Positions 1-64,000 of a stretch of DNA of 64,000 nt are shown here, one piece after another; position 1 is the stretch's first letter; each line of letters opens with the position of its first letter. Made by a program: the position numbers and the translations under genes. The stretch comes from Bacteroidales bacterium (GTDB lineage Bacteria; Bacillota; Clostridia; Lachnospirales; Lachnospiraceae). The stretch lies in NCBI GenBank assembly GCA_023664535.1, contig JAMPFJ010000001.1:271461-335460 (forward strand), given 5' to 3'. The notes beneath the pieces were generated by a model. The model was not told the DNA's origin and ran no database searches. It worked only from the letters and a program-made list of their open reading frames with translations.

Positions 1-1
1 T

Positions 2-541
2 GGCATCGGTCTTATCTTTGCTTCTGTAATTTTTCTGACCGCATATCAGAGCAATATACCCAGTATAACGGATGAAGAAATCGTGAGACGGGCAAAAGAG
101 CTTGGGATGGAAGAAAAAGAGGATTCCGTTGCCGGGCTGATTTCTGATAAGACGGAGAATGATAAACGGAATACCGGGAAAAGCAAAAAAGAAGAGGGAA
201 GTACGTCGGCTGCAGAAAATCCGGATTCTACAGGGGAAAACACAGCTGTTGAGCAGAGTACCGAAGAGCAGACGGATAACGCAGATACTACAGAACAAAA
301 GGAGACGGCTGAAGACGAGAGAAAGCCGGACGATACCGTTAGTCTGACGATAGATGGCGGTTCATCCTCCTATCCGGTCTGCCAGAAATTGAAAGAGCTT
401 GGAATGATTGAGAATGCCGACGAGTTTGATGCCTATTTGATTGAGAATGGGTATGCAGCCCGGATACGTGTGGGTACCCATACGTTGAAAAAAGGGATGA
501 GTTTTCGTGAAATTGCAGAAGCAATCTCGGACCCTTTATAG
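2..541 (+). CDS. MltG/YceG-like membrane protein, 5' end cut by window
   Basis: The reading frame is open from base 2, so the start codon lies before the window. The visible part begins with a hydrophobic membrane segment (about residues 1-15). A long Glu/Lys/Thr-rich low-complexity linker follows. The C-terminal domain of about 60 residues resembles the LysM-like domain that precedes the catalytic part of the endolytic transglycosylase MltG: two short lobes with LKELGMIENADEFDAYL and an RVGTHTLKKGMS motif. The catalytic transglycosylase domain is absent, so enzyme activity is unlikely. Short forms of this kind are common in Lachnospiraceae and may simply bind glycan. An intrinsic terminator follows. 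Confidence 0.6.
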   Translation, partial: GIGLIFASVIFLTAYQSNIPSITDEEIVRRAKELGMEEKEDSVAGLISDKTENDKRNTGKSKKEEGSTSAAENPDSTGENTAVEQSTEEQTDNADTTEQKETAEDERKPDDTVSLTIDGGSSSYPVCQKLKELGMIENADEFDAYLIENGYAARIRVGTHTLKKGMSFREIAEAISDPL

Positions 542-544
542 ATT

Positions 545-582
545 AAAACAAGCAGAGCCGAATAACCGGTTCTGCTCGTTTT
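545..582. terminator. Bidirectional intrinsic terminator
   Basis: A GC-rich stem (AGCAGAGCCG paired with CGGTTCTGCT) is flanked by A4 on the left and T4 on the right. It can therefore stop the MltG-like gene on the plus strand and the anti-sigma gene on the minus strand. Confidence 0.75.
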
Positions 583-593
583 GGCAATGGAAT

Positions 594-1949
594 TTATTTT
601 AGGTTGATTATGGTTGTGTCTTCTCGAGAGAGAGCATTCCTTTGAAGGTAAGTATCAAAGCTTTCGCTGTCATATCCTTTAAATTCCGAATTTTTGCAGT
701 CAAAGGCGATTTTATAGGAGTTTCCTTCTTCTGTTGTAAACCAGAAATAAATCCTGTTAAGAGAAACACCGTCTTCGGCAGCATTTTTAAAATAGCTGCA
801 GAAAACTTCTTTATATTCCGAAGTAACACCGAAGTAATTTTTTAGATAGTCTTCTGCTTTTTGACACATATTCTGTACATGATTTTCTGCTTCAGATATG
901 GATATTTCATCTTCAAAGTTGTAAAAATCATTCACCATTACGTAGGACAGAGCCCCATCTTTAGCATTGATATAATATTGGTAAATGGGAATATTGCCGA
1001 TATAATAGCCCACGTTATAATATAGCTGATGAGAAGCTCCGGCAGCTCCTTCCGAGTCCGCAGCTTCGATAGAAGAGCTGACGGACAGCTTTGTCACACC
1101 GCCGCATAAGTAATCCGGATTTTGGACAGCAAGCAGTCTTGCCTTCAGCTCATCACTGATTTCTTCACCGATTCCCTCAAATAATCGGTCGTGATATTCT
1201 TTCGCAATCGCCACGGCTTCTTCTTCCGGTATGCCGCCATTTGCATCAGCCTCCTGCTGTAATTGCTGTCTTGCGTCTGCCTGTGTCTGATGTTCATCCG
1301 CAAATAATTCCTCTGCCCGGGATTCTAATGCATAATTTGTTTTATAATCTGCGTCAATGAGCTGTAAAAGCTCTTCATCGGTAAGTTCTCTTTCGGGAAA
1401 GTACATATACATGGCAGTGATGACATAGCATGGAATATTTGCATCAATCTGATTTTCGCTCTCTGCCTTCTGCATTTCTCCTTCCGGAAACAATCCTTCT
1501 TTATAGGCAATGCCCAGCTCGTGCATACGTTCCTTTTCATGAAGTGTCAGTTCCCGGGAACAGGTGATTTCCCCTATATGATAGGCGTCGGCTTCCTGTG
1601 TAATCGCTTTCTTTTCTTCCTCCGGCATGTTTTCCATCCGTTGCTTCGCCATATTTTCTACTACAGCATAGGCCGTAAACCCTCCGGTACAAGCTATTGT
1701 AAGAATCATTGCCAGTATTGCGGCTTTTTTTGCCAGGCTATATTTTTGATTTTTTCGTCTTAGCATATTCTGCTCCTTTTCTTCTAATTGGGAGAGGAAG
1801 GAATCCGGCATGGGATAATTTTTTGCCATGCCCTGGAGGGTGCATAATTGTTCCACTAAAGCATCCGTTTCCACATAATCTCCCTTTTCAATAGACAACT
1901 GTATTTGTTGGATTAAGGTTGTTTTTGTTGATGTATCAGCCGATATCAT
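594..1949 (-). CDS. Probable membrane-anchored anti-sigma factor
   Basis: The protein has 451 residues and a single membrane segment at about residues 72-95. The N-terminal cytoplasmic part (about 70 residues) is placed to bind the sigma factor encoded immediately upstream. The large extracytoplasmic part (about residues 100-451) is rich in Glu, Ala and Tyr, and I do not recognise a named domain in it. AAAGGAGG lies 7 bases before the ATG. It is the second gene of a two-gene minus-strand operon with an ECF sigma factor, and that position is the main reason for the call. The signal it senses is unknown. Confidence 0.6.
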   Translation of the reverse strand: MISADTSTKTTLIQQIQLSIEKGDYVETDALVEQLCTLQGMAKNYPMPDSFLSQLEEKEQNMLRRKNQKYSLAKKAAILAMILTIACTGGFTAYAVVENMAKQRMENMPEEEKKAITQEADAYHIGEITCSRELTLHEKERMHELGIAYKEGLFPEGEMQKAESENQIDANIPCYVITAMYMYFPERELTDEELLQLIDADYKTNYALESRAEELFADEHQTQADARQQLQQEADANGGIPEEEAVAIAKEYHDRLFEGIGEEISDELKARLLAVQNPDYLCGGVTKLSVSSSIEAADSEGAAGASHQLYYNVGYYIGNIPIYQYYINAKDGALSYVMVNDFYNFEDEISISEAENHVQNMCQKAEDYLKNYFGVTSEYKEVFCSYFKNAAEDGVSLNRIYFWFTTEEGNSYKIAFDCKNSEFKGYDSESFDTYLQRNALSREDTTIINLK

Positions 1950-2013
1950 AATATTCCTCCTTTCCAGGTTATCCGGATATCTATATATGTTATAAAAAGT
2001 GGAATGTAACGAA

Positions 2014-2526
2014 TTAAAATTCTGAGATTTCTAATTTTTTAACTAACTGACGGATTTTTTTTCTCAGCCGGACATACCGCATTCGGACTGCCGGTTCTTT
2101 CATCTGCATATTTCCGGCTATCTCGCCCATTGAAAGCTGTTTTTTGTAATAAGCATAATATAATTCCCTGTCTTCATCGGAAAGCATGGAAAGAATCTGA
2201 TTTTGATAGTGTTCAATATCAACCGCTTCGTCATATTGCCGGCAGATAAAATCAAACACGTCATATTGCCGAAGAGAAATATTCTCAGTTAATTCTTCCG
2301 TCATGTGCTTTTTCGATGTCCTGAAATATTCTAAAACCAGGTTTTTCGCAGTTTTATAGAGAAATGCTTCCGGTTTATTATGATGCAAAAAAGAATCTCC
2401 CTTTTTTAAGGCAATATAAAAAACATCCTGTGTCAGATTTTCCGCACATTCGTGATTTCCGGTTATCGCTAAAATATATTTAAAGATTCGGGAATAATTT
2501 TCTTTACATATTTCTTCAAAAGTCAT
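2014..2526 (-). CDS. ECF-family RNA polymerase sigma factor
   Basis: This 170-residue protein has sigma-70 region 2 (about residues 5-85, including the NLTQDVFYIAL and FLYKTAKNLVLEYFR segments). It also has a region 4 helix-turn-helix (about residues 110-165, LSMGEIAGNMQMKEPAVRMRYVR). There is no region 3, as is usual for ECF sigma factors. I chose the ATG at 2526 because GAGGTGA lies 7 bases upstream; an in-frame GTG six bases earlier is too close to that site. It sits directly before a single-pass membrane protein, the usual sigma/anti-sigma order. Confidence 0.85.
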   Translation of the reverse strand: MTFEEICKENYSRIFKYILAITGNHECAENLTQDVFYIALKKGDSFLHHNKPEAFLYKTAKNLVLEYFRTSKKHMTEELTENISLRQYDVFDFICRQYDEAVDIEHYQNQILSMLSDEDRELYYAYYKKQLSMGEIAGNMQMKEPAVRMRYVRLRKKIRQLVKKLEISEF

Positions 2527-2622
2527 TTGCACATCACCTCATCTATATATGTCAGATTTTTAAGAAGGTAACAATACTGCACCAAAACTTTTTTAAAAAC
2601 CTTTTTTAAAATCAAAAAAAAC

Positions 2623-2651
2623 TTGTCGTATGGATATTCTTATGTTATAAT
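2623..2651 (+). promoter_or_regulatory. Sigma-A promoter of rpsB-tsf
   Basis: TTGTCG (-35), a 17-bp spacer and TATAAT (-10). The predicted start near 2658 leaves a leader of about 120 nt before rpsB, long enough for autogenous control by S2. I do not recognise a described leader motif in it. Confidence 0.8.
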
Positions 2652-2780
2652 ACCACTCGGTAAAAAAATAATACACAGCGGTGGATTTCCTGAAAGGGTG
2701 CAGATTTATAGTAAAAAGCGCAATGGTAAATCTGTTTTTTGGAAGCGGAAGCCGTTGGAGGTAAAACCAGGAGGTAAATG

Positions 2781-3524
2781 ATGAGCGTTATTTCAATGAA
2801 ACAGTTATTGGAAGCAGGTGTACATTTCGGACACCAGACAAGAAGATGGAACCCTAAAATGGCGGAGTACATTTATACCGAGCGTAACGGTATCTACATT
2901 ATTGACTTACAGAAGTCAGTGGGTAAGGTAGATGAGGCTTACGAAGCAATCAAGAAGTGTGCTGCCGAGGGCGGAAAGATTTTATTTGTAGGAACCAAGA
3001 AGCAGGCTCAGGACTCCGTTAAATCGGAAGCAGAGCGGTGCGGAATGTTCTATGTTAACGAGAGATGGTTAGGCGGTATGCTGACCAACTGGAGGACCAT
3101 TGAAACCCGTATTGCAACATTGAAGAAATACGAGCAGATGGAAGAGGACGGAACCTTTGAGGTGCTTCCGAAAAAAGAGGTTATCGGTATCAAGAAGGAA
3201 ATGGATAAGCTGCAGAAGAATTTGGGCGGTATCAAGGAAATGGGCGGTGCGCCGGATATGATTTTTGTTGTTGACCCCCGCAAGGAAAGAATCTGTATTC
3301 AGGAGGCACATTCCCTGGGGATTCCTTTGGTTGGTATTGCCGATACAAACTGTGACCCGGAGGAGCTGGATTATGTAATCCCCGGTAATGATGATGCAAT
3401 CCGTGCGGTTAAGCTGATTGTGGCAAAGATGGCGGATGCGGTAATCGAAGCAAACCAGGGTGTTGACGCTGAGGTGGAAGCCAAAGAGGAGGCTGTCAGC
3501 GAGGAAGAGAACGTAGAAGAATAA
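2781..3524 (+). CDS. rpsB: 30S ribosomal protein S2
   Basis: This 247-residue protein starts with the diagnostic S2 N-terminus [20 protein letters not shown] and carries the RWLGGMLTN and VVDPRKE motifs. The second of two adjacent ATGs (2781) is preferred because it gives a 6-base gap from AGGAGG and matches the family start. S2 is essential for late assembly of the small subunit. tsf follows after a hairpin, the usual bacterial order. The C-terminus has an acidic tail common in Clostridia. Confidence 0.98.
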
Positions 3525-3534
3525 TAGAAAACCG

Positions 3535-3566
3535 GGAATAGAACGACGTGTGCGTTCTATTCCTTT
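3535..3566 (+). terminator. Hairpin between rpsB and tsf (attenuator or processing site)
   Basis: A perfect 11-bp stem (GGAATAGAACG with CGTTCTATTCC) has a 7-base loop and only a short T3 tail. The weak tail suggests partial termination or transcript processing that would uncouple rpsB and tsf levels. Confidence 0.6.
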
Positions 3567-3602
3567 GTGTAAATAAATCGTAATTATGGAGGGAAATAAC
3601 AA

Positions 3603-4535
3603 ATGGCGATTACAGCAGGTATGGTAAAAGAGTTAAGAGAACAGACCGGCGCAGGAATGATGGATTGTAAAAAGGCGCTTACTGAGACAGATGGTGATTT
3701 TGATAAAGCAGTCGAGTTTTTACGGGAAAAGGGACTGGCAACCGCACAGAAGAAAGCAGGAAGAATTGCAGCGGAAGGTATTGTGGCAACGACAATTAAG
3801 GCAGACGACAAGACTGCTGCCATTGTCGAGGTTAATGCAGAGACAGATTTTGTGGCAAAGAACGAAGTATTCCAGACTTATGTAAAAGAAGTGGTTGAGC
3901 AGATTGCAGACTCTGATGCTGCGGATGTGGAAGCATTTAAGGCGGAAGCATGGGCGCTGGATTCTTCCATGACGGTTCAGGATAAGCTGGCAGCAATGAT
4001 TGCTAAGATTGGTGAGAATATGAATATCCGGAGATTCGAGAAAATCGTTTCAGAGGATGGTATTGTTGTTTCCTATATCCATGCCGGCGGCAAGATTGGT
4101 GTTTTAGTGGAAGCAAAGACCGATTCCAATGCAGATGTAGTAAAAGAGGCGCTTAAGAATGTTGCCATGCAGATTGCGGCTTTGAATCCCAAGTATGTCT
4201 CCACAGACGAAGTGCCGGAGGATTATAAAGAGCATGAGAAGGAGATTTTAATGGCTCAGGCTAAGAATGACCCGAAAAATGCAAGCAAGCCGGAAAACAT
4301 TATCGAGAAGATGATTATGGGCCGTCTGAACAAGGAGCTGAAAGAGGTCTGTCTGTTAGAGCAGGAGTATGTTAAGGCGGAGAACAAGGAGACGGTTGCC
4401 AAGTATTTAGAGGCAGTTTCCAAAGAAGCCGGTTCTACGGTTACACTGAAGAGGTTTGTCCGTTTTGAGACCGGAGAGGGTCTGGAAAAGAAAAATGAAG
4501 ACTTTGCGGCTGAGGTTGCTGCACAGATGAAATAG
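3603..4535 (+). CDS. tsf: Elongation factor Ts
   Basis: This 310-residue protein has the EF-Ts N-terminal UBA-like domain with the hallmark LREQTGAGMMDCKKAL, followed by the TDFVAKNE motif and the dimerisation/core domains. It recycles EF-Tu by exchanging GDP for GTP. GGAGGG lies 9 bases before the ATG. The gene forms the rpsB-tsf transcription unit and is followed by a strong terminator. Confidence 0.98.
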   Translation: MAITAGMVKELREQTGAGMMDCKKALTETDGDFDKAVEFLREKGLATAQKKAGRIAAEGIVATTIKADDKTAAIVEVNAETDFVAKNEVFQTYVKEVVEQIADSDAADVEAFKAEAWALDSSMTVQDKLAAMIAKIGENMNIRRFEKIVSEDGIVVSYIHAGGKIGVLVEAKTDSNADVVKEALKNVAMQIAALNPKYVSTDEVPEDYKEHEKEILMAQAKNDPKNASKPENIIEKMIMGRLNKELKEVCLLEQEYVKAENKETVAKYLEAVSKEAGSTVTLKRFVRFETGEGLEKKNEDFAAEVAAQMK

Positions 4536-4558
4536 TCGTCCGGATGACGAGAGAGCCT

Positions 4559-4595
4559 AAAAAACGCTGGGAACAAGCATGTTTCCAGCGTTTTT
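4559..4595 (+). terminator. Intrinsic terminator after tsf
   Basis: A stem of AACGCTGGGAACA with TGTTTCCAGCG around a short loop, followed by T5. The A-run on the left side could let it act in both directions. Confidence 0.85.
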
Positions 4596-4620
4596 GGCAT
4601 ATCGATTTTAATTCCTGTCA

Positions 4621-4649
4621 TTGACATATTTACGGTATACCGTTATACT
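4621..4649 (+). promoter_or_regulatory. Promoter with palindromic operator in its spacer
   Basis: TTGACA, a 17-bp spacer and TATACT. The spacer contains a perfect 12-bp palindrome, ACGGTATACCGT (4632-4643), between the two boxes. An operator there would block polymerase. The obvious candidate repressor is the HTH protein encoded just downstream, as in self-regulated antitoxins. Confidence 0.75.
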
Positions 4650-4686
4650 CGATGGAGAAAGAATCAATGGAATGGAGAGCGGAGAA

Positions 4687-5274
4687 ATGGATTGGATTAG
4701 TTTATTAAGAGAAAAGAATCTTTCTGTATATCAATGTGCAAAAGAAAGCGGTGTGCCATATACTACCTTGTTGGATATTGTAAAGGGAAAGACAAGAATG
4801 GAAAAATGTATGGCAGAAACAATATATAAATTGGCGAAAACGCTCAATGTGACAATGGAAGAACTTTTAGCAGAACAGTTTAGAGAAAATGAAGATATAT
4901 CAAATTCAGGAGATTTTGAAATCTATAAAAGTAATATCTGCCATTTAGTAAAAGATAAAGGAGATATTGATTTTATTATTGACACTTTGAAAGAAAATCA
5001 AATAAGGATTTATTGGGAACGGAAGTGGTATCGGGAAAGCTTTTACCTTTTGGCAATGGTGGATTATTTAAGCAGGGAAAATGACCTTCCGCCTTGCAAT
5101 GATTATGAGGATATAAGGAATTGTACGCTATCAGAACCATTATATCCGAGGGATGTTATTCTTGCTGCAAAGCTGGATGCTTCGCTTGATGTAAAAGAAC
5201 AGTGCTTGAAGGAAGCAATTCCAGAGTTTATGAGATTTAATATTGTAGAAAGCGAGATAAGAAATGTCTGTTGA
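4687..5274 (+). CDS. XRE-family HTH regulator, probable antitoxin
   Basis: The N-terminal helix-turn-helix (about residues 8-60; NLSVYQCAKESGVPYTTLLDIV) is of the Cro/XRE type. The C-terminal 120 residues are charged and not recognised. ATG 4687 is chosen because the promoter start (about 4656) lies after the longest open frame begins, and GGAG sits 9 bases upstream. ATG 4672 is the alternative. The stop overlaps the ATG of a degraded DUF6036-type nucleotidyltransferase gene by 11 bases. That is the layout of HTH/nucleotidyltransferase toxin-antitoxin-like pairs, so this is probably the surviving antitoxin. Confidence 0.7.
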   Translation: MDWISLLREKNLSVYQCAKESGVPYTTLLDIVKGKTRMEKCMAETIYKLAKTLNVTMEELLAEQFRENEDISNSGDFEIYKSNICHLVKDKGDIDFIIDTLKENQIRIYWERKWYRESFYLLAMVDYLSRENDLPPCNDYEDIRNCTLSEPLYPRDVILAAKLDASLDVKEQCLKEAIPEFMRFNIVESEIRNVC

Positions 5275-5520
5275 GAAAGGCTTTACCAAGGAAAATTTGG
5301 ATTATTATTTGAAGGAATTGGCAAAACTAAATTATCGCAATATTCTAAATATTACTGCACATATTCTAACATATTGAATATTAGAACCATCAGTGCAGAG
5401 TATCTTATTGCGATGAAACTAATGTCGGGAAGACGCTATAAGAAAGATTTATCTGATATTATAGGAATTTTGAGTGAACAGGAAAGAATGGGAGAAACCT
5501 TGAATTATCAGCAGATTGAT
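5264..5520 (+). pseudogene. Remnant of DUF6036-type nucleotidyltransferase
   Basis: The start fits the family N-terminus (FTKENLDYYLKELAKLN) but the frame stops after about 37 residues. A second frame, from about 5352, resumes with the conserved C-terminal part NILNIRTISAEYLIAMKLMS followed by KKDLSDIIGIL. The central nucleotidyltransferase core is missing, so the gene has suffered an internal deletion plus a frameshift. It was the partner of the HTH gene just upstream. Family assignment is from memory of the conserved C-terminal motif. Confidence 0.65.
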
Positions 5521-5650
5521 GTGCAGACCGCATTGAAAGTCAGTAATCATATTTTAGATACCATTGAACGGTTGGAGCAGTTTCCGGATTCCGGTTCAGC
5601 TGCCCCGGATGATTGGCTTAACGAGCAGGGATATCGAATGGTAAAAATGA
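5521..5650 (+). pseudogene. Fragment of a RelE/ParE-type toxin
   Basis: It is fused in frame to the preceding remnant. The segment ILDTIERLEQFPDSGSAAPD followed by WLNEQGYRMV has the pattern of the middle of RelE/ParE plasmid-stabilisation toxins (Leu-x2-Phe-Pro-x-Ser-Gly, then Gly-Tyr-Arg). The N-terminal helices and the C-terminal catalytic strand are missing. It is therefore inactive. Confidence 0.55.
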
Positions 5651-5651
5651 T

Positions 5652-5843
5652 TACATTCAGCGCTATCCAGGGGTACTTGCCACGGTTGTTGTTTTAATGA
5701 CAATTCCTACGTTGGTATTTGACTTGAGAGGAGAAGAAGGAATCATAACCCTAATTATACTGGAAGCAGCTTACATAACAATTTATACACTGGCTTATTT
5801 CAGGATAAAAAAGAAGAAAGAAAAATATGGAAAGAAGAAATGA
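5652..5843 (+). pseudogene. C-terminal fragment of a membrane protein
   Basis: An open frame of about 60 residues holds two hydrophobic segments and ends in a Lys-rich tail (FRIKKKKEKYGKKK). It has no start of its own before ATG 5697, which would give 48 residues. It looks like the end of a larger membrane protein whose front was lost in the same decay that affected 5264-5650. The source protein is not recognised. Confidence 0.4.
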
Positions 5844-5879
5844 TTTCATACGGTTTATAGATCAGGACGGTACGGTGCA

Positions 5880-6548
5880 GTGAGGAAAGACATATTGATT
5901 GTTGATGATGATATTTATATTGGAAATGTGCTGGAAGAAGCACTTGTAAAAGAGGGATATCGTGTTTTGCGCGCTTACTCCGGAACAGAGGCGCTGTTTA
6001 GTTTATCCCAGTCCAAACCAGACCTTGTGCTGCTTGATTTAATGCTGCCGGGGTTAAACGGTGAAGAGGTACTTCCGCAGATAGAAGGGATACCCGTGAT
6101 TATATTGAGCGCAAAAGTGGATATTGATAATAAGGTGGATTTGCTGCTTGGCGGCGCTGCTGATTATGTGACAAAACCCTTCAATACAAAGGAGCTTTTA
6201 GCCAGAATTACCGTACAGCTTCGGGGTTCTGCGATTTCCCCTGCTGCTTCTATTTTGACCTTTGACGATATAACGCTCAATACTGATACGCACATTGCAG
6301 CTGTCGGAACAGTTGAGATTAAACTGACCAGAACGGAATATGCTATCCTCAAGCTGTTGATGCAAAACCCCACACAGATTATGACAAAATCACGACTGTT
6401 AGACCTTATTAGTGAAGATACCCCCGATTGTACAGAAGGTTCGTTAAAAACGCATATCAGCCATTTAAGGGCAAAACTCCGTAAAGTAACGAACAAAGAT
6501 TATATTGAGGCAGTATGGGGAATTGGCTTCAAAATGAAAGAATCATAA
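5880..6548 (+). CDS. OmpR-family response regulator
   Basis: This 222-residue protein has a receiver domain (about residues 1-115) with the acidic pocket DDD at 9-11, phosphoacceptor Asp53 (LLDLMLPG) and Lys in TKPF. A winged-helix DNA-binding domain follows (about 125-222). It begins with GTG and has a poor ribosome site. It heads a module of ATPase, permease and kinase genes. The TCTCAAC repeats before the ATPase gene are its likely binding sites. Such modules usually sense and expel cell-envelope-active peptides; the actual signal is unknown. Confidence 0.9.
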   Translation: MRKDILIVDDDIYIGNVLEEALVKEGYRVLRAYSGTEALFSLSQSKPDLVLLDLMLPGLNGEEVLPQIEGIPVIILSAKVDIDNKVDLLLGGAADYVTKPFNTKELLARITVQLRGSAISPAASILTFDDITLNTDTHIAAVGTVEIKLTRTEYAILKLLMQNPTQIMTKSRLLDLISEDTPDCTEGSLKTHISHLRAKLRKVTNKDYIEAVWGIGFKMKES

Positions 6549-6549
6549 A

Positions 6550-6607
6550 TCTCAACCATTTCTCAACGATTTTCTTTACCGTTTTCTCAACTGTTTTGAA
6601 GTAGAAT
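6550..6607 (+). promoter_or_regulatory. Probable regulator-controlled promoter of the first ABC module
   Basis: TCTCAAC occurs at 6550, 6561 and 6585, so the first two are 11 bp apart, one helical turn, as expected for a tandem OmpR-type dimer. A -10-like TAGAAT lies at 6602-6607. No good -35 is visible, which fits activator dependence. AAAGGAGG follows before the ATPase gene. Confidence 0.55.
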
Positions 6608-6636
6608 GTCAGCATCATATAAAGGAGGTCAATCTT

Positions 6637-7551
6637 ATGGATTATGTTCTTAGAACCAACGCCTTGAGTAAAAATTATAAAGATTTCAAAGCGTTAAACG
6701 GACTGTCTATGAATGTTCCCAAAGGGGCAATCTATGGCTTCGTTGGAAAAAATGGTGCTGGCAAAACAACGCTTATCCGATTAATCTGTGGTCTGCAGGA
6801 GCCTGCGTCTGGTGACTATATGCTGTATGGCAGGAAAAATACGGATAGGGAGATTGTTAAGTCCCGCAGGCGAATGGGGGCTGTTGTAGAAACCCCATCT
6901 ATTTATCTTGATATGACGGCAGAGGATAACCTGAAACAGCAATACTGCATTATTGGACTTCCATCCTATGACGGGCTTGCCGATATTCTGAAATTAGTGG
7001 GGCTGGAAAATACCGGAAAAAAGAAAGCGAGAAACTTTTCTCTGGGTATGCGCCAGAGACTGGGTATTGCCATAGCGCTTGTTGGCGACCCCGATTTTTT
7101 GGTGCTTGATGAACCGGTAAATGGTCTTGACCCCCAAGGTATTATTGAAATACGGGAGCTGCTATTAAAGCTGAACCGTGAAAAACAAATCACTGTTTTG
7201 ATTTCAAGCCATATCCTTGATGAATTGTCACGGCTTGCCACACATTACGGCTTTATTGACAGCGGACGGATGGTAAAGGAAATCAGCGCAAAAGAACTGG
7301 AGGCTGCCTGTAGAAAATGCGTTCGTGTGGAGGTCAGCAGTACAACGGCGCTTGCCAGTGTACTCGAGGGGATGAAAATCGATTATAAGATTTTAAGCGA
7401 TGCGGCCGCTGACATCTATGCGAAAGTAAATGTTTCCCATTTAACAGCCGCTCTCGCAAAAGAAAATTGCGAAGTTATTTCTATGCAGGAGCGGGATGAG
7501 AGTCTGGAAAGCTATTATATTGGTCTTGTCGGGGGTAGCGGAGATGAATAA
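6637..7551 (+). CDS. ABC transporter ATP-binding protein (BcrA-like)
   Basis: This 304-residue ATPase has Walker A GKNGAGKTT (about residues 37-45), signature SLGMRQR, Walker B FLVLDEP and the H-loop SSHIL. The C-terminal domain of about 90 residues is typical of bacitracin/lantibiotic-type exporters. AAAGGAGG precedes the ATG. The permease gene overlaps its last 8 bases, so the two are translationally coupled. It is paralogous to the ATPase at 14894 (shared EIRELLLKLN and SSHILxEL blocks). Confidence 0.9.
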   Translation: MDYVLRTNALSKNYKDFKALNGLSMNVPKGAIYGFVGKNGAGKTTLIRLICGLQEPASGDYMLYGRKNTDREIVKSRRRMGAVVETPSIYLDMTAEDNLKQQYCIIGLPSYDGLADILKLVGLENTGKKKARNFSLGMRQRLGIAIALVGDPDFLVLDEPVNGLDPQGIIEIRELLLKLNREKQITVLISSHILDELSRLATHYGFIDSGRMVKEISAKELEAACRKCVRVEVSSTTALASVLEGMKIDYKILSDAAADIYAKVNVSHLTAALAKENCEVISMQERDESLESYYIGLVGGSGDE

Positions 7552-8371
7552 ATTATTAAATGCAGGTTTTAAAAGATTAAGAAAAAATAAACTGTTTTGG
7601 TTATTAACTATATTTAGTATCGGTCTTGCATTATTTATGATTTACACAAGTTATAGTGATATGAAGGTCTATGGTGATGCCATAGAGGTAGAACAGCTCA
7701 TGCTGAACTACTCAACAATAACAGGTATTGTAACCGCCATATTTACCAGTTTATTTTTAGGAGTGGAATATTCAGACGGAGCAATAAGAAATAAAATCAG
7801 TACAGGTCATAAAAGGTCAGATATATATTTAGCTAACTTGTTCATAACATCTATTACAAGTCTGTTTTCCTATATTTTGTTTGTTGTGACAGTAGCAGTA
7901 ATTGGAATCCCTATATTTGGCGGTATAACCATATCTATTTCCAGGCTGCTAATGTTATTGGGATGTATATTGGTAACGGTAATTGCTTATTCCAGTATAT
8001 TTACCTTTATTGCCATGATGATTTCCAATAAAGCAATTACGGCTATAGTAAGTATTATGCTTTCTTTTGGAATGATGATGGCGGCTATGATCTGTTTTAA
8101 TATTTTGGATGCTCCAGAGCTTATTCCGGAAGCATCTTATGTTAATGGAGAAAATGCAGAAATAGAAGAAGTACCAAATCCTAAATATCCAAGTGAAGAA
8201 AAAAAGAAAGTCTGTCAAGCATTACTGGATATCATTCCGGCAGGTCAGATGTTCCAGCTTGCAGGAAGAGATGTTCCGGATTTAAAGGTTTTACCGTTAT
8301 ATTCTCTGGGCGAATTTATCGTATTTGCCGGTGCAGGGGTATTGCTGTTTGGGAAAAAAGAATTAAAATAA
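7544..8371 (+). CDS. ABC-2 type transporter permease
   Basis: This 275-residue protein has about six hydrophobic segments, the first at about residues 17-38. A hydrophilic loop (about 195-235, rich in Glu/Lys) precedes the last segments. ATG 7544 is preferred over upstream alternatives because it starts the MNKLLNAGFKRLRKNK cytoplasmic lead-in typical of the family and overlaps the ATPase stop. It forms the membrane half of the exporter encoded with the preceding ATPase. Confidence 0.85.
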   Translation: MNKLLNAGFKRLRKNKLFWLLTIFSIGLALFMIYTSYSDMKVYGDAIEVEQLMLNYSTITGIVTAIFTSLFLGVEYSDGAIRNKISTGHKRSDIYLANLFITSITSLFSYILFVVTVAVIGIPIFGGITISISRLLMLLGCILVTVIAYSSIFTFIAMMISNKAITAIVSIMLSFGMMMAAMICFNILDAPELIPEASYVNGENAEIEEVPNPKYPSEEKKKVCQALLDIIPAGQMFQLAGRDVPDLKVLPLYSLGEFIVFAGAGVLLFGKKELK

Positions 8372-8381
8372 GGAGAAGGCT

Positions 8382-9275
8382 ATGGAAATATGGTTATGGG
8401 CTTTAATCGGCGGTATGGTTATCATTATCCCTGCCCTGCTTGTAAAAATTCATATCTTACAAAAAGCCGCAAAGGAAATCGAAACTGCCTTTGCCGACAG
8501 GCTCATAACGGATACAAATACGCTGATTGATATTTCAACCAGTGATAAGTATATGAGGGGGTTAGCGAATACTATCAATGTTCAGCTCCGTAATCTTCGT
8601 GCGCAGAGACACCGCTTCATACAGGGAGACGTCGAACTCAAAAATGCGGTTACCAATATTTCCCATGATTTGCGTACACCCCTTACTGCTATTTGCGGAT
8701 ATTTGGATTTACTGGAACAGGAAGATAAATCGGAAACGGTGAAACGGTATCTTGAGATAATCAGAAACCGGGCAGAAATATTAGCACAGCTGACGGAGGA
8801 GCTTTTCCGCTACTCCGTCATTGCTTCAAGCGGGGAAAATGCAGTAAAAGAGCCGGTTGCAATAGGCAGCATATTAGAGGAAAGCATCGCCGCATTTTAT
8901 ACCGCTTTTCATGAACGGGGCATTGCTCCGAATATACGGATGCCCCAGGAAAAAGTTATCCGAAATCTTGACCGTTCCGCATTAGCCCGTGTGTTTTCCA
9001 ATCTTCTGAACAATGCCGTTAAATATAGCGACGGTGATTTGGATATTATACTGTCTGAAACGGGAGAGATTGTTTTTGCCAATACGGCGTCAGGGTTAAA
9101 CGAGGTACAGATTGGCAGGCTGTTTGACCGGTTTTATACGGTTGAAACTGCCAGAAAATCGACAGGCTTAGGATTGACAATTGCCAGAACACTGATTGAA
9201 CAGATGAATGGATTGATATCGGCAAAGTATGAGAACGGCCGATTAACTATCCGTATTGTGCTTCCGGACAGTTAA
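8382..9275 (+). CDS. Sensor histidine kinase of the first ABC module
   Basis: This 297-residue kinase has one N-terminal membrane segment (about residues 4-24) and almost no extracellular part. Phosphoacceptor His95 lies in ISHDLRTPLTAI, followed by the ATPase domain with N-box NLLNNAVKYS and G-box GLGLTIA. Short-sensor kinases of this kind usually read the state of the partner ABC transporter rather than a free ligand. It is preceded by AAGGAG and ends the operon at a terminator. Confidence 0.9.
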   Translation: MEIWLWALIGGMVIIIPALLVKIHILQKAAKEIETAFADRLITDTNTLIDISTSDKYMRGLANTINVQLRNLRAQRHRFIQGDVELKNAVTNISHDLRTPLTAICGYLDLLEQEDKSETVKRYLEIIRNRAEILAQLTEELFRYSVIASSGENAVKEPVAIGSILEESIAAFYTAFHERGIAPNIRMPQEKVIRNLDRSALARVFSNLLNNAVKYSDGDLDIILSETGEIVFANTASGLNEVQIGRLFDRFYTVETARKSTGLGLTIARTLIEQMNGLISAKYENGRLTIRIVLPDS

Positions 9276-9316
9276 TCGGCGATTGGTAAAAAAACATGCG
9301 ATGATAGAGGGATAGG

Positions 9317-9346
9317 AAACCGCGCTGTAAAAACAGTGCGGTTTTT
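9317..9346 (+). terminator. Intrinsic terminator of the first ABC module
   Basis: AAACCGC(G)CTGT pairs with ACAG(T)GCGGTTT around A4, ending in T5. Confidence 0.8.
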
Positions 9347-9432
9347 GAATGTAATAATTAGCGGATTTGACAGGAAGAAAGGCAAGAACTGGGTTCAAAA
9401 GTGAAAAAATTGTGGCGGAGATTGGGTTAGTA

Positions 9433-9441
9433 TGGTACAAT
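9433..9441 (+). promoter_or_regulatory. Possible extended -10 promoter of the sensor kinase operon
   Basis: TGG-TACAAT fits an extended -10 element. The nearest -35-like sequence (TTGTGG, 9410) is 20 bp away, so the call is tentative. The 9350-9536 gap holds nothing else that I recognise. Confidence 0.4.
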
Positions 9442-9536
9442 ACGCTTAATTGGCTTAGAATAGTATGGAAATAGTCTGGCAGTTGTCTTTCCGGACGGCA
9501 GAGTAAAAAATGTAGGAGTGCAAAGAGGTACAGAAC

Positions 9537-11726
9537 GTGAAGAAGAAGCATAGATTATCTTATTTTTTAATCGTTATTTTCGCGGCAATGATTGTCTGTC
9601 TGGCGGTGCTTTTTTATGCCAGAAAGATGAATGAAACAATTTCAAAAAATATCATCAATTCTATCAGTGAGATTGCAGAGCATGATAAGGCGACGATTCA
9701 GGCATATATCGAAATCTGCTGGCAGGACCTCGATGAAATCAGGCAGCGTTTTATCAGTTTTGAGTGCAATACCATTGAAGACGTTGAGACGAGATTGAAT
9801 CTGGAGTGTGCTTCCAGTGGGTTTACCCATATCTATCTGGTTGCTGAGGACGGTACTGTCTATACGGACAAATATGTTATTTATAAACCCGGGGAAGATA
9901 TTCTGGACAGGAATCTGGATTTTCTGCCCTATTTCCAAAATGGTGAAGAAAAAGTCGTTGTCCGGTTTGACGATAAAGATGAGGGCGGCTGGCTGTCAAA
10001 AGAGAGTATTCTGTACGGAATCCGGTTGAATGATTACAGTGTGGAAGGCGTAAAAATGTGTGCGCTGATTGGAATCAGCGATATTGCATCCATTCAGGAC
10101 AAGATGGTGATTGACAGCTTTATCAAGAATGGAAAAAGCCGCGGCCACAGTGCGCTGATAGATATGGACGGGAATTACATTGTCAATGTGAACAAAGAAA
10201 TTTACCTGGACCAGAAAAACAATTTATTCGAGCACCTGTCAGAAGCCGAGAATAGCGATTTGGAAAATGATGAGATAAAGGAGAAGCTGAAAAACCAGGA
10301 AATTTTTGGTTTTTATCATTCCCATTTCGGGGAAAAGGGAAAGGAACTTTTTTATTTCATCCCCTTTGATGATAATTTTGACTTGTATTTCATCATGTCG
10401 CTTAATGAGGAAGTCTTTGTGGAGCGGAGAAGAGAGCTTTTGTCCCTCAGTATGGCAATGACGGTGGTCGCTATGGTTACCGTACTGGTTATGCTGATTA
10501 TTATCATGAGACTACAGATAAAAACGGTGCGGACAACGGAATCGGCGAAATCCCAGAAGGAATTCCTCTCCAATATGAGCCACGAGATACGGACGCCGTT
10601 AAATGGTCTGATTGGCATGAATCATCTGATTATGGTAAATATTGACGATGAGAGCCAGAAACCGCAGATTAAGGAATGGCTGAAAAAATCCCACAGCACA
10701 GCGAATTATCTGCTGTCGCTGGTAAATGATATCCTGGATATGTCGAAGCTTCAGGCGGGAAAGGTGGACATTGTGGAGGAGCCGATGCTGGTTCCTGCAA
10801 TGATTGATGAGATTGCGGCGATGCAGTCCGACAACATCAAAACCCGGGGTGTGGAATTTATTCTGGAAACGGATATTTCTGTGCCATGCATTGAGGGTGA
10901 TGTGACACGCACAAAGCAGATATTGATGAACATTGTCGGCAATGCCGCCAAGTTTACACCGGAGGGCAAATGGATTCGCCTGTCGGTTACACAGGAAAAA
11001 ACCGATGATATGCACGTAATCACGACTTACCGCTGTGAGGATACCGGAATCGGGATATCCGAGGAATACCTTGACAAAATTTTTGATTCCTTCAGCCAGG
11101 AGCGGAGCAGGAATAACCAGGGGATTAAAGGGACCGGGCTTGGTATGGCAATCAGCAAGCTGCTTGCAAAAGCGATGGGCGGGGATATTACGGTGGAGAG
11201 CAAGCTTAACGTCGGGAGTACGTTTACGGTGACTATCCCTTCCAAAATCGTACAGGATATTCCGGATGAACTGAAGGAGTCAAAAGAGGTGGACGCAGGG
11301 GAGAAGGATACCCAGCCGGCAAACAGGGACAGAGCTCCCATCAAAATCCTTGTTGCCGAGGATGTGGAGCTCAATGCGGAGATTTTGCTGGAAATCCTCA
11401 AAATGGAGGGATTTGAGACGGTGCTTGCGCAGAACGGGCAGGAAGCGTTGGATTTATTTGCCCAATCGGAAATCGGAGAATTTGATATTATTCTGATGGA
11501 TATGCAGATGCCGGTTATGGACGGATGTACCGCAGCCAGGAACATCCGGAAGCTGGACAGAGCAGACGCAGAATCGGTTCTGATTTATGCCTGCACTGCC
11601 AATATGTTCCAGGAGGACAGAGAGGAGGCAATCGCCAGCGGAATGAATGACTTTTTGACGAAACCGATTGATGTGAATGTCCTGTTGAAGAAAATAAGGA
11701 AAGGCGAAAGAAAAGATAATCAATAG
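9537..11726 (+). CDS. Hybrid sensor histidine kinase with extracellular Cache-like domain
   Basis: This 729-residue protein has membrane segments at about residues 8-27 and 299-322 enclosing a Cache-like sensor of about 270 residues. HisKA follows with His349 (NMSHEIRTPLNG), then HATPase with GTGLGMAIS. The C-terminal receiver has Asp655 (ILMDMQMPVMDG). It starts with GTG, with AGAGG 8 bases upstream. It is co-transcribed with a solute-binding lipoprotein 9 bases downstream, which may present a ligand to the sensor domain. No output regulator is adjacent, so phosphate may pass to a distant partner. Confidence 0.88.
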   Translation: MKKKHRLSYFLIVIFAAMIVCLAVLFYARKMNETISKNIINSISEIAEHDKATIQAYIEICWQDLDEIRQRFISFECNTIEDVETRLNLECASSGFTHIYLVAEDGTVYTDKYVIYKPGEDILDRNLDFLPYFQNGEEKVVVRFDDKDEGGWLSKESILYGIRLNDYSVEGVKMCALIGISDIASIQDKMVIDSFIKNGKSRGHSALIDMDGNYIVNVNKEIYLDQKNNLFEHLSEAENSDLENDEIKEKLKNQEIFGFYHSHFGEKGKELFYFIPFDDNFDLYFIMSLNEEVFVERRRELLSLSMAMTVVAMVTVLVMLIIIMRLQIKTVRTTESAKSQKEFLSNMSHEIRTPLNGLIGMNHLIMVNIDDESQKPQIKEWLKKSHSTANYLLSLVNDILDMSKLQAGKVDIVEEPMLVPAMIDEIAAMQSDNIKTRGVEFILETDISVPCIEGDVTRTKQILMNIVGNAAKFTPEGKWIRLSVTQEKTDDMHVITTYRCEDTGIGISEEYLDKIFDSFSQERSRNNQGIKGTGLGMAISKLLAKAMGGDITVESKLNVGSTFTVTIPSKIVQDIPDELKESKEVDAGEKDTQPANRDRAPIKILVAEDVELNAEILLEILKMEGFETVLAQNGQEALDLFAQSEIGEFDIILMDMQMPVMDGCTAARNIRKLDRADAESVLIYACTANMFQEDREEAIASGMNDFLTKPIDVNVLLKKIRKGERKDNQ

Positions 11727-11735
11727 GAGGATACG

Positions 11736-13052
11736 ATGAAAAGAAAAATAATCGCAGTAATGTCTGCACTAATATTATGTGGCAGTCTTTTAGCGGGCTG
11801 TGCCGGGAAAAAAGAGATAACCCTGATTATCAAGGTGCCTGATTTAGCGATGAATTCCGTCAGCAATCCGGACATTTCGGTTGCAGGTACTTTCTTGCAG
11901 CAGGCAGGTGAGGAGTTTGCAGCGCAGTATAAAGAAGCCGATGTCGCAATCCGGGTGGAAAATTTTGCCTATGTGGATGAAGTAAAAGCAATTACGGACA
12001 GCTTTGACACGGAGGATGCGCCCGATGTTCTCTATGAAGGCTATTTTAATATGGCATCTTATCTGCATACCGGCAAAGTAGTTCCGTTAGATGATATCAT
12101 TTCGGACGAGCTGCGGAGTGATATTGATAATGCGTCCTGGGCGATGAGCATGGCGGATGGGAAAACCTATATGATGCCGTTCTTAAGCATGCAGAATATT
12201 TTGATTTACAATAAAAAACTGTTCCGGGACTGCGGTCTTGATAAATACGTTACTGATGAGCAGACGATACAGAATTGGACGATGGAGGAATGGACGGATA
12301 TCCTGGACACGCTTGCCTCAAAGCTTCCGCAGCAGACGTATCCGCTGATGATGTACAGTAAAAATAATCAGGGCGATACCCATATCATGTCGTTTATCCG
12401 AAGCTTTGGAAGTGAAATTTTTGCTGAGGACGGGCATTTTGACTTTGAAAACGAGGCGGCGGTCGAGGCGCTGGAGTGGCTGCAGTCGGGCGTAGACAAG
12501 GGCTGGTATCCGCCTCATCCGGAAAACCTGGAGATTTCAGACTGCAACGAACTGTTTATCAATGAGCAGCTGGCAATTCATATTTTTAACAATGCAAACT
12601 TCATTCTCTATGACAATATGGAGGATTATGGGTATGTGAATTTTCCCGGTAATACGGCGACCTCTTTTGTAACCGGTTTTGAAGTGTTTGACAATGGGGA
12701 TGAGGTAAAGCTGCAGGCGGCAAAGGATTTTATCCAATATATATACGAAAATGATAAATGGCTGGAGCTGTCTGCCGGAAATATTCCGGTGAGCAGGAAG
12801 GTTGCCCAAAAATATCAGAATCAGATTACGATGCTGGATGAATTTACCAAAAATGCAGAAAACGTAGTGGATTTTATGAATAACAGTCCGAACTGGCAGG
12901 GGAATGACACCTCCGTCCGCAGCGTGTTCTGGCCGAATATCCATGAACTGCTGTCCAAAAGCGTTACTCCGCAGGAATGTGCAAAAAAACTGGATGAGAC
13001 ATGTAATGCCGCACTGGATGAAGGATGGGAAAACAGTGTGCTGCATGAATAA
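11736..13052 (+). CDS. Extracellular solute-binding lipoprotein (family 1)
   Basis: This 438-residue protein starts with a lipoprotein signal peptide and lipobox LAGC (Cys at about residue 22). The rest resembles family-1 sugar-binding proteins of ABC importers: an N-lobe with VLYEGYFNMASYL, then MPFLSMQNILIYNKKLFRDC, then WSM/WTMEEW-like segments. No permease or ATPase genes of the import type are nearby, and it directly follows a hybrid sensor kinase. It may therefore act as a ligand-binding co-sensor rather than a transporter part; that role is inferred from position only. Confidence 0.82.
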   Translation: MKRKIIAVMSALILCGSLLAGCAGKKEITLIIKVPDLAMNSVSNPDISVAGTFLQQAGEEFAAQYKEADVAIRVENFAYVDEVKAITDSFDTEDAPDVLYEGYFNMASYLHTGKVVPLDDIISDELRSDIDNASWAMSMADGKTYMMPFLSMQNILIYNKKLFRDCGLDKYVTDEQTIQNWTMEEWTDILDTLASKLPQQTYPLMMYSKNNQGDTHIMSFIRSFGSEIFAEDGHFDFENEAAVEALEWLQSGVDKGWYPPHPENLEISDCNELFINEQLAIHIFNNANFILYDNMEDYGYVNFPGNTATSFVTGFEVFDNGDEVKLQAAKDFIQYIYENDKWLELSAGNIPVSRKVAQKYQNQITMLDEFTKNAENVVDFMNNSPNWQGNDTSVRSVFWPNIHELLSKSVTPQECAKKLDETCNAALDEGWENSVLHE

Positions 13053-13134
13053 GTTTTATTTACAGGGGTATACAGGATAGCACAGAGGAAGGTTCAGGGA
13101 AAAGGCAGGACCGTAGAGGCATGGAGACAGAAGA

Positions 13135-13875
13135 ATGGGTAAAAGAAGAGTGCTGATTGTAGAAGACCATAAAGAAATTAGCGAGATGCTGGCGGCGTTC
13201 CTCGAAGAGCATGGGTATGAGGCAGAGTGCGCCCAGGACGGAAAAAAAGCCTCCGCTCTGTTGAAAAGCAGGGAATATACGATTATTTTGATGGATTTAA
13301 TGCTCCCCTATAAAAGCGGGGATGTTCTGCTTGAGGAGCTGCGGACACATGCGGATACTCCGGTAATCTGTTTGTCGGCTAAGTCCGGCATGGAGACAAG
13401 GCTGGAGGTGCTTCGGATGGGGGCGGACGATTACATTCTGAAGCCCTTTGATTTGGACGAGGTACTGGTAAGGATGGAAGTCGTCCTGCGAAGAAGTGAG
13501 GGCGCAAGGACGGAGGAGGGGAAAAATGACGCTTTGGAAAAAGCTGTTTTAAGCTGCGATGGGCTGCGGCTGCTCCTTGCGGAACACCGGGTGGAATACA
13601 AGGGAAAAAATGTTCCGCTGACGTCGAAAGAGCTGCATCTCCTTAAGCTTTTTATGGAGCAGCCGACGAAAACCTTTACGAAGGCAAATTTATATGAATC
13701 GGTATGGCAGGATACGTATTTTTACGAGGATAATACAATTAATGTGCATGTCAGCAATCTGCGCAGCAAATTAAGGAAGGCGACGGGACAGGATTATATT
13801 GAAACGGTATGGGGTATTGGCTACCGTCTGAAGGAAGAGGGAAAAAAGGAGGGGGAACATGTGGATTGGAATTAG
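13135..13875 (+). CDS. OmpR-family response regulator of the second ABC module
   Basis: This 246-residue protein has a receiver with phosphoacceptor Asp54 (ILMDLMLPYKSG) and LKPFD lysine motif. A winged-helix domain follows (about 135-240, ending ETVWGIGYRLKEE). It overlaps the kinase gene by 17 bases. The probable target is the inverted repeat before the ATPase gene at 14894. Confidence 0.9.
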   Translation: MGKRRVLIVEDHKEISEMLAAFLEEHGYEAECAQDGKKASALLKSREYTIILMDLMLPYKSGDVLLEELRTHADTPVICLSAKSGMETRLEVLRMGADDYILKPFDLDEVLVRMEVVLRRSEGARTEEGKNDALEKAVLSCDGLRLLLAEHRVEYKGKNVPLTSKELHLLKLFMEQPTKTFTKANLYESVWQDTYFYEDNTINVHVSNLRSKLRKATGQDYIETVWGIGYRLKEEGKKEGEHVDWN

Positions 13876-14776
13876 CATACTCCTGTTCGTTCTATGTATA
13901 TTTCTGCTGTTATACCGTTTTGCCATAAGACGGGAAATCCGGAAGCTGAAAGAGGAGCTTCCGCTGACGAGGGACCTTTCGGATAACCGGCAGCTCAGCA
14001 TAGCGTTGTTTGATAAAGAGCTGACAAACCTGGCTGCCGAAATAAATCATAATCTGGATTACCAGAAGCAGTTGAAGCTGCAGGCAGAGCAGTCGGAAAA
14101 AAGGCTGAAACAGTCGATTTCAGATATTGCCCATGATTTGCGCACTCCGCTTACCGTAATAAAGGGGAATTTGCAGATGCTGGAGCGGGGCGGGACGCTG
14201 GAGGGAAAAGATAAGCGGTATCTGCATATTTGCCAGGAGAAAGCGGATATGCTGAAAAATATGGTGGATGATTTCTTTGAAATGTCGGTACTGGAAAGCG
14301 ACGGTACCCGTGTGGAGCTTTCGGAGGTGGATGTGACAAAGCTTCTGGTGCAGTTTCTTATCGACCATGAGGCGGTAATCAAGGAGCATAGCCTTACACC
14401 GGATATCCGGCTTCCGGAGAAAAGTATTATGGTGCCGATGGAGGAAAAGCTGTTTTTGAGAATGCTGGGGAATTTATTCAATAATGTGCTGCAATATGCG
14501 GAGGGTTCTTTTGGTTTATCCATGGAGGTAATAAAAGAGAAGGAGAGGGACGTGTGCCGGATTGCGTTTTCTAATGTGCTGCCGCCGGATTCCGATTTGG
14601 ATATAGAGAGTCTGTTTGAGCGTACCTACCGGGGAAACCGGGCAAGACAGGGCTCCGGAGCGGGCCTGGGGCTTTATATTGTGAAGCTTCTGGCAGAAAA
14701 ACAGGGTGCGGAGGTTTTTTCCCAAAAGGAAAAGGCGGAACTGGTTATCGGCGTGTGCTATCCGCTAAAAGGATAG
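13859..14776 (+). CDS. Sensor histidine kinase of the second ABC module
   Basis: This 305-residue kinase has one membrane segment (about residues 3-22). A cytoplasmic helical linker leads to phosphoacceptor His92 (IAHDLRTPLTVIKG), followed by a HATPase domain with N-box NLFNNVLQYA and GAGLGLYIVK. Like the kinase at 8382 it lacks a sizeable external sensor, so it probably senses through the cognate transporter. GGAGGGGGA precedes the ATG inside the regulator gene. Confidence 0.9.
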   Translation: MWIGISILLFVLCIFLLLYRFAIRREIRKLKEELPLTRDLSDNRQLSIALFDKELTNLAAEINHNLDYQKQLKLQAEQSEKRLKQSISDIAHDLRTPLTVIKGNLQMLERGGTLEGKDKRYLHICQEKADMLKNMVDDFFEMSVLESDGTRVELSEVDVTKLLVQFLIDHEAVIKEHSLTPDIRLPEKSIMVPMEEKLFLRMLGNLFNNVLQYAEGSFGLSMEVIKEKERDVCRIAFSNVLPPDSDLDIESLFERTYRGNRARQGSGAGLGLYIVKLLAEKQGAEVFSQKEKAELVIGVCYPLKG

Positions 14777-14824
14777 GCTGGGTATAGTTTTTTCCCTGTA
14801 CGTGAAGAATAATTACAGAAATTT

Positions 14825-14866
14825 AAAGAATTTAAGAAATTCTTTAAGTTTCTTTTTTATTATAAG
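14825..14866 (+). promoter_or_regulatory. Inverted-repeat operator and -10 region before the second ABC module
   Basis: AAAGAATTT (14825-14833), three bases, then AAATTCTTT (14837-14845) form a perfect 9-3-9 inverted repeat, with overlapping TTTAAG repeats. A -10-like TATTAT/TATAAG lies at 14858-14866. The site sits between the kinase gene and the transporter genes it would control. Confidence 0.6.
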
Positions 14867-14893
14867 GAAAAGACGGATAAATTGGAGGATACT

Positions 14894-15853
14894 ATGTCAA
14901 AGGTTTTAATTGAGGTAAACGGATTGGAAAAGCAGTACATGAAGCAGAAAGCTGTCCGGGATTTCTCTTTTCAGATTAAGGAAGGGATGATTTGCGGGCT
15001 TATCGGACCAAATGGAGCAGGGAAAACCACTATCATGAAAATGCTGGGCGGTCTGGTGCTGCCGACGAAGGGCAGTATTTCCGTCTACGGCGAGGATACG
15101 GAAAAGGGGCTTGCAAAAGCGAGAAGCCGGATGAGTTTTATGATTGAGACGCCTTATGCAAAAGAAAAAATGTCTGCCCGGGAGAATCTGGAAAAGCAGC
15201 GGCTGCAAAAAGGGATTCCGGATAAACACCGGGTAGAGGAGGTGCTGGAGATTACCGGTCTTGCCGATACCGGAAAAAAGCAGGTGAGGAATTTTTCGTT
15301 AGGTATGCGGCAGCGTCTCGGCATTGCCAATGCGCTTTTGGCAAAGCCAGAGATTATGGTATTGGACGAGCCGATTAACGGTTTGGACCCGGAGGGGATT
15401 GTCGAGATTCGGGAGCTGCTGTTGAAACTGAATAAGGAAGAGCATATCACGATTATTATTTCCTCCCATATTTTAAGCGAGCTGTCTCTACTCTGTACGG
15501 ATTATTTATTTATCCATCATGGGGAACTGATTCAGTTCATTGATACGGAGGGTCTGAAAAAAATGTGCAAGGAGCATTATTACATTCATACGGATAATGA
15601 CGAGATGGCGCTGGCAGTACTTACGGAGCGTTTAGGGATAACCGATTATGACGTTGCCGGGGATGGAGGTATCTGTCTTTACGAGCATCTGGATAATATC
15701 CGGGAGGTTTCAAAGACGTTATATGAAGGCGGTGTAGTTCCGTTGGCACTTGGACTGAGGGAAGCAAATCTGGAGCAGTATTATATGGATATGGTAGGTG
15801 AGCAGAATGTGGAATATAATGAAAGCACAAAATTATCAAATCAGAGGGGATAA
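14894..15853 (+). CDS. ABC transporter ATP-binding protein of the second module
   Basis: This 319-residue ATPase has Walker A GPNGAGKTT, signature SLGMRQR, Walker B IMVLDEP and SSHIL H-loop. It belongs to the BcrA/lantibiotic immunity class. ATG 14894 is preferred over an in-frame TTG at 14882 because GGAGG lies just upstream and the family starts with SKVLIEVNGLEKQY. Its 3' end overlaps the first permease gene by 47 bases. It is a close paralogue of the ATPase at 6637. Confidence 0.9.
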   Translation: MSKVLIEVNGLEKQYMKQKAVRDFSFQIKEGMICGLIGPNGAGKTTIMKMLGGLVLPTKGSISVYGEDTEKGLAKARSRMSFMIETPYAKEKMSARENLEKQRLQKGIPDKHRVEEVLEITGLADTGKKQVRNFSLGMRQRLGIANALLAKPEIMVLDEPINGLDPEGIVEIRELLLKLNKEEHITIIISSHILSELSLLCTDYLFIHHGELIQFIDTEGLKKMCKEHYYIHTDNDEMALAVLTERLGITDYDVAGDGGICLYEHLDNIREVSKTLYEGGVVPLALGLREANLEQYYMDMVGEQNVEYNESTKLSNQRG

Positions 15854-16592
15854 CCTTGTCCTGTATGTCCTGCTGCTGGGATTATTGATTCCTCTTGGCA
15901 GTGCATGTATGGATTCCTCAAATCTGGGTGAACTGACCGGCGGTATTTTAATGGCACAGCTTGGCTCAATAATGCCCTTAATTTATGGCATGGCATGTCT
16001 CGTTCTGATTTCCAGAATCTGTGGCTGGGACGCTGTGGACAAAACCATGAATTATGAGATTATGGCGGGACATTCCCGGGCAGAGGTTTATTTTGGAAGA
16101 GTTCTCGTGAGTGTGTTATGGGGGCTTGGCGCCGGAATTATCATGCTGCTGTTTCCGCTTCTCGTTGTCAGCATAATAAACGGATGGGGTAATAATATGG
16201 CTTTAGGTGATGTGGCGCTCCGGTGCATACTTGCCCTGTTTCCGATGCTCCGTCTGATTTGTGAGGTTGCCATGCTTACCTTTTTACTGAAGAGCTTTTA
16301 TCAGGCGCTGGTAATCGGATATGTTTTCTGCGATATCGTGATGGTGGGTGGAATGATTTATGAGGAGATGACGGATGCATCCCTTACTGTACAGACTGCT
16401 CTTTATAATCTTACCTGGGTATTGGATTTTAGTAATGCTAAGTATGAATATATTGACGGAAAGGATATTCCGGTGTTTCTGACAGCGGTCAGTCCTTCCA
16501 TGGCGGCAGGTACAATTTTGGTGTCTCTGCTTGTGGGCGGAATCTGTCTGGCATTGGGCTATCGGATATTCCGGAAAGCGGATTTGCATTGA
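15807..16592 (+). CDS. ABC-2 type permease, subunit 1
   Basis: This 261-residue protein has about six membrane segments. The start MWNIMKAQNYQIRGDN aligns with the start of the next permease (MKNIIKAQIYQLKREK), which supports ATG 15807 with GGTGAG a few bases upstream. Both permeases share a DKTMNYEIMAGHSR/DKTGNYELMGGHLR motif after the second helix and a VxNGWG motif, so they arose by tandem duplication. They probably form a heterodimer with the ATPase at 14894. Confidence 0.82.
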   Translation: MWNIMKAQNYQIRGDNLVLYVLLLGLLIPLGSACMDSSNLGELTGGILMAQLGSIMPLIYGMACLVLISRICGWDAVDKTMNYEIMAGHSRAEVYFGRVLVSVLWGLGAGIIMLLFPLLVVSIINGWGNNMALGDVALRCILALFPMLRLICEVAMLTFLLKSFYQALVIGYVFCDIVMVGGMIYEEMTDASLTVQTALYNLTWVLDFSNAKYEYIDGKDIPVFLTAVSPSMAAGTILVSLLVGGICLALGYRIFRKADLH

Positions 16593-16649
16593 CAAAGAAT
16601 AAAACAGTTGACGGACAGGCAGTCAATGAAGACGAGGGAGAGAATTAGG

Positions 16650-17429
16650 ATGAAAAATATTATAAAAGCGCAGATATACCAGTTAAAAAGGGAGAAATTA
16701 TGTTATGTGGTATTTGCCGTTATAGCGATTATGCAGATTGTCTCGTTAATCGTAGAACTGGGGTTTTCGGATACGGCGGTATCTGCCGGAGCTTATCTGG
16801 CGGTAAACGGAAAAGATATCGTATCCACAGCCCTTATGTTTGCGATGGTTCTTACCGGACAAATCTGTGGAAACGATTTTATGGATAAAACCGGTAATTA
16901 TGAATTGATGGGCGGACATTTGCGGAAGGATATTTATTTTGGCAGGGCGGTACTCAGCATAGTGTTTGGCACGGCAGGAACGATGCTGCTTGGTATAGCT
17001 CCCGTTGCCGTTTTCTCTGTGATTAACGGATGGGGGGATGCCGTAAACATGGGGGATGTGGCAGTTTGTTATCTGCTGTCCCTTTTCCCGATTTTACGGG
17101 TTATCTGCGAATTTGTGTTTATCAGCTTTGTGATAAAAAATGCATATATTGTCATGGCGTTGGGCGTAATTATCGGCATGGGACAGACGGCATGGATAGA
17201 GCTGTTTGGAAACGGCACGCTCATTTTTCTGGGAACGGGAAATCTGTATAAGCTGTTTGACTTTTCATCATGGAGCACGTTTACCTTAGTGGGTGAAAAG
17301 GAAATTATGATATATGATGCTGCCCTGACGGCAGGCGAAATTATAGGGACTGTGGCATCGTCGGTTTTGATTGGCGGTTTATTTTTACTGCTGGGCTTTC
17401 TGTTTTTTGAAAAAGACGATTTGAATTAG
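16650..17429 (+). CDS. ABC-2 type permease, subunit 2
   Basis: This 259-residue protein is a tandem paralogue of the preceding permease with the same six-helix layout. ATG 16650 is chosen because it matches the paralogue's start and has GAGGGAGAG upstream. The longer in-frame start at 16608 has no ribosome site. The S41 peptidase gene begins 10 bases after its stop. Confidence 0.82.
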   Translation: MKNIIKAQIYQLKREKLCYVVFAVIAIMQIVSLIVELGFSDTAVSAGAYLAVNGKDIVSTALMFAMVLTGQICGNDFMDKTGNYELMGGHLRKDIYFGRAVLSIVFGTAGTMLLGIAPVAVFSVINGWGDAVNMGDVAVCYLLSLFPILRVICEFVFISFVIKNAYIVMALGVIIGMGQTAWIELFGNGTLIFLGTGNLYKLFDFSSWSTFTLVGEKEIMIYDAALTAGEIIGTVASSVLIGGLFLLLGFLFFEKDDLN

Positions 17430-17439
17430 GAGGTAGAGG

Positions 17440-19077
17440 ATGATTTATGAGGATTTAGCATTTATCATATTGGAGACGGTTTTTGCGGCGGGACTATATC
17501 TGCTTGCCGGATATGCCACAAAAGCATTAAGTCCGAAATGGCGGCTTTGTTATGCGGTTCCTTTAATCGTCTGCTTTCTGGCGATAGCGGCATTCGGCTT
17601 TGAAAAGTCCCTGCTTTCTGCCTATCTTGGCACGGGGATTTTGCTGGTGGGATTTGTTAAGGATGCGGAAAAACCCAGAAAAGCGGCCAGTGCAACGGCG
17701 GGAATCGGAATTTTGCTTTCCGCCGTAATATGCAGTGTTTATCCGGGCTACCGCTCGCCGGATTACGTGAAGGATTTTAACCGGGGATTTGCAGAAATGA
17801 AAGCCCACTATGTACTGACAGAGCAAAAAGGGATAAACTGGGATGAGCTTTATGCAGAATATCTTCCCCGGTTTGAAGCGGCGGATAAGGCGCATGATAA
17901 GGTGGAAATATGTCTGGCATGGAATGATTTTGCGATGGAGTTTCACGACGGTCATGTGGCATATAGCGCAAAGGATGAGAATACGGCAAATAAGGCACTG
18001 GAGAAATTGTGCGGAAACGATTATGGCTTATCGTTAATAACAATGACGGACGGGCGGACAGCAGCGGTGAATGTGGAGGAGAAAAGCGCCGTTTCTGCCG
18101 CAGGGATTCATAACGGAACCGTGATTACCGCATGGGACGGCGTGCCGATAGATGAAGCGGTGGAAAATGCAGAGGAAACGGCGAAAAGGATTAGGAGCTA
18201 TGCCTGCCGGGAAAATGAAGAGTTTTACCGTCCACTTATGGCTGCCGGAGCAGGAGGAGACAGCGTTACCATTTCCTACATAGATGAAAACGGCAGTGAA
18301 CAGACGGTTACTGCGCCAAAGCTCGGTTCCTATGTGGAGCGCCTGAAAATGACCATGGAAATACTGGATAAGGGCGTAGAGATTTCCAATCTGGAATGGC
18401 AGGAGGTGGACGATAAGACCGCATTGCTCCGGATGCGGTTTATGGCTTATGACGCCAAAGAAAATTACGGGGAAATGGAAAAGGAAATCCGCGAAAAGCT
18501 TTTGGAGCTGAAAGAGGCAGGCATCACCAATCTGATTTTTGATTTGCGAAGCAACGCCGGAGGCTCCGGCACTTATGTGGAGCATATCGTCAAGCTGATT
18601 GCTCCGGAGGGGGAACATCTCTATGCTTATGACGGAGTGTTGGACTTAAAGAGCATGAAATACAAAAAGGACGATGCATCGGGCGCCTATATAAAAGGAG
18701 AAGCCGAGCGTTATCGGGGAGAAAATATGTGGGCTGACGGGAAGATTATTATCCTGGTCAACGCACAAACCATCAGTGCGGGGGACCATTTCAGCCGGAT
18801 TGCCAGTGCATTTCCCAATGTGACGATAATGGGCTTTACCCATTCCAACTGTTCCGGTCAGGGAGTACATGGAATAGAGTTTGATTACGGTGAGTTAGAT
18901 TATTCTGCTGCATTGCTGTTAGAGGAGGACGGAACGGTTTTTTTGGATACCGATAAGAGCGGGGAGGCAACGGTTCCTTTGGATGTGCAGATTCCCTTTG
19001 ATGAAACTGCAATAAAAATGATGTTTGATGAGGGGGAAGATTATGTGCTTTGGTATGCGAGGAATTATCTTGAATAA
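17440..19077 (+). CDS. Membrane-anchored S41-family peptidase
   Basis: This 545-residue protein has three or four N-terminal hydrophobic segments (about residues 1-105). A PDZ-like region follows (about 205-275, SAVSAAGIHNGTVITAWDGVP). The C-terminal-processing-peptidase-like catalytic domain (about 305-545) has DLRSNAGGSGTYV and the nucleophile region NAQTISAGD with Ser446. GGAGG precedes the ATG. As the last gene of a kinase/regulator/ABC exporter operon, it may degrade an extracellular peptide or mature a signal; that role is inferred from context. Confidence 0.78.
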   Translation: MIYEDLAFIILETVFAAGLYLLAGYATKALSPKWRLCYAVPLIVCFLAIAAFGFEKSLLSAYLGTGILLVGFVKDAEKPRKAASATAGIGILLSAVICSVYPGYRSPDYVKDFNRGFAEMKAHYVLTEQKGINWDELYAEYLPRFEAADKAHDKVEICLAWNDFAMEFHDGHVAYSAKDENTANKALEKLCGNDYGLSLITMTDGRTAAVNVEEKSAVSAAGIHNGTVITAWDGVPIDEAVENAEETAKRIRSYACRENEEFYRPLMAAGAGGDSVTISYIDENGSEQTVTAPKLGSYVERLKMTMEILDKGVEISNLEWQEVDDKTALLRMRFMAYDAKENYGEMEKEIREKLLELKEAGITNLIFDLRSNAGGSGTYVEHIVKLIAPEGEHLYAYDGVLDLKSMKYKKDDASGAYIKGEAERYRGENMWADGKIIILVNAQTISAGDHFSRIASAFPNVTIMGFTHSNCSGQGVHGIEFDYGELDYSAALLLEEDGTVFLDTDKSGEATVPLDVQIPFDETAIKMMFDEGEDYVLWYARNYLE

Positions 19078-19124
19078 AGCTTATCAATAATATCCACAAT
19101 AAAAACATACGGAGAAACACAGTG

Positions 19125-19180
19125 AGGGGACTGTCCTACGGAGAACATAAAAACAGGTTTTTCGTGGGACAATCCCTTTT
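19125..19180 (+). terminator. Terminator after the S41 peptidase gene
   Basis: An imperfect long stem pairs AGGGGACTGTCCTACG with CGTGGGACAATCCC, followed by a T4 run. Confidence 0.6.
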
Positions 19181-19303
19181 GTGGGATTTGGATTGAAAAA
19201 CTTCTTGTTTTTTAGGTTTCATTTTAAAAAGGAGTGTGTTATAATAAATTCTAATCGTGCAAAGGGATAAATAATCAAACTGTATAGGAAAGGATATCTA
19301 GTT

Positions 19304-19531
19304 ATGCCAGCTGAAAAAAAGAAGAAAGATACAAAGAATATACAGGCGAAAAAAAGAAAACGAGTAAATCGTTTGAAAATGATGATTGTTGCTGGTGCGG
19401 TTATATTGTTGTTCACCTCTGTTTTTCTCAATGCGATTTTGGTGATTAAGGTGTTACATTTGGAAAATCAGATTGAACATTTATATTCGGAGGTTCCTGT
19501 ATCCTATATGCAGAATCCTTTAGATTTATAA
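19304..19531 (+). CDS. Small single-pass membrane protein of unknown function
   Basis: This 75-residue protein has a strongly basic N-terminus (about residues 4-26), one membrane segment (27-48) and a short external part with a possible coiled coil (VLHLENQIEHLYSEV). The layout recalls FtsL/DivIC-like septum proteins, but it is too short to assign. A -10 TATAAT lies at 19240-19245. It lies 15 bases before the bactofilin gene and is probably co-transcribed with it, which suggests a role at the cell envelope. Confidence 0.6.
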   Translation: MPAEKKKKDTKNIQAKKRKRVNRLKMMIVAGAVILLFTSVFLNAILVIKVLHLENQIEHLYSEVPVSYMQNPLDL

Positions 19532-19546
19532 GCATTGGAGGAAAAC

Positions 19547-21322
19547 ATGAGTTTTTTTAAGGATTTTAAGGCAGATTTTACCCAGGCAATGAATGAACTG
19601 ATGCCGGACGGTAATGAAATGTATGATGAAGATGAGATTATCGAGGAAATGTCGGGAGAAGAAATTAAAGAAGAGAGCACTCCTGAAGTGAAGGCTCCGG
19701 CAAAGAAAGAGCCGATAGAAAAGCCGAGAAAGGAAAAACCGGTTAAAGAAAAAACTGCTGCCAGGGTTAAAAAGGAAAGGGCAGAGAGCAGGACAAAAAC
19801 AGCAAAAACGCCGAAGAAAAGTGTATTGCAGAAAGCGGAGCCGGAAAAAGAGCTGGCGGATGATGAATTGGATATTGCACCGGAGGATATGTCAGAGCAG
19901 ATTGATGATTTACTGGAGCAGGAGATTTACAGCGATTCGGATAAGGCGATGCTGTTAAATGACGACACGGAAGTAAACACGATGGATATGTCCGTGGAGG
20001 AGCTTTTGAATCAGCTGTCGGAAAAACAGGAAGTAAAGCAGGAGGAGGAAGAAGAGCCTTCCGTTGATGATTTACTCAGCCAGTTGGAATCATCAATTCC
20101 AGGAAGAAAGAAGAAAGCGGAAATAAAGGAAGAAGCTCCCGAAGAGGAAGAAGCTTTGGAAGAGCCGGAAGAGATAGAGGAAGAGGAAGTCTTTGAGGAG
20201 CCGGAAGAGATAGAAGAGGAAGCCTTGGCGGAACTGGAAGAGGAAGACGACGAAGAAGCCTTGGAAGAGGAGGACGAAGCAGAAATCTTGGAAGAGCCGG
20301 AAGAGATAGAGGAAGAGGAAGCCTTGGAAGAGACGGAAGAGGAGGACGACGAGGAAGCTTTAGAAGAGCCGGAAGACGAAGAAGACCTGGCGGAGTCAGA
20401 AGAGGATGAACTGTCCGGAGAAGAGGAAGCTGCGGAACCGCAGGAAGAGAAGTCTCTTTACGCCAATGATGAAGATATGGGGCTTAGCGCTTTGCTGAAC
20501 AGCCTTATGGAAAAGGATGCAGCGGCGGCGGAGACAGCGGAAAGAACTCTGACTGTTGACGGAGACGGGCAGGCGGAAGCTTTGGAAGAAGACGAAGAAC
20601 CGGAGGCTTTGGAAGAGTCAGAGGAGGAGCAGCCGGAGACGTTGGAGGAGGAGCAGCCGGAGACATTGGAAGACGAAGAACCGGAAGCTTTGGAAGAAAT
20701 AGAAGAACCGGAAAATGAAGAAGAGACGGAAGAAGCAGATAATAAAGAACAAATCGTAGAAAAATCGGAGGAGACGGAAATGGGCAAAGATAAGAATGTT
20801 GTTTCTATTAATTCAGTTGAGGGGAATGAACAGGCAATGGGTATGACAGCAGAAGATTTTAATGTGGATGCGGCAGACCCGGAAACCACTTATATTACAA
20901 AGGGAACAAGATTAAAGGGTGATTTGGAAATCGAGGGTTCTATTGATGTTATCGGAACCGTTGAGGGAAATATTATCTGTAAAGGAAAGGTTGTTGTCGG
21001 CGGCGTGGTATTGGGCAATGTTACCGCAGGTGAATTATATGCCAATAATGCCAAGATTCAGGGAGATATCAAATCCTACGGAAGCGTCAAGGTAGGCGTC
21101 GGCTCAGTAATTATGGGCGCGATTGAAGGGGAATCGGCGGTTATTGCAGGAGCAATAAACGGCAACATTGATGTAAAGGGACCGGTTATTATTGATTCTA
21201 CCGCAGTAATTATGGGCGATATCCGTTCGCGTACCGTTCAGATTAATAACGGTGCGGTAATGGAGGGCTTATGCTCACAATGCTATTCTGATATTGACGT
21301 GAAGAGCTATTTTGCACAGTAA
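19547..21322 (+). CDS. Bactofilin-domain protein with long acidic repeat
   Basis: This 591-residue protein begins at ATG 19547, with GGAGG 6 bases upstream. Residues about 1-60 are mixed and about 60-110 are Lys-rich. Residues about 195-400 are an extremely acidic Glu/Leu/Pro repeat (LEEPEEIEEEE-type units). The C-terminal 140 residues (about 450-591) form a polymer-forming bactofilin beta-helix: repeated turns such as LKGDLEIEGSIDVIGTVEGN and AINGNIDVKGPVIIDS. Bactofilins polymerise without nucleotide and localise envelope enzymes. The acidic arm is unusual for the family and might act as a spacer or binding bristle. Confidence 0.85.
   Translation: MSFFKDFKADFTQAMNELMPDGNEMYDEDEIIEEMSGEEIKEESTPEVKAPAKKEPIEKPRKEKPVKEKTAARVKKERAESRTKTAKTPKKSVLQKAEPEKELADDELDIAPEDMSEQIDDLLEQEIYSDSDKAMLLNDDTEVNTMDMSVEELLNQLSEKQEVKQEEEEEPSVDDLLSQLESSIPGRKKKAEIKEEAPEEEEALEEPEEIEEEEVFEEPEEIEEEALAELEEEDDEEALEEEDEAEILEEPEEIEEEEALEETEEEDDEEALEEPEDEEDLAESEEDELSGEEEAAEPQEEKSLYANDEDMGLSALLNSLMEKDAAAAETAERTLTVDGDGQAEALEEDEEPEALEESEEEQPETLEEEQPETLEDEEPEALEEIEEPENEEETEEADNKEQIVEKSEETEMGKDKNVVSINSVEGNEQAMGMTAEDFNVDAADPETTYITKGTRLKGDLEIEGSIDVIGTVEGNIICKGKVVVGGVVLGNVTAGELYANNAKIQGDIKSYGSVKVGVGSVIMGAIEGESAVIAGAINGNIDVKGPVIIDSTAVIMGDIRSRTVQINNGAVMEGLCSQCYSDIDVKSYFAQ
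20140..20730 (+). repeat. In-frame acidic tandem repeats inside the bactofilin gene
   Basis: Units encoding LEEPEEIEEEE recur near 20157, 20196 and 20287, with shorter EEQPETLEE/EDEEPEALEE units at about 20590-20700. Near-identical DNA such as GAAGAGCCGGAAGAGATAGA recurs, which points to recent slippage or unequal crossing-over. Confidence 0.75.
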
Positions 21323-21385
21323 GGCAGACCGGGGAATACCGCTGGAAGTATCAGCGGAAGCATAATAGAAAAACAGGAGACATCT

Positions 21386-22087
21386 ATGGAAATAAATCGT
21401 ATTTTATTGAAGTTAAGCGGAGAGGCTTTGGCGGGAGATAAGCATCAGGGCTTTGACGAGCCTACGGTGCAGGAGGTTGCGCGTCAGGTAAAGGCTGTTG
21501 TGGATTCGGGAAAGCAGGTTGCCGTAGTAATCGGCGGAGGCAATTTTTGGCGGGGGAGAACCTCCGAGCATATGGACAGGGTAAAGGCGGACCAGATTGG
21601 CATGCTGGCAACGGTGATGAACTGCATATATGCGGCGGATATGTTCCGTACAGTGGGGCTGAAAACCAGAATTATGTCTCCCTTTGTCTGCGGAAACGTG
21701 ACGGAGCTTTTTCATAAGGATACCGCCGTGGAGGCTTTGGAAAATTCTGAGGTAGTATTCTTTGCGGGGGGGACCGGTCATCCGTACTTTTCCACGGATA
21801 TGTCTACCGTTTTAATGGCAATCGAAATTTCGGCGGATGTCATTCTTTCTGGTAAAGCAGTTGACGGTGTTTATGACAGCGACCCGAAAACCAATCCGGA
21901 AGCAAAAAAATACGATACCATGAAAATGAAAGATATTGTTGACCGCCAGTTAGGCGTGATTGATTTGGCGTCGGCAGTTCTCGCTATGGAAAACCATATG
22001 CCGATGATGCTGTTTGGCTTAAATGAACCGGACAGCATTATTAAAGCGATGACGGGAAAATTCAGCGGCACATATATTGAAGCGTAA
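21386..22087 (+). CDS. pyrH: UMP kinase
   Basis: This 233-residue amino-acid-kinase-fold enzyme phosphorylates UMP to UDP. It has the N-terminal LKLSGEALAG, the glycine-rich VIGGGNFWRG, GTGHPYFSTD and the VDGVYDSDP motifs. An A/G-rich site (CAGGAG) lies before the ATG. It is followed by frr and uppS, the order conserved across Bacteria. It supplies UTP/CTP for RNA and for cell-wall precursors. Confidence 0.97.
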   Translation: MEINRILLKLSGEALAGDKHQGFDEPTVQEVARQVKAVVDSGKQVAVVIGGGNFWRGRTSEHMDRVKADQIGMLATVMNCIYAADMFRTVGLKTRIMSPFVCGNVTELFHKDTAVEALENSEVVFFAGGTGHPYFSTDMSTVLMAIEISADVILSGKAVDGVYDSDPKTNPEAKKYDTMKMKDIVDRQLGVIDLASAVLAMENHMPMMLFGLNEPDSIIKAMTGKFSGTYIEA

Positions 22088-22130
22088 CGCCGCTTCGTCA
22101 GCCGGTTGCAGATAAGGAGGAGAAAAAAGT

Positions 22131-22676
22131 ATGTTAAAGCAGTTTGAAGAGAAAATGGAGAAATCTTTGGAAAGCCTGGAGGGTGAATATAACAATATTC
22201 GGGCAGGCCGTGCCAATCCGAATATTTTAAATAAAATTAAAGTGGATTACTATGGTGTTCCTACACCGCTTCAGCAGGTGGGAAATGTCAGTGTTCCGGA
22301 GGCGAGAACCATTGTCATTACCCCGTGGGAAAATTCATTGTTAAAGGAAATCGAAAAAGCAATTCTCTGCTCTGATTTGGGACTTACGCCCAATAATGAC
22401 GGTAAGTCCGTTATTTTAAATTTCCCGGAGCTTACCGAAGAGCGGCGGAAGGAGTTAGTCAAGGATATTAAGAAAAAGGGCGAAAGCGCCAAGGTTGCCG
22501 TGCGGAATATCCGCCGGGATGCGAATGATTATTTTAAGAAGCAGTTTAAAGCAAATGAAATTTCAGAGGATGAACAAAAGGATTATGAGGATAAGGTTCA
22601 GAAGCTGACGGATAAATATGTGGATAAGATTGATACGGCGATGGAGAACAAATCCCAGGAAATTATGACGGTATAG
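22131..22676 (+). CDS. frr: Ribosome-recycling factor
   Basis: This 181-residue protein has the RRF signature NIRAGRANPNILNKIKVDYYG and the C-terminal helix rich in charged residues. With EF-G it splits post-termination ribosomes. AAGGAGGAG precedes the ATG. Its length is close to the family norm of about 185. Confidence 0.97.
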   Translation: MLKQFEEKMEKSLESLEGEYNNIRAGRANPNILNKIKVDYYGVPTPLQQVGNVSVPEARTIVITPWENSLLKEIEKAILCSDLGLTPNNDGKSVILNFPELTEERRKELVKDIKKKGESAKVAVRNIRRDANDYFKKQFKANEISEDEQKDYEDKVQKLTDKYVDKIDTAMENKSQEIMTV

Positions 22677-22710
22677 ACGGGAAAACCATTTATTGGTCTG
22701 GAGGACGGAT

Positions 22711-23445
22711 TTGGAAAGTATTTTAAAGGCGATTAAAGAGGAAAAGCTGGAAGTTCCCAAGCATGTGGCAATTATTCTTGACGGAAACGGAAGATGGGCG
22801 AAAAAGCGGAATATGCCGAGGAATTTTGGACATGTCCAGGGTTCCAAGACAGTGGAACAGATTATTGAGGACGGATATAATATGGGTATAGAATATATTA
22901 CCGTATATGCGTTTTCAACGGAAAACTGGAAACGTTCAAAGGATGAGGTGGATGCGCTGATGAAGCTGCTGGCAAAATATCTCATTGATTGTATTGAGCG
23001 TTCCACAAAGAATAATATGAAAGTAAGAGTGATTGGGGATAAATCGGGACTGGCAGATAATCTGGTATCCCGAATCAATGAGCTGGAAGAGGCAACGATA
23101 AACGCTACCGGACTGAAATTTACCATTGCCATTAACTATGGGGGCAGGGACGAATTAAAAAGAGCGGTGACAAAGATTGCCGGGGAAGTAAAGGAAAACA
23201 GGTTACAGCCGGAGGAGATTACGGAAGAGCTGATTAACGGTTTTCTTGATACGGCAGGACTGCCGGACCCGGATTTACTTATCCGGACCAGCGGTGAAGA
23301 GCGGTTGTCAAACTTTCTTCCGTGGCAGCTTGCCTATACGGAATTTTATTTTACGGATGTATTATGGCCCGATTTTACCAAAGAAGAGCTTCTTAACGCA
23401 ATTCGGTATTATAATGGAAAGGAACGCCGGTTTGGCGGGGTATAA
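22711..23445 (+). CDS. uppS: Undecaprenyl diphosphate synthase (cis-prenyltransferase)
   Basis: This 244-residue enzyme elongates farnesyl diphosphate with isopentenyl diphosphate to make the carrier lipid for peptidoglycan. Motifs are LDGNGRWAKKR with the catalytic Asp, GHVQGS, YAFSTENWKR and LIRTSGEERLSNF. The start is probably TTG 22711, because GGAGG lies 6 bases upstream; an in-frame TTG at 22693 lacks such a site. cdsA begins 6 bases after the stop. Confidence 0.95.
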   Translation: MESILKAIKEEKLEVPKHVAIILDGNGRWAKKRNMPRNFGHVQGSKTVEQIIEDGYNMGIEYITVYAFSTENWKRSKDEVDALMKLLAKYLIDCIERSTKNNMKVRVIGDKSGLADNLVSRINELEEATINATGLKFTIAINYGGRDELKRAVTKIAGEVKENRLQPEEITEELINGFLDTAGLPDPDLLIRTSGEERLSNFLPWQLAYTEFYFTDVLWPDFTKEELLNAIRYYNGKERRFGGV

Positions 23446-23451
23446 TGGGAT

Positions 23452-24249
23452 ATGAAGAATAGAATTATCGGCGGCTTTTTTGTGGCAGTAGTTACCTTGA
23501 TTATTCTGGTTTCGGGAGGAGCGGTTTCGGCATTGCTGCTGACTCTGATTTCCTTAGTTGGTGTCTATGAGATGTTAAAGGTATACCAATTAGAAAAAAC
23601 ACCGTTTGCTGTGCTGGATTATATCGGAACGGTTGCTGTGTATATGTTGTTATATTTGGATGAGAACCGGTTTTTGTTTCCGGTGGTTATATTCCTTCTT
23701 ATTCTGCTGCTGACCGTTTATGTAGTCTGTTTTCCTAAGTATAAGGACGTTGAGGTACAAAAGTCGTTTTTTGGCTTCATCTATGTAACGGTGCTGTTGT
23801 CTTATGTATTTCGTATCCGTGCCATGGAATCCGGCATGCTGCTTTCTTTTTTTATTCTGATTTCCAGCTGGGGAAATGATGTTTTTGCTTATTTTGTCGG
23901 AAGCGCTTTAGGGAAGCACAAATTTTCCCCAAAAGTCAGTCCGAACAAAAGCGTGGAGGGGTTTATCGGCGGAATTTTGGGAGCGGCGGTACTGGGAAGC
24001 GTATATGCCGTAATTTTTCCTAACGGACTTCCTTTTTCTCCGTTTAAATGTGCGGTTATTGCGGCAGTGGGAGCTATCCCGGCAGTTATCGGGGATTTGG
24101 CGGCTTCTGCAATTAAAAGGGATAATGAGATTAAGGATTACAGCAATCTGATTCCCGGACACGGCGGAATGGTGGACCGCATTGACAGCGTACTGTTTAC
24201 TGCGCCGATTACCTTTTATCTCGTAGAATTATTTAAGCTTATACGATAA
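23452..24249 (+). CDS. cdsA: Phosphatidate cytidylyltransferase
   Basis: This 265-residue membrane enzyme has about seven hydrophobic segments. It forms CDP-diacylglycerol from phosphatidate and CTP. The C-terminal signature GDLAASAIKRDNEIKDYSNL followed by PGHGGMVDRIDS is complete. It sits in the conserved uppS-cdsA-dxr-rseP order, almost touching uppS. Confidence 0.95.
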   Translation: MKNRIIGGFFVAVVTLIILVSGGAVSALLLTLISLVGVYEMLKVYQLEKTPFAVLDYIGTVAVYMLLYLDENRFLFPVVIFLLILLLTVYVVCFPKYKDVEVQKSFFGFIYVTVLLSYVFRIRAMESGMLLSFFILISSWGNDVFAYFVGSALGKHKFSPKVSPNKSVEGFIGGILGAAVLGSVYAVIFPNGLPFSPFKCAVIAAVGAIPAVIGDLAASAIKRDNEIKDYSNLIPGHGGMVDRIDSVLFTAPITFYLVELFKLIR

Positions 24250-24321
24250 AAAATTTACCGGTTAAAGGAATATGTCAGTCCGGAGGGACATAAATTTTTA
24301 AATAGGTTTTAGGAGGAAAGA

Positions 24322-25476
24322 ATGAAAAAGGTAGCCATTTTAGGTTCTACAGGCTCAATAGGCACCCAGACATTGGATATTATCAGAAATCATCAGGATT
24401 TATCACTTGTGGCAATTTCTGCCGGAAGTAATATTTTGTTATTAGAGGAGCAGATTCGGGAATTTCATCCGAAGCTTGCCGCAGTGTGGAGTGAGAGCAA
24501 GGCAAAAGAACTGCGGACTGCCATTGCCGATGTGGTTCCCGCCTGCAGGATTGTTTCCGGGATGGAGGGACTGCTGGAGGTGGCAGCCATTGAGGATTCC
24601 GACATCCTGATTACTGCGGTGGTGGGGATGATTGGGATTAAGCCTACGATTGCGGCGATTGAGGCAGGTAAGGATATCGGTCTTGCCAACAAAGAAACGC
24701 TGGTTACCGCAGGGCATATCATTATGCCGCTGGCAAAGGAAAAACAGGTTTCCATTCTGCCGGTAGACAGCGAGCATTCGGCAATCTTTCAATGCCTGAA
24801 CGGAGAACAGCAAAATTCCATCCATAAGATTTTGCTGACTGCCTCCGGAGGACCGTTCCGTGGAATGACCAGAAAGGATTTGAAGATGGTAACGCTGGAA
24901 ATGGCATTGAAGCATCCCAACTGGTCTATGGGAAGAAAAATTACGATTGATTCGGCAACAATGGTGAATAAAGGACTGGAGGTTATTGAGGCGAAATGGC
25001 TGTTTCATGTTGAACCCTCGCAGATTGAGGTGGTGGTACAGCCCCAGAGCATTATTCATTCGATGGTGGAATTTGAGGACGGTGCAGTTATGGCACAGCT
25101 TGGAACGCCGGATATGCGGCTGCCAATCCAATATGCGCTGTATTATCCCGAGCGTGTTCACTTAAATGGGCGGAGACTGGATTTTTCTGCCTTGTCGGAG
25201 CTTACTTTCCAAAAACCGGATGCCGATACCTTTTTGGGATTAAAATATGCATATCGCGCCATTGAAACGGGCGGAAGCATGCCGACGGTATTTAATGCGG
25301 CGAATGAACTGGCAGTGGCAAAGTTTCTGAATAAGAAGGTTCATTTTTTGGAAATCTATGATATGATAGAGCTATGCATGGAGCGGCATAGGGTTATTGA
25401 CAATCCGACAATAGAGCAGATTTTGGATACCGAGAGATGGGTATATGAGACTATTGAGAGCAGGTGGATATCATGA
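24322..25476 (+). CDS. dxr: 1-deoxy-D-xylulose 5-phosphate reductoisomerase
   Basis: This 384-residue enzyme makes 2-C-methylerythritol 4-phosphate from DXP with NADPH. It has the nucleotide-binding GSTGSIGTQTLD, the LANKETLVTAG motif and the metal/substrate loop PVDSEHSAIFQ. AGGAGG precedes the ATG. With ispG downstream it shows that isoprenoids come from the MEP pathway. The stop codon overlaps the rseP start (ATGA). Confidence 0.97.
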   Translation: MKKVAILGSTGSIGTQTLDIIRNHQDLSLVAISAGSNILLLEEQIREFHPKLAAVWSESKAKELRTAIADVVPACRIVSGMEGLLEVAAIEDSDILITAVVGMIGIKPTIAAIEAGKDIGLANKETLVTAGHIIMPLAKEKQVSILPVDSEHSAIFQCLNGEQQNSIHKILLTASGGPFRGMTRKDLKMVTLEMALKHPNWSMGRKITIDSATMVNKGLEVIEAKWLFHVEPSQIEVVVQPQSIIHSMVEFEDGAVMAQLGTPDMRLPIQYALYYPERVHLNGRRLDFSALSELTFQKPDADTFLGLKYAYRAIETGGSMPTVFNAANELAVAKFLNKKVHFLEIYDMIELCMERHRVIDNPTIEQILDTERWVYETIESRWIS

Positions 25477-26534
25477 GTACTGTTATAAATGTAATTATTG
25501 CACTAATTGTCTTTGGCTCGATTATTTTCTTTCATGAGCTGGGACATTTTCTGCTGGCAAAGTTAAATGGCATCTATGTCAATGAGTTTGCGGTGGGGAT
25601 GGGGCCGACGCTGGTGTCGTTTAAGAAGAAGGAAACGAAATATTCGTTAAAGCTGATTCCCATGGGCGGTTATTGCATGATGCTTGGAGAGGATGAGGAG
25701 ATTAATGATGAACACTCTTTCAGCTCCAAGTCGGTTTGGGCAAGAATATCAGTAGTCATTGCCGGACCGGTTTTTAATTTTATCCTGGCGTTTATCCTGG
25801 CAATTATTCTGATTGCCGCCTGTGGATATGATGAACCGGTGATTGATAAATTTTCGGAAAACAGTCCGGCAAAAGCGGCGGGAATGATGGAAGGGGATGT
25901 GATTACCGGCTATAACGGACACCGGGTCTATAATTTCCGGGAAGTACTGGTGTATATGCAGTTAAAGCAGGATGATGAGGCGATTACCCTGACGGTTGAG
26001 CGGAATGGGGAAAGCAGGGAGATTAGCGTTTCTCCGGAAAAAACGGATTCCGGTTATCTGATGGGGGTACAGAGCGGAGGCAGAGCCAGGGACGGTGCAT
26101 GGAATGTGCTGAAATATAGTGTTTTAGAGCTTCGCTATCAGATTAAAACAACGGTGTTAAGCCTGCAGTATCTGATTGGCGGTAAGCTGGGCTTTCAGAA
26201 TCTCTCCGGACCGGTGGGCATTGTCTCCATGATGAGCGATACGATTGATGAGGCAAAGGAAAGCGCCGACGGAGACACCTCCGTGGCAGTAATCAATGTG
26301 GTGTTGAACATGCTGAATTTCTGCATTTTGTTAAGCGCCAATTTAGGGGTAATGAATTTACTTCCGATTCCGGCGCTGGATGGCGGAAGAACCTTGTTTT
26401 TGCTGGTGGAAGCGATTTTCAGAAAACGGATTCCGGCAGACAAGGAGGCTTTTGTCAATACGATTGGCTTCATGTTATTGATTGGCTTGATGATTGTGGT
26501 TATGTTTCAGGATGTTCTTAAAATTATGCACTAG
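25473..26534 (+). CDS. rseP: Site-2 intramembrane zinc metalloprotease
   Basis: This 353-residue M50 protease has membrane segments at about residues 1-23, 93-115, 280-300 and 325-348. The zinc motif is HELGH in the first segment with the second metal site NLLPIPALDGG near the end. A PDZ domain lies between (about 120-190). It would cleave anti-sigma factors or signal-peptide remnants in the membrane; one possible client in this window is the membrane-bound anti-sigma at 594-1949, which is speculative. ATG 25473 overlaps the dxr stop. Confidence 0.94.
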   Translation: MSTVINVIIALIVFGSIIFFHELGHFLLAKLNGIYVNEFAVGMGPTLVSFKKKETKYSLKLIPMGGYCMMLGEDEEINDEHSFSSKSVWARISVVIAGPVFNFILAFILAIILIAACGYDEPVIDKFSENSPAKAAGMMEGDVITGYNGHRVYNFREVLVYMQLKQDDEAITLTVERNGESREISVSPEKTDSGYLMGVQSGGRARDGAWNVLKYSVLELRYQIKTTVLSLQYLIGGKLGFQNLSGPVGIVSMMSDTIDEAKESADGDTSVAVINVVLNMLNFCILLSANLGVMNLLPIPALDGGRTLFLLVEAIFRKRIPADKEAFVNTIGFMLLIGLMIVVMFQDVLKIMH

Positions 26535-26541
26535 AGATATT

Positions 26542-26570
26542 AAACCCCGCCAGCTTGCTGCGGGGTTTTT
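26542..26570 (+). terminator. Terminator-like hairpin between rseP and ispG
   Basis: AAACCCCGC pairs with GCGGGGTTT around a 9-base loop and ends in T5. ispG starts only 25 bases later with no clear promoter of its own, so termination is probably partial. Confidence 0.75.
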
Positions 26571-26594
26571 GTAATATGGCAGGGAGTGATTAGT

Positions 26595-27653
26595 ATGCGG
26601 GGAAAAACAAAAGTAATACATATCGGAGATAAGGTTATCGGCGGAGGTAATCCGATTTTGATTCAGTCGATGACGAATACGAAAACAGAGGATGTCGACG
26701 CAACGGTGGAGCAGATTTTGAAATTGGAAAAGGCGGGCTGTGAGATTATCCGGGCTACTGCCAATAATGAGGCGGCGGCAAAGGCATTTTCAGCGATTAA
26801 AGAAAAAATCCATATCCCCATTGTGGCGGATATTCATTTTGATTATAAGCTGGCGATTATGGCGATGGAGCATGGTGCGGATAAAATCCGTATTAATCCG
26901 GGAAATATCGGCGGCAGGGAGCGGATTAAAGCGGTTGTGGATGCCGCAAAATCCTGTCACGTACCTATCCGAATCGGTGTGAACAGCGGTTCTCTGGAAA
27001 AAGAGCTGGTGGAAAAATATAATGGCGTAACAGCTGAGGGAATTGTGGAAAGTGCAATGGACAAGGTGCATATTCTGGAAGATATGGGCTTTGAAGATAT
27101 CGTTGTCAGCATTAAATCGTCAGATGTCCTCATGTGTGTAAACGCCCATGAGCTGATTGCCGAAAAGACGGATTATCCGCTTCACGTAGGAATTACCGAG
27201 GCGGGAACGCTAATGCGGGGAAATATAAAATCCGCTGTCGGACTTGGACTGATTCTTCATCAGGGTATCGGCGATACCGTCCGGGTATCATTAACCGGCG
27301 ACCCGGTTAATGAAGTGGTATCGGCAAAATTGATTTTAAAGACATTAGGTCTTCGGCACGGCGGTATTGAGGTGGTTTCCTGCCCTACCTGTGGCAGAAC
27401 CTCCATTGATTTAATCGGGCTGGCAAATCAGGTGGAAAACCTGGCGGCGGATTATGAAGATTTGGACATTAAGATTGCGGTTATGGGCTGTGTGGTAAAT
27501 GGTCCCGGTGAGGCAAAAGAGGCGGACATTGGAATTGCCGGCGGTAACGGCGAGGGTCTTCTCATCCGGCATGGCGAAATCGTGAAAAAGGTTCCGGAGG
27601 AGCAGCTTTTATCCGTGCTGGAGGAGGAATTAAAAAGCTGGAAAAACAGATAG
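26595..27653 (+). CDS. ispG: 4-hydroxy-3-methylbut-2-en-1-yl diphosphate synthase
   Basis: This 352-residue iron-sulfur enzyme carries out the penultimate step of the MEP pathway. The TIM-barrel part has QSMTNTKTEDVDAT, and the C-terminal part has the [4Fe-4S] cysteines in SCPTCGRT and MGCVVNGPGEA. ATG 26595 is favoured over an upstream GTG because AGGGAG is 8 bases away. It is part of the dxr-rseP-ispG cluster. Confidence 0.96.
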   Translation: MRGKTKVIHIGDKVIGGGNPILIQSMTNTKTEDVDATVEQILKLEKAGCEIIRATANNEAAAKAFSAIKEKIHIPIVADIHFDYKLAIMAMEHGADKIRINPGNIGGRERIKAVVDAAKSCHVPIRIGVNSGSLEKELVEKYNGVTAEGIVESAMDKVHILEDMGFEDIVVSIKSSDVLMCVNAHELIAEKTDYPLHVGITEAGTLMRGNIKSAVGLGLILHQGIGDTVRVSLTGDPVNEVVSAKLILKTLGLRHGGIEVVSCPTCGRTSIDLIGLANQVENLAADYEDLDIKIAVMGCVVNGPGEAKEADIGIAGGNGEGLLIRHGEIVKKVPEEQLLSVLEEELKSWKNR

Positions 27654-27719
27654 CGGTTTGATTTGTGTTGGTAATCCGTTTTGCATGGCAGAAGCGGTTG
27701 GAACTTAGGAGGAAAGAAA

Positions 27720-30700
27720 ATGGCTGAAAGGCGACCATTTGATGAAGTATTTCCGGGTTTTACCTGTCCCGGGGAGTTGAAGGAATTATTTTCACAGGTT
27801 TTGGTGACGGAAGCCATTTTGGTAAAATCTGCAAAGGTACTTAAATTACATATAGAAAGTAAAATACTGATTGAAAAACAGGATATTTATGCAGTAGAGG
27901 ACTCGCTGAGTGATTTTGTCTTTCAGGGAAGCATGCGGGTTAAGATAATCGAGCATTATACGCTGTCCAATCAGTATAATATCAGCAGGCTGACACAGGT
28001 ATATAAGGACAGCCTGCTTTTTGAGCTGCGGACAGAATCTTCCATACTTTACCGCCTGGTAAAAAATGCGGAATGGTACATCGACGAACCGGTTATCACG
28101 TTAACCCTGGATGATACTTTTTTGGCAAAGACGCGTTCCACAGAGATTAAGCGTTATCTGGAATCGGTTTATCGGGAACGCTTTGGGTATACCATACAGG
28201 TGGGATTCGACTATACCGAGGAGCAGAAGGATTCCATCAGGAGGGCAAATGAGCATAAGCTGACTCTGGAAGTAAATCAGATAGTGACGCAGGCGGAGCA
28301 AAACGAGCGGGAGCTTGCTGCGGCAGAAAATACCGGTAATCCGGAAAATGCAGCCGGGAGGGCAAAGGGGGCGGATGCCACAAAGAAAAAGGGCAATCCT
28401 GCTGATTCTGCAAGGGAAAAAACGCCGGTTCCCGATAACCGCTTTGGGGCAAGGGAAAATGCCGGACGAAGAACGCCCTATGGCAGAAATAAGGCTTCAG
28501 ACCCGGAGGTAATTTACGGCAGGAATGTGGAAGGCGAAGAGGTGGGCATCACCGAGATTACAGAGGGTTTGGGTGAGATTGTGATTCGGGGACAGGTTTT
28601 TGAGATGGAGGAGCGGGAGCTTAGGAATGAGAAGCTTCTGATTACATTTGCGGTTACCGATTTTCACGATTCTGTTTCCGGCAAAATTTTTGTCACAAAA
28701 GAAGAATGGGCGGTGTTAAAAGAAGAATTTAAGGTGAAGCAGTTTTATAAGGTAAAGGGAACCCCCGCATATGATACCTATGTGCGGGAGATAACGATGA
28801 ACAATATTGCGGGAATCAAGCCGATACCGGATTATACGGCAAAACGGCAGGATAACGCACTGGAAAAACGGGTAGAGCTGCATATGCATACGGTATACAG
28901 CGACAATGACAGTGTGGTGGATGTAGGCAAAATTATTTCCCGTGCAAAGGAATGGGGACATCCTGCCATTGCGATTACCGACCATGGGGTGGCGCAGGCA
29001 TTTCCGGTGGCAAACCATTGCTTGAAAAAGGACGACCCCTTTAAGATTATTTATGGAGTAGAGGGATATTTTGTCGATGATTTAAAGGATTTTGTCCTGA
29101 ATTCCAAAGGACAGTCGCTGGATGACCATTATGTGGTTTTTGATTTGGAGACCACCGGATTAAGTCCGAAATTCTGTAAAATTATTGAAATCGGGGCGGT
29201 TAAGATTGAGCAGGGTGAGATTACGGATACCTTTTCGGTGTTTGTTAATCCCCAGATGCCGATTCCCTATAATATTACGAAGCTGACCTCCATAACCGAT
29301 GATATGGTACTGGAGGCCGATACCATTGAGACGGTGCTTCCCGCTTTTTTGGAGTTTGTCGGTGACAGCGTGCTGGTTGCCCATAATGCAGGCTTTGATG
29401 TCAGTTTTATCCGGAAATTTGCAAAGGATATGGGAAGAAAAATTGATAATTCCGTCGTAGATACCATGACGCTGGCGCATATTCTCTGTCCGGAGCTTGG
29501 AAAGTTTACGCTGGACCGTATCTGCAAGCATCTGGGGATAAAGCTGGAAAATCATCACCGGGCAGTGGATGATGCAGCGGCGACAGCGGAGATGTTTAAG
29601 CGGTTTATTCCCATGCTGAAGGAAAAAAAGGTATATACTCTGGATGATTTGGATATATTCGGAGAGACCTCGCCGGATGCAATTAAAAAATCCAGACGGT
29701 ATCATGGGATTATTCTGGCAAAAAATGAAATCGGGCGGGTGAATTTGAACCGTTTAATTTCCGCTTCCCATGTGGAATATTTTCACATGCGCCCCATTAT
29801 GCCCAAAAGCCTGATTAACAAGTATCGGGAGGGGTTGATTCTGGGGTCTGCCTGTGAGGCGGGGGAATTGTTTCGTGCGCTGGTAAACGGCGCAGAAGAG
29901 GAAGAGATTGACCGGATTGTGCGGTTTTATGATTATCTGGAAATACAGCCTATCGGAAACAATGCGTTTATGAAGGAGGCGGACGGGTATCCCGATGTAA
30001 ATACCGATGAGGATTTACAGGATTTAAACCGGAGCATTGTCAAGCTGGGGGAAACATATAATAAGCCGGTTGTCGCCACCTGCGACGTGCATTTTCTTGA
30101 CCCGGAGGATAAGCTGTACCGCGCCGTTTTAATGGCTTCAAAGGGATTTAAGGATGCGGAAAACCAGCCTCCGCTGTTTTTCCGCACAACGGAGGAAATG
30201 TTAAAGGAATTTGAATACCTGGGAAGCGACAAGGCAAAGGAGATTGTCGTGGATAACACGGTACTGATTTCCAATATGATTGAGAAAATTTCTCCGGTAA
30301 GTCCGGACAAATGTCCCCCTGTCATTGAGGATTCGGATAATACGCTGCGAAGCATCTGTTATGATAAAGCGCATGAAATCTACGGTCCCAATCTGCCAAA
30401 ACAGGTTACGGACCGTCTGGAAAAGGAGCTTACCTCCATTATCGGAAACGGTTATGCGGTAATGTATATTATTGCCCAGAAGCTGGTGTGGGATTCCAAT
30501 GACCACGGTTATCTGGTTGGCTCCCGTGGCTCCGTAGGGTCCTCTTTTGTGGCGACAATGGCGGGAATTACCGAGGTAAATCCGTTATCCGCACACTATA
30601 TTTGTCCCCACTGTTATTATGTGGATTTTGAATCGGAACAGGTAAAAAGCTATTCCGGAAGCTCGGGGTGCGATATGCCGGATATGGCATGTCCGAAGTG

Positions 30701-32207
30701 CGGGACAATGATGAATAAAGAAGGGCATGATATTCCTTTTGAAACCTTCCTCGGTTTTTACGGAGATAAGGAGCCGGATATTGATTTGAATTTTTCCGGG
30801 GAGTACCAGGCAAGCGCTCATGCCTATACGGAAAAGCTATTTGGCAAGGGTCATGCATTCCGTGCGGGGACAATCGGTACCATTGCCCAGAAAACGGCGG
30901 AGCAGCTGGTATACAAATATTACCAGGAGCGGGAAATTGTAAAACGCAGATGTGAGCTTAGCCGGGTTGCAAGCGGCTGTGTAGGGGTAAAGCGGACTAC
31001 CGGACAGCATCCCGGAGGAATGGTTGTCGTTCCCAGTGACCGGGAAATCTATGAATTTACGGCGATTCAAAAACCCGCAAACGATACGAAAACCAATATT
31101 ATCACAACCCATTTTGAGTATCATTCCATTGATGCCAACCTGTTAAAATTAGATATTCTCGGACATGATGACCCTACCATTATCCGCCGGCTGGAGGATT
31201 TGACGGGAATTGACGCCAAGACGATTGCCTTGGATGATGCGCAGGTCATGTCCATTTTTCATGACCCGTCCGCCCTGGGAATCAAGCCGGAGGATATTGG
31301 GGGCACATCTACGGGTTCTCTCGGTGTTCCGGAATTTGGAACGGATTTTGTTATTCAGATGCTGGTGGATACAAAGCCGAAGAACTTTTCGGATTTGGTG
31401 CGTATTTCCGGACTTTCCCACGGTACCGATGTGTGGCTGGGCAATGCGCAAACCCTGATTGAAGAGGGGAAAACGGAGCTTTCCGGAGCAATCTGCTGCC
31501 GTGACGATATTATGGTTTATCTGATTCATATGGGATTGGAGCCGGGGCTTGCCTTTAAGATTATGGAAAGTGTGCGTAAAGGAAAGGGGCTTCAGCCTGA
31601 TATGGAAGAGGAAATGTTAAAGCACAACGTTCCGGACTGGTATATCTGGTCCTGTAAAAAGATTAAGTATATGTTTCCGAAGGCACATGCGGCAGCCTAT
31701 GTCATGATGGCATGGCGAATAGCATATTTTAAGGTGAATTATCCGCTGGCATATTATACGGCATATTTCAGTATCCGCGCAAAAGCGTTTAATTATGAGA
31801 CGATGTGCAGGGGAAAGGATAATCTTGACCATTACATGAAAGAAATTATGGATAAACCGAAGGACAGAAGAACAGGAGCGGAAGAAGATGCCCTGCGGGA
31901 TATGCGTCTGGTGCAGGAAATGTATGCCAGAGGCTATGAGTTTATGCCCATTGACATTTATCGTGCCGATGATGTAAACTGCCAGATTATTGACGGAAAG
32001 ATTATGCCGTCATTTAATTCCGTGGAAGGCGTTGCCGGTAAGGCGGCAGCACAGATTAAGGAAGCGGCAAAGCAGGGACCGTTTATTTCCAAAGAGGATT
32101 TGCGGATTCGGGCGAAAATCGGCAAATCCACTATTGAAAAAATGACGAATCTGGGACTGCTGGACGGCATGCCGGAATCCAGTCAGTTAAGTATTTTTGA
32201 TTTGTAA
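27720..32207 (+). CDS. polC: DNA polymerase III alpha subunit, Gram-positive PolC type
   Basis: This 1495-residue replicative polymerase shows the PolC order. An N-terminal domain and a variable linker (about 200-260) come first, then an OB-fold (about 280-370). A PHP domain (from about 383, ELHMHTVYSDNDS) is split by a DEDD proofreading exonuclease (about 470-640, D475-E477 in FDLETTGL). The polymerase core has catalytic PDIDLNF (D1020, D1022). The C-terminus ends in QLSIFDL, a beta-clamp-binding motif. GGAGG lies before ATG 27720. It is the last housekeeping gene before the CRISPR locus. Confidence 0.97.
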   Translation: MAERRPFDEVFPGFTCPGELKELFSQVLVTEAILVKSAKVLKLHIESKILIEKQDIYAVEDSLSDFVFQGSMRVKIIEHYTLSNQYNISRLTQVYKDSLLFELRTESSILYRLVKNAEWYIDEPVITLTLDDTFLAKTRSTEIKRYLESVYRERFGYTIQVGFDYTEEQKDSIRRANEHKLTLEVNQIVTQAEQNERELAAAENTGNPENAAGRAKGADATKKKGNPADSAREKTPVPDNRFGARENAGRRTPYGRNKASDPEVIYGRNVEGEEVGITEITEGLGEIVIRGQVFEMEERELRNEKLLITFAVTDFHDSVSGKIFVTKEEWAVLKEEFKVKQFYKVKGTPAYDTYVREITMNNIAGIKPIPDYTAKRQDNALEKRVELHMHTVYSDNDSVVDVGKIISRAKEWGHPAIAITDHGVAQAFPVANHCLKKDDPFKIIYGVEGYFVDDLKDFVLNSKGQSLDDHYVVFDLETTGLSPKFCKIIEIGAVKIEQGEITDTFSVFVNPQMPIPYNITKLTSITDDMVLEADTIETVLPAFLEFVGDSVLVAHNAGFDVSFIRKFAKDMGRKIDNSVVDTMTLAHILCPELGKFTLDRICKHLGIKLENHHRAVDDAAATAEMFKRFIPMLKEKKVYTLDDLDIFGETSPDAIKKSRRYHGIILAKNEIGRVNLNRLISASHVEYFHMRPIMPKSLINKYREGLILGSACEAGELFRALVNGAEEEEIDRIVRFYDYLEIQPIGNNAFMKEADGYPDVNTDEDLQDLNRSIVKLGETYNKPVVATCDVHFLDPEDKLYRAVLMASKGFKDAENQPPLFFRTTEEMLKEFEYLGSDKAKEIVVDNTVLISNMIEKISPVSPDKCPPVIEDSDNTLRSICYDKAHEIYGPNLPKQVTDRLEKELTSIIGNGYAVMYIIAQKLVWDSNDHGYLVGSRGSVGSSFVATMAGITEVNPLSAHYICPHCYYVDFESEQVKSYSGSSGCDMPDMACPKCGTMMNKEGHDIPFETFLGFYGDKEPDIDLNFSGEYQASAHAYTEKLFGKGHAFRAGTIGTIAQKTAEQLVYKYYQEREIVKRRCELSRVASGCVGVKRTTGQHPGGMVVVPSDREIYEFTAIQKPANDTKTNIITTHFEYHSIDANLLKLDILGHDDPTIIRRLEDLTGIDAKTIALDDAQVMSIFHDPSALGIKPEDIGGTSTGSLGVPEFGTDFVIQMLVDTKPKNFSDLVRISGLSHGTDVWLGNAQTLIEEGKTELSGAICCRDDIMVYLIHMGLEPGLAFKIMESVRKGKGLQPDMEEEMLKHNVPDWYIWSCKKIKYMFPKAHAAAYVMMAWRIAYFKVNYPLAYYTAYFSIRAKAFNYETMCRGKDNLDHYMKEIMDKPKDRRTGAEEDALRDMRLVQEMYARGYEFMPIDIYRADDVNCQIIDGKIMPSFNSVEGVAGKAAAQIKEAAKQGPFISKEDLRIRAKIGKSTIEKMTNLGLLDGMPESSQLSIFDL

Positions 32208-32219
32208 CAGGGAATAAAC

Positions 32220-32247
32220 TTGAATTTAGATAAAAAACGAGTATAAT
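32220..32247 (+). promoter_or_regulatory. Promoter of the crRNA-like RNA upstream of cas12a
   Basis: TTGAAT (32220-32225), 16 bp, TATAAT (32242-32247). Counting 7 bases on, transcription should start at about 32254, which is the first base of the crRNA handle. The RNA would therefore need no 5' processing. Confidence 0.75.
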
Positions 32248-32253
32248 ATTATT

Positions 32254-32322
32254 GATTTCTACTATGGTAGATTGAGTAAATAAAATTGCCTTTAATGTGT
32301 TATTGCATAAGGCAATTTTTTT
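32254..32322 (+). ncRNA. CreR-like crRNA-like RNA predicted to repress cas12a
   Basis: Bases 32254-32272 (GATTTCTACTATGGTAGAT) match the 3' handle of the array repeat (AATTTCTACTGTTGTAGAT). The stem TCTAC/GTAGA is intact; two changes lie in the loop and one in the first base. The next 15 nt, TGAGTAAATAAAATT (32273-32287), are identical to the minus strand at 32346-32332, where a TTTA PAM precedes them. Identity ends after exactly 15 nt. A terminator closes the gene at 32322. The upstream half of a normal repeat is missing, so this is not an array unit. Cas12a guides this short usually bind without cleaving, so the RNA should act as a repressor guide. Cas-repressing RNAs of this type are known for types I and V-A; the assignment here is from sequence alone. 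Confidence 0.85.
32282..32322 (+). terminator. Intrinsic terminator of the crRNA-like RNA
   Basis: AAAATTGCCTT (32282-32292) pairs perfectly with AAGGCAATTTT (32309-32319) around a 16-base loop. The second arm runs into T7 (32316-32322). The left arm includes positions 10-15 of the short guide. Confidence 0.85.
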
Positions 32323-32331
32323 GTTGTCGTA

Positions 32332-32350
32332 AATTTTATTTACTCATAAA
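32332..32350 (-). promoter_or_regulatory. Predicted Cas12a target site with TTTA PAM in the cas12a promoter
   Basis: Read on the minus strand: TTTA (32350-32347), then TGAGTAAATAAAATT (32346-32332). This is a canonical Cas12a TTTV PAM followed by a perfect 15-nt match to the guide. The PAM touches the -35 box of cas12a (32351), so a bound complex would occlude it. Confidence 0.85.
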
Positions 32351-32379
32351 TTGACACGAGGCGAAAATGATGATATTAT
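32351..32379 (+). promoter_or_regulatory. cas12a operon promoter
   Basis: TTGACA (32351-32356), 17 bp, TATTAT (32374-32379); a second TATAAT overlaps at 32379-32384 but with poor spacing. Start expected near 32386. AAGGAGG follows 9 bases before the cas12a ATG. Confidence 0.8.
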
Positions 32380-32437
32380 ATAATAAATAGTTTTTATAAC
32401 GAAAAGATAAGCAAAATAAATAAGGAGGCGACAGATT

Positions 32438-35400
32438 ATGTATCAAAGTAAAGATTTATTGGCAGACAATTTTATCGGGATGTTTCCGGTAAACAAGACA
32501 TTACGCTTTGAGCTAAAACCTATTGGCAGGACACAGGAATATATTGAGGAACATGGCATACTTGATACGGATTTTCACAGAGCAGAAAGCTATAAAAGGG
32601 TTAAAAAAATTATTGACCGGTATCATAAGAAATTTATTGATGAAGCATTATCGGGATTGGTATTGGATGGTTTAGAAGAATATATGGCGATTTATCTTAT
32701 AACTAAAAGAGATGATAAGCAGGAAAAAGAATTGGTAAATATACAGACCTCATTGCGAAAACAAATCGCTAAGCAGTTTACTAAACATCCCCGATATAAA
32801 AATCTGTTTAAAAAAGATTTGATAAAGAAGGATTTAATTTATTTTACGAAAGGCTGTGAGGAAGAGCAGGATTTGATAAAGGAATTTACTGATTTTACGA
32901 CATATTTTGAAGGATTCCATAAAAACAGGGTCAATATATATTCGGATGAAGATAAATCTACTGCAATTTCGTATCGTATAATTCATCAGAATCTGCCAAA
33001 GTATATTGATAATATCAAAGTTTTTTCCATGGTAAAAAATAGTGCTGTTTGTGAACAATTTGAAGGACTATTAAAAGATTTACAGACAAGGATAAAGATT
33101 GACACAATAGAAGAGTATTTTGAGATTTCGGGATTTAACAAGGTGATAACCCAGCAGGGCATAGATGTTTACAATACTATTCTGGGTGCATTTAGTGAAG
33201 AGGATAAAATAAAAGTAAAGGGACTTAATGAGTATATCAATCTTTATAATCAGCAGACCGGTAAACTGAAGAAGGATAAGATTCCTAAATTGAAGCCACT
33301 ATTTAAACAGATTCTCAGCGACAGAGAAACTGTATCTTTTATTACCGAACAGTTTGCGTCAGATAAAGAAGTACTGGATACTGTGCAGGAATGTTATATC
33401 CGATTGAGACAGACAATATTGGAAAATGAGCAGCAAATGAATGCAGGTGAATTGCTGACGGATATCTCTTCCTATCAATTAGATAAAATTTATATAAGAA
33501 ATGATTCTTCAATAACAGCGATTTCAAAATATAGATTTGACGACTGGTCCTATCTTCTTAATGCAATAAGCGATTGTTACGACCATGAAAATAAAGGTAA
33601 AAATAAGAACACTGGTAACTATGCCGAAAATAAAAAGAAAGCATTGAAAAAAATCAAAAATTATTCAATTCTGGAATTGAATAAAATAGCAAGTGATTAT
33701 GCGAATAAGGAATATCATATTGAAGAGTATTTTCAGAAAGAAATTGTCAGATTGTTAAATAATGTAAATCGTGCTTATGATACATTTCTTATTTTGTATA
33801 ATGCCCGAGATGACAGAACGGTTTCTTTGTGCAAAAACGACAAGGACATAGCAAAGTTAAAAGCTTTACTGGATTCCCTCAAAGAAGTACAATGGTTAAT
33901 AAAACCGTTGATTGGCGGACAGGAAGAATCTGATAAAGATGAAATGTTTTACGGAGAATTACTGCGTATTTGGGCAGAATTAGATACGATTACGCCTCTT
34001 TATAATAAAGTCCGTAATTATGTAACGAAAAAAGCATATTTTTTGGAAAAGGTCAAACTGAATTTTGATAAGTCCACATTATTGGATGGATGGGACAGAA
34101 ATAAGGAGAAGGATAACCTTGGTATTATTATGAGGAAGAATGATTTGTACTATCTGGGTATCCTAAATCGGAGGTATAATAAAGTAATAGAAGAAGCACC
34201 GGAACCGGAATCAAATAAGGTATATCAAAAGATGGAATATAAATTATTGCCCGGTCCCAATAAAATGTTACCTAAAGTATTTTTTTCCCAATCAAGAAAA
34301 GAGCAATTTTCACCTGGCGATGCATTAAAAGAGAATTATGATAAGGGAACACACAAGAAAGGAGAATCCTTTAATCTTGATAATTGTCACGAACTGATTG
34401 ATTTTTTCAAAAGTTCATTAGAAAAACATGAGGAATGGTCACAGTTTGGCTTCCGTTTTTCTGATACAAAAAATTATGAAGATATTAGTGGATTTTATCG
34501 GGAGGTAGAGCATCAAGGGTATAAACTTACCTTTCGGGATATTGATGAAGAATATATTAACAGCTTAGTAGACCACGGACAACTTTATTTATTTCAAATA
34601 TATAATAAAGATTTTTCACCGTACAGCAAGGGAACCCCTAATCTTCATACCTTATATTGGAATATGTTATTTGCTCCGGAAAATCTCAAGAATGTGGTAT
34701 ATAAGTTAAATGGACAGGCAGAAATATTTTATCGAAAAGCAAGTATAAAACCCGAGGATATAATTCGCCATAAGGAAAAAATTCCTATTTTAAATAAAAA
34801 TCCGGAAAATAAAAAAAGAGAAAGTATTTTTCCTTATGAGTTAGTAAAAGACAAACGTTTTACCTGTGATAAATATCAATTCCATGTTCCGATTACTTTA
34901 AATTTTCAAGCAGAAGGAGAAAATCGTTTAAATCATAAAATAAATCAGCTGATACATGATGCAGAAGATATGCATGTAATTGGAATTGATAGAGGAGAAC
35001 GAAATTTACTTTACTTGACGGTAATCGATATGCAGGGAAACATCAAGAAGCAAATGTCTTTAAATGAAATTATTTCCTATGATAAAAATAAGGTGAAGCA
35101 TGAAAAAAATTATCAGCAGTTACTGGACAAACGGGAACGGGAGAATAAAGCAGCAAGACAGAACTGGCAGACCATCAATACCATAAAAGAGTTGAAAGAG
35201 GGCTATTTAAGCCAGGTGATTCATGTTATTGCGAATTTGATGATAGAATATAATGCGGTTGTTGTGTTGGAAGATTTGAATGCCGGGTTTATAAGAGGTC
35301 GTCAAAAAGTGGAAAAACAGGTATATCAGAAGTTTGAAAAAATGCTAGTGGAGAAGTTAAATTATCTGGTAGATAAAAATAAAAATTCGGAGGAAAACGG

Positions 35401-36166
35401 AGGACTTTTACGTGCATACCAGCTGACAGACAAATTTGTTAGTTTTCAGCGTCTGGGGAGACAGTCGGGTTTTCTTTTTTATGTACCTGCATGGAATACC
35501 AGTAAAATAGACCCGACAACAGGATTTGTAAATTTATTTTACACAAAATATGAGTCAATAGAGAAAACAAGAGATTTTATTATGAAGTTTGATTCTATTT
35601 TCTATAACCATGAACAGGGATATTTTGAGTTTACGTTTCATTATTCAAATTTCACCTATAAAGCAGAAGGAAGCAGACAGGAGTGGACTGTTTGTTCAAT
35701 AGGAAAACGAATTGAGAATTATCGAAATCCGGAGCAGAATAATGAATGGGATACCCGTATTGTTGATTTAACGCAGGAAATAAAAGATTTATTGATAAGG
35801 TATGATATCCCAATGGATGGCGGCGGAGATTTGCGCAAAGCTTTCATAGGAATAGAAAAGGCAGATTTTTATAAGCATTTTATGAAATTATTTACATTGA
35901 CTATGCAGATGAGGAATAGTGATTCCAAAACTGGGACAGACCAGCTTTTATCGCCTGTATTGAATAGACAGGGTAAATTTTTTTCCACCGGGACGGGAGA
36001 TTTTCTGCCGGAAAATGCAGATGCAAACGGTGCCTATAATATAGCTCGTAAGGGGTTGTGGATAATTGAACAGATTAAGAATACAGATATCCGGCAGCTG
36101 GACAAAATAAAATTGGCAATATCAAATAAAGAATGGCTGAAATATGCACAGGAGCACACACTGTAA
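32438..36166 (+). CDS. cas12a: Cas12a (Cpf1), type V-A CRISPR effector nuclease
   Basis: This 1242-residue effector processes its own pre-crRNA and cuts DNA next to a T-rich PAM. The N-terminus NKTLRFELKPIGRT is typical of Cas12a. KGTPNLHTLYW lies in the PAM-side region. The FHVPITLNF segment belongs to the wedge region that handles crRNA. The RuvC residues are Asp851 (IGIDRGERN), Glu945 (VLEDLNAGF) and Asp1195 (ENADANGAYNIA). The Nuc-domain Arg is Arg1159 (MQMRNS). All catalytic residues are present and the frame is intact, so the protein should be active. Length is in the family range of about 1200-1310. Its stop overlaps the cas4 start. Confidence 0.98.
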   Translation: MYQSKDLLADNFIGMFPVNKTLRFELKPIGRTQEYIEEHGILDTDFHRAESYKRVKKIIDRYHKKFIDEALSGLVLDGLEEYMAIYLITKRDDKQEKELVNIQTSLRKQIAKQFTKHPRYKNLFKKDLIKKDLIYFTKGCEEEQDLIKEFTDFTTYFEGFHKNRVNIYSDEDKSTAISYRIIHQNLPKYIDNIKVFSMVKNSAVCEQFEGLLKDLQTRIKIDTIEEYFEISGFNKVITQQGIDVYNTILGAFSEEDKIKVKGLNEYINLYNQQTGKLKKDKIPKLKPLFKQILSDRETVSFITEQFASDKEVLDTVQECYIRLRQTILENEQQMNAGELLTDISSYQLDKIYIRNDSSITAISKYRFDDWSYLLNAISDCYDHENKGKNKNTGNYAENKKKALKKIKNYSILELNKIASDYANKEYHIEEYFQKEIVRLLNNVNRAYDTFLILYNARDDRTVSLCKNDKDIAKLKALLDSLKEVQWLIKPLIGGQEESDKDEMFYGELLRIWAELDTITPLYNKVRNYVTKKAYFLEKVKLNFDKSTLLDGWDRNKEKDNLGIIMRKNDLYYLGILNRRYNKVIEEAPEPESNKVYQKMEYKLLPGPNKMLPKVFFSQSRKEQFSPGDALKENYDKGTHKKGESFNLDNCHELIDFFKSSLEKHEEWSQFGFRFSDTKNYEDISGFYREVEHQGYKLTFRDIDEEYINSLVDHGQLYLFQIYNKDFSPYSKGTPNLHTLYWNMLFAPENLKNVVYKLNGQAEIFYRKASIKPEDIIRHKEKIPILNKNPENKKRESIFPYELVKDKRFTCDKYQFHVPITLNFQAEGENRLNHKINQLIHDAEDMHVIGIDRGERNLLYLTVIDMQGNIKKQMSLNEIISYDKNKVKHEKNYQQLLDKRERENKAARQNWQTINTIKELKEGYLSQVIHVIANLMIEYNAVVVLEDLNAGFIRGRQKVEKQVYQKFEKMLVEKLNYLVDKNKNSEENGGLLRAYQLTDKFVSFQRLGRQSGFLFYVPAWNTSKIDPTTGFVNLFYTKYESIEKTRDFIMKFDSIFYNHEQGYFEFTFHYSNFTYKAEGSRQEWTVCSIGKRIENYRNPEQNNEWDTRIVDLTQEIKDLLIRYDIPMDGGGDLRKAFIGIEKADFYKHFMKLFTLTMQMRNSDSKTGTDQLLSPVLNRQGKFFSTGTGDFLPENADANGAYNIARKGLWIIEQIKNTDIRQLDKIKLAISNKEWLKYAQEHTL

Positions 36167-36723
36167 TGAATGACGCAATAATTATATCCAATTTAAATGA
36201 TTTTATATTTTGCCCAGTCTCTATATATTTCCATAATTTATATGGAGACCGAAGTACAATAACTTATCAGAGTTCCTCACAGCTTAACGGAAATAATGCA
36301 CACAAATCGGTTGATAAAGGAAATTATTCATCTAAACAAAATATTCTTACCGCCATAGATGTTTACTCCGAAAAATATAATCTTGTTGGTAAAATTGATA
36401 TTTACGATGGAGAAAATAAAGTTTTGACTGAACGGAAACGGCAGATTAAAAAAGTGTATGATGGTTATGTATTCCAGATATATGCGCAATATTTTGCTAT
36501 GTGTGAAATGGGATATGAAATAAAAAAATTGCGTTTTTATAGTATGGTTGATAATCGGACATACGGAATAAAACTTCCACATGAAGATTTAGATATGTTT
36601 CGCCGATTTGAAGATACAATAATGGGAATACGCCAATTTTCTTTGGAAGATTTTCAACAGGAAAATATAGAAAAATGTAGAAATTGTATATATGAGCCAG
36701 CATGTGACAGGGGATTGATATGA
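36166..36723 (+). CDS. cas4: Cas4 exonuclease for spacer acquisition
   Basis: This 185-residue RecB-like nuclease trims and helps select PAM-containing prespacers for Cas1-Cas2. The iron-sulfur cysteines are Cys16, Cys171, Cys174 and Cys180 (CRNCIYEPAC). Nuclease residues are His46, Asp78 and the E89-x-K91 pair (LTERKR). The start is placed at ATG 36166, overlapping the cas12a TAA by one base (TAATG). A longer frame starting inside cas12a is less likely. Its TGA overlaps the cas1 ATG. Confidence 0.95.
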   Translation: MNDAIIISNLNDFIFCPVSIYFHNLYGDRSTITYQSSSQLNGNNAHKSVDKGNYSSKQNILTAIDVYSEKYNLVGKIDIYDGENKVLTERKRQIKKVYDGYVFQIYAQYFAMCEMGYEIKKLRFYSMVDNRTYGIKLPHEDLDMFRRFEDTIMGIRQFSLEDFQQENIEKCRNCIYEPACDRGLI

Positions 36724-37688
36724 TTACACAAACAGATTTTGTAAAAAAACAGATGGTATTTTATTTTCCTAGTCAAGGTGATAAAATGACATTTAAAAAT
36801 GATAATCTTGTAATTAAAGATTGGGATAATAAAACAAAGTTTCAGGTAACTTGTTATCGGATATTTCTCATTTTTGTTGTTGGGGATACAACCATTACAA
36901 CAGGCTTATTAAGCAGAGCTAATAAATTTGGATTTTCTATTTGCCTTATGAATCGTAATATGAAGATGTATAAGTTTATTTCATCCAGGATGGAGGGGAA
37001 TACTTTTTTGAGAAAGAGACAATATTCATATGATGGATTAGAATTGGGACAGTATATTATTTTAAATAAAGTTTCAAATCAGAGAAAAGCACTGATGAAT
37101 TTCCGTAAAAAAGATGAACTGATTGAAAATGCCATAGCATCTCTGGATATGCATATTAAAAAATTACAGTCGGAACAATTAGATATAAATACGATAATGG
37201 GAATTGAGGGTTCTGCTGCAAGAACATATTTTCCACAAATGTTTAATAATGTGAATTGGAATGGGAGAAAACCTCGTATAAAATGTGATTATGTAAATGC
37301 TTCTTTGGATATTGGGTATACAATTTTATTCAATATTATCGATGCATTATTAAATGCATATGGCTTTGATGAATATTATGGAGTATTACATAGATGTTTT
37401 TATATGAGGAAGTCATTAGTGTGTGATTTGATGGAACCATTAAGACCAATCATTGATTACACTGTAAGAAAAGCAGTTAATTTGAATCAGATAAAGGAGG
37501 AGGATTTTAAAATATATAATAAGCGATATACTCTTGAATGGAAAAAGTCCGCAATGTATACGCAGATTTTTTTAAAAGCAATATTAGATTATAGAGAAGA
37601 GATATTTATATATGTACAGTCATATTATAGAGCTTTTATGAAACAAAAGGAGATAGCGGATTTTCCGGTTATTGTGTATAAAGGGTGA
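36720..37688 (+). CDS. cas1: Cas1 integrase
   Basis: This 322-residue protein joins new spacers at the leader end of the array. The predicted active-site residues are Glu163 (GIEGSAARTYF), His224 (VLHRCFYMRKS) and Glu239 (DLMEPLRP). The N-terminal beta domain and C-terminal helical domain are full length. It is translationally coupled to cas4 by the ATGA overlap. All residues needed for activity are present, so adaptation is probably functional. Confidence 0.97.
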   Translation: MITQTDFVKKQMVFYFPSQGDKMTFKNDNLVIKDWDNKTKFQVTCYRIFLIFVVGDTTITTGLLSRANKFGFSICLMNRNMKMYKFISSRMEGNTFLRKRQYSYDGLELGQYIILNKVSNQRKALMNFRKKDELIENAIASLDMHIKKLQSEQLDINTIMGIEGSAARTYFPQMFNNVNWNGRKPRIKCDYVNASLDIGYTILFNIIDALLNAYGFDEYYGVLHRCFYMRKSLVCDLMEPLRPIIDYTVRKAVNLNQIKEEDFKIYNKRYTLEWKKSAMYTQIFLKAILDYREEIFIYVQSYYRAFMKQKEIADFPVIVYKG

Positions 37689-37698
37689 GGTAAATAAG

Positions 37699-37974
37699 AT
37701 GATAATAATAAGCTATGATATTGCAGATGACAAACTGAGAACAGGATTTGCTAAATACTTGAGTCGATTTGGACATAGGATTCAATATTCAGTTTTTGAG
37801 ATTAACAATAGTAACAAAATACTTAATAATATTCTTTGTGATATTGAAAATCGGTTTTCAAAAAAATTTACGGAAAAAGATAGTGTTTATTTATTCAAAT
37901 TATCTTCAAGCTGTGAAGTGATTCGTTATGGATATGCTAAACATGAAGAGGAGGATATATTGATTGTACAGTAA
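37699..37974 (+). CDS. cas2: Cas2
   Basis: This 91-residue ferredoxin-fold protein bridges two Cas1 dimers. The N-terminus MIIISYDIADDKLRTGFAKY and the QYSVFEI segment are typical. ATG 37699 is preferred over an in-frame upstream start inside cas1 because GGGTGAGG lies 8 bases upstream and it matches the family N-terminus. The array leader follows directly. Confidence 0.96.
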   Translation: MIIISYDIADDKLRTGFAKYLSRFGHRIQYSVFEINNSNKILNNILCDIENRFSKKFTEKDSVYLFKLSSSCEVIRYGYAKHEEEDILIVQ

Positions 37975-38105
37975 AGAGTTGCAAACCGGAGCCTTAATGT
38001 ATATAATTGAGAAAAGGTTATTAAATGTTTTGGTGATTAGTGATAAAAAAAGAGGAAAAAAGGTAAGATTAAATGAATTATATTGGTAAGATTGCCGGTA
38101 TAAGA
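37975..38105 (+). other. CRISPR leader
   Basis: This is 131 bp of AT-rich sequence between cas2 and the first repeat, with no reading frame. A -10-like TATATT lies at 38079-38084, but I see no good -35. The leader side is assigned because the far end of the array carries degenerate repeats. Confidence 0.75.
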
Positions 38106-39264
38106 GTTTAGTAACCTATAAAAATTTCTACTGTTGTAGATAGTTGATTTAATGGGCATACAAATATGTTTAGTAACCTATAAAAATTTCTACTGTTGTA
38201 GATTTCAACCATTGCGTTTGTATCATAATGTTTAGTAACCTATAAAAATTTCTACTGTTGTAGATGAGACTGGTTTACCTGTAGAACGGACGGTTTAGTA
38301 ACCTATAAAAATTTCTACTGTTGTAGATAACGTTTGTAAAAGTATCCTCTTCAGGTTTAGTAACCTATAAAAATTTCTACTGTTGTAGATAACGTTTGTA
38401 AAAGTATCCTCTTCAGGTTTAGTAACCTATAAAAATTTCTACTGTTGTAGATACGTGATAGAATATAGGTATAGAGGTAAGGTTTAGTAACCTATAAAAA
38501 TTTCTACTGTTGTAGATCAGCCTTCTTCGCAGACTTAATTACTGTTTAGTAACCTATAAAAATTTCTACTGTTGTAGATGATTTCTGGAAGAGAGGAGGC
38601 GAGGAGTTTAGTAACCTATAAAAATTTCTACTGTTGTAGATCCACTCCGTTCCGGCAGACTGTAAAGGTTTAGTAACCTATAAAAATTTCTACTGTTGTA
38701 GATCGTGTCCAGTATTTTTATACGACTAAGTTTAGTAACCTATAAAAATTTCTACTGTTGTAGATGTAAAAGCAGTTCTTTATTATGCTTACGTTTAGTA
38801 ACCTATAAAATTTCTACTGTTGTAGATTAAGACAGATAATTATACTAGCGATCAGTTTAGTAACCTATAAAAATTTCTACTGTTGTAGATTAGTAATCTG
38901 GTATGCAATACTCCATGTTTAGTAACCTATAAAAATTTCTACTGTTGTAGATCTTAGACACGGCAGTGACAACAGGTCGTTTAGTAACCTATAAAAATTT
39001 CTACTGTTGTAGATAGAAAAAGGAGTGTAAAGAATATGTGTTTAGTAACCTATAAGAATTTCTACTGTTGTAGATCGTGTCCAGTACCATTATACGACTA
39101 ATGTTTAGTAGCCTATAAGAATTTCTACTGTTGTAGATTATTATTGCAGTAAGGGCTTGAAAAAAGTTTAGTAGCCTATAAGAATTTCTACTGTTGTAGA
39201 TTCAGACTGTTTGACCAGAAAGCTGTGTGTTTAGTAACCTATAAGAATTTTTACTGTTATAGAT
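38106..39264 (+). CRISPR. Type V-A CRISPR array, 19 repeats and 18 spacers
   Basis: Repeats are 36 bp, begin GTTTAGTAACCTATAA and end in the Cas12a handle AATTTCTACTGTTGTAGAT. Spacers are 25-29 bp, mostly 26-27. Repeats 1-11 and 13-15 are identical. Repeat 12 (38793-38827) lacks one A. Repeats 16-19 carry A-to-G changes, and repeats 17 and 18 also have TAGCC. Repeat 19 (39229-39264) is the most degenerate, so the old end is on the right. Spacers 4 and 5 (38329-38354, 38391-38416) are identical. Spacers 10 (38704-38729) and 16 (39076-39102) differ at three positions plus one extra terminal base. Confidence 0.99.
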
Positions 39265-39370
39265 TGAAAAGAGTATTCTATAGTTTTATATTGTTAAAAG
39301 ATTGAAATTTTAATATCACGCAGTAAAATGAATAAAAAATTTTGAAGATGAAAATTTTTCAAAAAAGTAC

Positions 39371-39399
39371 TTGCAATTTGTTTAATCATTTGCTATACT
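39371..39399 (+). promoter_or_regulatory. Promoter of tRNA-Glu
   Basis: TTGCAA, 17 bp, TATACT. The predicted start near 39406 is about 14 bases before the tRNA. Confidence 0.8.
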
Positions 39400-39419
39400 T
39401 AGCAAGTCGTCAAGGACAA

Positions 39420-39491
39420 GGCCAATTGGTCAAGCGGTTAAGACGCCGCCCTCTCACGGCGGAAACAGGGGTTCGATTCCCCTATTGGCTG
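39420..39491 (+). tRNA. tRNA-Glu (anticodon CTC)
   Basis: The cloverleaf has acceptor GGCCAAT/ATTGGCT with a G-U end pair. The anticodon stem CCGCC/GGCGG surrounds loop CTCTCAC, giving anticodon CTC (codon GAG). The T-arm has the GGTTCGATTCC core. CCA is not encoded. Its terminator follows. Confidence 0.95.
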
Positions 39492-39499
39492 TTCTTAGG

Positions 39500-39539
39500 A
39501 AAATCCAGTGTTTACAAAGCATGTAAGCATTGGATTTTT
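39500..39539 (+). terminator. Terminator of tRNA-Glu
   Basis: AAAATCCAGTGTTTACA pairs imperfectly with TGTAAGCATTGGATTTT and ends in T5. Confidence 0.8.
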
Positions 39540-39621
39540 CATTGTACGTCTTTTTGCGCATTATTTTCCAGTCATTTATATTTTATTTCCATAAACAAAA
39601 AAATTTAAAACGGAGGAACTG

Positions 39622-40236
39622 ATGAAAACAATTATAAGAAATATTTTGATTATCATTTTTTGCTGCCTGTTCTTTTTTATCATCCTTCCTTTATTCAGCC
39701 AAAAAGCCGGAGGCGGTGAAGAAAATCTTGAACGCTATCCCATCAGCCAGAAAACTGTCATTGAGGATAACAGGCACATTGCCCTGCTGGGAACCGAGAT
39801 GGAATTTCCGCTTAAGATAACGGATTTACCGGATGAATTTCATATAGAGGATATGTATTATGATGAGATGACGGACGGAATTGATGCCGGAGATTATTTT
39901 CATTGTTATCTGCTAAACAAAAACAATGAGGAAATTGCCTATATCCGGGTTTCCAATTTAAACCAAAGCAGGGCGGATTCTCCGGAGGGAATGACAATAA
40001 CCTATTTGGAGGCGACATCCTTTACCCATGACGGCAAAGAATATGCAGTACCATTTGATATTAAAGGGGGAGTCGGGATAGGCTCGTCCTATGACGAGGT
40101 GAAAGAAGTTTTTCCGGATATTCATATGGATGAAAAAGAGGAATATTCCATTGAAAAGCTTCAGCTTGGCATACAAACTGTTACCCTGGAATTTACCGCA
40201 GGAAAGGTATATAAAATGTCGGTACAGGCATATTAA
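39622..40236 (+). CDS. Exported protein of unknown function
   Basis: This 204-residue protein has an N-terminal hydrophobic signal or anchor (about residues 5-25). The exported part has alternating beta-like segments and no motif I can name. CGGAGG lies before the ATG. A cysteine pair in the hydrophobic stretch (FCC) is not a clear lipobox. Small exported proteins that track an amino-acid threshold (here a SYDEVKEVFPDI segment) are common in Lachnospiraceae, but no function can be given. Confidence 0.65.
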   Translation: MKTIIRNILIIIFCCLFFFIILPLFSQKAGGGEENLERYPISQKTVIEDNRHIALLGTEMEFPLKITDLPDEFHIEDMYYDEMTDGIDAGDYFHCYLLNKNNEEIAYIRVSNLNQSRADSPEGMTITYLEATSFTHDGKEYAVPFDIKGGVGIGSSYDEVKEVFPDIHMDEKEEYSIEKLQLGIQTVTLEFTAGKVYKMSVQAY

Positions 40237-40325
40237 AAGAACATTTATGCTATTGTAATAAGGATAAAGAAAAAAATTTATTCCATTATATAAAAATAAA
40301 GATAGAAAATATGGATAGGATATGA

Positions 40326-40472
40326 TATAATGTGAAAAATAGACAAATGTCTAAGAAAAAATTATATAAATTTACCATTTGCCGGCAGGCGTGCGGAAAA
40401 AGCTGAAGCTGCTGGTTACATGGGAGAAATACCGGCAGAGTAGATTGTGAATACATACAGAAAGGGGAAAAG
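40326..40472 (+). promoter_or_regulatory. -10 box and structured leader of the chemoreceptor gene
   Basis: TATAAT (40326-40331) has no clear -35. The leader of about 130 nt contains TGCCGG (40381-40386) that can pair with CCGGCA (40432-40437), plus small internal stems. It does not match the c-di-GMP riboswitch consensus that I know. Confidence 0.4.
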
Positions 40473-42548
40473 ATGAAACAGACATTACGAGTAAAGATTA
40501 CAGCAGCGATATGCGGAGTAGTAATATTGGTTTCCATAGTCATGGGAGTGAATTGCATCAGGGCATCCAGAGCAGTTACGGAAAAGGATTCACAGGAGAT
40601 TTTATCCCTGTTATGCAGCAATAAGGCAGGAGAATTGAATAAAACTATTGAGAAAATCGAACAGTCGGTAGACTCTTTAAGTAATATTACATTATCTGCC
40701 ATTGATGATTTCGACAAGTTCAAAAAGGATAGTCAGTATGTAGAGGAATGTACCAAATCATTAGAGGTTACCTCCAATAATCTGGCGTTGAATACCATCG
40801 GTGCACAGACTGCGTATGTGCGTTATAATCCCGAGTTTACCAATCCGACCTCCGGAATATTTTTATCTAAATCCGGAGACAGCTTTGATTTTCTGGTTCC
40901 GACGGACTTCAGTACATATGACCCGTCCGATTTGGCGCATGTGGGCTGGTATTATATCCCTGTTGAAGCGGGAGTGCCCATTTGGATGGACCCGTATTTA
41001 AATGAGAATATCAATGTCTATATGATTTCTTACGTTGTACCATTGTTTATTGACGGCACATCCGTCGGTATTGTAGGAATGGATGTGGATTTTGAGGAGA
41101 TTAGAAAACTGGTTACGGAAATGCAGGTATACGATACCGGATATGCCTATCTGTTAAATGCGGATAATCTGATTTTAGCCCACAAGGATTTTGATACGGG
41201 TACTAAGCTTGAAGAAGCTTTGCCGGAGGATTTCCAACAGATAAGCGATAATGCAAACGAAGGGAAAATCATAACTTCGGGAGATAATCAGATTATTTAT
41301 TCCACCCTCAATAACGGAATGAAGCTGGTGGTAAGCGTACCAAGAAAAGAGCTGTTAAAGGAAACGAATACATTATCCTATACCATTATCGGGATGATTA
41401 TCTTTACCTTTATTTTGTCGATTATCTATGCGGCTTTTGTGGGTGGGACAATTTCTAACCCGATAAAGAAGCTGACTAAAATCATCCGGCTGACGGCGGA
41501 TTTGGATTTTGTTACGCAGATTGACGGTCGGCAGCTGGCTATGCGTAAGGATGAAACCGGGGAAATGGCACAGGCAATTTTACAGATGAGGGAGCATTTA
41601 CAGGAAATGGCAAGCAATATCGAGGGTTCCTGTGGTAATTTAAACGAGACGATTTCCCTTTTGCAGAATACGTCTGACGGGGTTGCCCAGATGGCAGAAT
41701 CTAATTCGGCATTTACCGAAGAGCTGGCAGCAGGAGTGGAGCAGTCCAGCAATGCCATTGAAAAGGTACAGGAAAACCTGGAAAAGATTAACGGTAATGC
41801 GATTGCGATAGAGAAACTGTCCAAGGGTGGTAAGGGAATCTCCGTGGAAATTATGAAGCGGGCAGCAATGCTTAGGGAATCCACACAGCGGGCTTCGGAT
41901 AAGACGCAGGAAATGTACAACCGGGTAAAACAGGATGCGGAAGTGGCGCTGGCTAAATCAAAAGCGGTAGAACAAATCAATGCGTTAACCAATGCGATTG
42001 ACGATATTTCTTCCCAAACCAGCCTGCTGGCATTAAACGCTTCCATAGAAGCTGCCAGAGCCGGAGAAGCAGGAAAAGGGTTTGCCGTAGTGGCAACGGA
42101 AATCAGTAATCTGGCGCAGCAAACCAGTGAGACGGTATCCAATATCAACAAAATTGTAATCGAAGTAAATGACGCAGTGACGGATATGGCAGCATGCCTT
42201 GATTCTTCCATTGAATTTATGGGAGAAACCGTGTTAGAAGATTACAAGGATTTTGGAACGGTTAGCGAGCAGTATAAAAAGGATGCGGAGACTATTGAAG
42301 ACAATATGACCAGCGTTAACGACGCCATTATCAATTTGTCCGGAAATATAGCGGAAATCAAGGATTCTGTAGAGGGTATCAGCAATGCGGTAAATGAAGC
42401 GGGTGTCAGTATCAATGAAATTGCCGGAAGTACTACCGATATGGCGGAGCAGACCGGAAAGAATAAAGATGTTGTAGATAACAGTATGGAAAACATTAAT
42501 GTACTTACCCGGATTGTAGAACAGTTTCAAATTGGGGAGGGAAGATAA
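40473..42548 (+). CDS. Methyl-accepting chemotaxis protein
   Basis: This 691-residue receptor has membrane segments at about residues 8-28 and 306-328. They enclose a double-Cache-like sensor (about 35-300; the [14 protein letters not shown] and [16 protein letters not shown] segments suit this). A HAMP domain follows, then a long signalling coiled coil with the hairpin tip [20 protein letters not shown]. It would signal to CheA-CheW. No flagellar or che genes are in this window. AGAAAGGGG precedes the ATG and a terminator follows. Confidence 0.93.
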
Positions 42549-42571
42549 CTGTTTTACATCATATTATAGCA

Positions 42572-42621
42572 GGGTATCCCGGTAAACGTGTACCAGAAAA
42601 ATCCGGGATACCCATATTTTT
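42572..42621 (+). terminator. Terminator after the chemoreceptor gene
   Basis: GGGTATCCCGG pairs perfectly with CCGGGATACCC around a 20-base loop, followed by ATATTTTT. Confidence 0.85.
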
Positions 42622-42724
42622 AGAAAATATTCTCCCTTTTAGAATTATGCACTCAATAAAAGGGAATTTATGAAAACATATTCAGACTTTATAAAGAGAA
42701 ATTGGGCTTTGTGGAGGTAATATT

Positions 42725-42910
42725 ATGCCAAAGGAAGATAAGAGATTTGAAATTTTGGAAAAGGAAGGAAATCAGATGAAAGACTCTGGTTTAATCCAAA
42801 TTATTGTTGATAAGCAGACGGGCGTAAATTATTTATGGGTAAAATCAGGTTATGCAGGTGGGCTTTCGCCGCTATTGGATGCTGAAGGAAAGCCAATCGT
42901 TACAAAATAA
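42725..42910 (+). CDS. DUF6440-type small protein
   Basis: This 61-residue protein matches the pattern I recall for DUF6440: RFEILEKEGN near the start, DKQTGVNYLWVKSGYAGGLS in the middle and a LLDAEGKPIV end. GGAGG lies 7 bases before the ATG. Function is unknown; such proteins are frequent in gut Clostridia. Confidence 0.7.
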   Translation: MPKEDKRFEILEKEGNQMKDSGLIQIIVDKQTGVNYLWVKSGYAGGLSPLLDAEGKPIVTK

Positions 42911-42945
42911 CAAGGGGAACATTTTTCCGAAAAGGGAGAAAATAT

Positions 42946-42974
42946 TTGACAAAACGGACTGACTTTACTATAAT
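42946..42974 (+). promoter_or_regulatory. Consensus promoter of tyrS
   Basis: TTGACA, 17 bp, TATAAT: both boxes and the spacing are perfect. Start is expected near 42981. Confidence 0.9.
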
Positions 42975-42999
42975 ACACGCAAACGGATAATATGGATGG

Positions 43000-43029
43000 T
43001 CTCATCCCGCAAACAGGATGAGATTTTTT
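43000..43029 (+). terminator. Leader terminator before tyrS (attenuator candidate)
   Basis: TCTCATCC pairs with GGATGAGA around an 8-base loop, followed by T6, within 50 nt of the predicted start and 36 bases before the tyrS ATG. The leader is far too short for a T-box and lacks the T-box TGGNACC sequence. Confidence 0.75.
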
Positions 43030-43064
43030 CTTTGTATGCATAACGAGAAAGCGAGGAAAGAATA

Positions 43065-44288
43065 ATGACAGTTTATGAGGAGTTAGTGGCGAGAGGATTG
43101 ATTGCCCAGGTCACGGATGAGGAAGAGATTAAAGAATTGATTAACAGCGGAAAAGCCGTATTCTATATTGGTTTCGACCCTACAGCAGACAGTCTTCATG
43201 TTGGTCATTTTATGGCGTTATGCCTGATGAAACGGCTTCAGATGGCGGGAAATAAACCGATTGCCTTAATTGGCGGCGGAACGGGTATGATTGGCGACCC
43301 GTCAGGCCGGACGGATATGCGCCAGATGATGACAAAAGAGACGATTCAGCATAATTGCGACTGTTTTAAGAAACAGATGAGTAAATTCATTGATTTTTCG
43401 GACGGTAAGGCAATGATGGTAAATAATGCGGACTGGCTGTCAGACCTTAATTATATTGAACTGCTCCGCGAAGTAGGACCACATTTTTCTGTAAACAACA
43501 TGCTTCGTGCGGAATGCTATAAGCAGAGAATGGAAAAGGGTTTAAGCTTTTTGGAGTTTAATTACATGATTATGCAGAGCTATGATTTTTATGCTTTATT
43601 CCAGAAATACGGCTGTAATATGCAGTTTGGCGGGGATGACCAGTGGAGTAATATGCTGGGGGGAACGGAATTGATTCGCCGTAAGCTGGGCAAGGATGCC
43701 TATGCCATGACCATTACCCTTCTCCTTAATTCCGAGGGAAAAAAGATGGGGAAAACGCAGTCCGGCGCAGTATGGCTTGATGCAAATAAGACCTCGCCAT
43801 TCGATTTTTATCAATATTGGAGAAATGTAGATGATGCTGATGTATTAAAATGCCTTAGAATGCTGACCTTTTTACCGCTTGAGCAGATTGATGAGATGGA
43901 TAAATGGGAGGGAAGCCAGTTAAATCAGGCAAAAGAAATCCTTGCATTTGAGCTGACCAAGCTTGTTCACAGCGAAGAGGAGGCAATTAAAGCGCAGGAA
44001 AGCGCAAGGGCATTATTTACCGGTGGAAATGCCGCCAATATGCCGACCACTACGTTAACGGATGCCGATTATAACGAGGATGGAAAAATCGGTCTTTTAG
44101 ATTTAATGGTGAAAGCGGAACTGGTAGCTTCCAAGGCGGAGGCCAGACGCGGTATCCAGCAGGGCGGGGTTACGGTAAACGGAGAGAAGATAAGCGACCC
44201 ATTTACCACCTATGAAAAAAGTGACTTTGCAAAGGATTTTGTCCTGAAAAGAGGAAAAAAGAATTTCAGAAAGATAGTGTCAGAGTAA
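43065..44288 (+). CDS. tyrS: Tyrosyl-tRNA synthetase
   Basis: This 407-residue class I enzyme charges tRNA-Tyr. It has the HIGH-like HVGH (in [11 protein letters not shown]), the tyrosine pocket [10 protein letters not shown] and the KMSKS-like KKMGKT. A C-terminal S4 RNA-binding domain is present (about 340-407). GAGGAAAG precedes the ATG. Expression should be controlled at the terminator in the short leader. Confidence 0.97.
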
Positions 44289-44319
44289 CCCGCTGAAAAA
44301 AAAGGATTTACTGACAAAG

Positions 44320-44366
44320 AAAAAGCCTTCTGTGCTGGAAAAATTTCCATTGCAGAAGGCTTTTTG
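44320..44366. terminator. Terminator shared by tyrS and the sleC-like gene
   Basis: AAAAAGCCTTCTG pairs with CAGAAGGCTTTTT, with A- and T-runs on both sides, so it can serve the convergent genes. Confidence 0.85.
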
Positions 44367-44373
44367 TCTATAT

Positions 44374-44967
44374 TCAGGTAAGCTCGGCAATTTTGCTGAC
44401 ACCCACATAGATTTGTGAGATTTTATACCAGGTCGGGTAGTCTACAATTCCGGTTGCCGGCAGATTAAAGACGGTCTGAAACTGCTGGACGGCAGCTTTG
44501 GTTGCTTCTCCGAAGCTTCCGTCTACGGCAATGGTCGGAATGGATGGATAATTTCTGGCAATTCGATTAAGCTGTTCCTGTATCATTCTTACTTTATCTC
44601 CGGTAGAACCGACGGATAAATCATATCCCGGCCATGACGCAGGAATCCCGGAAATTTGTTCAGCTTCATTGATATACATATCGTCGCCATAGTAATTACG
44701 GATGATTTCAATAGCGGTATACCCCTGGTCGCCCAGATATTTGGAACCCCACTGGCTCATCCAGTTTGGACAGGTAACCCGTTTACCGTCGCAGTACTGG
44801 GTCAGTATCGGCTGCGTGACGTTTGGACGGGAAAGGTAATTGGCAAAAATGGTATCCACAACCCGGGAAATGTTTTCATATACGGTTTTCTGATAAATCC
44901 ATTTATGGTCAAAGGCTGTTGAACTGGTGATGGTAAAATCATAGCCCTTTCCGCGGTACCACTCCGT
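44374..44967 (-). pseudogene. sleC: 3' part of interrupted sleC-like spore cortex-lytic gene
   Basis: This part encodes the C-terminal half of the SleC family: YRGKGYDFTITSSTAFDHKW, the CPNWMSQWGSKYLGDQGYTA segment and a peptidoglycan-binding domain (about the last 75 residues, VRMIQEQLNRIARNYP to WYKISQIYV). Its own open frame continues into the inserted element and has no proper start. Joined at the 11-bp repeat to 48401-49089 it reads NRVYTEWYRGKGYDF without a gap. It is listed as broken because it is so in the arrangement shown; it may be repaired by excision. Confidence 0.85.
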
Positions 44968-46672
44968 TATCATCCATTCGGGACTGGGGCAAAAACGCAT
45001 CAAGGCTGATTTTAAAGCGGACAACAACCTGTTCTTTCGTTATGTCAATTCGTTCGATCAACTTATTTACCAGCACCCGTTTTGTCGGTGTATCCGCATG
45101 GAGGAATAATTCCCGCCATGTTGGAAGATTGTCTTTGATATGTTCCCAGTCCGCAGTGGTGACAGTTGTATTTTGCAAATCGGCTTGCCTTTGCCGTACC
45201 ACCGCTATTTGCTCCTGCTCTTTATCCTTTTGCGTATCAATATTGCGGACTAAATCTTCTAAGGAAAGGGGATATTCCCCGGTCATGGCATCCGGTATAT
45301 GTTCTTCCAATACCCCGATATTATGTCTGATTTTATTAAGTTTTTCCTGTTCCATTGCGAAATCCTTTTCCTTTCTGTGTTTTTCAATATGATTGTTTTT
45401 AGTTATTTCCTCAAAAATATTTTCATTTTCCAGCAGATGATGAATATATTCTGCCAATGCGCTGTAAATAATGGGTTCAATCCTGTCTGCCCGAAACTGC
45501 TTTGTCTTGTCATGGGGAACACCCTGCCATGCATTCTGGCACTTGTAAATGGGTATTTTGCTCGCTTTTCGTTCACCGGTATTTTTCATCGTCCAGTAAT
45601 TATATTTACTGCCATTTACCATTTTACAGCCGCAATAGCCACAATGCAGAACATCAACCAGAGATAACATTCCGTCGTTTCGGCTGATAACCGTTACATT
45701 CTGGTTTGTCAGTGATTTTGTGTATTTTTTACCCCGCTGTTCCCGTTTTTGCTGTACCTTTAACCATGTATCTTCATCAATAATGACAATGTCAGGGTTT
45801 GGTTTGGCAGAAAGAATCCACTCGCTGCTGTCTAAATTGCGGCTTCTGCCATTTAGACGTTCCCGGCGGTTATAGGCAGTATATCCGGCATAAATTGGAT
45901 TGGTTAAAATGCTGGTAATCGTTCCGCTTTTCCATACGTCGTTCGGTGCAAGCTGCCGATAATGCTCATCTGCATTTAGCGTGCTGGCAATCTTGACAGA
46001 ACCATATTCCCTGGTGAGCGAGAGATAGTAGATGTATTTGACTGCCTCTGCCTGTTCGGGGGAAATGACCAGCTGCCTGAGGATACGTCCATGCTTGCTG
46101 ACTTCCCCGGAATATTCTAAGTGGTAACTATAAGGCGGATTCCCACCCATGTATTTCCCCTGTGCAATCAATTTTTTGGCAGTATCTTTTACCCGCATAG
46201 CCGTGTCCGCACTGGATTTTTGCGCCATCGCATACCGCATGGTCAGCATCATCTGTGCGGTGATATCATCCGGATTTGCAGAAAGGATTCCGTCTTTCAC
46301 CGTGTATACATCGACACCCAGATTTTTGAGGGACATGATATAGATGGGAATTTCAAACATTCTTCTGCCAAGCCGGTCGTCCTTGTAGAGAACTAAGATA
46401 TCATATTCCCGATTTTCGGCATCCCGATAGGCTTCCTGCAATACATCGCGTTCTTCGACAGAGTTTTTGTAACCGCTGATTCCGCCTTCAAAGTATTCCT
46501 TGCCGTCTAAAATCCAGTCGGGATGTTCTTTTATATAGTCTAAAATCAGTTTTCTCTGGATATCCAAGTCACCGTCCGCCTCTAGCTGCTGGCGGGAACT
46601 GACACGCAGTAATATGCGGACAAGGGATTTTTGCCTGTATTCATCGGAAGCAAGATGTTTGGCTATATTCAA
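44939..46672 (-). CDS. Large serine recombinase
   Basis: This 577-residue protein catalyses site-specific integration or excision through a serine nucleophile in ILLRVSSRQQ (Ser25 from the chosen start). It has the resolvase catalytic domain (about 15-150, DRLGRRMFEIP), a recombinase domain (about 185-290) and a zinc ribbon (CGYCGCKM and a later Cys/His). A C-terminal coiled coil is rich in Glu/Lys. The start is probably TTG 46672, because AAAGGAGA lies 6 bases upstream; ATG 46702 lacks a ribosome site. The last codons and the stop are read from the left att core and the host sleC sequence. Confidence 0.92.
   Translation of the reverse strand: MNIAKHLASDEYRQKSLVRILLRVSSRQQLEADGDLDIQRKLILDYIKEHPDWILDGKEYFEGGISGYKNSVEERDVLQEAYRDAENREYDILVLYKDDRLGRRMFEIPIYIMSLKNLGVDVYTVKDGILSANPDDITAQMMLTMRYAMAQKSSADTAMRVKDTAKKLIAQGKYMGGNPPYSYHLEYSGEVSKHGRILRQLVISPEQAEAVKYIYYLSLTREYGSVKIASTLNADEHYRQLAPNDVWKSGTITSILTNPIYAGYTAYNRRERLNGRSRNLDSSEWILSAKPNPDIVIIDEDTWLKVQQKREQRGKKYTKSLTNQNVTVISRNDGMLSLVDVLHCGYCGCKMVNGSKYNYWTMKNTGERKASKIPIYKCQNAWQGVPHDKTKQFRADRIEPIIYSALAEYIHHLLENENIFEEITKNNHIEKHRKEKDFAMEQEKLNKIRHNIGVLEEHIPDAMTGEYPLSLEDLVRNIDTQKDKEQEQIAVVRQRQADLQNTTVTTADWEHIKDNLPTWRELFLHADTPTKRVLVNKLIERIDITKEQVVVRFKISLDAFLPQSRMDDNGVVPRKGL
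44957..44967. repeat. Attachment-site core, left end of element
   Basis: TACCACTCCGT, identical to the copy at 48401-48411. The flanking bases differ on both sides, as expected of recombined att sites made by a serine recombinase. Confidence 0.85.
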
Positions 46673-46742
46673 TATAAATCTCCTTTTCGTTGTTATATTC
46701 ATTGGTATGGAACAATGAAAGAGTGGCTTTTATGCCTGTATG

Positions 46743-46901
46743 TTATGAAACATTTTTCAGATACTTTTTTAGAATATCAGAGAGAATATTTTTGACTTCT
46801 TTTTTCGTACATTCCTCCTCCCTGCTTTGTTTCGGTAATGCAAACGTAACCGTTATTCCGTTGTGTGTTTCCTCATGGTAATGGTAATTTTCTTTGTCCA
46901 T
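46743..46901 (-). CDS. Small TnpW-like protein of the element
   Basis: This 52-residue protein begins at ATG 46901, with AAAGGA nearby; a longer start at 46928 is possible. The NGITVTFALPKQSREE segment followed by KNILSDILKK resembles the TnpW-type proteins encoded near recombinases in Clostridia transposons. Similarity is judged by eye, so the name is tentative. It could be an accessory of the recombinase. Confidence 0.45.
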   Translation of the reverse strand: MDKENYHYHEETHNGITVTFALPKQSREEECTKKEVKNILSDILKKYLKNVS

Positions 46902-47000
46902 GTTTGTTTCCTTTACGGATGTTCTCATAACAAGAGTATTGGGAGAGGGCTTGGAATATTCTGTTTTTTTGTATTTAATGAGTGGTTATCTTCATAATAG

Positions 47001-47044
47001 AATAAGGGATATTCTAATTCACAATTTTTAGAATATCCCTTATT
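47001..47044. terminator. Strong bidirectional hairpin terminator inside the element
   Basis: A perfect 17-bp stem (AATAAGGGATATTCTAA with its complement) surrounds a 10-base loop with A/T-rich ends. Confidence 0.8.
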
Positions 47045-47498
47045 TACAAGTCTGTCAAAGCAGTCAAACCCTCAAAGGAAATAGTTCCCTGAAGGTTGTA
47101 ATTAGACCAAGAAATATACGTTAATCGCCCATTAGCATCCCATGTATATGCATAACTATCTAAATCCGTAGGTACAGTAGCCCCCAACGCTCTCTGCTCA
47201 TCAATAATTTTCTGCAAAATTGCCACATCAGAGGCATTTTTCTCCACAGGTGTTCCAGCACCCACCGCCGGTCCCTGCGGTTTTGGAGTCTCTGTGGTTG
47301 GTTCTTCCGTTGTTGCTTTTTTCTTCTTTTTGACGGTAACCGTACAGGTATACTTCTTTTTATCCACCTTTGCGGTAATCTTTGCTTTGTCTGCTTTTTT
47401 GGCAGCCACCTTGCCTTTTTTGCAATTACAACCTGTTTGTATCCATTGGCGATAATATATGCCCGGACTTTTTCATAAACTCGCATATTACCTCTCAA
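47044..47498 (-). pseudogene. Mosaic remnant: HTH start fused to surface-protein fragment
   Basis: The first codons (ATG 47484; MRVYEKVRAYIIANGYKQVV) look like the beginning of an XRE regulator. At about 47410-47420 the sequence jumps to another frame encoding the end of an Ig-like domain (KITAKVDKKKYTCTVTVKKK), a Thr/Pro/Glu linker and the beginning of a leucine-rich repeat (LTYISWSNYNLQGTISFEGL), then stops in the terminator. Both parts are truncated. A perfect 10-1-10 inverted repeat, CAATCAAGAA/TTCTTGATTG (47496-47516), lies before the HTH start and may be its old operator. Confidence 0.6.
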
Positions 47499-47627
47499 TC
47501 AAGAATTTCTTGATTGTTGATTGCCTTTGCAAAATTTTGAATGTATAATAAAATGAAAGACGGTGATAATGTGACTTATGAAATCGGAAACAGGATTCTT
47601 CGGGCTTTATTTAGCGAAAAATACAAA

Positions 47628-47656
47628 TTGATTATGACAAGGTATTTTAGTATACT
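47628..47656 (+). promoter_or_regulatory. Promoter of the PIN-domain pair
   Basis: TTGATT, 17 bp, TATACT, with start near 47663 and AGGGGAG just before the ATG at 47680. The element therefore expresses this pair on its own. Confidence 0.75.
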
Positions 47657-47679
47657 GTAAGAAAAAAGGGGAGATAAGA

Positions 47680-48153
47680 ATGAGAAAACTAAAGGTTTAT
47701 TTAGATACATCTGTGATTAGCCATTTAATGCAGGAAGATGTTCCGGAAAAGATGGCGGACACAAGAAATTTATGGAATATGTTTAAAAGTGAAAAATATG
47801 ATGTATATTTATCTACTGTTACATTGGAAGAAGTAGATGATTGTCCAGAACCTAAGAAAAGTATAATGCTTGAATATTTGGATGAGATTACATATACACT
47901 TATCCAGATTGATGATAACATGCTTAATGTAGCACAAGAAATAATTGATATGGGAATATTGACAAAGAAAAGCTTTGATGATTGTCAGCATATTGCAGCA
48001 GCAGTTATTTACGAATGTGATTGCATTATATCATGGAATTTCAAGCATATTGTAAATATTAAAACAATTCGTGGCGTAAGGGCAATTACAAATTTGAAGG
48101 GATATAAACCGATTGAGATTTTGAATCCATCTGTATTATTAGAAAGTGAGTGA
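47680..48153 (+). CDS. PIN-domain protein, probable toxin ribonuclease
   Basis: This 157-residue protein has the PIN-domain acidic set: Asp9 in VYLDTSVISHL, Glu in TVTLEEVDD, and Asp in KSFDDCQHIAAA followed by IISWNFKHIVN. This is the pattern of VapC-like toxins, which cut RNA. AGGGGAG precedes the ATG. The next small gene starts at its stop codon, as in toxin-antitoxin pairs with the toxin first. It lies on the excisable element inside the sleC-like gene. Confidence 0.8.
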   Translation: MRKLKVYLDTSVISHLMQEDVPEKMADTRNLWNMFKSEKYDVYLSTVTLEEVDDCPEPKKSIMLEYLDEITYTLIQIDDNMLNVAQEIIDMGILTKKSFDDCQHIAAAVIYECDCIISWNFKHIVNIKTIRGVRAITNLKGYKPIEILNPSVLLESE

Positions 48154-48158
48154 TGATT

Positions 48159-48338
48159 ATGGAAAAACCGATACTTAGTCCTGATTTTACAATAGAAGAT
48201 ATTCATAAATTAAGGGAATACAATTACTACCTTACGAAAGATATGACAAATCAGGAAAAAATGGACTTTTATAATAAACGTGGAATGGAAGTCCACAAAA
48301 AAATACAGGAAAGAAAGTTGAAAAAAAGTGCAATGTAA
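48159..48338 (+). CDS. Small partner of the PIN protein, candidate antitoxin
   Basis: This 59-residue acidic/basic protein (FTIEDIHKLREYNYYLTKDM, then Lys-rich) has a size and position typical of antitoxins. ATG 48159 is favoured by GTGAG 8 bases upstream; ATG 48153 overlaps the toxin stop and is possible. No DNA-binding domain is evident. The antitoxin role is inferred from the coupling to the PIN gene only. Confidence 0.55.
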   Translation: MEKPILSPDFTIEDIHKLREYNYYLTKDMTNQEKMDFYNKRGMEVHKKIQERKLKKSAM

Positions 48339-48400
48339 AGGACTATTGCCAAGCAATTTACCGGCCCTAACAGGCAACCCTGAATCAAACAATACGAAGT

Positions 48401-48411
48401 TACCACTCCGT
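48401..48411. repeat. Attachment-site core, right end of element
   Basis: TACCACTCCGT, the second copy of the 11-bp core. Confidence 0.85.
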
Positions 48412-49089
48412 ATAGACCCGGTTCAGCGTAAAGGAAATGATTGCCAGTACGTTGGCAGTTATCGTCGCTTCGGGCCATGTGGCATAAATCTCACAGGAAG
48501 CAACATTTTTAATGTAGTCTTTATAAGGAACATAGTAGTCGGTCGCCGTTGTATCGGTTGGCGAGCCGTCATGAACGACAATGTATTCCGGCACAACTAC
48601 TTTGCTAAGTACAATTTCTCCCCGTTCATCCATTGGTTTGATTTCCGCTTCCGCAATTTTAGGCGGATAAAATTCCCAAAGCGTATGCCCGCCAATGACG
48701 GTGGGATTGTAGAGCTGTTCACTTGTAGCGGAGGGGGTAAGGCTGATGTTTTGAAGCCCGAGTTCACCGGAAAGAATCTGGACGCCGGTAATGATGGCGT
48801 CTTCATAGCCGTCGGCAGATATCTTAAGATTGTATTCGCTGTAGGGCTGGTTATCTGACGGCTCCATGGAAAATTCCAGCGGAGGAGCCGCCAGCTCAAT
48901 ATCGGCGGCTCTGCCGTCGCTGTCGGTTTCTACCTGTTCAATAATCTGATTGGGATTTCCCGTGCTTGCAATTTCGATTCTCGCATTTCTTACGGGTATT
49001 TGATTGTTATCGGAAATTGCGTTAATCTGTAAATAACCCTGGTCAATATTTTCCTGAGCAGCTTTTAGATATTTCCTCAATTTCTTCAT
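48401..49089 (-). pseudogene. sleC: 5' part of interrupted sleC-like spore cortex-lytic gene
   Basis: This part encodes the pre-region of the SleC family: a beta-sandwich N-domain (ITVNAIS/ARIEIAS-type strands, DSDGRAADIELAAPPLEF) followed by VPEYIVVHDGSP, VPYKDYIKNVASCEIYATWP and ISFTLNRVYTEW. The frame then runs into a stop a few bases past the att core. GGAAAGGA precedes the ATG. SleC hydrolyses spore cortex peptidoglycan at germination and is made in the mother cell during sporulation. The full protein after joining would have about 425 residues, near the family size. Confidence 0.85.
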
Positions 49090-49131
49090 CGAAATCCTTT
49101 CCTTGCAAAATACAAAAAAGCCTATTTTGAT

Positions 49132-49158
49132 TAGGATATGTAAAACCGCATAGTTTGT
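49132..49158 (-). promoter_or_regulatory. Possible mother-cell sigma (K/E type) promoter of sleC
   Basis: On the minus strand, AC (49158-49157), 16 bp, then CATATCCTA (49140-49132). This fits the sigma-K pattern AC-N16/17-CATANNNTA. The start would be about 40 bases before the sleC ATG. Confidence 0.5.
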
Positions 49159-49175
49159 GACAGGGAAAGAAGAAT

Positions 49176-50006
49176 TTATTTTTTATCGCATTTTACGTTA
49201 ATAAAGTAGAGCATAAATCCGACAAACATTCCGCCTAGTACGTTGCCGATGGTAACGGGAATAAAGTTGTTTAGTACGCCGTTGATATCCAATGCATCCA
49301 GCTGTGTGGCGGTAATTCCGTATAATTCCTTTGCTTTTTCCGTGTACACGGGATTGGTTGCGGCTAAGATGCCGATGGGAATGTAGTACATATTGGCGAC
49401 AATGTGCTCAAATCCATTGGCAACGAAAGCGAAAATGGGAAACCAGGTTGCCATAATTTTACCGGCGGCCTCCTGGGCGGCAGCGCCTTTTAAAATTGCC
49501 ATACAGACAAGGAAATTACAGAGCATGCCGGATATAACCCCCTGGAACGGGTCGATGGTCGCTTTATTCAATGCGACCTTAATGGTATAGGCGCCCAGAC
49601 CACCGTCACTGTAATCCAGGTTACCGCTGAAGAAAATCAGAACATCCATAATCAGGGAGCCGGCAAGATTGGAAAAAAACACGACGATTAGATTGCGCAG
49701 CAGTAAAGTTACCCGAATCTGCCTGTCCATTGCCGCCATAATCATTAAACAGTTACCGGTGAAGAGTTCTCCCCCTACCAGGACAATCATTAAAAGACCG
49801 ATAGGGAAAATACTTCCCGCCAGCGCTCTGGACAGTCCCAAATTGGTCAGCGTATGGACGACAGTATTACTCGTCACACCACCTACCGCAATAAACATTC
49901 CGGCTAAAATGCCAAGGGCAATCATTTTGGAAAGTTTAAGATTTGCCTTGTTTACTGCGCCGCTTATGTTTAAATCAATAATTTCCTTTGGTGAATTCAT
50001 CTGCAT
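49176..50006 (-). CDS. Formate/nitrite transporter family channel
   Basis: This 276-residue membrane protein has six helices and the FNT-family signatures LAGMFIAVGG, GGELFTGNCLMI and NGFEHIVANMYYIP. It moves formate, nitrite or a related small anion across the membrane. ATG 50006 is preferred because GAGAGGGGGG lies upstream; a much longer frame upstream runs through a repeat region. It is divergent from an oxalate/formate-family transporter, which supports formate as substrate. Confidence 0.92.
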   Translation of the reverse strand: MQMNSPKEIIDLNISGAVNKANLKLSKMIALGILAGMFIAVGGVTSNTVVHTLTNLGLSRALAGSIFPIGLLMIVLVGGELFTGNCLMIMAAMDRQIRVTLLLRNLIVVFFSNLAGSLIMDVLIFFSGNLDYSDGGLGAYTIKVALNKATIDPFQGVISGMLCNFLVCMAILKGAAAQEAAGKIMATWFPIFAFVANGFEHIVANMYYIPIGILAATNPVYTEKAKELYGITATQLDALDINGVLNNFIPVTIGNVLGGMFVGFMLYFINVKCDKK

Positions 50007-50025
50007 ATATAAGCCCCCCTCTCTA

Positions 50026-50268
50026 TTACTTACAGTGTGATAGATAATTGTGAAACTTAAGTTTTTCAAGACATCCGTTGTACAATACAGACAAATCAAC
50101 GCAGGCACGCTTACGCTGCTTGTCGCTCGCAACAGTGCTAAGCTCGAAAGAACCTCGCTAAGCACTGACGGCTCCAAAGCACCTTGCTTATGATATTGTC
50201 TGTATTGCACAACTGAATTTTCGAAATTAAGCGTTTCACAATCACCTAGTTACAGTGTAAAGGAAATC
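50026..50268. repeat. Large imperfect palindrome, MITE-like, between divergent transporters
   Basis: The outer arms of about 70 bp are imperfect inverted repeats: ATTGTGAAAC (50047-50056) faces GTTTCACAAT (50235-50244), and CAATACAGACAA faces TTGTCTGTATTG. An inner hairpin pairs CAGTGCTAAGCTCGA with TCGCTAAGCACTG. There is no reading frame. It could be a miniature inverted-repeat element or a shared control region. Confidence 0.75.
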
Positions 50269-50418
50269 ACAGGATAAAGCAACAATTATTTGAAAATAAT
50301 TTGTCCATGCTACTTGAAAGATAAATACTAAAGGTGTATAATGTGATAGTTTGGTTTTATATGAATAGATAAAGAAAATTAAACAGGGAAAACGGAAGAT
50401 GTGGAGGATGGATGAACG

Positions 50419-51792
50419 ATGAAAGAAAATGAAAAAAAGACTGGAGGATGGCGCACCAATAAATGGTTTCGTGCTGCAATTCCAGCATTACTGCTTCATT
50501 GCAGTATCGGTACAGTTTACTGCTGGTCAATTTTTAGTCAGGAAATTGCGGACTATATTGGATTCTCAAAGGGCGCTACGGAATGGGCGTTTAGTTTTGC
50601 CATCTTTTTCCTGGGAATGTCGGCAGCATTTTTGGGAAATGTTGTAGAGAAGGATATTCATAAATCCTCTCTGATTGCGGCAATTTGTTTTGCCCTGGGC
50701 ATGGCGGGCACAGGCTTCTTTATTTATTATGGCGGTGCACACCAGGGAAGCATGGTTTCCTTGATTGGTATCTATGTTTGTTACGGCTTTATTATGGGTA
50801 TCGGCCTGGGAACCGGATATCTGTCGCCGGTTAAAACGCTGATGCTCTGGTTTGAGGACAGAAAAGGTCTTGCCACCGGACTTGCCGTTGCCGGATTTGG
50901 TGCGGCAAAAGCAATCGCAAGCCCGATTATGCAGGCAATGCTGGACAATCTGGGTGAGGGCGGCATTTATAAAATGTTTATTATTTTAGCATGCGTATAT
51001 TTTGTCATGATGTTTGTCGGCCATTTACTGTTAAAGAAACCAGAAGGGTGGCATGAGCCGCAGAAGCAGGAAAAGGGACAGAGCGTTATGGCGGTAATCA
51101 AGTCTAAGCCGATTACGAATTATATCGGAATCTGGCTGATGTTTTATATCAATATCACCTGTGGACTGGCGCTTATTTCCCAGGAGAAGATGATTGTGAA
51201 ATGTATCGGACTGGCAGGCGTGGTCGGGGTCATTTCTACGGTATCCGCAATTTTTAATGCCGGCGGGCGTCTTGGATTTTCCGCATGGGCAGATACGATG
51301 AAGGACAGAAATACGATTTATAAGCTGATTTTTATTCTTTCCATTGCCTTTACGGCGATTATTCTGGTAACAAACGGTATCCAGAACGGCGAGGGAAATA
51401 CGCTTTTAACCGCACTTGTGCTTTGCCTGATTTTTGTAGTAAATGCGGGATACGGCGGTGGATTTTCTAATGTGCCGACTCTTCTTTCCGACCATTACGG
51501 AATGAGCAATATCAGTGCGATTCATGGAATTACCTTATCGGCATGGGCATTTGCAGGACTTACCGGTAACCAGATGGCGACATGGATTGTCAATAATTTC
51601 GGTAATCCGGTTGACATCGAGCATAAACTATCAGACGGAACGACAGAGATTCTTACCGTTAATCCCACCGGGTATCAGCATGTGCTGTATGCAACCATTG
51701 TATTATATATCATTGCATTGGTTGTTTGTCTGGTCTTGGTAAAACCGACGGACAAAGCGTTAGAAGCAAAAAAAGAGAAGAAACAGGCATAA
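50419..51792 (+). CDS. MFS transporter, oxalate/formate antiporter (OFA) family
   Basis: This 457-residue protein has twelve predicted helices. OFA hallmarks are GTVYCWSIFSQEI in helix 1, GIGLGTGYLSPVKTLMLWF and RKGLATGLAVAGFG. It probably exchanges small carboxylates; the exact substrate cannot be read from sequence. Its start at 50419 has GGAGGATGG upstream. It faces the formate/nitrite channel across the palindrome, so the two may work together in formate traffic. Confidence 0.9.
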   Translation: MKENEKKTGGWRTNKWFRAAIPALLLHCSIGTVYCWSIFSQEIADYIGFSKGATEWAFSFAIFFLGMSAAFLGNVVEKDIHKSSLIAAICFALGMAGTGFFIYYGGAHQGSMVSLIGIYVCYGFIMGIGLGTGYLSPVKTLMLWFEDRKGLATGLAVAGFGAAKAIASPIMQAMLDNLGEGGIYKMFIILACVYFVMMFVGHLLLKKPEGWHEPQKQEKGQSVMAVIKSKPITNYIGIWLMFYINITCGLALISQEKMIVKCIGLAGVVGVISTVSAIFNAGGRLGFSAWADTMKDRNTIYKLIFILSIAFTAIILVTNGIQNGEGNTLLTALVLCLIFVVNAGYGGGFSNVPTLLSDHYGMSNISAIHGITLSAWAFAGLTGNQMATWIVNNFGNPVDIEHKLSDGTTEILTVNPTGYQHVLYATIVLYIIALVVCLVLVKPTDKALEAKKEKKQA

Positions 51793-51818
51793 TTCCTTTC
51801 CCGGATATATGTTGATGA

Positions 51819-51856
51819 AAAGGGGCTTTCCTTGGCGGATAGTCCTTTTTCGTTAT
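51819..51856 (+). terminator. Terminator after the OFA transporter gene
   Basis: AAAAGGGGCTTTCC pairs imperfectly with GGATAGTCCTTTTT. Confidence 0.7.
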
Positions 51857-51985
51857 TTTTAAACCCTTTCCGGCAGCTTTGCTGTGGCAGAACGGCTTTT
51901 TTGTTTGTCAAAGCAGGTATTTTATGCTATAGTAAATAAGTTGTATTATGCTTAAATGAAACCGCACAGAAATGGAGGGCATCAA

Positions 51986-53002
51986 ATGTCAGAAGTAACC
52001 AGAGTTGTATTGGACGCAATGGGTGGAGACAATTCACCGGGAGAAATGGTTCTGGGAGCCGTAAATGCCGTAAAAGAGAAAAAAAATCTGGTCGTGTATA
52101 TCACGGGACCGGAGGATAAGATAAAACAGGAGCTTGGACAATACGAATACCCGAAAGAACAGATTGAGGTTGTCCATGCCCCGGATGAGATAACCTGCCA
52201 TGACACGCCGGTAAATGCAATCCGGTCAAAAAAAGAATCTTCCATGGTAGTGGGACTGAAGATGGTAAAAGAGGGGAAAGCCGACGGTTTTGTCTCTCCC
52301 GGCAACTCCGGAGCAATTCTGGTGGGCGGTCAGGTGCTTGTGGGAAAAATGAAAGGGATTGAACGGGCACCCCTTGCGCCGTTGGTTCCCACGGTAAACG
52401 GGGTATCCCTGCTGATTGACTGCGGGGCAAATGTGGATGCCAAGCCAAGTAATCTGGTACAGTTTGCCAAAATGGGCTCAATTTATATGGAATACGTGGT
52501 AGGCATAGAAAAACCAAGAGTGGGACTTGTCAATATCGGAGCGGAGGAAGAGAAGGGAAATGCACTGGTAAAAGAAACCTTTCCGCTGCTGAAGGAATGT
52601 AAGGATATTCATTTTATCGGAAGCATTGAAGCAAGGGATTTCCCCTACGGTGCGGCAGATGTTGTGGTCACCGAGGCATTTGTCGGAAATGTCATGCTGA
52701 AGCTGACGGAAGGGCTTGCCTCAGGGTTAATCCAAAAAGTCAAGGAGGGAATGACGGCGACCTTATTCTCTACAATCGGAGCGGCGATGGTGAAAAAACA
52801 GTTAAAAAATACATTAAAATCATTTGACGCCACCGAGTACGGCGGAGCGCCTCTTTTGGGTCTGAACGGTCTTGTTGTCAAGATTCACGGAAATGCAACG
52901 AATAAAGAGGTAAAAAACGCATTATTCCAGGTAGAGACATTTAAGGAACAGGATATCAACGGGAAAATCCGGGAATATCTTCTTACAGACAGAGAGCATT
53001 AG
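51986..53002 (+). CDS. plsX: Phosphate acyltransferase PlsX
   Basis: This 338-residue enzyme makes acyl-phosphate from acyl-ACP for phospholipid synthesis. Motifs are VVLDAMGGDNSPGEMV at the start, SPGNSGAILVGG and LIDCGANVDAKP. ATG 51986 has GGAGGG 7 bases upstream; the longer in-frame start does not. rnc follows after 17 bases. The acpP gene usually found between plsX and rnc is absent here. Confidence 0.95.
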   Translation: MSEVTRVVLDAMGGDNSPGEMVLGAVNAVKEKKNLVVYITGPEDKIKQELGQYEYPKEQIEVVHAPDEITCHDTPVNAIRSKKESSMVVGLKMVKEGKADGFVSPGNSGAILVGGQVLVGKMKGIERAPLAPLVPTVNGVSLLIDCGANVDAKPSNLVQFAKMGSIYMEYVVGIEKPRVGLVNIGAEEEKGNALVKETFPLLKECKDIHFIGSIEARDFPYGAADVVVTEAFVGNVMLKLTEGLASGLIQKVKEGMTATLFSTIGAAMVKKQLKNTLKSFDATEYGGAPLLGLNGLVVKIHGNATNKEVKNALFQVETFKEQDINGKIREYLLTDREH

Positions 53003-53019
53003 GAAAAGAGAAAAGTAAA

Positions 53020-53715
53020 ATGTTAAATTATAATGAAGAGGAAATTGAAAAAAATATTAACTATACCTTTAAGGATAAGGCGCTGCTTAAGCAGGCGTTA
53101 AGCCACAGCTCCTTTATCAACGAAATGAAGCGGAGTGGTCTGGAAAGCTATGAGCGGCTTGAATTTTTGGGAGATGCGGTTCTGGAGCTGATTATCAGCG
53201 AGTTTTTGTTTACCCATGACCGGGAAATGCCGGAGGGGAAGCTGACGAAACGGAGGGCGTCGATTGTCTGTGAATTTACCCTTTCCTCCGTATCGGAAAT
53301 GCTGCACTTAGGCGATTTTGTCCTCCTTTCCAAAGGAGAGGAGCTGACGGGAGGAAGAAACAGAAGCTCCATTCTCTGTGATTTGTTTGAATCTGTGTTA
53401 GGTGCGATTTATTTGGACGGCGGCATGGAGGAGGCAAAACGGTATGTCGATGCCTTTTTGCTTGCCGATATTGAACACAAAGCCCTGTTTTATGATGCAA
53501 AGACCACGCTGCAGGAAATGGTGCAAAAGGACAATAAGGGTACGGTAACTTATGAGATGATTGAGGAAAAAGGACCGGACCATTTAAAAAGCTTTGTTAT
53601 GGAGGTATATGTGGACGGAGTGAGTCTCGCCACGGGAGAGGGGACCTCCAAAAAGAATGCACAGCAGATGGCAGCGTACAGGGCGATTTTGAAATTAAAA
53701 GAACAGCAGGAATAA
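53020..53715 (+). CDS. rnc: Ribonuclease III
   Basis: This 231-residue double-strand RNA endonuclease has the signature ERLEFLGDAVLELIISEFLF and the second acidic site DLFESVLGAIYLDGG. A C-terminal dsRNA-binding domain is present (about 155-228, TLQEMVQKDNKG to SKKNAQQMAA). It matures rRNA. smc follows 13 bases later in the conserved order. Confidence 0.96.
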   Translation: MLNYNEEEIEKNINYTFKDKALLKQALSHSSFINEMKRSGLESYERLEFLGDAVLELIISEFLFTHDREMPEGKLTKRRASIVCEFTLSSVSEMLHLGDFVLLSKGEELTGGRNRSSILCDLFESVLGAIYLDGGMEEAKRYVDAFLLADIEHKALFYDAKTTLQEMVQKDNKGTVTYEMIEEKGPDHLKSFVMEVYVDGVSLATGEGTSKKNAQQMAAYRAILKLKEQQE

Positions 53716-53728
53716 ATGGAGAGTTTTT

Positions 53729-56700
53729 ATGTATTTAAAAAGCATTGAGGTATATGGGTTTAAGTCTTTTGCCAATCGGATTGTATTTGAATTTAACAAG
53801 GGAATTACGGGCATCGTAGGACCGAACGGAAGCGGTAAGAGTAATGTCGGCGACGCTGTGCGCTGGGTATTGGGCGAACAGAGCGCCAAGCAGCTCCGCG
53901 GCGCAAAAATGGAGGACGTTATTTTTGCCGGAACAGAGCTTCGCAAGCCCCACGGCTCCGCCTACGTGGCAATTACGCTGGACAACAGTGACCATTCCCT
54001 GCCTACCTCCTACGAGGAGGTAACGGTAGCCCGCCGGGTATACCGCTCCGGCGAAAGCGAGTATCTGATTAACGGGACAGTGAGCAGGCTTAAGGACGTA
54101 CATTCCCTGTTTTTCGATACGGGTATCGGCAAGGAGGGATATTCCATCATCGGACAGGGACAGGTAGAGAAGATTCTGTCCGGTAAACCGGAGGAACGCC
54201 GGGAGTTATTTGACGAGGCGGCAGGAATTGTTAAATATAAGAAAAATAAAGCGGCAACTGAAAAGTCCCTTGCCTCTGAACGGGAGAATCTGAGCAGGGT
54301 TAATGATATTTTATCAGAGCTCGAAAAACAGGTTGGGCCACTTGAGAAGCAGTCTGAAGTGGCTAAGAAATATTTATTATACAAGGGTGAACTGAAACGG
54401 TTTGATGTTAATGTATTTTTATTGGAAAATGAGCGCATTGACGGATTATTAAAGGAAAATGAAGAGAAATTACATATTGTCAATGCGGACAGTGAACGCT
54501 TAAAGGCGGAATTTGAACAGACTAAGAATGAATATGAACGCATTGAGACGGTTTTGGAGCAGTGCAGCCAGTCCATTGACGAAAATAGAAATAAAATCCA
54601 TGAGTTGAAGCTTCAGAATGAACATCATGAAGGTGAGGTTAACGTATTAAACCAGCAGATTTCCAATGCCCAGTCCACGGATGTACATATGAGTGAACAG
54701 ATTGACCGGATTAACCAGTCATTGGCATCTCAGGAAAAGGAGAAGCATGAATTCCAGGAGAAAAAAGCAATTCTGGACGAGAAAATGGATAATGCGGATG
54801 ATGTGGTGGAGGAAGCACAGGCTGTCAGCGAGGGAATTGAGGAAGAGATTGCCGGTTTAGAGGAAGAGATTGAAAAGAGCAAGGCGGATATCATAGAATA
54901 TTTAAATGACGGCGCTAATCTGAAGGCAAAGGTCGGCAGATATGATGCAATGCTGGAAAATATCAATTATCGGAAAACCCAGTTAAATCAGCGTTTCCTG
55001 CAATTTAAGTCCGATGAATTAAAGGATAAGGAAGAGTATGACAAGCAGAATACTTCTTTGACGGAAATAGAGAATACCGTAGCCGATATTCTTGCCCGGC
55101 TGGAGGTAACGGATGCAAAGCTTGATAAAAATACCATTGCAACCAATGAGAATAAGCAGCGGCTGTTTGCGGCAAATAATGAGTACAGCAGTGTAAAATC
55201 CAAATTGGAAGCGCTCCGGAATATTACCGAGCGGTATGACGGATACGGCAATTCCATTAAGCGTGTAATGGAGCAGAAAGAAAACAATCCGGGAATTATC
55301 GGTGTTGTTGCCGATATTATTCAGGTAAATAAAGAATATGAGGTTGCTGTGGAGACTGCGCTTGGCGGAAGTATACAGAATATTGTCACGGATAACGAGC
55401 ATACGGCAAAGCGTCTAATCCAGTATTTAAAAAAGAACCGGTATGGGCGGGCAACCTTTTTGCCCCTTACCACAATCGGCGGGAAATACAGTGAATTTAC
55501 AAATAAGGAAGCATTGAAGGAGCCCGGTATAATCGGGCTGGCAAAGGATTTGGTAAAGGTACACGACAAATACAGTACTGTTACCAATCATTTACTGGGC
55601 AGGATTCTTGTGGCGGATACCATCGAGCATGCTATTGCGGTCAATAAAAAATTTCACCAGAGCCTGCGTATCGTAACCCGGGAAGGCGAGTTACTGACCC
55701 CGGGAGGCGCAATGACCGGAGGTGCATTTAAAAATTCCTCCAATCTGCTGGGGCGGAAACGGGAGCTGGACGAGCTTTCCAAGGAGCTTTCGGAGATTAA
55801 TAATGAGATTGCCAATGCAACGAGGGAAGAGACGGAGCTGCGCACGGTGAGAGAAGAGCTGAAGTCAGCCAAGGAGGACTTAAACCTGCAGCTGCAGGAG
55901 CTTTACTTACAAAAGAATACCGTAACCCTGAATATTGAACAGGTTTCCAAAAATCTGGCGGAAACGGCGAATGCTTTTGCTTCCGTAAATAAGGAAAGCA
56001 AGGAACTGGAGTCCCAGATTGAGGAAATTAACCAGAATAAAAACGAGCTTTATGATAATCATAAGCAGGCAGAGGCAGCAAAGAAAGCATTGGAGGAAAG
56101 AATAGAGGGGTTAGAGGAACAGGCTGCCTTTAAGAAGGATGAGTTAAAGAAATCCAATGAACGGGTTTCCGAATTGATGCTGGAGTTTAATACCATTAAG
56201 CAGCAGGACGATTTTCTGATTGAAAACCTCAGACGTATCCGTACAGAGGAAAATAAACTAAAGGAAGAATTGGCGCTTTACCGTTCCCAGATGAGTGATT
56301 CGGGAAAAGCAATCGAAAATCTGGTGGCAAGGATTAATCGGTTTAAAGATTTAATTGCGGCGGACAAGAAAGAGATTGAAGAGCTGGAGGGCAGGCTGGC
56401 AAAGGATATTGCGGATAAAGAGGAATTAAACGGAAAGCATAAGGAATTCTTTACAAAACGGGAGTCGCTGAATGAAGAGATTACCGGACTGGATAAGTCG
56501 GCATTTAAGCTGAACGCACAGATAGAAAAAATCGGCGAACAGGCAGATAATTTAAGTAAATATATGTGGGAAGAGTACGAGCTTACCTATCAGTCGGCGG
56601 TAGAGTTAAAGGATGCCGCATTAAATGATTTGGACAGCTTAAAGCGGGAGGTTTCGGCGGTCAAAGCAAAGATTAAAGCCTTGGGAGACGTCAATGTCAA

Positions 56701-57292
56701 TGCCATTGAGGATTATAAGCTGGTTTCCGAGCGGTATGAATTTTTAAAGGGACAGCATGATGACATCGTGAAGGCGGAAAGCAATTTACTACAGGTTATC
56801 GCAGAACTGGATACGGCAATGCGCACACAGTTTGAAGAAAAATTTAACGAAATCCAGGTCATGTTTGATAAGGTGTTCCGGGAACTGTTCGGCGGCGGAA
56901 AGGCAACATTGGAGCTGGTGGACAATGAAGATATTCTGGAGGCGGGAATCCGTATTATAGCACAGCCGCCGGGGAAGAAGCTGCAAAATATGATGCAGCT
57001 GTCCGGTGGGGAAAAAGCGTTATCCGCCATCGCCCTGTTGTTTGCGATTCAGAGCCTGAAGCCTTCTCCGTTCTGTCTGTTGGACGAGATTGAAGCGGCG
57101 CTTGATGATTCCAATGTAACCAGATACGCAAAATATTTAAACAAGCTGACAAAGGATACTCAGTTTATCGTAATTACGCACCGAAAAGGAACAATGGAGG
57201 CGGCAGATGTATTATACGGTATTACGATGCAGGAAAAGGGTGTGTCCACATTGGTTTCCGTTAATCTGATTGAAAATGAATTGGAGGACTAG
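53729..57292 (+). CDS. smc: Chromosome segregation ATPase SMC
   Basis: This 1187-residue protein has Walker A GPNGSGKSN near residue 32, a first coiled coil (about 170-500) and a hinge (about 515-665, IIGVVADIIQVNKEYEVAVE and GRATFLPLTT). A second coiled coil follows (about 670-1010), then the C-terminal head with signature LSGGEKALSAIALLF and Walker B FCLLDEIEAALDD. It organises and separates the chromosome with ScpAB. The family length is about 1180-1190, so it is complete. Confidence 0.97.
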   Translation: MYLKSIEVYGFKSFANRIVFEFNKGITGIVGPNGSGKSNVGDAVRWVLGEQSAKQLRGAKMEDVIFAGTELRKPHGSAYVAITLDNSDHSLPTSYEEVTVARRVYRSGESEYLINGTVSRLKDVHSLFFDTGIGKEGYSIIGQGQVEKILSGKPEERRELFDEAAGIVKYKKNKAATEKSLASERENLSRVNDILSELEKQVGPLEKQSEVAKKYLLYKGELKRFDVNVFLLENERIDGLLKENEEKLHIVNADSERLKAEFEQTKNEYERIETVLEQCSQSIDENRNKIHELKLQNEHHEGEVNVLNQQISNAQSTDVHMSEQIDRINQSLASQEKEKHEFQEKKAILDEKMDNADDVVEEAQAVSEGIEEEIAGLEEEIEKSKADIIEYLNDGANLKAKVGRYDAMLENINYRKTQLNQRFLQFKSDELKDKEEYDKQNTSLTEIENTVADILARLEVTDAKLDKNTIATNENKQRLFAANNEYSSVKSKLEALRNITERYDGYGNSIKRVMEQKENNPGIIGVVADIIQVNKEYEVAVETALGGSIQNIVTDNEHTAKRLIQYLKKNRYGRATFLPLTTIGGKYSEFTNKEALKEPGIIGLAKDLVKVHDKYSTVTNHLLGRILVADTIEHAIAVNKKFHQSLRIVTREGELLTPGGAMTGGAFKNSSNLLGRKRELDELSKELSEINNEIANATREETELRTVREELKSAKEDLNLQLQELYLQKNTVTLNIEQVSKNLAETANAFASVNKESKELESQIEEINQNKNELYDNHKQAEAAKKALEERIEGLEEQAAFKKDELKKSNERVSELMLEFNTIKQQDDFLIENLRRIRTEENKLKEELALYRSQMSDSGKAIENLVARINRFKDLIAADKKEIEELEGRLAKDIADKEELNGKHKEFFTKRESLNEEITGLDKSAFKLNAQIEKIGEQADNLSKYMWEEYELTYQSAVELKDAALNDLDSLKREVSAVKAKIKALGDVNVNAIEDYKLVSERYEFLKGQHDDIVKAESNLLQVIAELDTAMRTQFEEKFNEIQVMFDKVFRELFGGGKATLELVDNEDILEAGIRIIAQPPGKKLQNMMQLSGGEKALSAIALLFAIQSLKPSPFCLLDEIEAALDDSNVTRYAKYLNKLTKDTQFIVITHRKGTMEAADVLYGITMQEKGVSTLVSVNLIENELED

Positions 57293-57296
57293 AAAC

Positions 57297-58454
57297 ATGT
57301 TCGATTTTTTTAAGAAAAATAAGCAGCCGGAAGAGACGGAGCAGCAGGAAGCTTCGCCGGATGGGATTGCTGCCGTTGAGGAAGAACAAATACCACAAAC
57401 GGAAGACGTTCCGGAAGAGGAACTATCTCCGGAGCCGGCGATAAGCACAGAGCCGGCAGAAAGTGCAGTGCCAGAAAACACGGAGCCGACAGAAAAAGGT
57501 TTTTTCAGCCGGCTGAAGGCAGGACTGGCCAAGACCAGAAACAGCATCAATGAAAGCTTTGACAACCTGTTTAAAGGATTTTCCTCCATTGACGAGGATT
57601 TCTACGATGAACTGGAAGAAACCCTGATTATGGCGGATTTAGGGCTGGATACGACGGAACAGATTATTGATAATCTGAAGGAGCTGGTCAAAAAGAACCA
57701 TATTAAAGAAGTGGAAGCCTGCAGGGAACTGGTGATTAACATTATTAAAGAGCAGATGCTGGTAGATGACAGCGCTTATGATTTCGAAGACAGAAAAACG
57801 GTAATGCTGATTATCGGCGTTAACGGGGTAGGAAAGACAACGTCCATAGGAAAATTGGCGGCACAGTACAAGAGACAGGGAAAACGTGTCATGATGTGTG
57901 CCGCAGACACCTTCCGCGCCGCCGCCATTGACCAGTTAAAAACATGGGCAAACCGTGCGGGAGTAGAAATCATTTCCCAACAGGAGGGGTCTGACCCGGC
58001 TGCCGTTACCTTTGACGCCGTAAAAGCGGCTTCGGCAAGAGATGTGGATATTCTGCTTGTGGACACGGCGGGGCGGCTTCACAACAAGAAAAATCTGATG
58101 GATGAGCTGGCAAAAATGCGGCGGATTATTGAAAAGGAATACAGCGACGCCCATCTGGAGACATTAATTGTATTGGACGGCTCCACGGGGCAGAATGCAC
58201 TGGAACAGGCGAGACAGTTTTCAACCGTTACCCGGATAGACGGAATTATTCTGACAAAGCTTGACGGGACGGCAAAGGGCGGAATTGCCATCGCCATTCA
58301 GTCGGAATTAAATGTTCCGGTAAAATATATCGGAGTCGGCGAACAGATTGATGATTTGCAGAGATTTAATCCCGAAGCTTATGTGAATGCGTTATTTGCG
58401 GATATGGATACCCGGACAGACATTGAAATTCTGATTTCCGATGACGGGAATTAA
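57297..58454 (+). CDS. ftsY: Signal recognition particle receptor FtsY
   Basis: This 385-residue SRP GTPase has a variable acidic N-terminus (about 1-65), then the N and G domains: GVNGVGKTTSIGKLA (P-loop), DTFRAAAIDQL, DTAGRLHNKKNLMDEL and TKLDGTAKGG. It docks ribosome-SRP complexes at the membrane. ATG 57297 lies 5 bases after the smc stop. The usual ylxM-ffh neighbours do not follow; ilvA does. Confidence 0.96.
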   Translation: MFDFFKKNKQPEETEQQEASPDGIAAVEEEQIPQTEDVPEEELSPEPAISTEPAESAVPENTEPTEKGFFSRLKAGLAKTRNSINESFDNLFKGFSSIDEDFYDELEETLIMADLGLDTTEQIIDNLKELVKKNHIKEVEACRELVINIIKEQMLVDDSAYDFEDRKTVMLIIGVNGVGKTTSIGKLAAQYKRQGKRVMMCAADTFRAAAIDQLKTWANRAGVEIISQQEGSDPAAVTFDAVKAASARDVDILLVDTAGRLHNKKNLMDELAKMRRIIEKEYSDAHLETLIVLDGSTGQNALEQARQFSTVTRIDGIILTKLDGTAKGGIAIAIQSELNVPVKYIGVGEQIDDLQRFNPEAYVNALFADMDTRTDIEILISDDGN

Positions 58455-58526
58455 AGGAAATTTACTGAAACGGTAAGCAGGTAATGGATTTTTGAAGCAA
58501 TACGGTGTATAAAGGAGGATAAGTAA

Positions 58527-59744
58527 ATGTTGACAAGGGAAAAATTTGAAGAGGCTTATAATACCGTACAAAAAGTAGTAAACCAGACAAAATTGATTTA
58601 CAGCGAATTTTTCAGCGAACAGAGCGGAAACAGAGTATATTTAAAACCGGAGAATCTTCAGGTAACCGGTGCATATAAGATTCGCGGCGCCTATTATAAG
58701 ATTTCCACGCTGACGGATGAAGAGAGAAGCAAAGGTCTGATTACCGCGTCTGCGGGAAACCATGCCCAGGGAGTGGCATTTGCGGCTAAGGCGTATGACG
58801 TCCGGGCAACTATCGTTATGCCGACTACAACGCCGTTGATTAAGGTAAACCGGACAAAGTCGTATGGTGCGGAGGTTATCCTATACGGAGATGTGTATGA
58901 TGAATCCTGCCAGTATGCTCTGGAGCTGGCTGAGGATAAGTCTCTTACCTTTATCCATCCCTTTGATGATTTGGATGTCGCCTGCGGGCAGGGTTCCATT
59001 GCGATGGAGATTGTCAAAGAATTACCCACGGTAGACTACATTCTGGTGCCCATTGGCGGCGGCGGACTGGCGACCGGGGTTTCCACCCTGGCGAAAATGC
59101 TGAATCCTAATATCAGGGTAATTGGCGTGGAGCCTGCCGGGGCAGCCTGTATGAAGGAATCCTTAAAGAATGGAAAGGTAACGACCCTGCCGGTTATTGA
59201 CACTATTGCCGACGGTACTGCGGTAAAAACGCCCGGCAGTAATATTTTCCCTTATATCCAGGAAAATATTGACGAAATTATCACCGTGGACGACAGCGAG
59301 CTGATTGTGGCATTTCTGGATATGCTGGAAAACCACAAAATGCTGGTGGAAAACTCAGGGCTGTTAACAGCTGCCGCCGTGAAAAAATTACCGTTTAAGG
59401 ATAAAAAAGTAGTCAGCATCCTAAGCGGTGGAAATATGGACGTCATTACCTTTGCCTCCGTCGTTCAGCACGGCTTGATTGCACGGAGCAGAATTTTCAA
59501 TGTCTCCGTATTACTGCCGGATAAGCCGGGAGAATTGATGAATGTCAGTTCAATTATTGCGGAAATGCAGGGAAATATTATTAAGTTGGAGCACAACCAG
59601 TTTGTCAGCCTTAACCGGAATGCGGCAGTAGAGCTGATTATCACGATAGAAGCATTTGGACCGGAGCATAAGGAACAGATTATCCATGTTTTATCAGAGA
59701 AGGGATACCGACCACTTGAAAAGAAACCGAAAAGTATCTATTAA
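58527..59744 (+). CDS. ilvA: Threonine ammonia-lyase
   Basis: This 405-residue PLP enzyme converts threonine to 2-oxobutanoate and ammonia. The PLP lysine is Lys51 in TGAYKIRGAYYK, the glycine loop is PIGGGGLATG and the serine-rich SAGNHAQGVA motif is present. A C-terminal ACT-like domain (about 325-400) suggests allosteric control. The length fits the short catabolic/biosynthetic form. AGGAGG precedes the ATG. Its end overlaps the start of the next gene by about 29 bases. Confidence 0.93.
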   Translation: MLTREKFEEAYNTVQKVVNQTKLIYSEFFSEQSGNRVYLKPENLQVTGAYKIRGAYYKISTLTDEERSKGLITASAGNHAQGVAFAAKAYDVRATIVMPTTTPLIKVNRTKSYGAEVILYGDVYDESCQYALELAEDKSLTFIHPFDDLDVACGQGSIAMEIVKELPTVDYILVPIGGGGLATGVSTLAKMLNPNIRVIGVEPAGAACMKESLKNGKVTTLPVIDTIADGTAVKTPGSNIFPYIQENIDEIITVDDSELIVAFLDMLENHKMLVENSGLLTAAAVKKLPFKDKKVVSILSGGNMDVITFASVVQHGLIARSRIFNVSVLLPDKPGELMNVSSIIAEMQGNIIKLEHNQFVSLNRNAAVELIITIEAFGPEHKEQIIHVLSEKGYRPLEKKPKSIY

Positions 59745-61128
59745 TGACAATTTAATTGTGGAATGCAGGGAGAGTGAATCTATTTATCAGGCGTTAACAG
59801 ATAGTGGGTTCACTTTCCTTGGTCATTGCGGCGGAAAGGGTATCTGCGGAAAATGCCGGGTGAAAATCCGGCAGACAGACGGCAGGGAGGAAATCGTATC
59901 CGCCTGCCAATATGGGATAACAGAGGATATTGCCGTATATACAGGGGATGCATGGCAGTATATCGTGAATACGGAAATTAAGGATTCCTCCGGGCAGGCA
60001 GAGAAAATGCCGGGAGCGGACTGTGCAGACCGTTTTACTTATGTAGCAAAAAACATCGGCGCAGCGGTGGATTTGGGCTCCACCACCATTGCAATAAGCT
60101 GTATGGATTTGGAAAACAGAAAGGAAATCTGCTGTTTTTCCTTTATGAATCCCCAATATGCCTACGGGGCGGATGTCATTTCCAGAATCCGGTTCTGCAT
60201 GGAGAGTAAGGAAAATCCGTTATTGTTGAAGCGGCTTACTGAAAACATGCTGGAAGAAAAGCTGAAGGAAAATTTAGGCACGGCATATTCCGCCATAACC
60301 AGAATTGTGTTCGGCGGAAATACCACAATGCTTCATCTTTTACGGGGATTTTCCGTGGAGGGTCTCGCCCAGGCTCCCTTTACGCCAGTCAGCATGGACT
60401 ATGACACGGTGGAAAAAAATGCGGTAAAGCAGATATTTCCTCCCGGATTTTCTGCCTTTGCAGGCGCCGATATTTTAATTGGGGCAGAAGCTTTGGGAAT
60501 GGGTAACACCGGGGATTATGATTTACTGGTGGATTTGGGAACCAATGGAGAAATGCTTTTGTTAAATAAGGATTGCGGCTATGTTTCCGCAGCTGCCTGC
60601 GGCACGGTGTTTGACTCCGCGGTCGGAGGGGCGGTTTACGGCAGCGAGACCATTAAGGCGGTTGCCAACTGTGTGAAAAGACGGTTGATTGATTCATCGG
60701 GAAAAATTGCCGGGGCATATTTTGAAAAGGGGATTGAACTGGATAAGGACTTCGTTATCCGGCAGGAAAATATACGGGACTTCCAGCTTGCAAAGGGCGC
60801 TGTCTATGCCGGAATACAGTGCCTGCTAAAGGAAGCCGGCATTACTGCGGATGGGGTTGTCAACGTATATATCAGCGGGGGGCTCGGATTTTATCTGGAT
60901 ATCCGGGATGCGTTTACCGTAAAGCTTTTACCGGAGGAATTTCGGGGAAAAATAAACATCAGTGGAAATACTTCTTTGGAAGGGGCAAAGAAGCTGGCAC
61001 TGGCGGACAGTGCAGAACGCAAGGTTATTGTTTCCGGGTATCAGGCGATAAAGGAGCGGACAAAAAGTCTGGAACTGGCAAATCTTGAGAATTTTCAGGA
61101 TATTTATCTGGGTTCACTTGATTTTTAA
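59716..61128 (+). CDS. Ferredoxin-ASKHA protein (RamA/RACo-like, DUF4445)
   Basis: The protein has about 470 residues. An N-terminal [2Fe-2S] ferredoxin domain carries CGGKGICGKC and a fourth Cys in VSACQ. The large C-terminal ASKHA-type ATPase domain (from about 115; AAVDLGSTTIAIS, FGGNTTMLHLL, LVDLGTNGEMLL) is typical of activators of corrinoid proteins, which use ATP to drive cobalt reduction. No corrinoid protein or methyltransferase gene is adjacent. TTG 59716 is the likeliest start, inside the end of ilvA; the start is uncertain. Confidence 0.82.
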   Translation: MKRNRKVSINDNLIVECRESESIYQALTDSGFTFLGHCGGKGICGKCRVKIRQTDGREEIVSACQYGITEDIAVYTGDAWQYIVNTEIKDSSGQAEKMPGADCADRFTYVAKNIGAAVDLGSTTIAISCMDLENRKEICCFSFMNPQYAYGADVISRIRFCMESKENPLLLKRLTENMLEEKLKENLGTAYSAITRIVFGGNTTMLHLLRGFSVEGLAQAPFTPVSMDYDTVEKNAVKQIFPPGFSAFAGADILIGAEALGMGNTGDYDLLVDLGTNGEMLLLNKDCGYVSAAACGTVFDSAVGGAVYGSETIKAVANCVKRRLIDSSGKIAGAYFEKGIELDKDFVIRQENIRDFQLAKGAVYAGIQCLLKEAGITADGVVNVYISGGLGFYLDIRDAFTVKLLPEEFRGKINISGNTSLEGAKKLALADSAERKVIVSGYQAIKERTKSLELANLENFQDIYLGSLDF

Positions 61129-61162
61129 CGCTTCTTATAACTGTAGGAAAGGAGTTTTGGGA

Positions 61163-62974
61163 ATGAATATACCGAGACAATTTTATGGAGTAAATTATTT
61201 ATCGAAGCTTTTAAACAATTTTCAGGATTCTGATTTGTCGGAGTGCCCGAAATTAGAGTTTCATCAGATAGAAGAGGTAAGAGAGCTTCCGTTAGAAAAA
61301 AAGGATACGGCTGCCCTCGGCATAAATGCGGGGGAATTGTCCGGATTATTGAGACGGCTTGTTACAGACAGATTTTGCGCCCTTGACGGTTTTGCCGTGG
61401 CAAAGGGTGAAAATCTTCTTTTTGCCGGCTACCGTCCCCCATACAGCAAAGAAATTCCGCATATTACCAATTCCACCTGCAAAACGGTAACCGCCATAGC
61501 CGTTATGTTTGCTGTTTCAGAAGGCTTATTAAAGGAGGAGGACCTGGTTCTCTCGTTTTTTCCGGAGTATGAGACGATGATGACGCCAAAGTATGTCAGA
61601 CAGATAACGGTAAAGCATCTGCTTACGATGACCTCCGGTACAAAATGTAATGAAACGGCTTCCGTGGTGGAAACAGACTGGGTGAAAGCATTTCTTCTTT
61701 CAGACTGCCAGTATGAGCCGGGAACAAGGTTTGTCTACAACAGCATGAATACCTATATGCTTGCGGCAATTCTGACTAAGATTACCGGAAAAAGCCTTAT
61801 GGAATATTTAAAGAAGAGGTTCTTTGCACCTCTCGGCATCAATCACGTTAAATGGGAGTTATGCCCCATGGGAATAGAGCGGGGCGGCTGGGGGCTGCAC
61901 ATTTCCCTTGAGGGAATGTTGAAAATCGGCATGTTTCTTGCCAATAACGGAAAATTCCACGAAAAACAGCTGATTCCTCCGTCCTATATCCGCAAAATGA
62001 AGGAGGAGACGGTATCCCAGGATGCAGATGCCTTTGCCACCGGATACGGATACCAGCTCTGGCATTTGCCGAAGGGGCTTTATATGTTAAGCGGTATGTA
62101 TGGACAGCATGTAATTATTGATGAGAAAAATGCGCTTATTGTGGCAACCAATGCGCACAGTGACAAAATGTTTCCGGATTCCCCATTGGTAAGAAATATC
62201 GTGGAATACATGACCATGCACAATCTGTATAAGCCGGACAATCCGGTAAGGGAGAGAATGGCTTACCATAAACTGATGCAGGAATTTCAGGCATTTTGCA
62301 ACGGATGGCAGCTGCCGAAGCCTTCCGGGGAACTGCCGTTTCTTCTGTATTCCATGAAACAGGAAAAAATTAAGGCGGCAGATGGGGAAAGGGTAAGAAA
62401 TGAATTATCTCTTTTTGACGGAAAGAGGCTCCATATCGACCAGGCTTCTGTGAAACTGTTTCCTTATATGCTGCAGGGAATGTATCAGTGCCCGCCTTTT
62501 ACGGTTACGGATATCGCATTTAAAAAACAGGAAAACGGGTTAAAGCTTTGTTTTTATCGGGAGCGCAGTAAGAAAGAGGATGCGAAACGGGAACATTTGA
62601 TTATGGATGCGGGATATGGGGAATATCTGCATCAGGTTATCGCAATCGGCGAGGACAAAAGAGAGCTTGCCGTAAAAGCGTATATGGCGGAGGATGAGGA
62701 AAATAACCCGGTTGTCATGCTGGATATTGTATTTCCTGCAGCAGGCTTCAGCCGTCTGATAAAATTCTTCCTGCTGGGGGAAAATATCGGAATTGAGTGC
62801 CAGGAATATCCCGATATGCGGGCTATCGTGGAACAGGTGATTTTCGGCGAAGCGGTTATTGCAGGAAATACCATTGATTTAACGAACAAGCTGCCGGAGA
62901 GCATCAGAGTATATATGGAGCATAAGGTAGAGCCAAGAGTACACGGATATTTTGCAAAAAGCGGAAAAAAATAG
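61163..62974 (+). CDS. Beta-lactamase-fold serine hydrolase
   Basis: This 603-residue protein has a class C beta-lactamase/PBP-like domain (about 50-360). The nucleophile motif is STCK (Ser104, Lys107), the second motif is YNS (Tyr192), and HSDK/GQHVIID lies near the third-motif region. There is no signal peptide, so it is probably cytoplasmic. The C-terminal 200 residues are beta-rich and unassigned. AAAGGAG lies before ATG 61163. The substrate may be a peptide or ester; antibiotic resistance should not be assumed. Confidence 0.8.
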   Translation: MNIPRQFYGVNYLSKLLNNFQDSDLSECPKLEFHQIEEVRELPLEKKDTAALGINAGELSGLLRRLVTDRFCALDGFAVAKGENLLFAGYRPPYSKEIPHITNSTCKTVTAIAVMFAVSEGLLKEEDLVLSFFPEYETMMTPKYVRQITVKHLLTMTSGTKCNETASVVETDWVKAFLLSDCQYEPGTRFVYNSMNTYMLAAILTKITGKSLMEYLKKRFFAPLGINHVKWELCPMGIERGGWGLHISLEGMLKIGMFLANNGKFHEKQLIPPSYIRKMKEETVSQDADAFATGYGYQLWHLPKGLYMLSGMYGQHVIIDEKNALIVATNAHSDKMFPDSPLVRNIVEYMTMHNLYKPDNPVRERMAYHKLMQEFQAFCNGWQLPKPSGELPFLLYSMKQEKIKAADGERVRNELSLFDGKRLHIDQASVKLFPYMLQGMYQCPPFTVTDIAFKKQENGLKLCFYRERSKKEDAKREHLIMDAGYGEYLHQVIAIGEDKRELAVKAYMAEDEENNPVVMLDIVFPAAGFSRLIKFFLLGENIGIECQEYPDMRAIVEQVIFGEAVIAGNTIDLTNKLPESIRVYMEHKVEPRVHGYFAKSGKK

Positions 62975-63014
62975 AAAAGGGCGGTATGGGAACTTCGGTG
63001 GAATAAGGAAAATA

Positions 63015-63990
63015 TTATATCAGGTAAAGGAAAAACGGAATCCAGAAAGCAGCGAAAATATATCCCCGCATGAACAAAGCAGCATAGCCCTTTCGGCGCT
63101 TCCCATCATAGGTTTCAATTACCCAGTCAAAATCTGCAAAATCGTAGCGGTTTCCGCAATACCTGCATTCCGTATCCTCTAACACATTTAACGAATTTCC
63201 GCAGGCAGGACACGGATACATCCGCATGGCGGTGATTGGCTGGTTTACCACATCTTTTTTCCGGACATGCGTACTTTAATTTGTTCATACTCCGTATGAA
63301 TACGTCCTGTGGAGTAGTAAAAAAGGCGCATCGTTGCCTCACAGGTCAAAGAATAGCCCTGTGCCGTTTCCCTGCCGTCTGAGAAATGCAGTTTTATTAA
63401 ATCACAGTCTGCCACATGCTTATAGCCGGAGGTAAACCGGCTTAACTGGCACCTTGCGTAGGCGCTGACTTTGTGAATATCGTCAATGAAATGAATATTA
63501 CAGAGCTTGGCTTCTAAATTCTGATAAAAATCGGGAACGGAAAAATCAGGGAACAATTTTTTCACCTGTTCCTGTCCGGTTACCGGATGATTGTACAGCT
63601 TCGGCTCTGTTTTTGACAGAACATAACCCAGAAAAAGCAGTGCGGGAACAAAGAAAAGAAATGCATGATATCCGGCATAAAAAGTATCTGCCAGAAAATC
63701 CATAAGAGAAAAATCCATGCCGGCAGGCTGAAAAACAGGTCGGCCAGCGATAACAGGGAATAAAGTAAAATGAAGCAGCTTCCTATGCAAAATACGGTAA
63801 AGAGAAAAATAACGCAGGATGAATCAAAAATATCCTTTAATTTTGTCTGCATATTTTCTTCTAAGGAAAAGCCGCAGATTTTGGGCTCAAAATCATGAAC
63901 GGTAAATTTTGTTCCGCAGGCGGCGCAGCCCTCGATAAAGCCGGAGAAGAGTGTGTGAAGAAAAGTCTGTAAATACTAATCTTCTATGAT
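63015..63990 (-). pseudogene. Zinc-ribbon, TIM44-like membrane protein with two frameshifts
   Basis: Three minus-strand frames carry consecutive parts of one protein. A zinc-ribbon segment (GCAACGTKFTVHDFEPKICGF) is followed by hydrophobic helices (from about 63960 to 63690). A TIM44-like middle comes next (63690-63245, LSKTEPKLYNHPV to GYKHVADC). The last part is a second zinc ribbon (CPACGNSLNVLEDTECRYCG, 63251-63015). The frames would join if the A6 run at 63257-63252 had one more A and a T5 run near 63690 one more T. The gene is therefore either decayed or affected by homopolymer errors. Its true start is unclear near the window edge. Confidence 0.55.
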
Positions 63991-64000
63991 AATGTTTGGG

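What the first reader, a model, noticed from the sequence alone, without database searches (positions are those of the whole stretch)
32220..32379. A crRNA-like RNA gene positioned to guide Cas12a to its own promoter
Seen directly: a promoter (TTGAAT-16-TATAAT) whose start falls on a Cas12a-type handle with an intact TCTAC/GTAGA stem. Then come a 15-nt guide and an intrinsic terminator. The guide is a perfect match to 32346-32332 on the minus strand, preceded by a TTTA PAM, and the PAM abuts the -35 (TTGACA, 32351) of cas12a. Known: Cas12a needs a TTTV PAM and usually does not cleave with guides of about 15 nt, though it can still bind; Cas-repressing crRNA-like RNAs (CreR) have been described for type I and V-A systems. 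Inferred: the RNA makes Cas12a repress its own operon, so loss of crRNA-bound Cas12a (for example by anti-CRISPRs or low array supply) would raise cas expression.
Basis: partly seen in the sequence, partly recalled or inferred. Interest (0 to 1): 0.96.

Follow-up and report, generated by a model that had tools for sequence, protein, structure and literature searches.

The report
Self-silencing guide RNA for cas12a
Beside its cas12a gene this bacterium carries a predicted small RNA gene with a Cas12a-type handle and a 15-letter guide that exactly matches the cas12a promoter, so it likely makes the CRISPR enzyme hold down its own production.

Summary
A lone Cas12a handle (32254-32272) sits 7 nt behind TATAAT; a 15-nt guide and a terminator hairpin follow. 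The guide equals the minus strand 32346-32332 behind a TTTA PAM that abuts the TTGACA of cas12a. In the whole genome its only target at two or fewer mismatches is this promoter.

In 108 cas12a loci scanned I found nine lone intact handles near cas12a, in several phyla. All nine guides have a TTTA-preceded match in their own cas12a region: exact seeds of 7-15 nt in eight, 9 nt with one mismatch in the ninth. With guides tested against other loci, none of 936 pairs reached 8 nt.

Best reading: a CreR-type RNA that likely makes Cas12a bind and repress its own promoter without cutting. CreR in type V-A is in print (review passages), so this is a new member of a known kind. Details I have not seen described: only the mature handle is kept; transcription is predicted to start at it; cutting seems avoided by a terminator-limited guide here and, in four of nine units, by a one-base guide bulge after the seed. 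I have no transcript or repression data.

The parts
32220..32247 (+). predicted promoter of the RNA gene: TTGAAT, 16 nt, TATAAT; start expected at about 32254
   Evidence: 10 of 12 consensus matches; TATAAT ends 7 nt before the first handle base; inference as to activity
32254..32272 (+). Cas12a-type handle GATTTCTACTATGGTAGAT; the 5' half of the array repeat is absent (3 of 17 identical)
32273..32287 (+). 15-nt guide TGAGTAAATAAAATT
   Evidence: only target at two or fewer mismatches in the genome is the cas12a promoter
32282..32322 (+). intrinsic-terminator-like hairpin and T-run; its stem takes in guide bases 10-15
   Evidence: fold
32332..32346 (-). protospacer: perfect 15-nt match of the guide
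32347..32350 (-). PAM TTTA, abutting the cas12a -35
32351..32379 (+). predicted cas12a promoter TTGACA, 17 nt, TATTAT
   Evidence: 11 of 12 consensus matches
32438..36166 (+). cas12a, 1242 aa
   Evidence: TIGR04330, 1419.9 bits
36133..36723 (+). cas4
   Evidence: TIGR04328
36720..37688 (+). cas1
   Evidence: TIGR04329
37699..37974 (+). cas2
   Evidence: TIGR01573
38106..39264 (+). CRISPR array: 18 repeats with an intact handle and a degenerate last one

Best explanation
The stretch 32220-32350 holds a predicted CreR-type RNA gene whose 15-nt guide, behind a Cas12a handle, exactly matches a TTTA-flanked site against the -35 of cas12a, and it likely makes Cas12a bind and repress its own promoter without cutting it. 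Shown by sequence: handle, guide, PAM, target, hairpin, uniqueness of the target, and parallel units in other cas12a loci with guides matched to their own targets. Inferred: the RNA starts at the handle, so it would need no repeat processing; the terminator ends the guide at 15 nt, too short for cutting; Cas12a loaded with it would keep RNA polymerase off the promoter. Known for CreR from reviews, untested here: array crRNAs compete for Cas12a and anti-CRISPRs disable it, and either would lift the repression.
For: Anatomy and uniqueness. Nine of nine lone intact handles near cas12a (8 in 90 loci; 1 in 18 further loci) have a TTTA-preceded match in their own cas12a region: exact 15, 9, 11, 9, 7, 9, 8, 9 nt, and L042 9 nt with one mismatch. 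Controls: guides against other loci's regions, 0 of 936 pairs at 8 nt or more; decoy 20-mers from the same gaps, 139 of 9520 (1.5%) at 7 or more and 23 (0.24%) at 9 or more. All nine PAMs are TTTA although TTTA is 49% of the TTTV sites in those regions (regions of nine loci, with L089 and without L112). L042 and L064 differ in the guide at positions 5 and 8 and their targets carry the same differences. 4 of 9 guides are in the sense direction of cas12a, which excludes antisense pairing for these. 15-nt guides let AsCas12a bind but not cut (PMC11919711 passages).
Against: No RNA or reporter data. The same paper reports weak or no repression with 15-nt spacers in two human cell lines. In the predicted fold only 9 guide bases are free. 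The closest Cas12a relatives with upstream DNA (L020 67%, L081 65% identical) and the one genus-mate with cas12a (L018) have no such unit. L042 has a mismatch at guide position 6 and L061 only a 7-nt seed, a length that 10 of 936 foreign pairs also reach.
Confidence: 0.82

Rival explanations
1. The guide and target are just an inverted repeat that shapes RNA or DNA, for example a terminator or attenuator for polC read-through, with no role for Cas12a.
For: In the window guide and target are inverted and 44 nt apart, and the hairpin between them is a good terminator.
Against: In the read-through fold the guide does not pair with the target and the whole is not more stable than shuffles (z -0.86, 37 of 200). 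Four of the nine units (L042, L057, L064, L112) are direct, not inverted, repeats of their targets, and L061 has handle and target on the same strand too. It explains neither the handle nor the PAM.
Confidence: 0.06
2. A decayed CRISPR array or stray repeat whose neighbour matches the promoter by chance.
For: Stray repeats occur; the handle loop differs from the array repeat (TATG against TGTT).
Against: 15-nt match with PAM: 0 of 5000 shuffles above 8 nt; nine of nine loci against 0 of 936 foreign pairs at 8 nt or more.
Confidence: 0.03
3. The RNA acts as an antisense RNA on cas12a mRNA rather than through DNA.
For: In L015 the complementary site is at the annotated start codon and the guide is antisense.
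Against: In the window the site lies upstream of the predicted transcript start, so it would not be in the mRNA; in four of nine loci the guide is sense; the PAM would be unexplained.
Confidence: 0.03
4. The unit makes Cas12a cut, not merely bind, its own promoter, as a self-destruct or selfish element.
For: Perfect PAM and perfect seed, and a Cas12a that looks able to cut.
Against: The guide match ends at 15 nt; 15-nt spacers do not support cutting by AsCas12a; the locus is intact, and other units have shorter or bulged matches.
Confidence: 0.02

Closest known systems
CreR, cas-regulating RNA of type I-B, I-E and V-A (Liu et al. 2023, Cell Host Microbe; not held; known here from review passages)
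   Same: crRNA-like RNA gene by the cas operon, guide matching the cas promoter, effector expected to repress its own operon, V-A included
   Different: One review calls CreR a mini-CRISPR RNA and another speaks of partial promoter complementarity; here there is a single handle without flanking repeats, a predicted start at the handle, a terminator end, and a full 15-nt match. Whether Liu et al. describe such forms I could not read.
Stand-alone repeats / crRNA-like elements incl. subtype V-A (Shmakov et al. 2023, NAR; recalled, not held)
   Same: Repeat-derived elements with spacers partly matching cas promoters
   Different: Recalled as mini-arrays of two repeats; this unit has one handle
CreA of CreTA (PMC9458426 passages)
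   Same: One or two ectopic, degenerate repeats whose RNA sends the effector to a promoter
   Different: Type I-B Cascade; represses a toxin RNA gene, not cas
Francisella scaRNA with Cas9 (PMC9458426 passage) and Cas9 self-repression relieved by Acr (PMC13131331 passage)
   Same: A short match (15 bp for scaRNA) lets a nuclease repress instead of cut; Cas9 represses its own expression and Acr proteins relieve it
   Different: Type II Cas9 systems; different effector and different RNA

Membership tests
CreR (type V-A) | crRNA-like RNA gene outside the array, with a repeat-derived handle, by the cas operon | tested here: met
   handle 32254-32272, (gene predicted from sequence; no RNA data)
CreR (type V-A) | guide complementary to the cas promoter, with a proper PAM | tested here: met
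   15 nt, TTTA, against the -35 of cas12a
CreR (type V-A) | match limited, so that the effector binds but does not cut | tested here: inconclusive
   the match ends at 15 nt; non-cutting at 15 nt is reported for AsCas12a, not tested for this protein
CreR (type V-A) | guide and promoter kept matched in other loci | tested here: met
   nine of nine units
CreR (type V-A) | RNA is made and represses the cas promoter through the effector | not testable with these tools
   needs RNA-seq and a reporter
CreR (type V-A) | repression eased by crRNAs or anti-CRISPR proteins | not testable with these tools
   known from reviews only
CreTA | target is a toxin promoter | tested here: not met
   the only target at two or fewer mismatches in the genome is the cas12a promoter
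CRISPR array / mini-array | two or more repeats flanking a spacer | tested here: not met
   single handle; the next handle is 5.9 kb away, in the array

The most novel reading that the evidence does not exclude
cas12a regulators arise again and again when the system captures a PAM-flanked piece of its own cas12a promoter, and they become safe in two convergent ways: a terminator laid into the guide that stops it at 15 nt (this window), or one extra base bulged out of the guide after an 8-9 nt seed, after which the match resumes (L042, L057, L077, L112). L089 may be a young case, still written behind the last repeat of its array.
Probability: 0.4. Interest if true: 0.78.

Novelty: new member of a known kind. 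Interest (0 to 1): 0.55.

Why it matters
It is an unusually clean natural example of a Cas12a that is predicted to regulate itself with a non-cutting guide: a full 15-nt match, the PAM on the -35, a predicted ready-made 5' end and a terminator-set 3' end. The nine-locus set, whose guides differ between loci together with their targets, makes the V-A form of this regulation testable in simple hosts. The recurring one-base bulge suggests how guides that match the cell's own DNA can be made harmless while still binding.

Tried and rejected
Rfam search of 32100-32500 at E up to 1: no match. Exact handle-plus-seed pattern in viral contigs: 0. Cas12a in viral contigs: two distant loci (L104, L105), no unit. 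Second targets of the guide in the own genome: none better than 3 mismatches of 19. Other isolated-looking handles in G815 and G819 were an array member beside repeats with a longer loop, and a single site without a match. A broad test of resumed pairing after the seed (offset up to 2, start within 4 nt) was weak: 4 of 10 guides reach 5 nt, but so do 11% of shuffles, and 2 of 90 foreign pairs. The narrow test (exactly one base skipped, right after the seed) gives 5, 6, 7 and 5 nt in 4 of 9; 5 is reached by 62 of 12,248 TTTA-anchored tails taken over all regions, 0.9% of shuffles and 1 of 72 foreign tails. It was framed after I had seen the alignments, and for L042 I set the seed end to 9 by hand across its mismatch. 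L064 shows a similar shift only with one more mismatch and is not counted.

Rows dropped: before the count I left out L001-L008 (array loci of this genome), L016 and L017 (weak hits), L101-L103 (a weak hit and pieces of L099 and L100), and L009 and L011 (same contigs as L020 and L024); 90 loci remained, 88 with at least 200 nt upstream. In one search, 12 of the 34 loci L108-L141 were duplicates, 4 were short and 18 new; several of these 18 are gene pieces, some from one genome, so 9 of 108 is a rough rate; 105 of the 108 have at least 170 nt upstream. Starts were taken as the first ATG of the open frame, which is wrong in some loci (L042 for one). One search, with looser stems, also listed imperfect handles (L012, L046, L054, L055, L065, L074, L091) without a good match; one search listed one inside the L121 gene, also without. 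In one search, 2820 handle readings, arrays included, were tested; apart from the lone units only L089 stood out (12 nt, TTTA); the other hits listed there (8-9 nt, or longer only with a mismatch) are what so many tests would give.

Full report
What is there. Between the end of polC (stop at 32207; Pfam domains) and cas12a (32438) lies a compact unit: promoter-like TTGAAT-16-TATAAT (32220-32247), Cas12a handle (32254-32272), a 15-nt guide (32273-32287), a terminator-like hairpin (32282-32322), then on the minus strand the guide's perfect match (32346-32332) behind TTTA, which abuts TTGACA of the predicted cas12a promoter. The operon is a complete type V-A system: cas12a, cas4, cas1, cas2 and an array of 18 repeats with intact handles plus a degenerate one. 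Cas12a is full length and shows the RuvC-type motifs (IDRGE, LEDLN, DANGAYN; motif names recalled, letters), so it should be able to cut. The window's genome shares a family label with G002, whose contig has the length of that of L024, a Lachnospiraceae record, so it is likely a Lachnospiraceae species.

Is it more than chance. The handle pattern occurs 19 times in the window, 18 in the array and once here; 100 shuffles give none. In the whole genome, allowing three mismatches to the handle consensus with a four-base loop, this is the only site outside the array with the TCTAC/GTAGA stem; one other site (C48:32256) has a different perfect stem, TCTGC/GCAGA, at three mismatches (read off its list). 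The guide with PAM has one target at two or fewer mismatches, the cas12a promoter; six more sites have three. In 5000 shuffles of the gap no TTTV-preceded match above 8 nt appeared.

Relatives. cas12a loci came from the family (7 of 397 genomes over the cut-off), genus (2 of 26) and phylum (3 of 398), each count including this genome; a named genome collection (80 kept of 364 encoding stretches); viral contigs (2); and five groups centred on genomes already in hand, which are included (6 of 153, 16 of 393, 1 of 296, 1 of 247, 1 of 78). Scanned for lone intact handles near cas12a: 90 distinct loci gave 8 and 18 further loci gave 1. They are L010 (the window), L015 (a genome of the same family), L026 (Paludibacteraceae), L042 and L064 (Campylobacteraceae), L057 (labelled Alphaproteobacteria), L061 (Chryseobacterium), L077 (Bacteroidales), named as in their records, and L112 (family group of L064). 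All nine guides have a TTTA-preceded match in their own cas12a region: exact seeds of 15, 9, 11, 9, 7, 9, 8 and 9 nt, and for L042 5 nt exact or 9 nt with one mismatch. Foreign regions: 936 pairs, none at 8 or more, ten at 7. Decoys from the same gaps: 139 of 9520 at 7 or more, 23 at 9 or more (decoys preceded by TTTV or within 20 nt of the true guide were left out). The Cas12a proteins of eight of these loci are 40-66% identical to each other (L112 not compared), so the units are old or arose more than once.

Co-change. L042 and L064 both lie behind the end of a seryl-tRNA synthetase gene (L042 by Pfam; L064 by its similar last residues). In the first nine guide bases they differ at positions 5 and 8, and the targets carry the same two differences; position 6 is a mismatch in L042. 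L112 has another neighbour on one side (GATase_2 domain) and its own matched pair.

Shared design. Where an array is in view (5 of 9), the 5' half of the repeat is gone (3, 3, 5, 6, 7 of 17 identical), leaving the part that Cas12a holds (recalled). TATAAT stands 16, 19, 16 and 21 nt before the stem in L010, L042, L064 and L112 (4 of 9), so the RNA is predicted to begin at or within a few bases of the mature handle; the other five have no TATAAT within 60 nt. In the window the hairpin takes guide bases 10-15; L015 also has a strong hairpin with a T-run behind a 9-nt match; several others show no clear terminator. In L042, L057, L077 and L112 the match stops after 8-9 nt, one guide base is skipped, and 5, 6, 7 and 5 nt match again. 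I read both as ways to keep Cas12a from completing the pairing needed for cutting; this is inference, the bulge test was framed after the fact, and the broader test was weak.

A related oddity. In L089 the sequence right behind the last repeat of its array matches its own cas12a 5' region for 12 nt behind TTTA. That would be a regulator carried by the array itself.

How it likely works. Cas12a with this RNA would sit on 32332-32350, against the -35, and keep RNA polymerase off. When crRNAs fill Cas12a, or an anti-CRISPR disables it, the promoter would open; this part comes from reviews of CreR (PMC12737573 passages; PMC13131331 passages; PMC12948488 passage). For AsCas12a, 15-nt spacers are reported to allow binding without cutting, though they gave weak or no repression in two human cell lines (PMC11919711 passages).

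What is known. CreR is described for type I-B, I-E and V-A (passage, citing Liu et al. 2023, which is not held). Shmakov et al. 2023 (recalled; not held) also reported stand-alone repeats in V-A. The unit is therefore filed as a new member of a known kind. The listings of my paper searches showed no title or abstract on handle-only V-A units, on guides ended by a terminator, or on a one-base guide bulge in such RNAs; the two main papers could not be read, so I claim no priority.

Against. The window's nearest Cas12a relatives with upstream DNA (L020, L081) and its one genus-mate with cas12a (L018) lack the unit. L024 and L018 have a gene with WYL and WCX domains directly before cas12a, perhaps a protein regulator in its place (inference). 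Only 9 of 108 loci carry a unit by my criteria, so this control is optional. No expression data are at hand.

Noticed in passing
window 38293-38416: Two neighbouring repeat-spacer units of the array are identical (spacer AACGTTTG...), probably a duplicated unit.
   Followed up: no
window 38668-38729 and 39040-39101: Two distant array spacers are nearly identical (differences in the middle only; units 94% alike), as if taken from two variants of one target.
   Followed up: no
window 39229-39264: The last array repeat is degenerate in its handle (TTTAC...ATAGA).
   Followed up: no
L089 6219 nt past the cas12a start, and L106 1-48: The flank behind the last array repeat matches the cas12a 5' region for 12 nt behind TTTA; a possible array-borne regulator.
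   Followed up: partly
L024 4963-5955; L018 5274-5927: A gene with WYL and WCX domains lies directly before cas12a in two family relatives that lack the RNA unit.
   Followed up: partly
L010, L042, L061, L064, L112: Guides from unrelated loci share words like GAGTTA or GTGTTA; chance, a common origin or a shared promoter word, not tested.
   Followed up: no
G820 (genome of L077): Only two sites fit the handle pattern with a four-base loop, one of them fitting the lone unit and no array, so the array may be missing from the assembly or lost.
   Followed up: no
L145 (genome of L064): One array mixes repeats with four-base and six-base handle loops.
   Followed up: no
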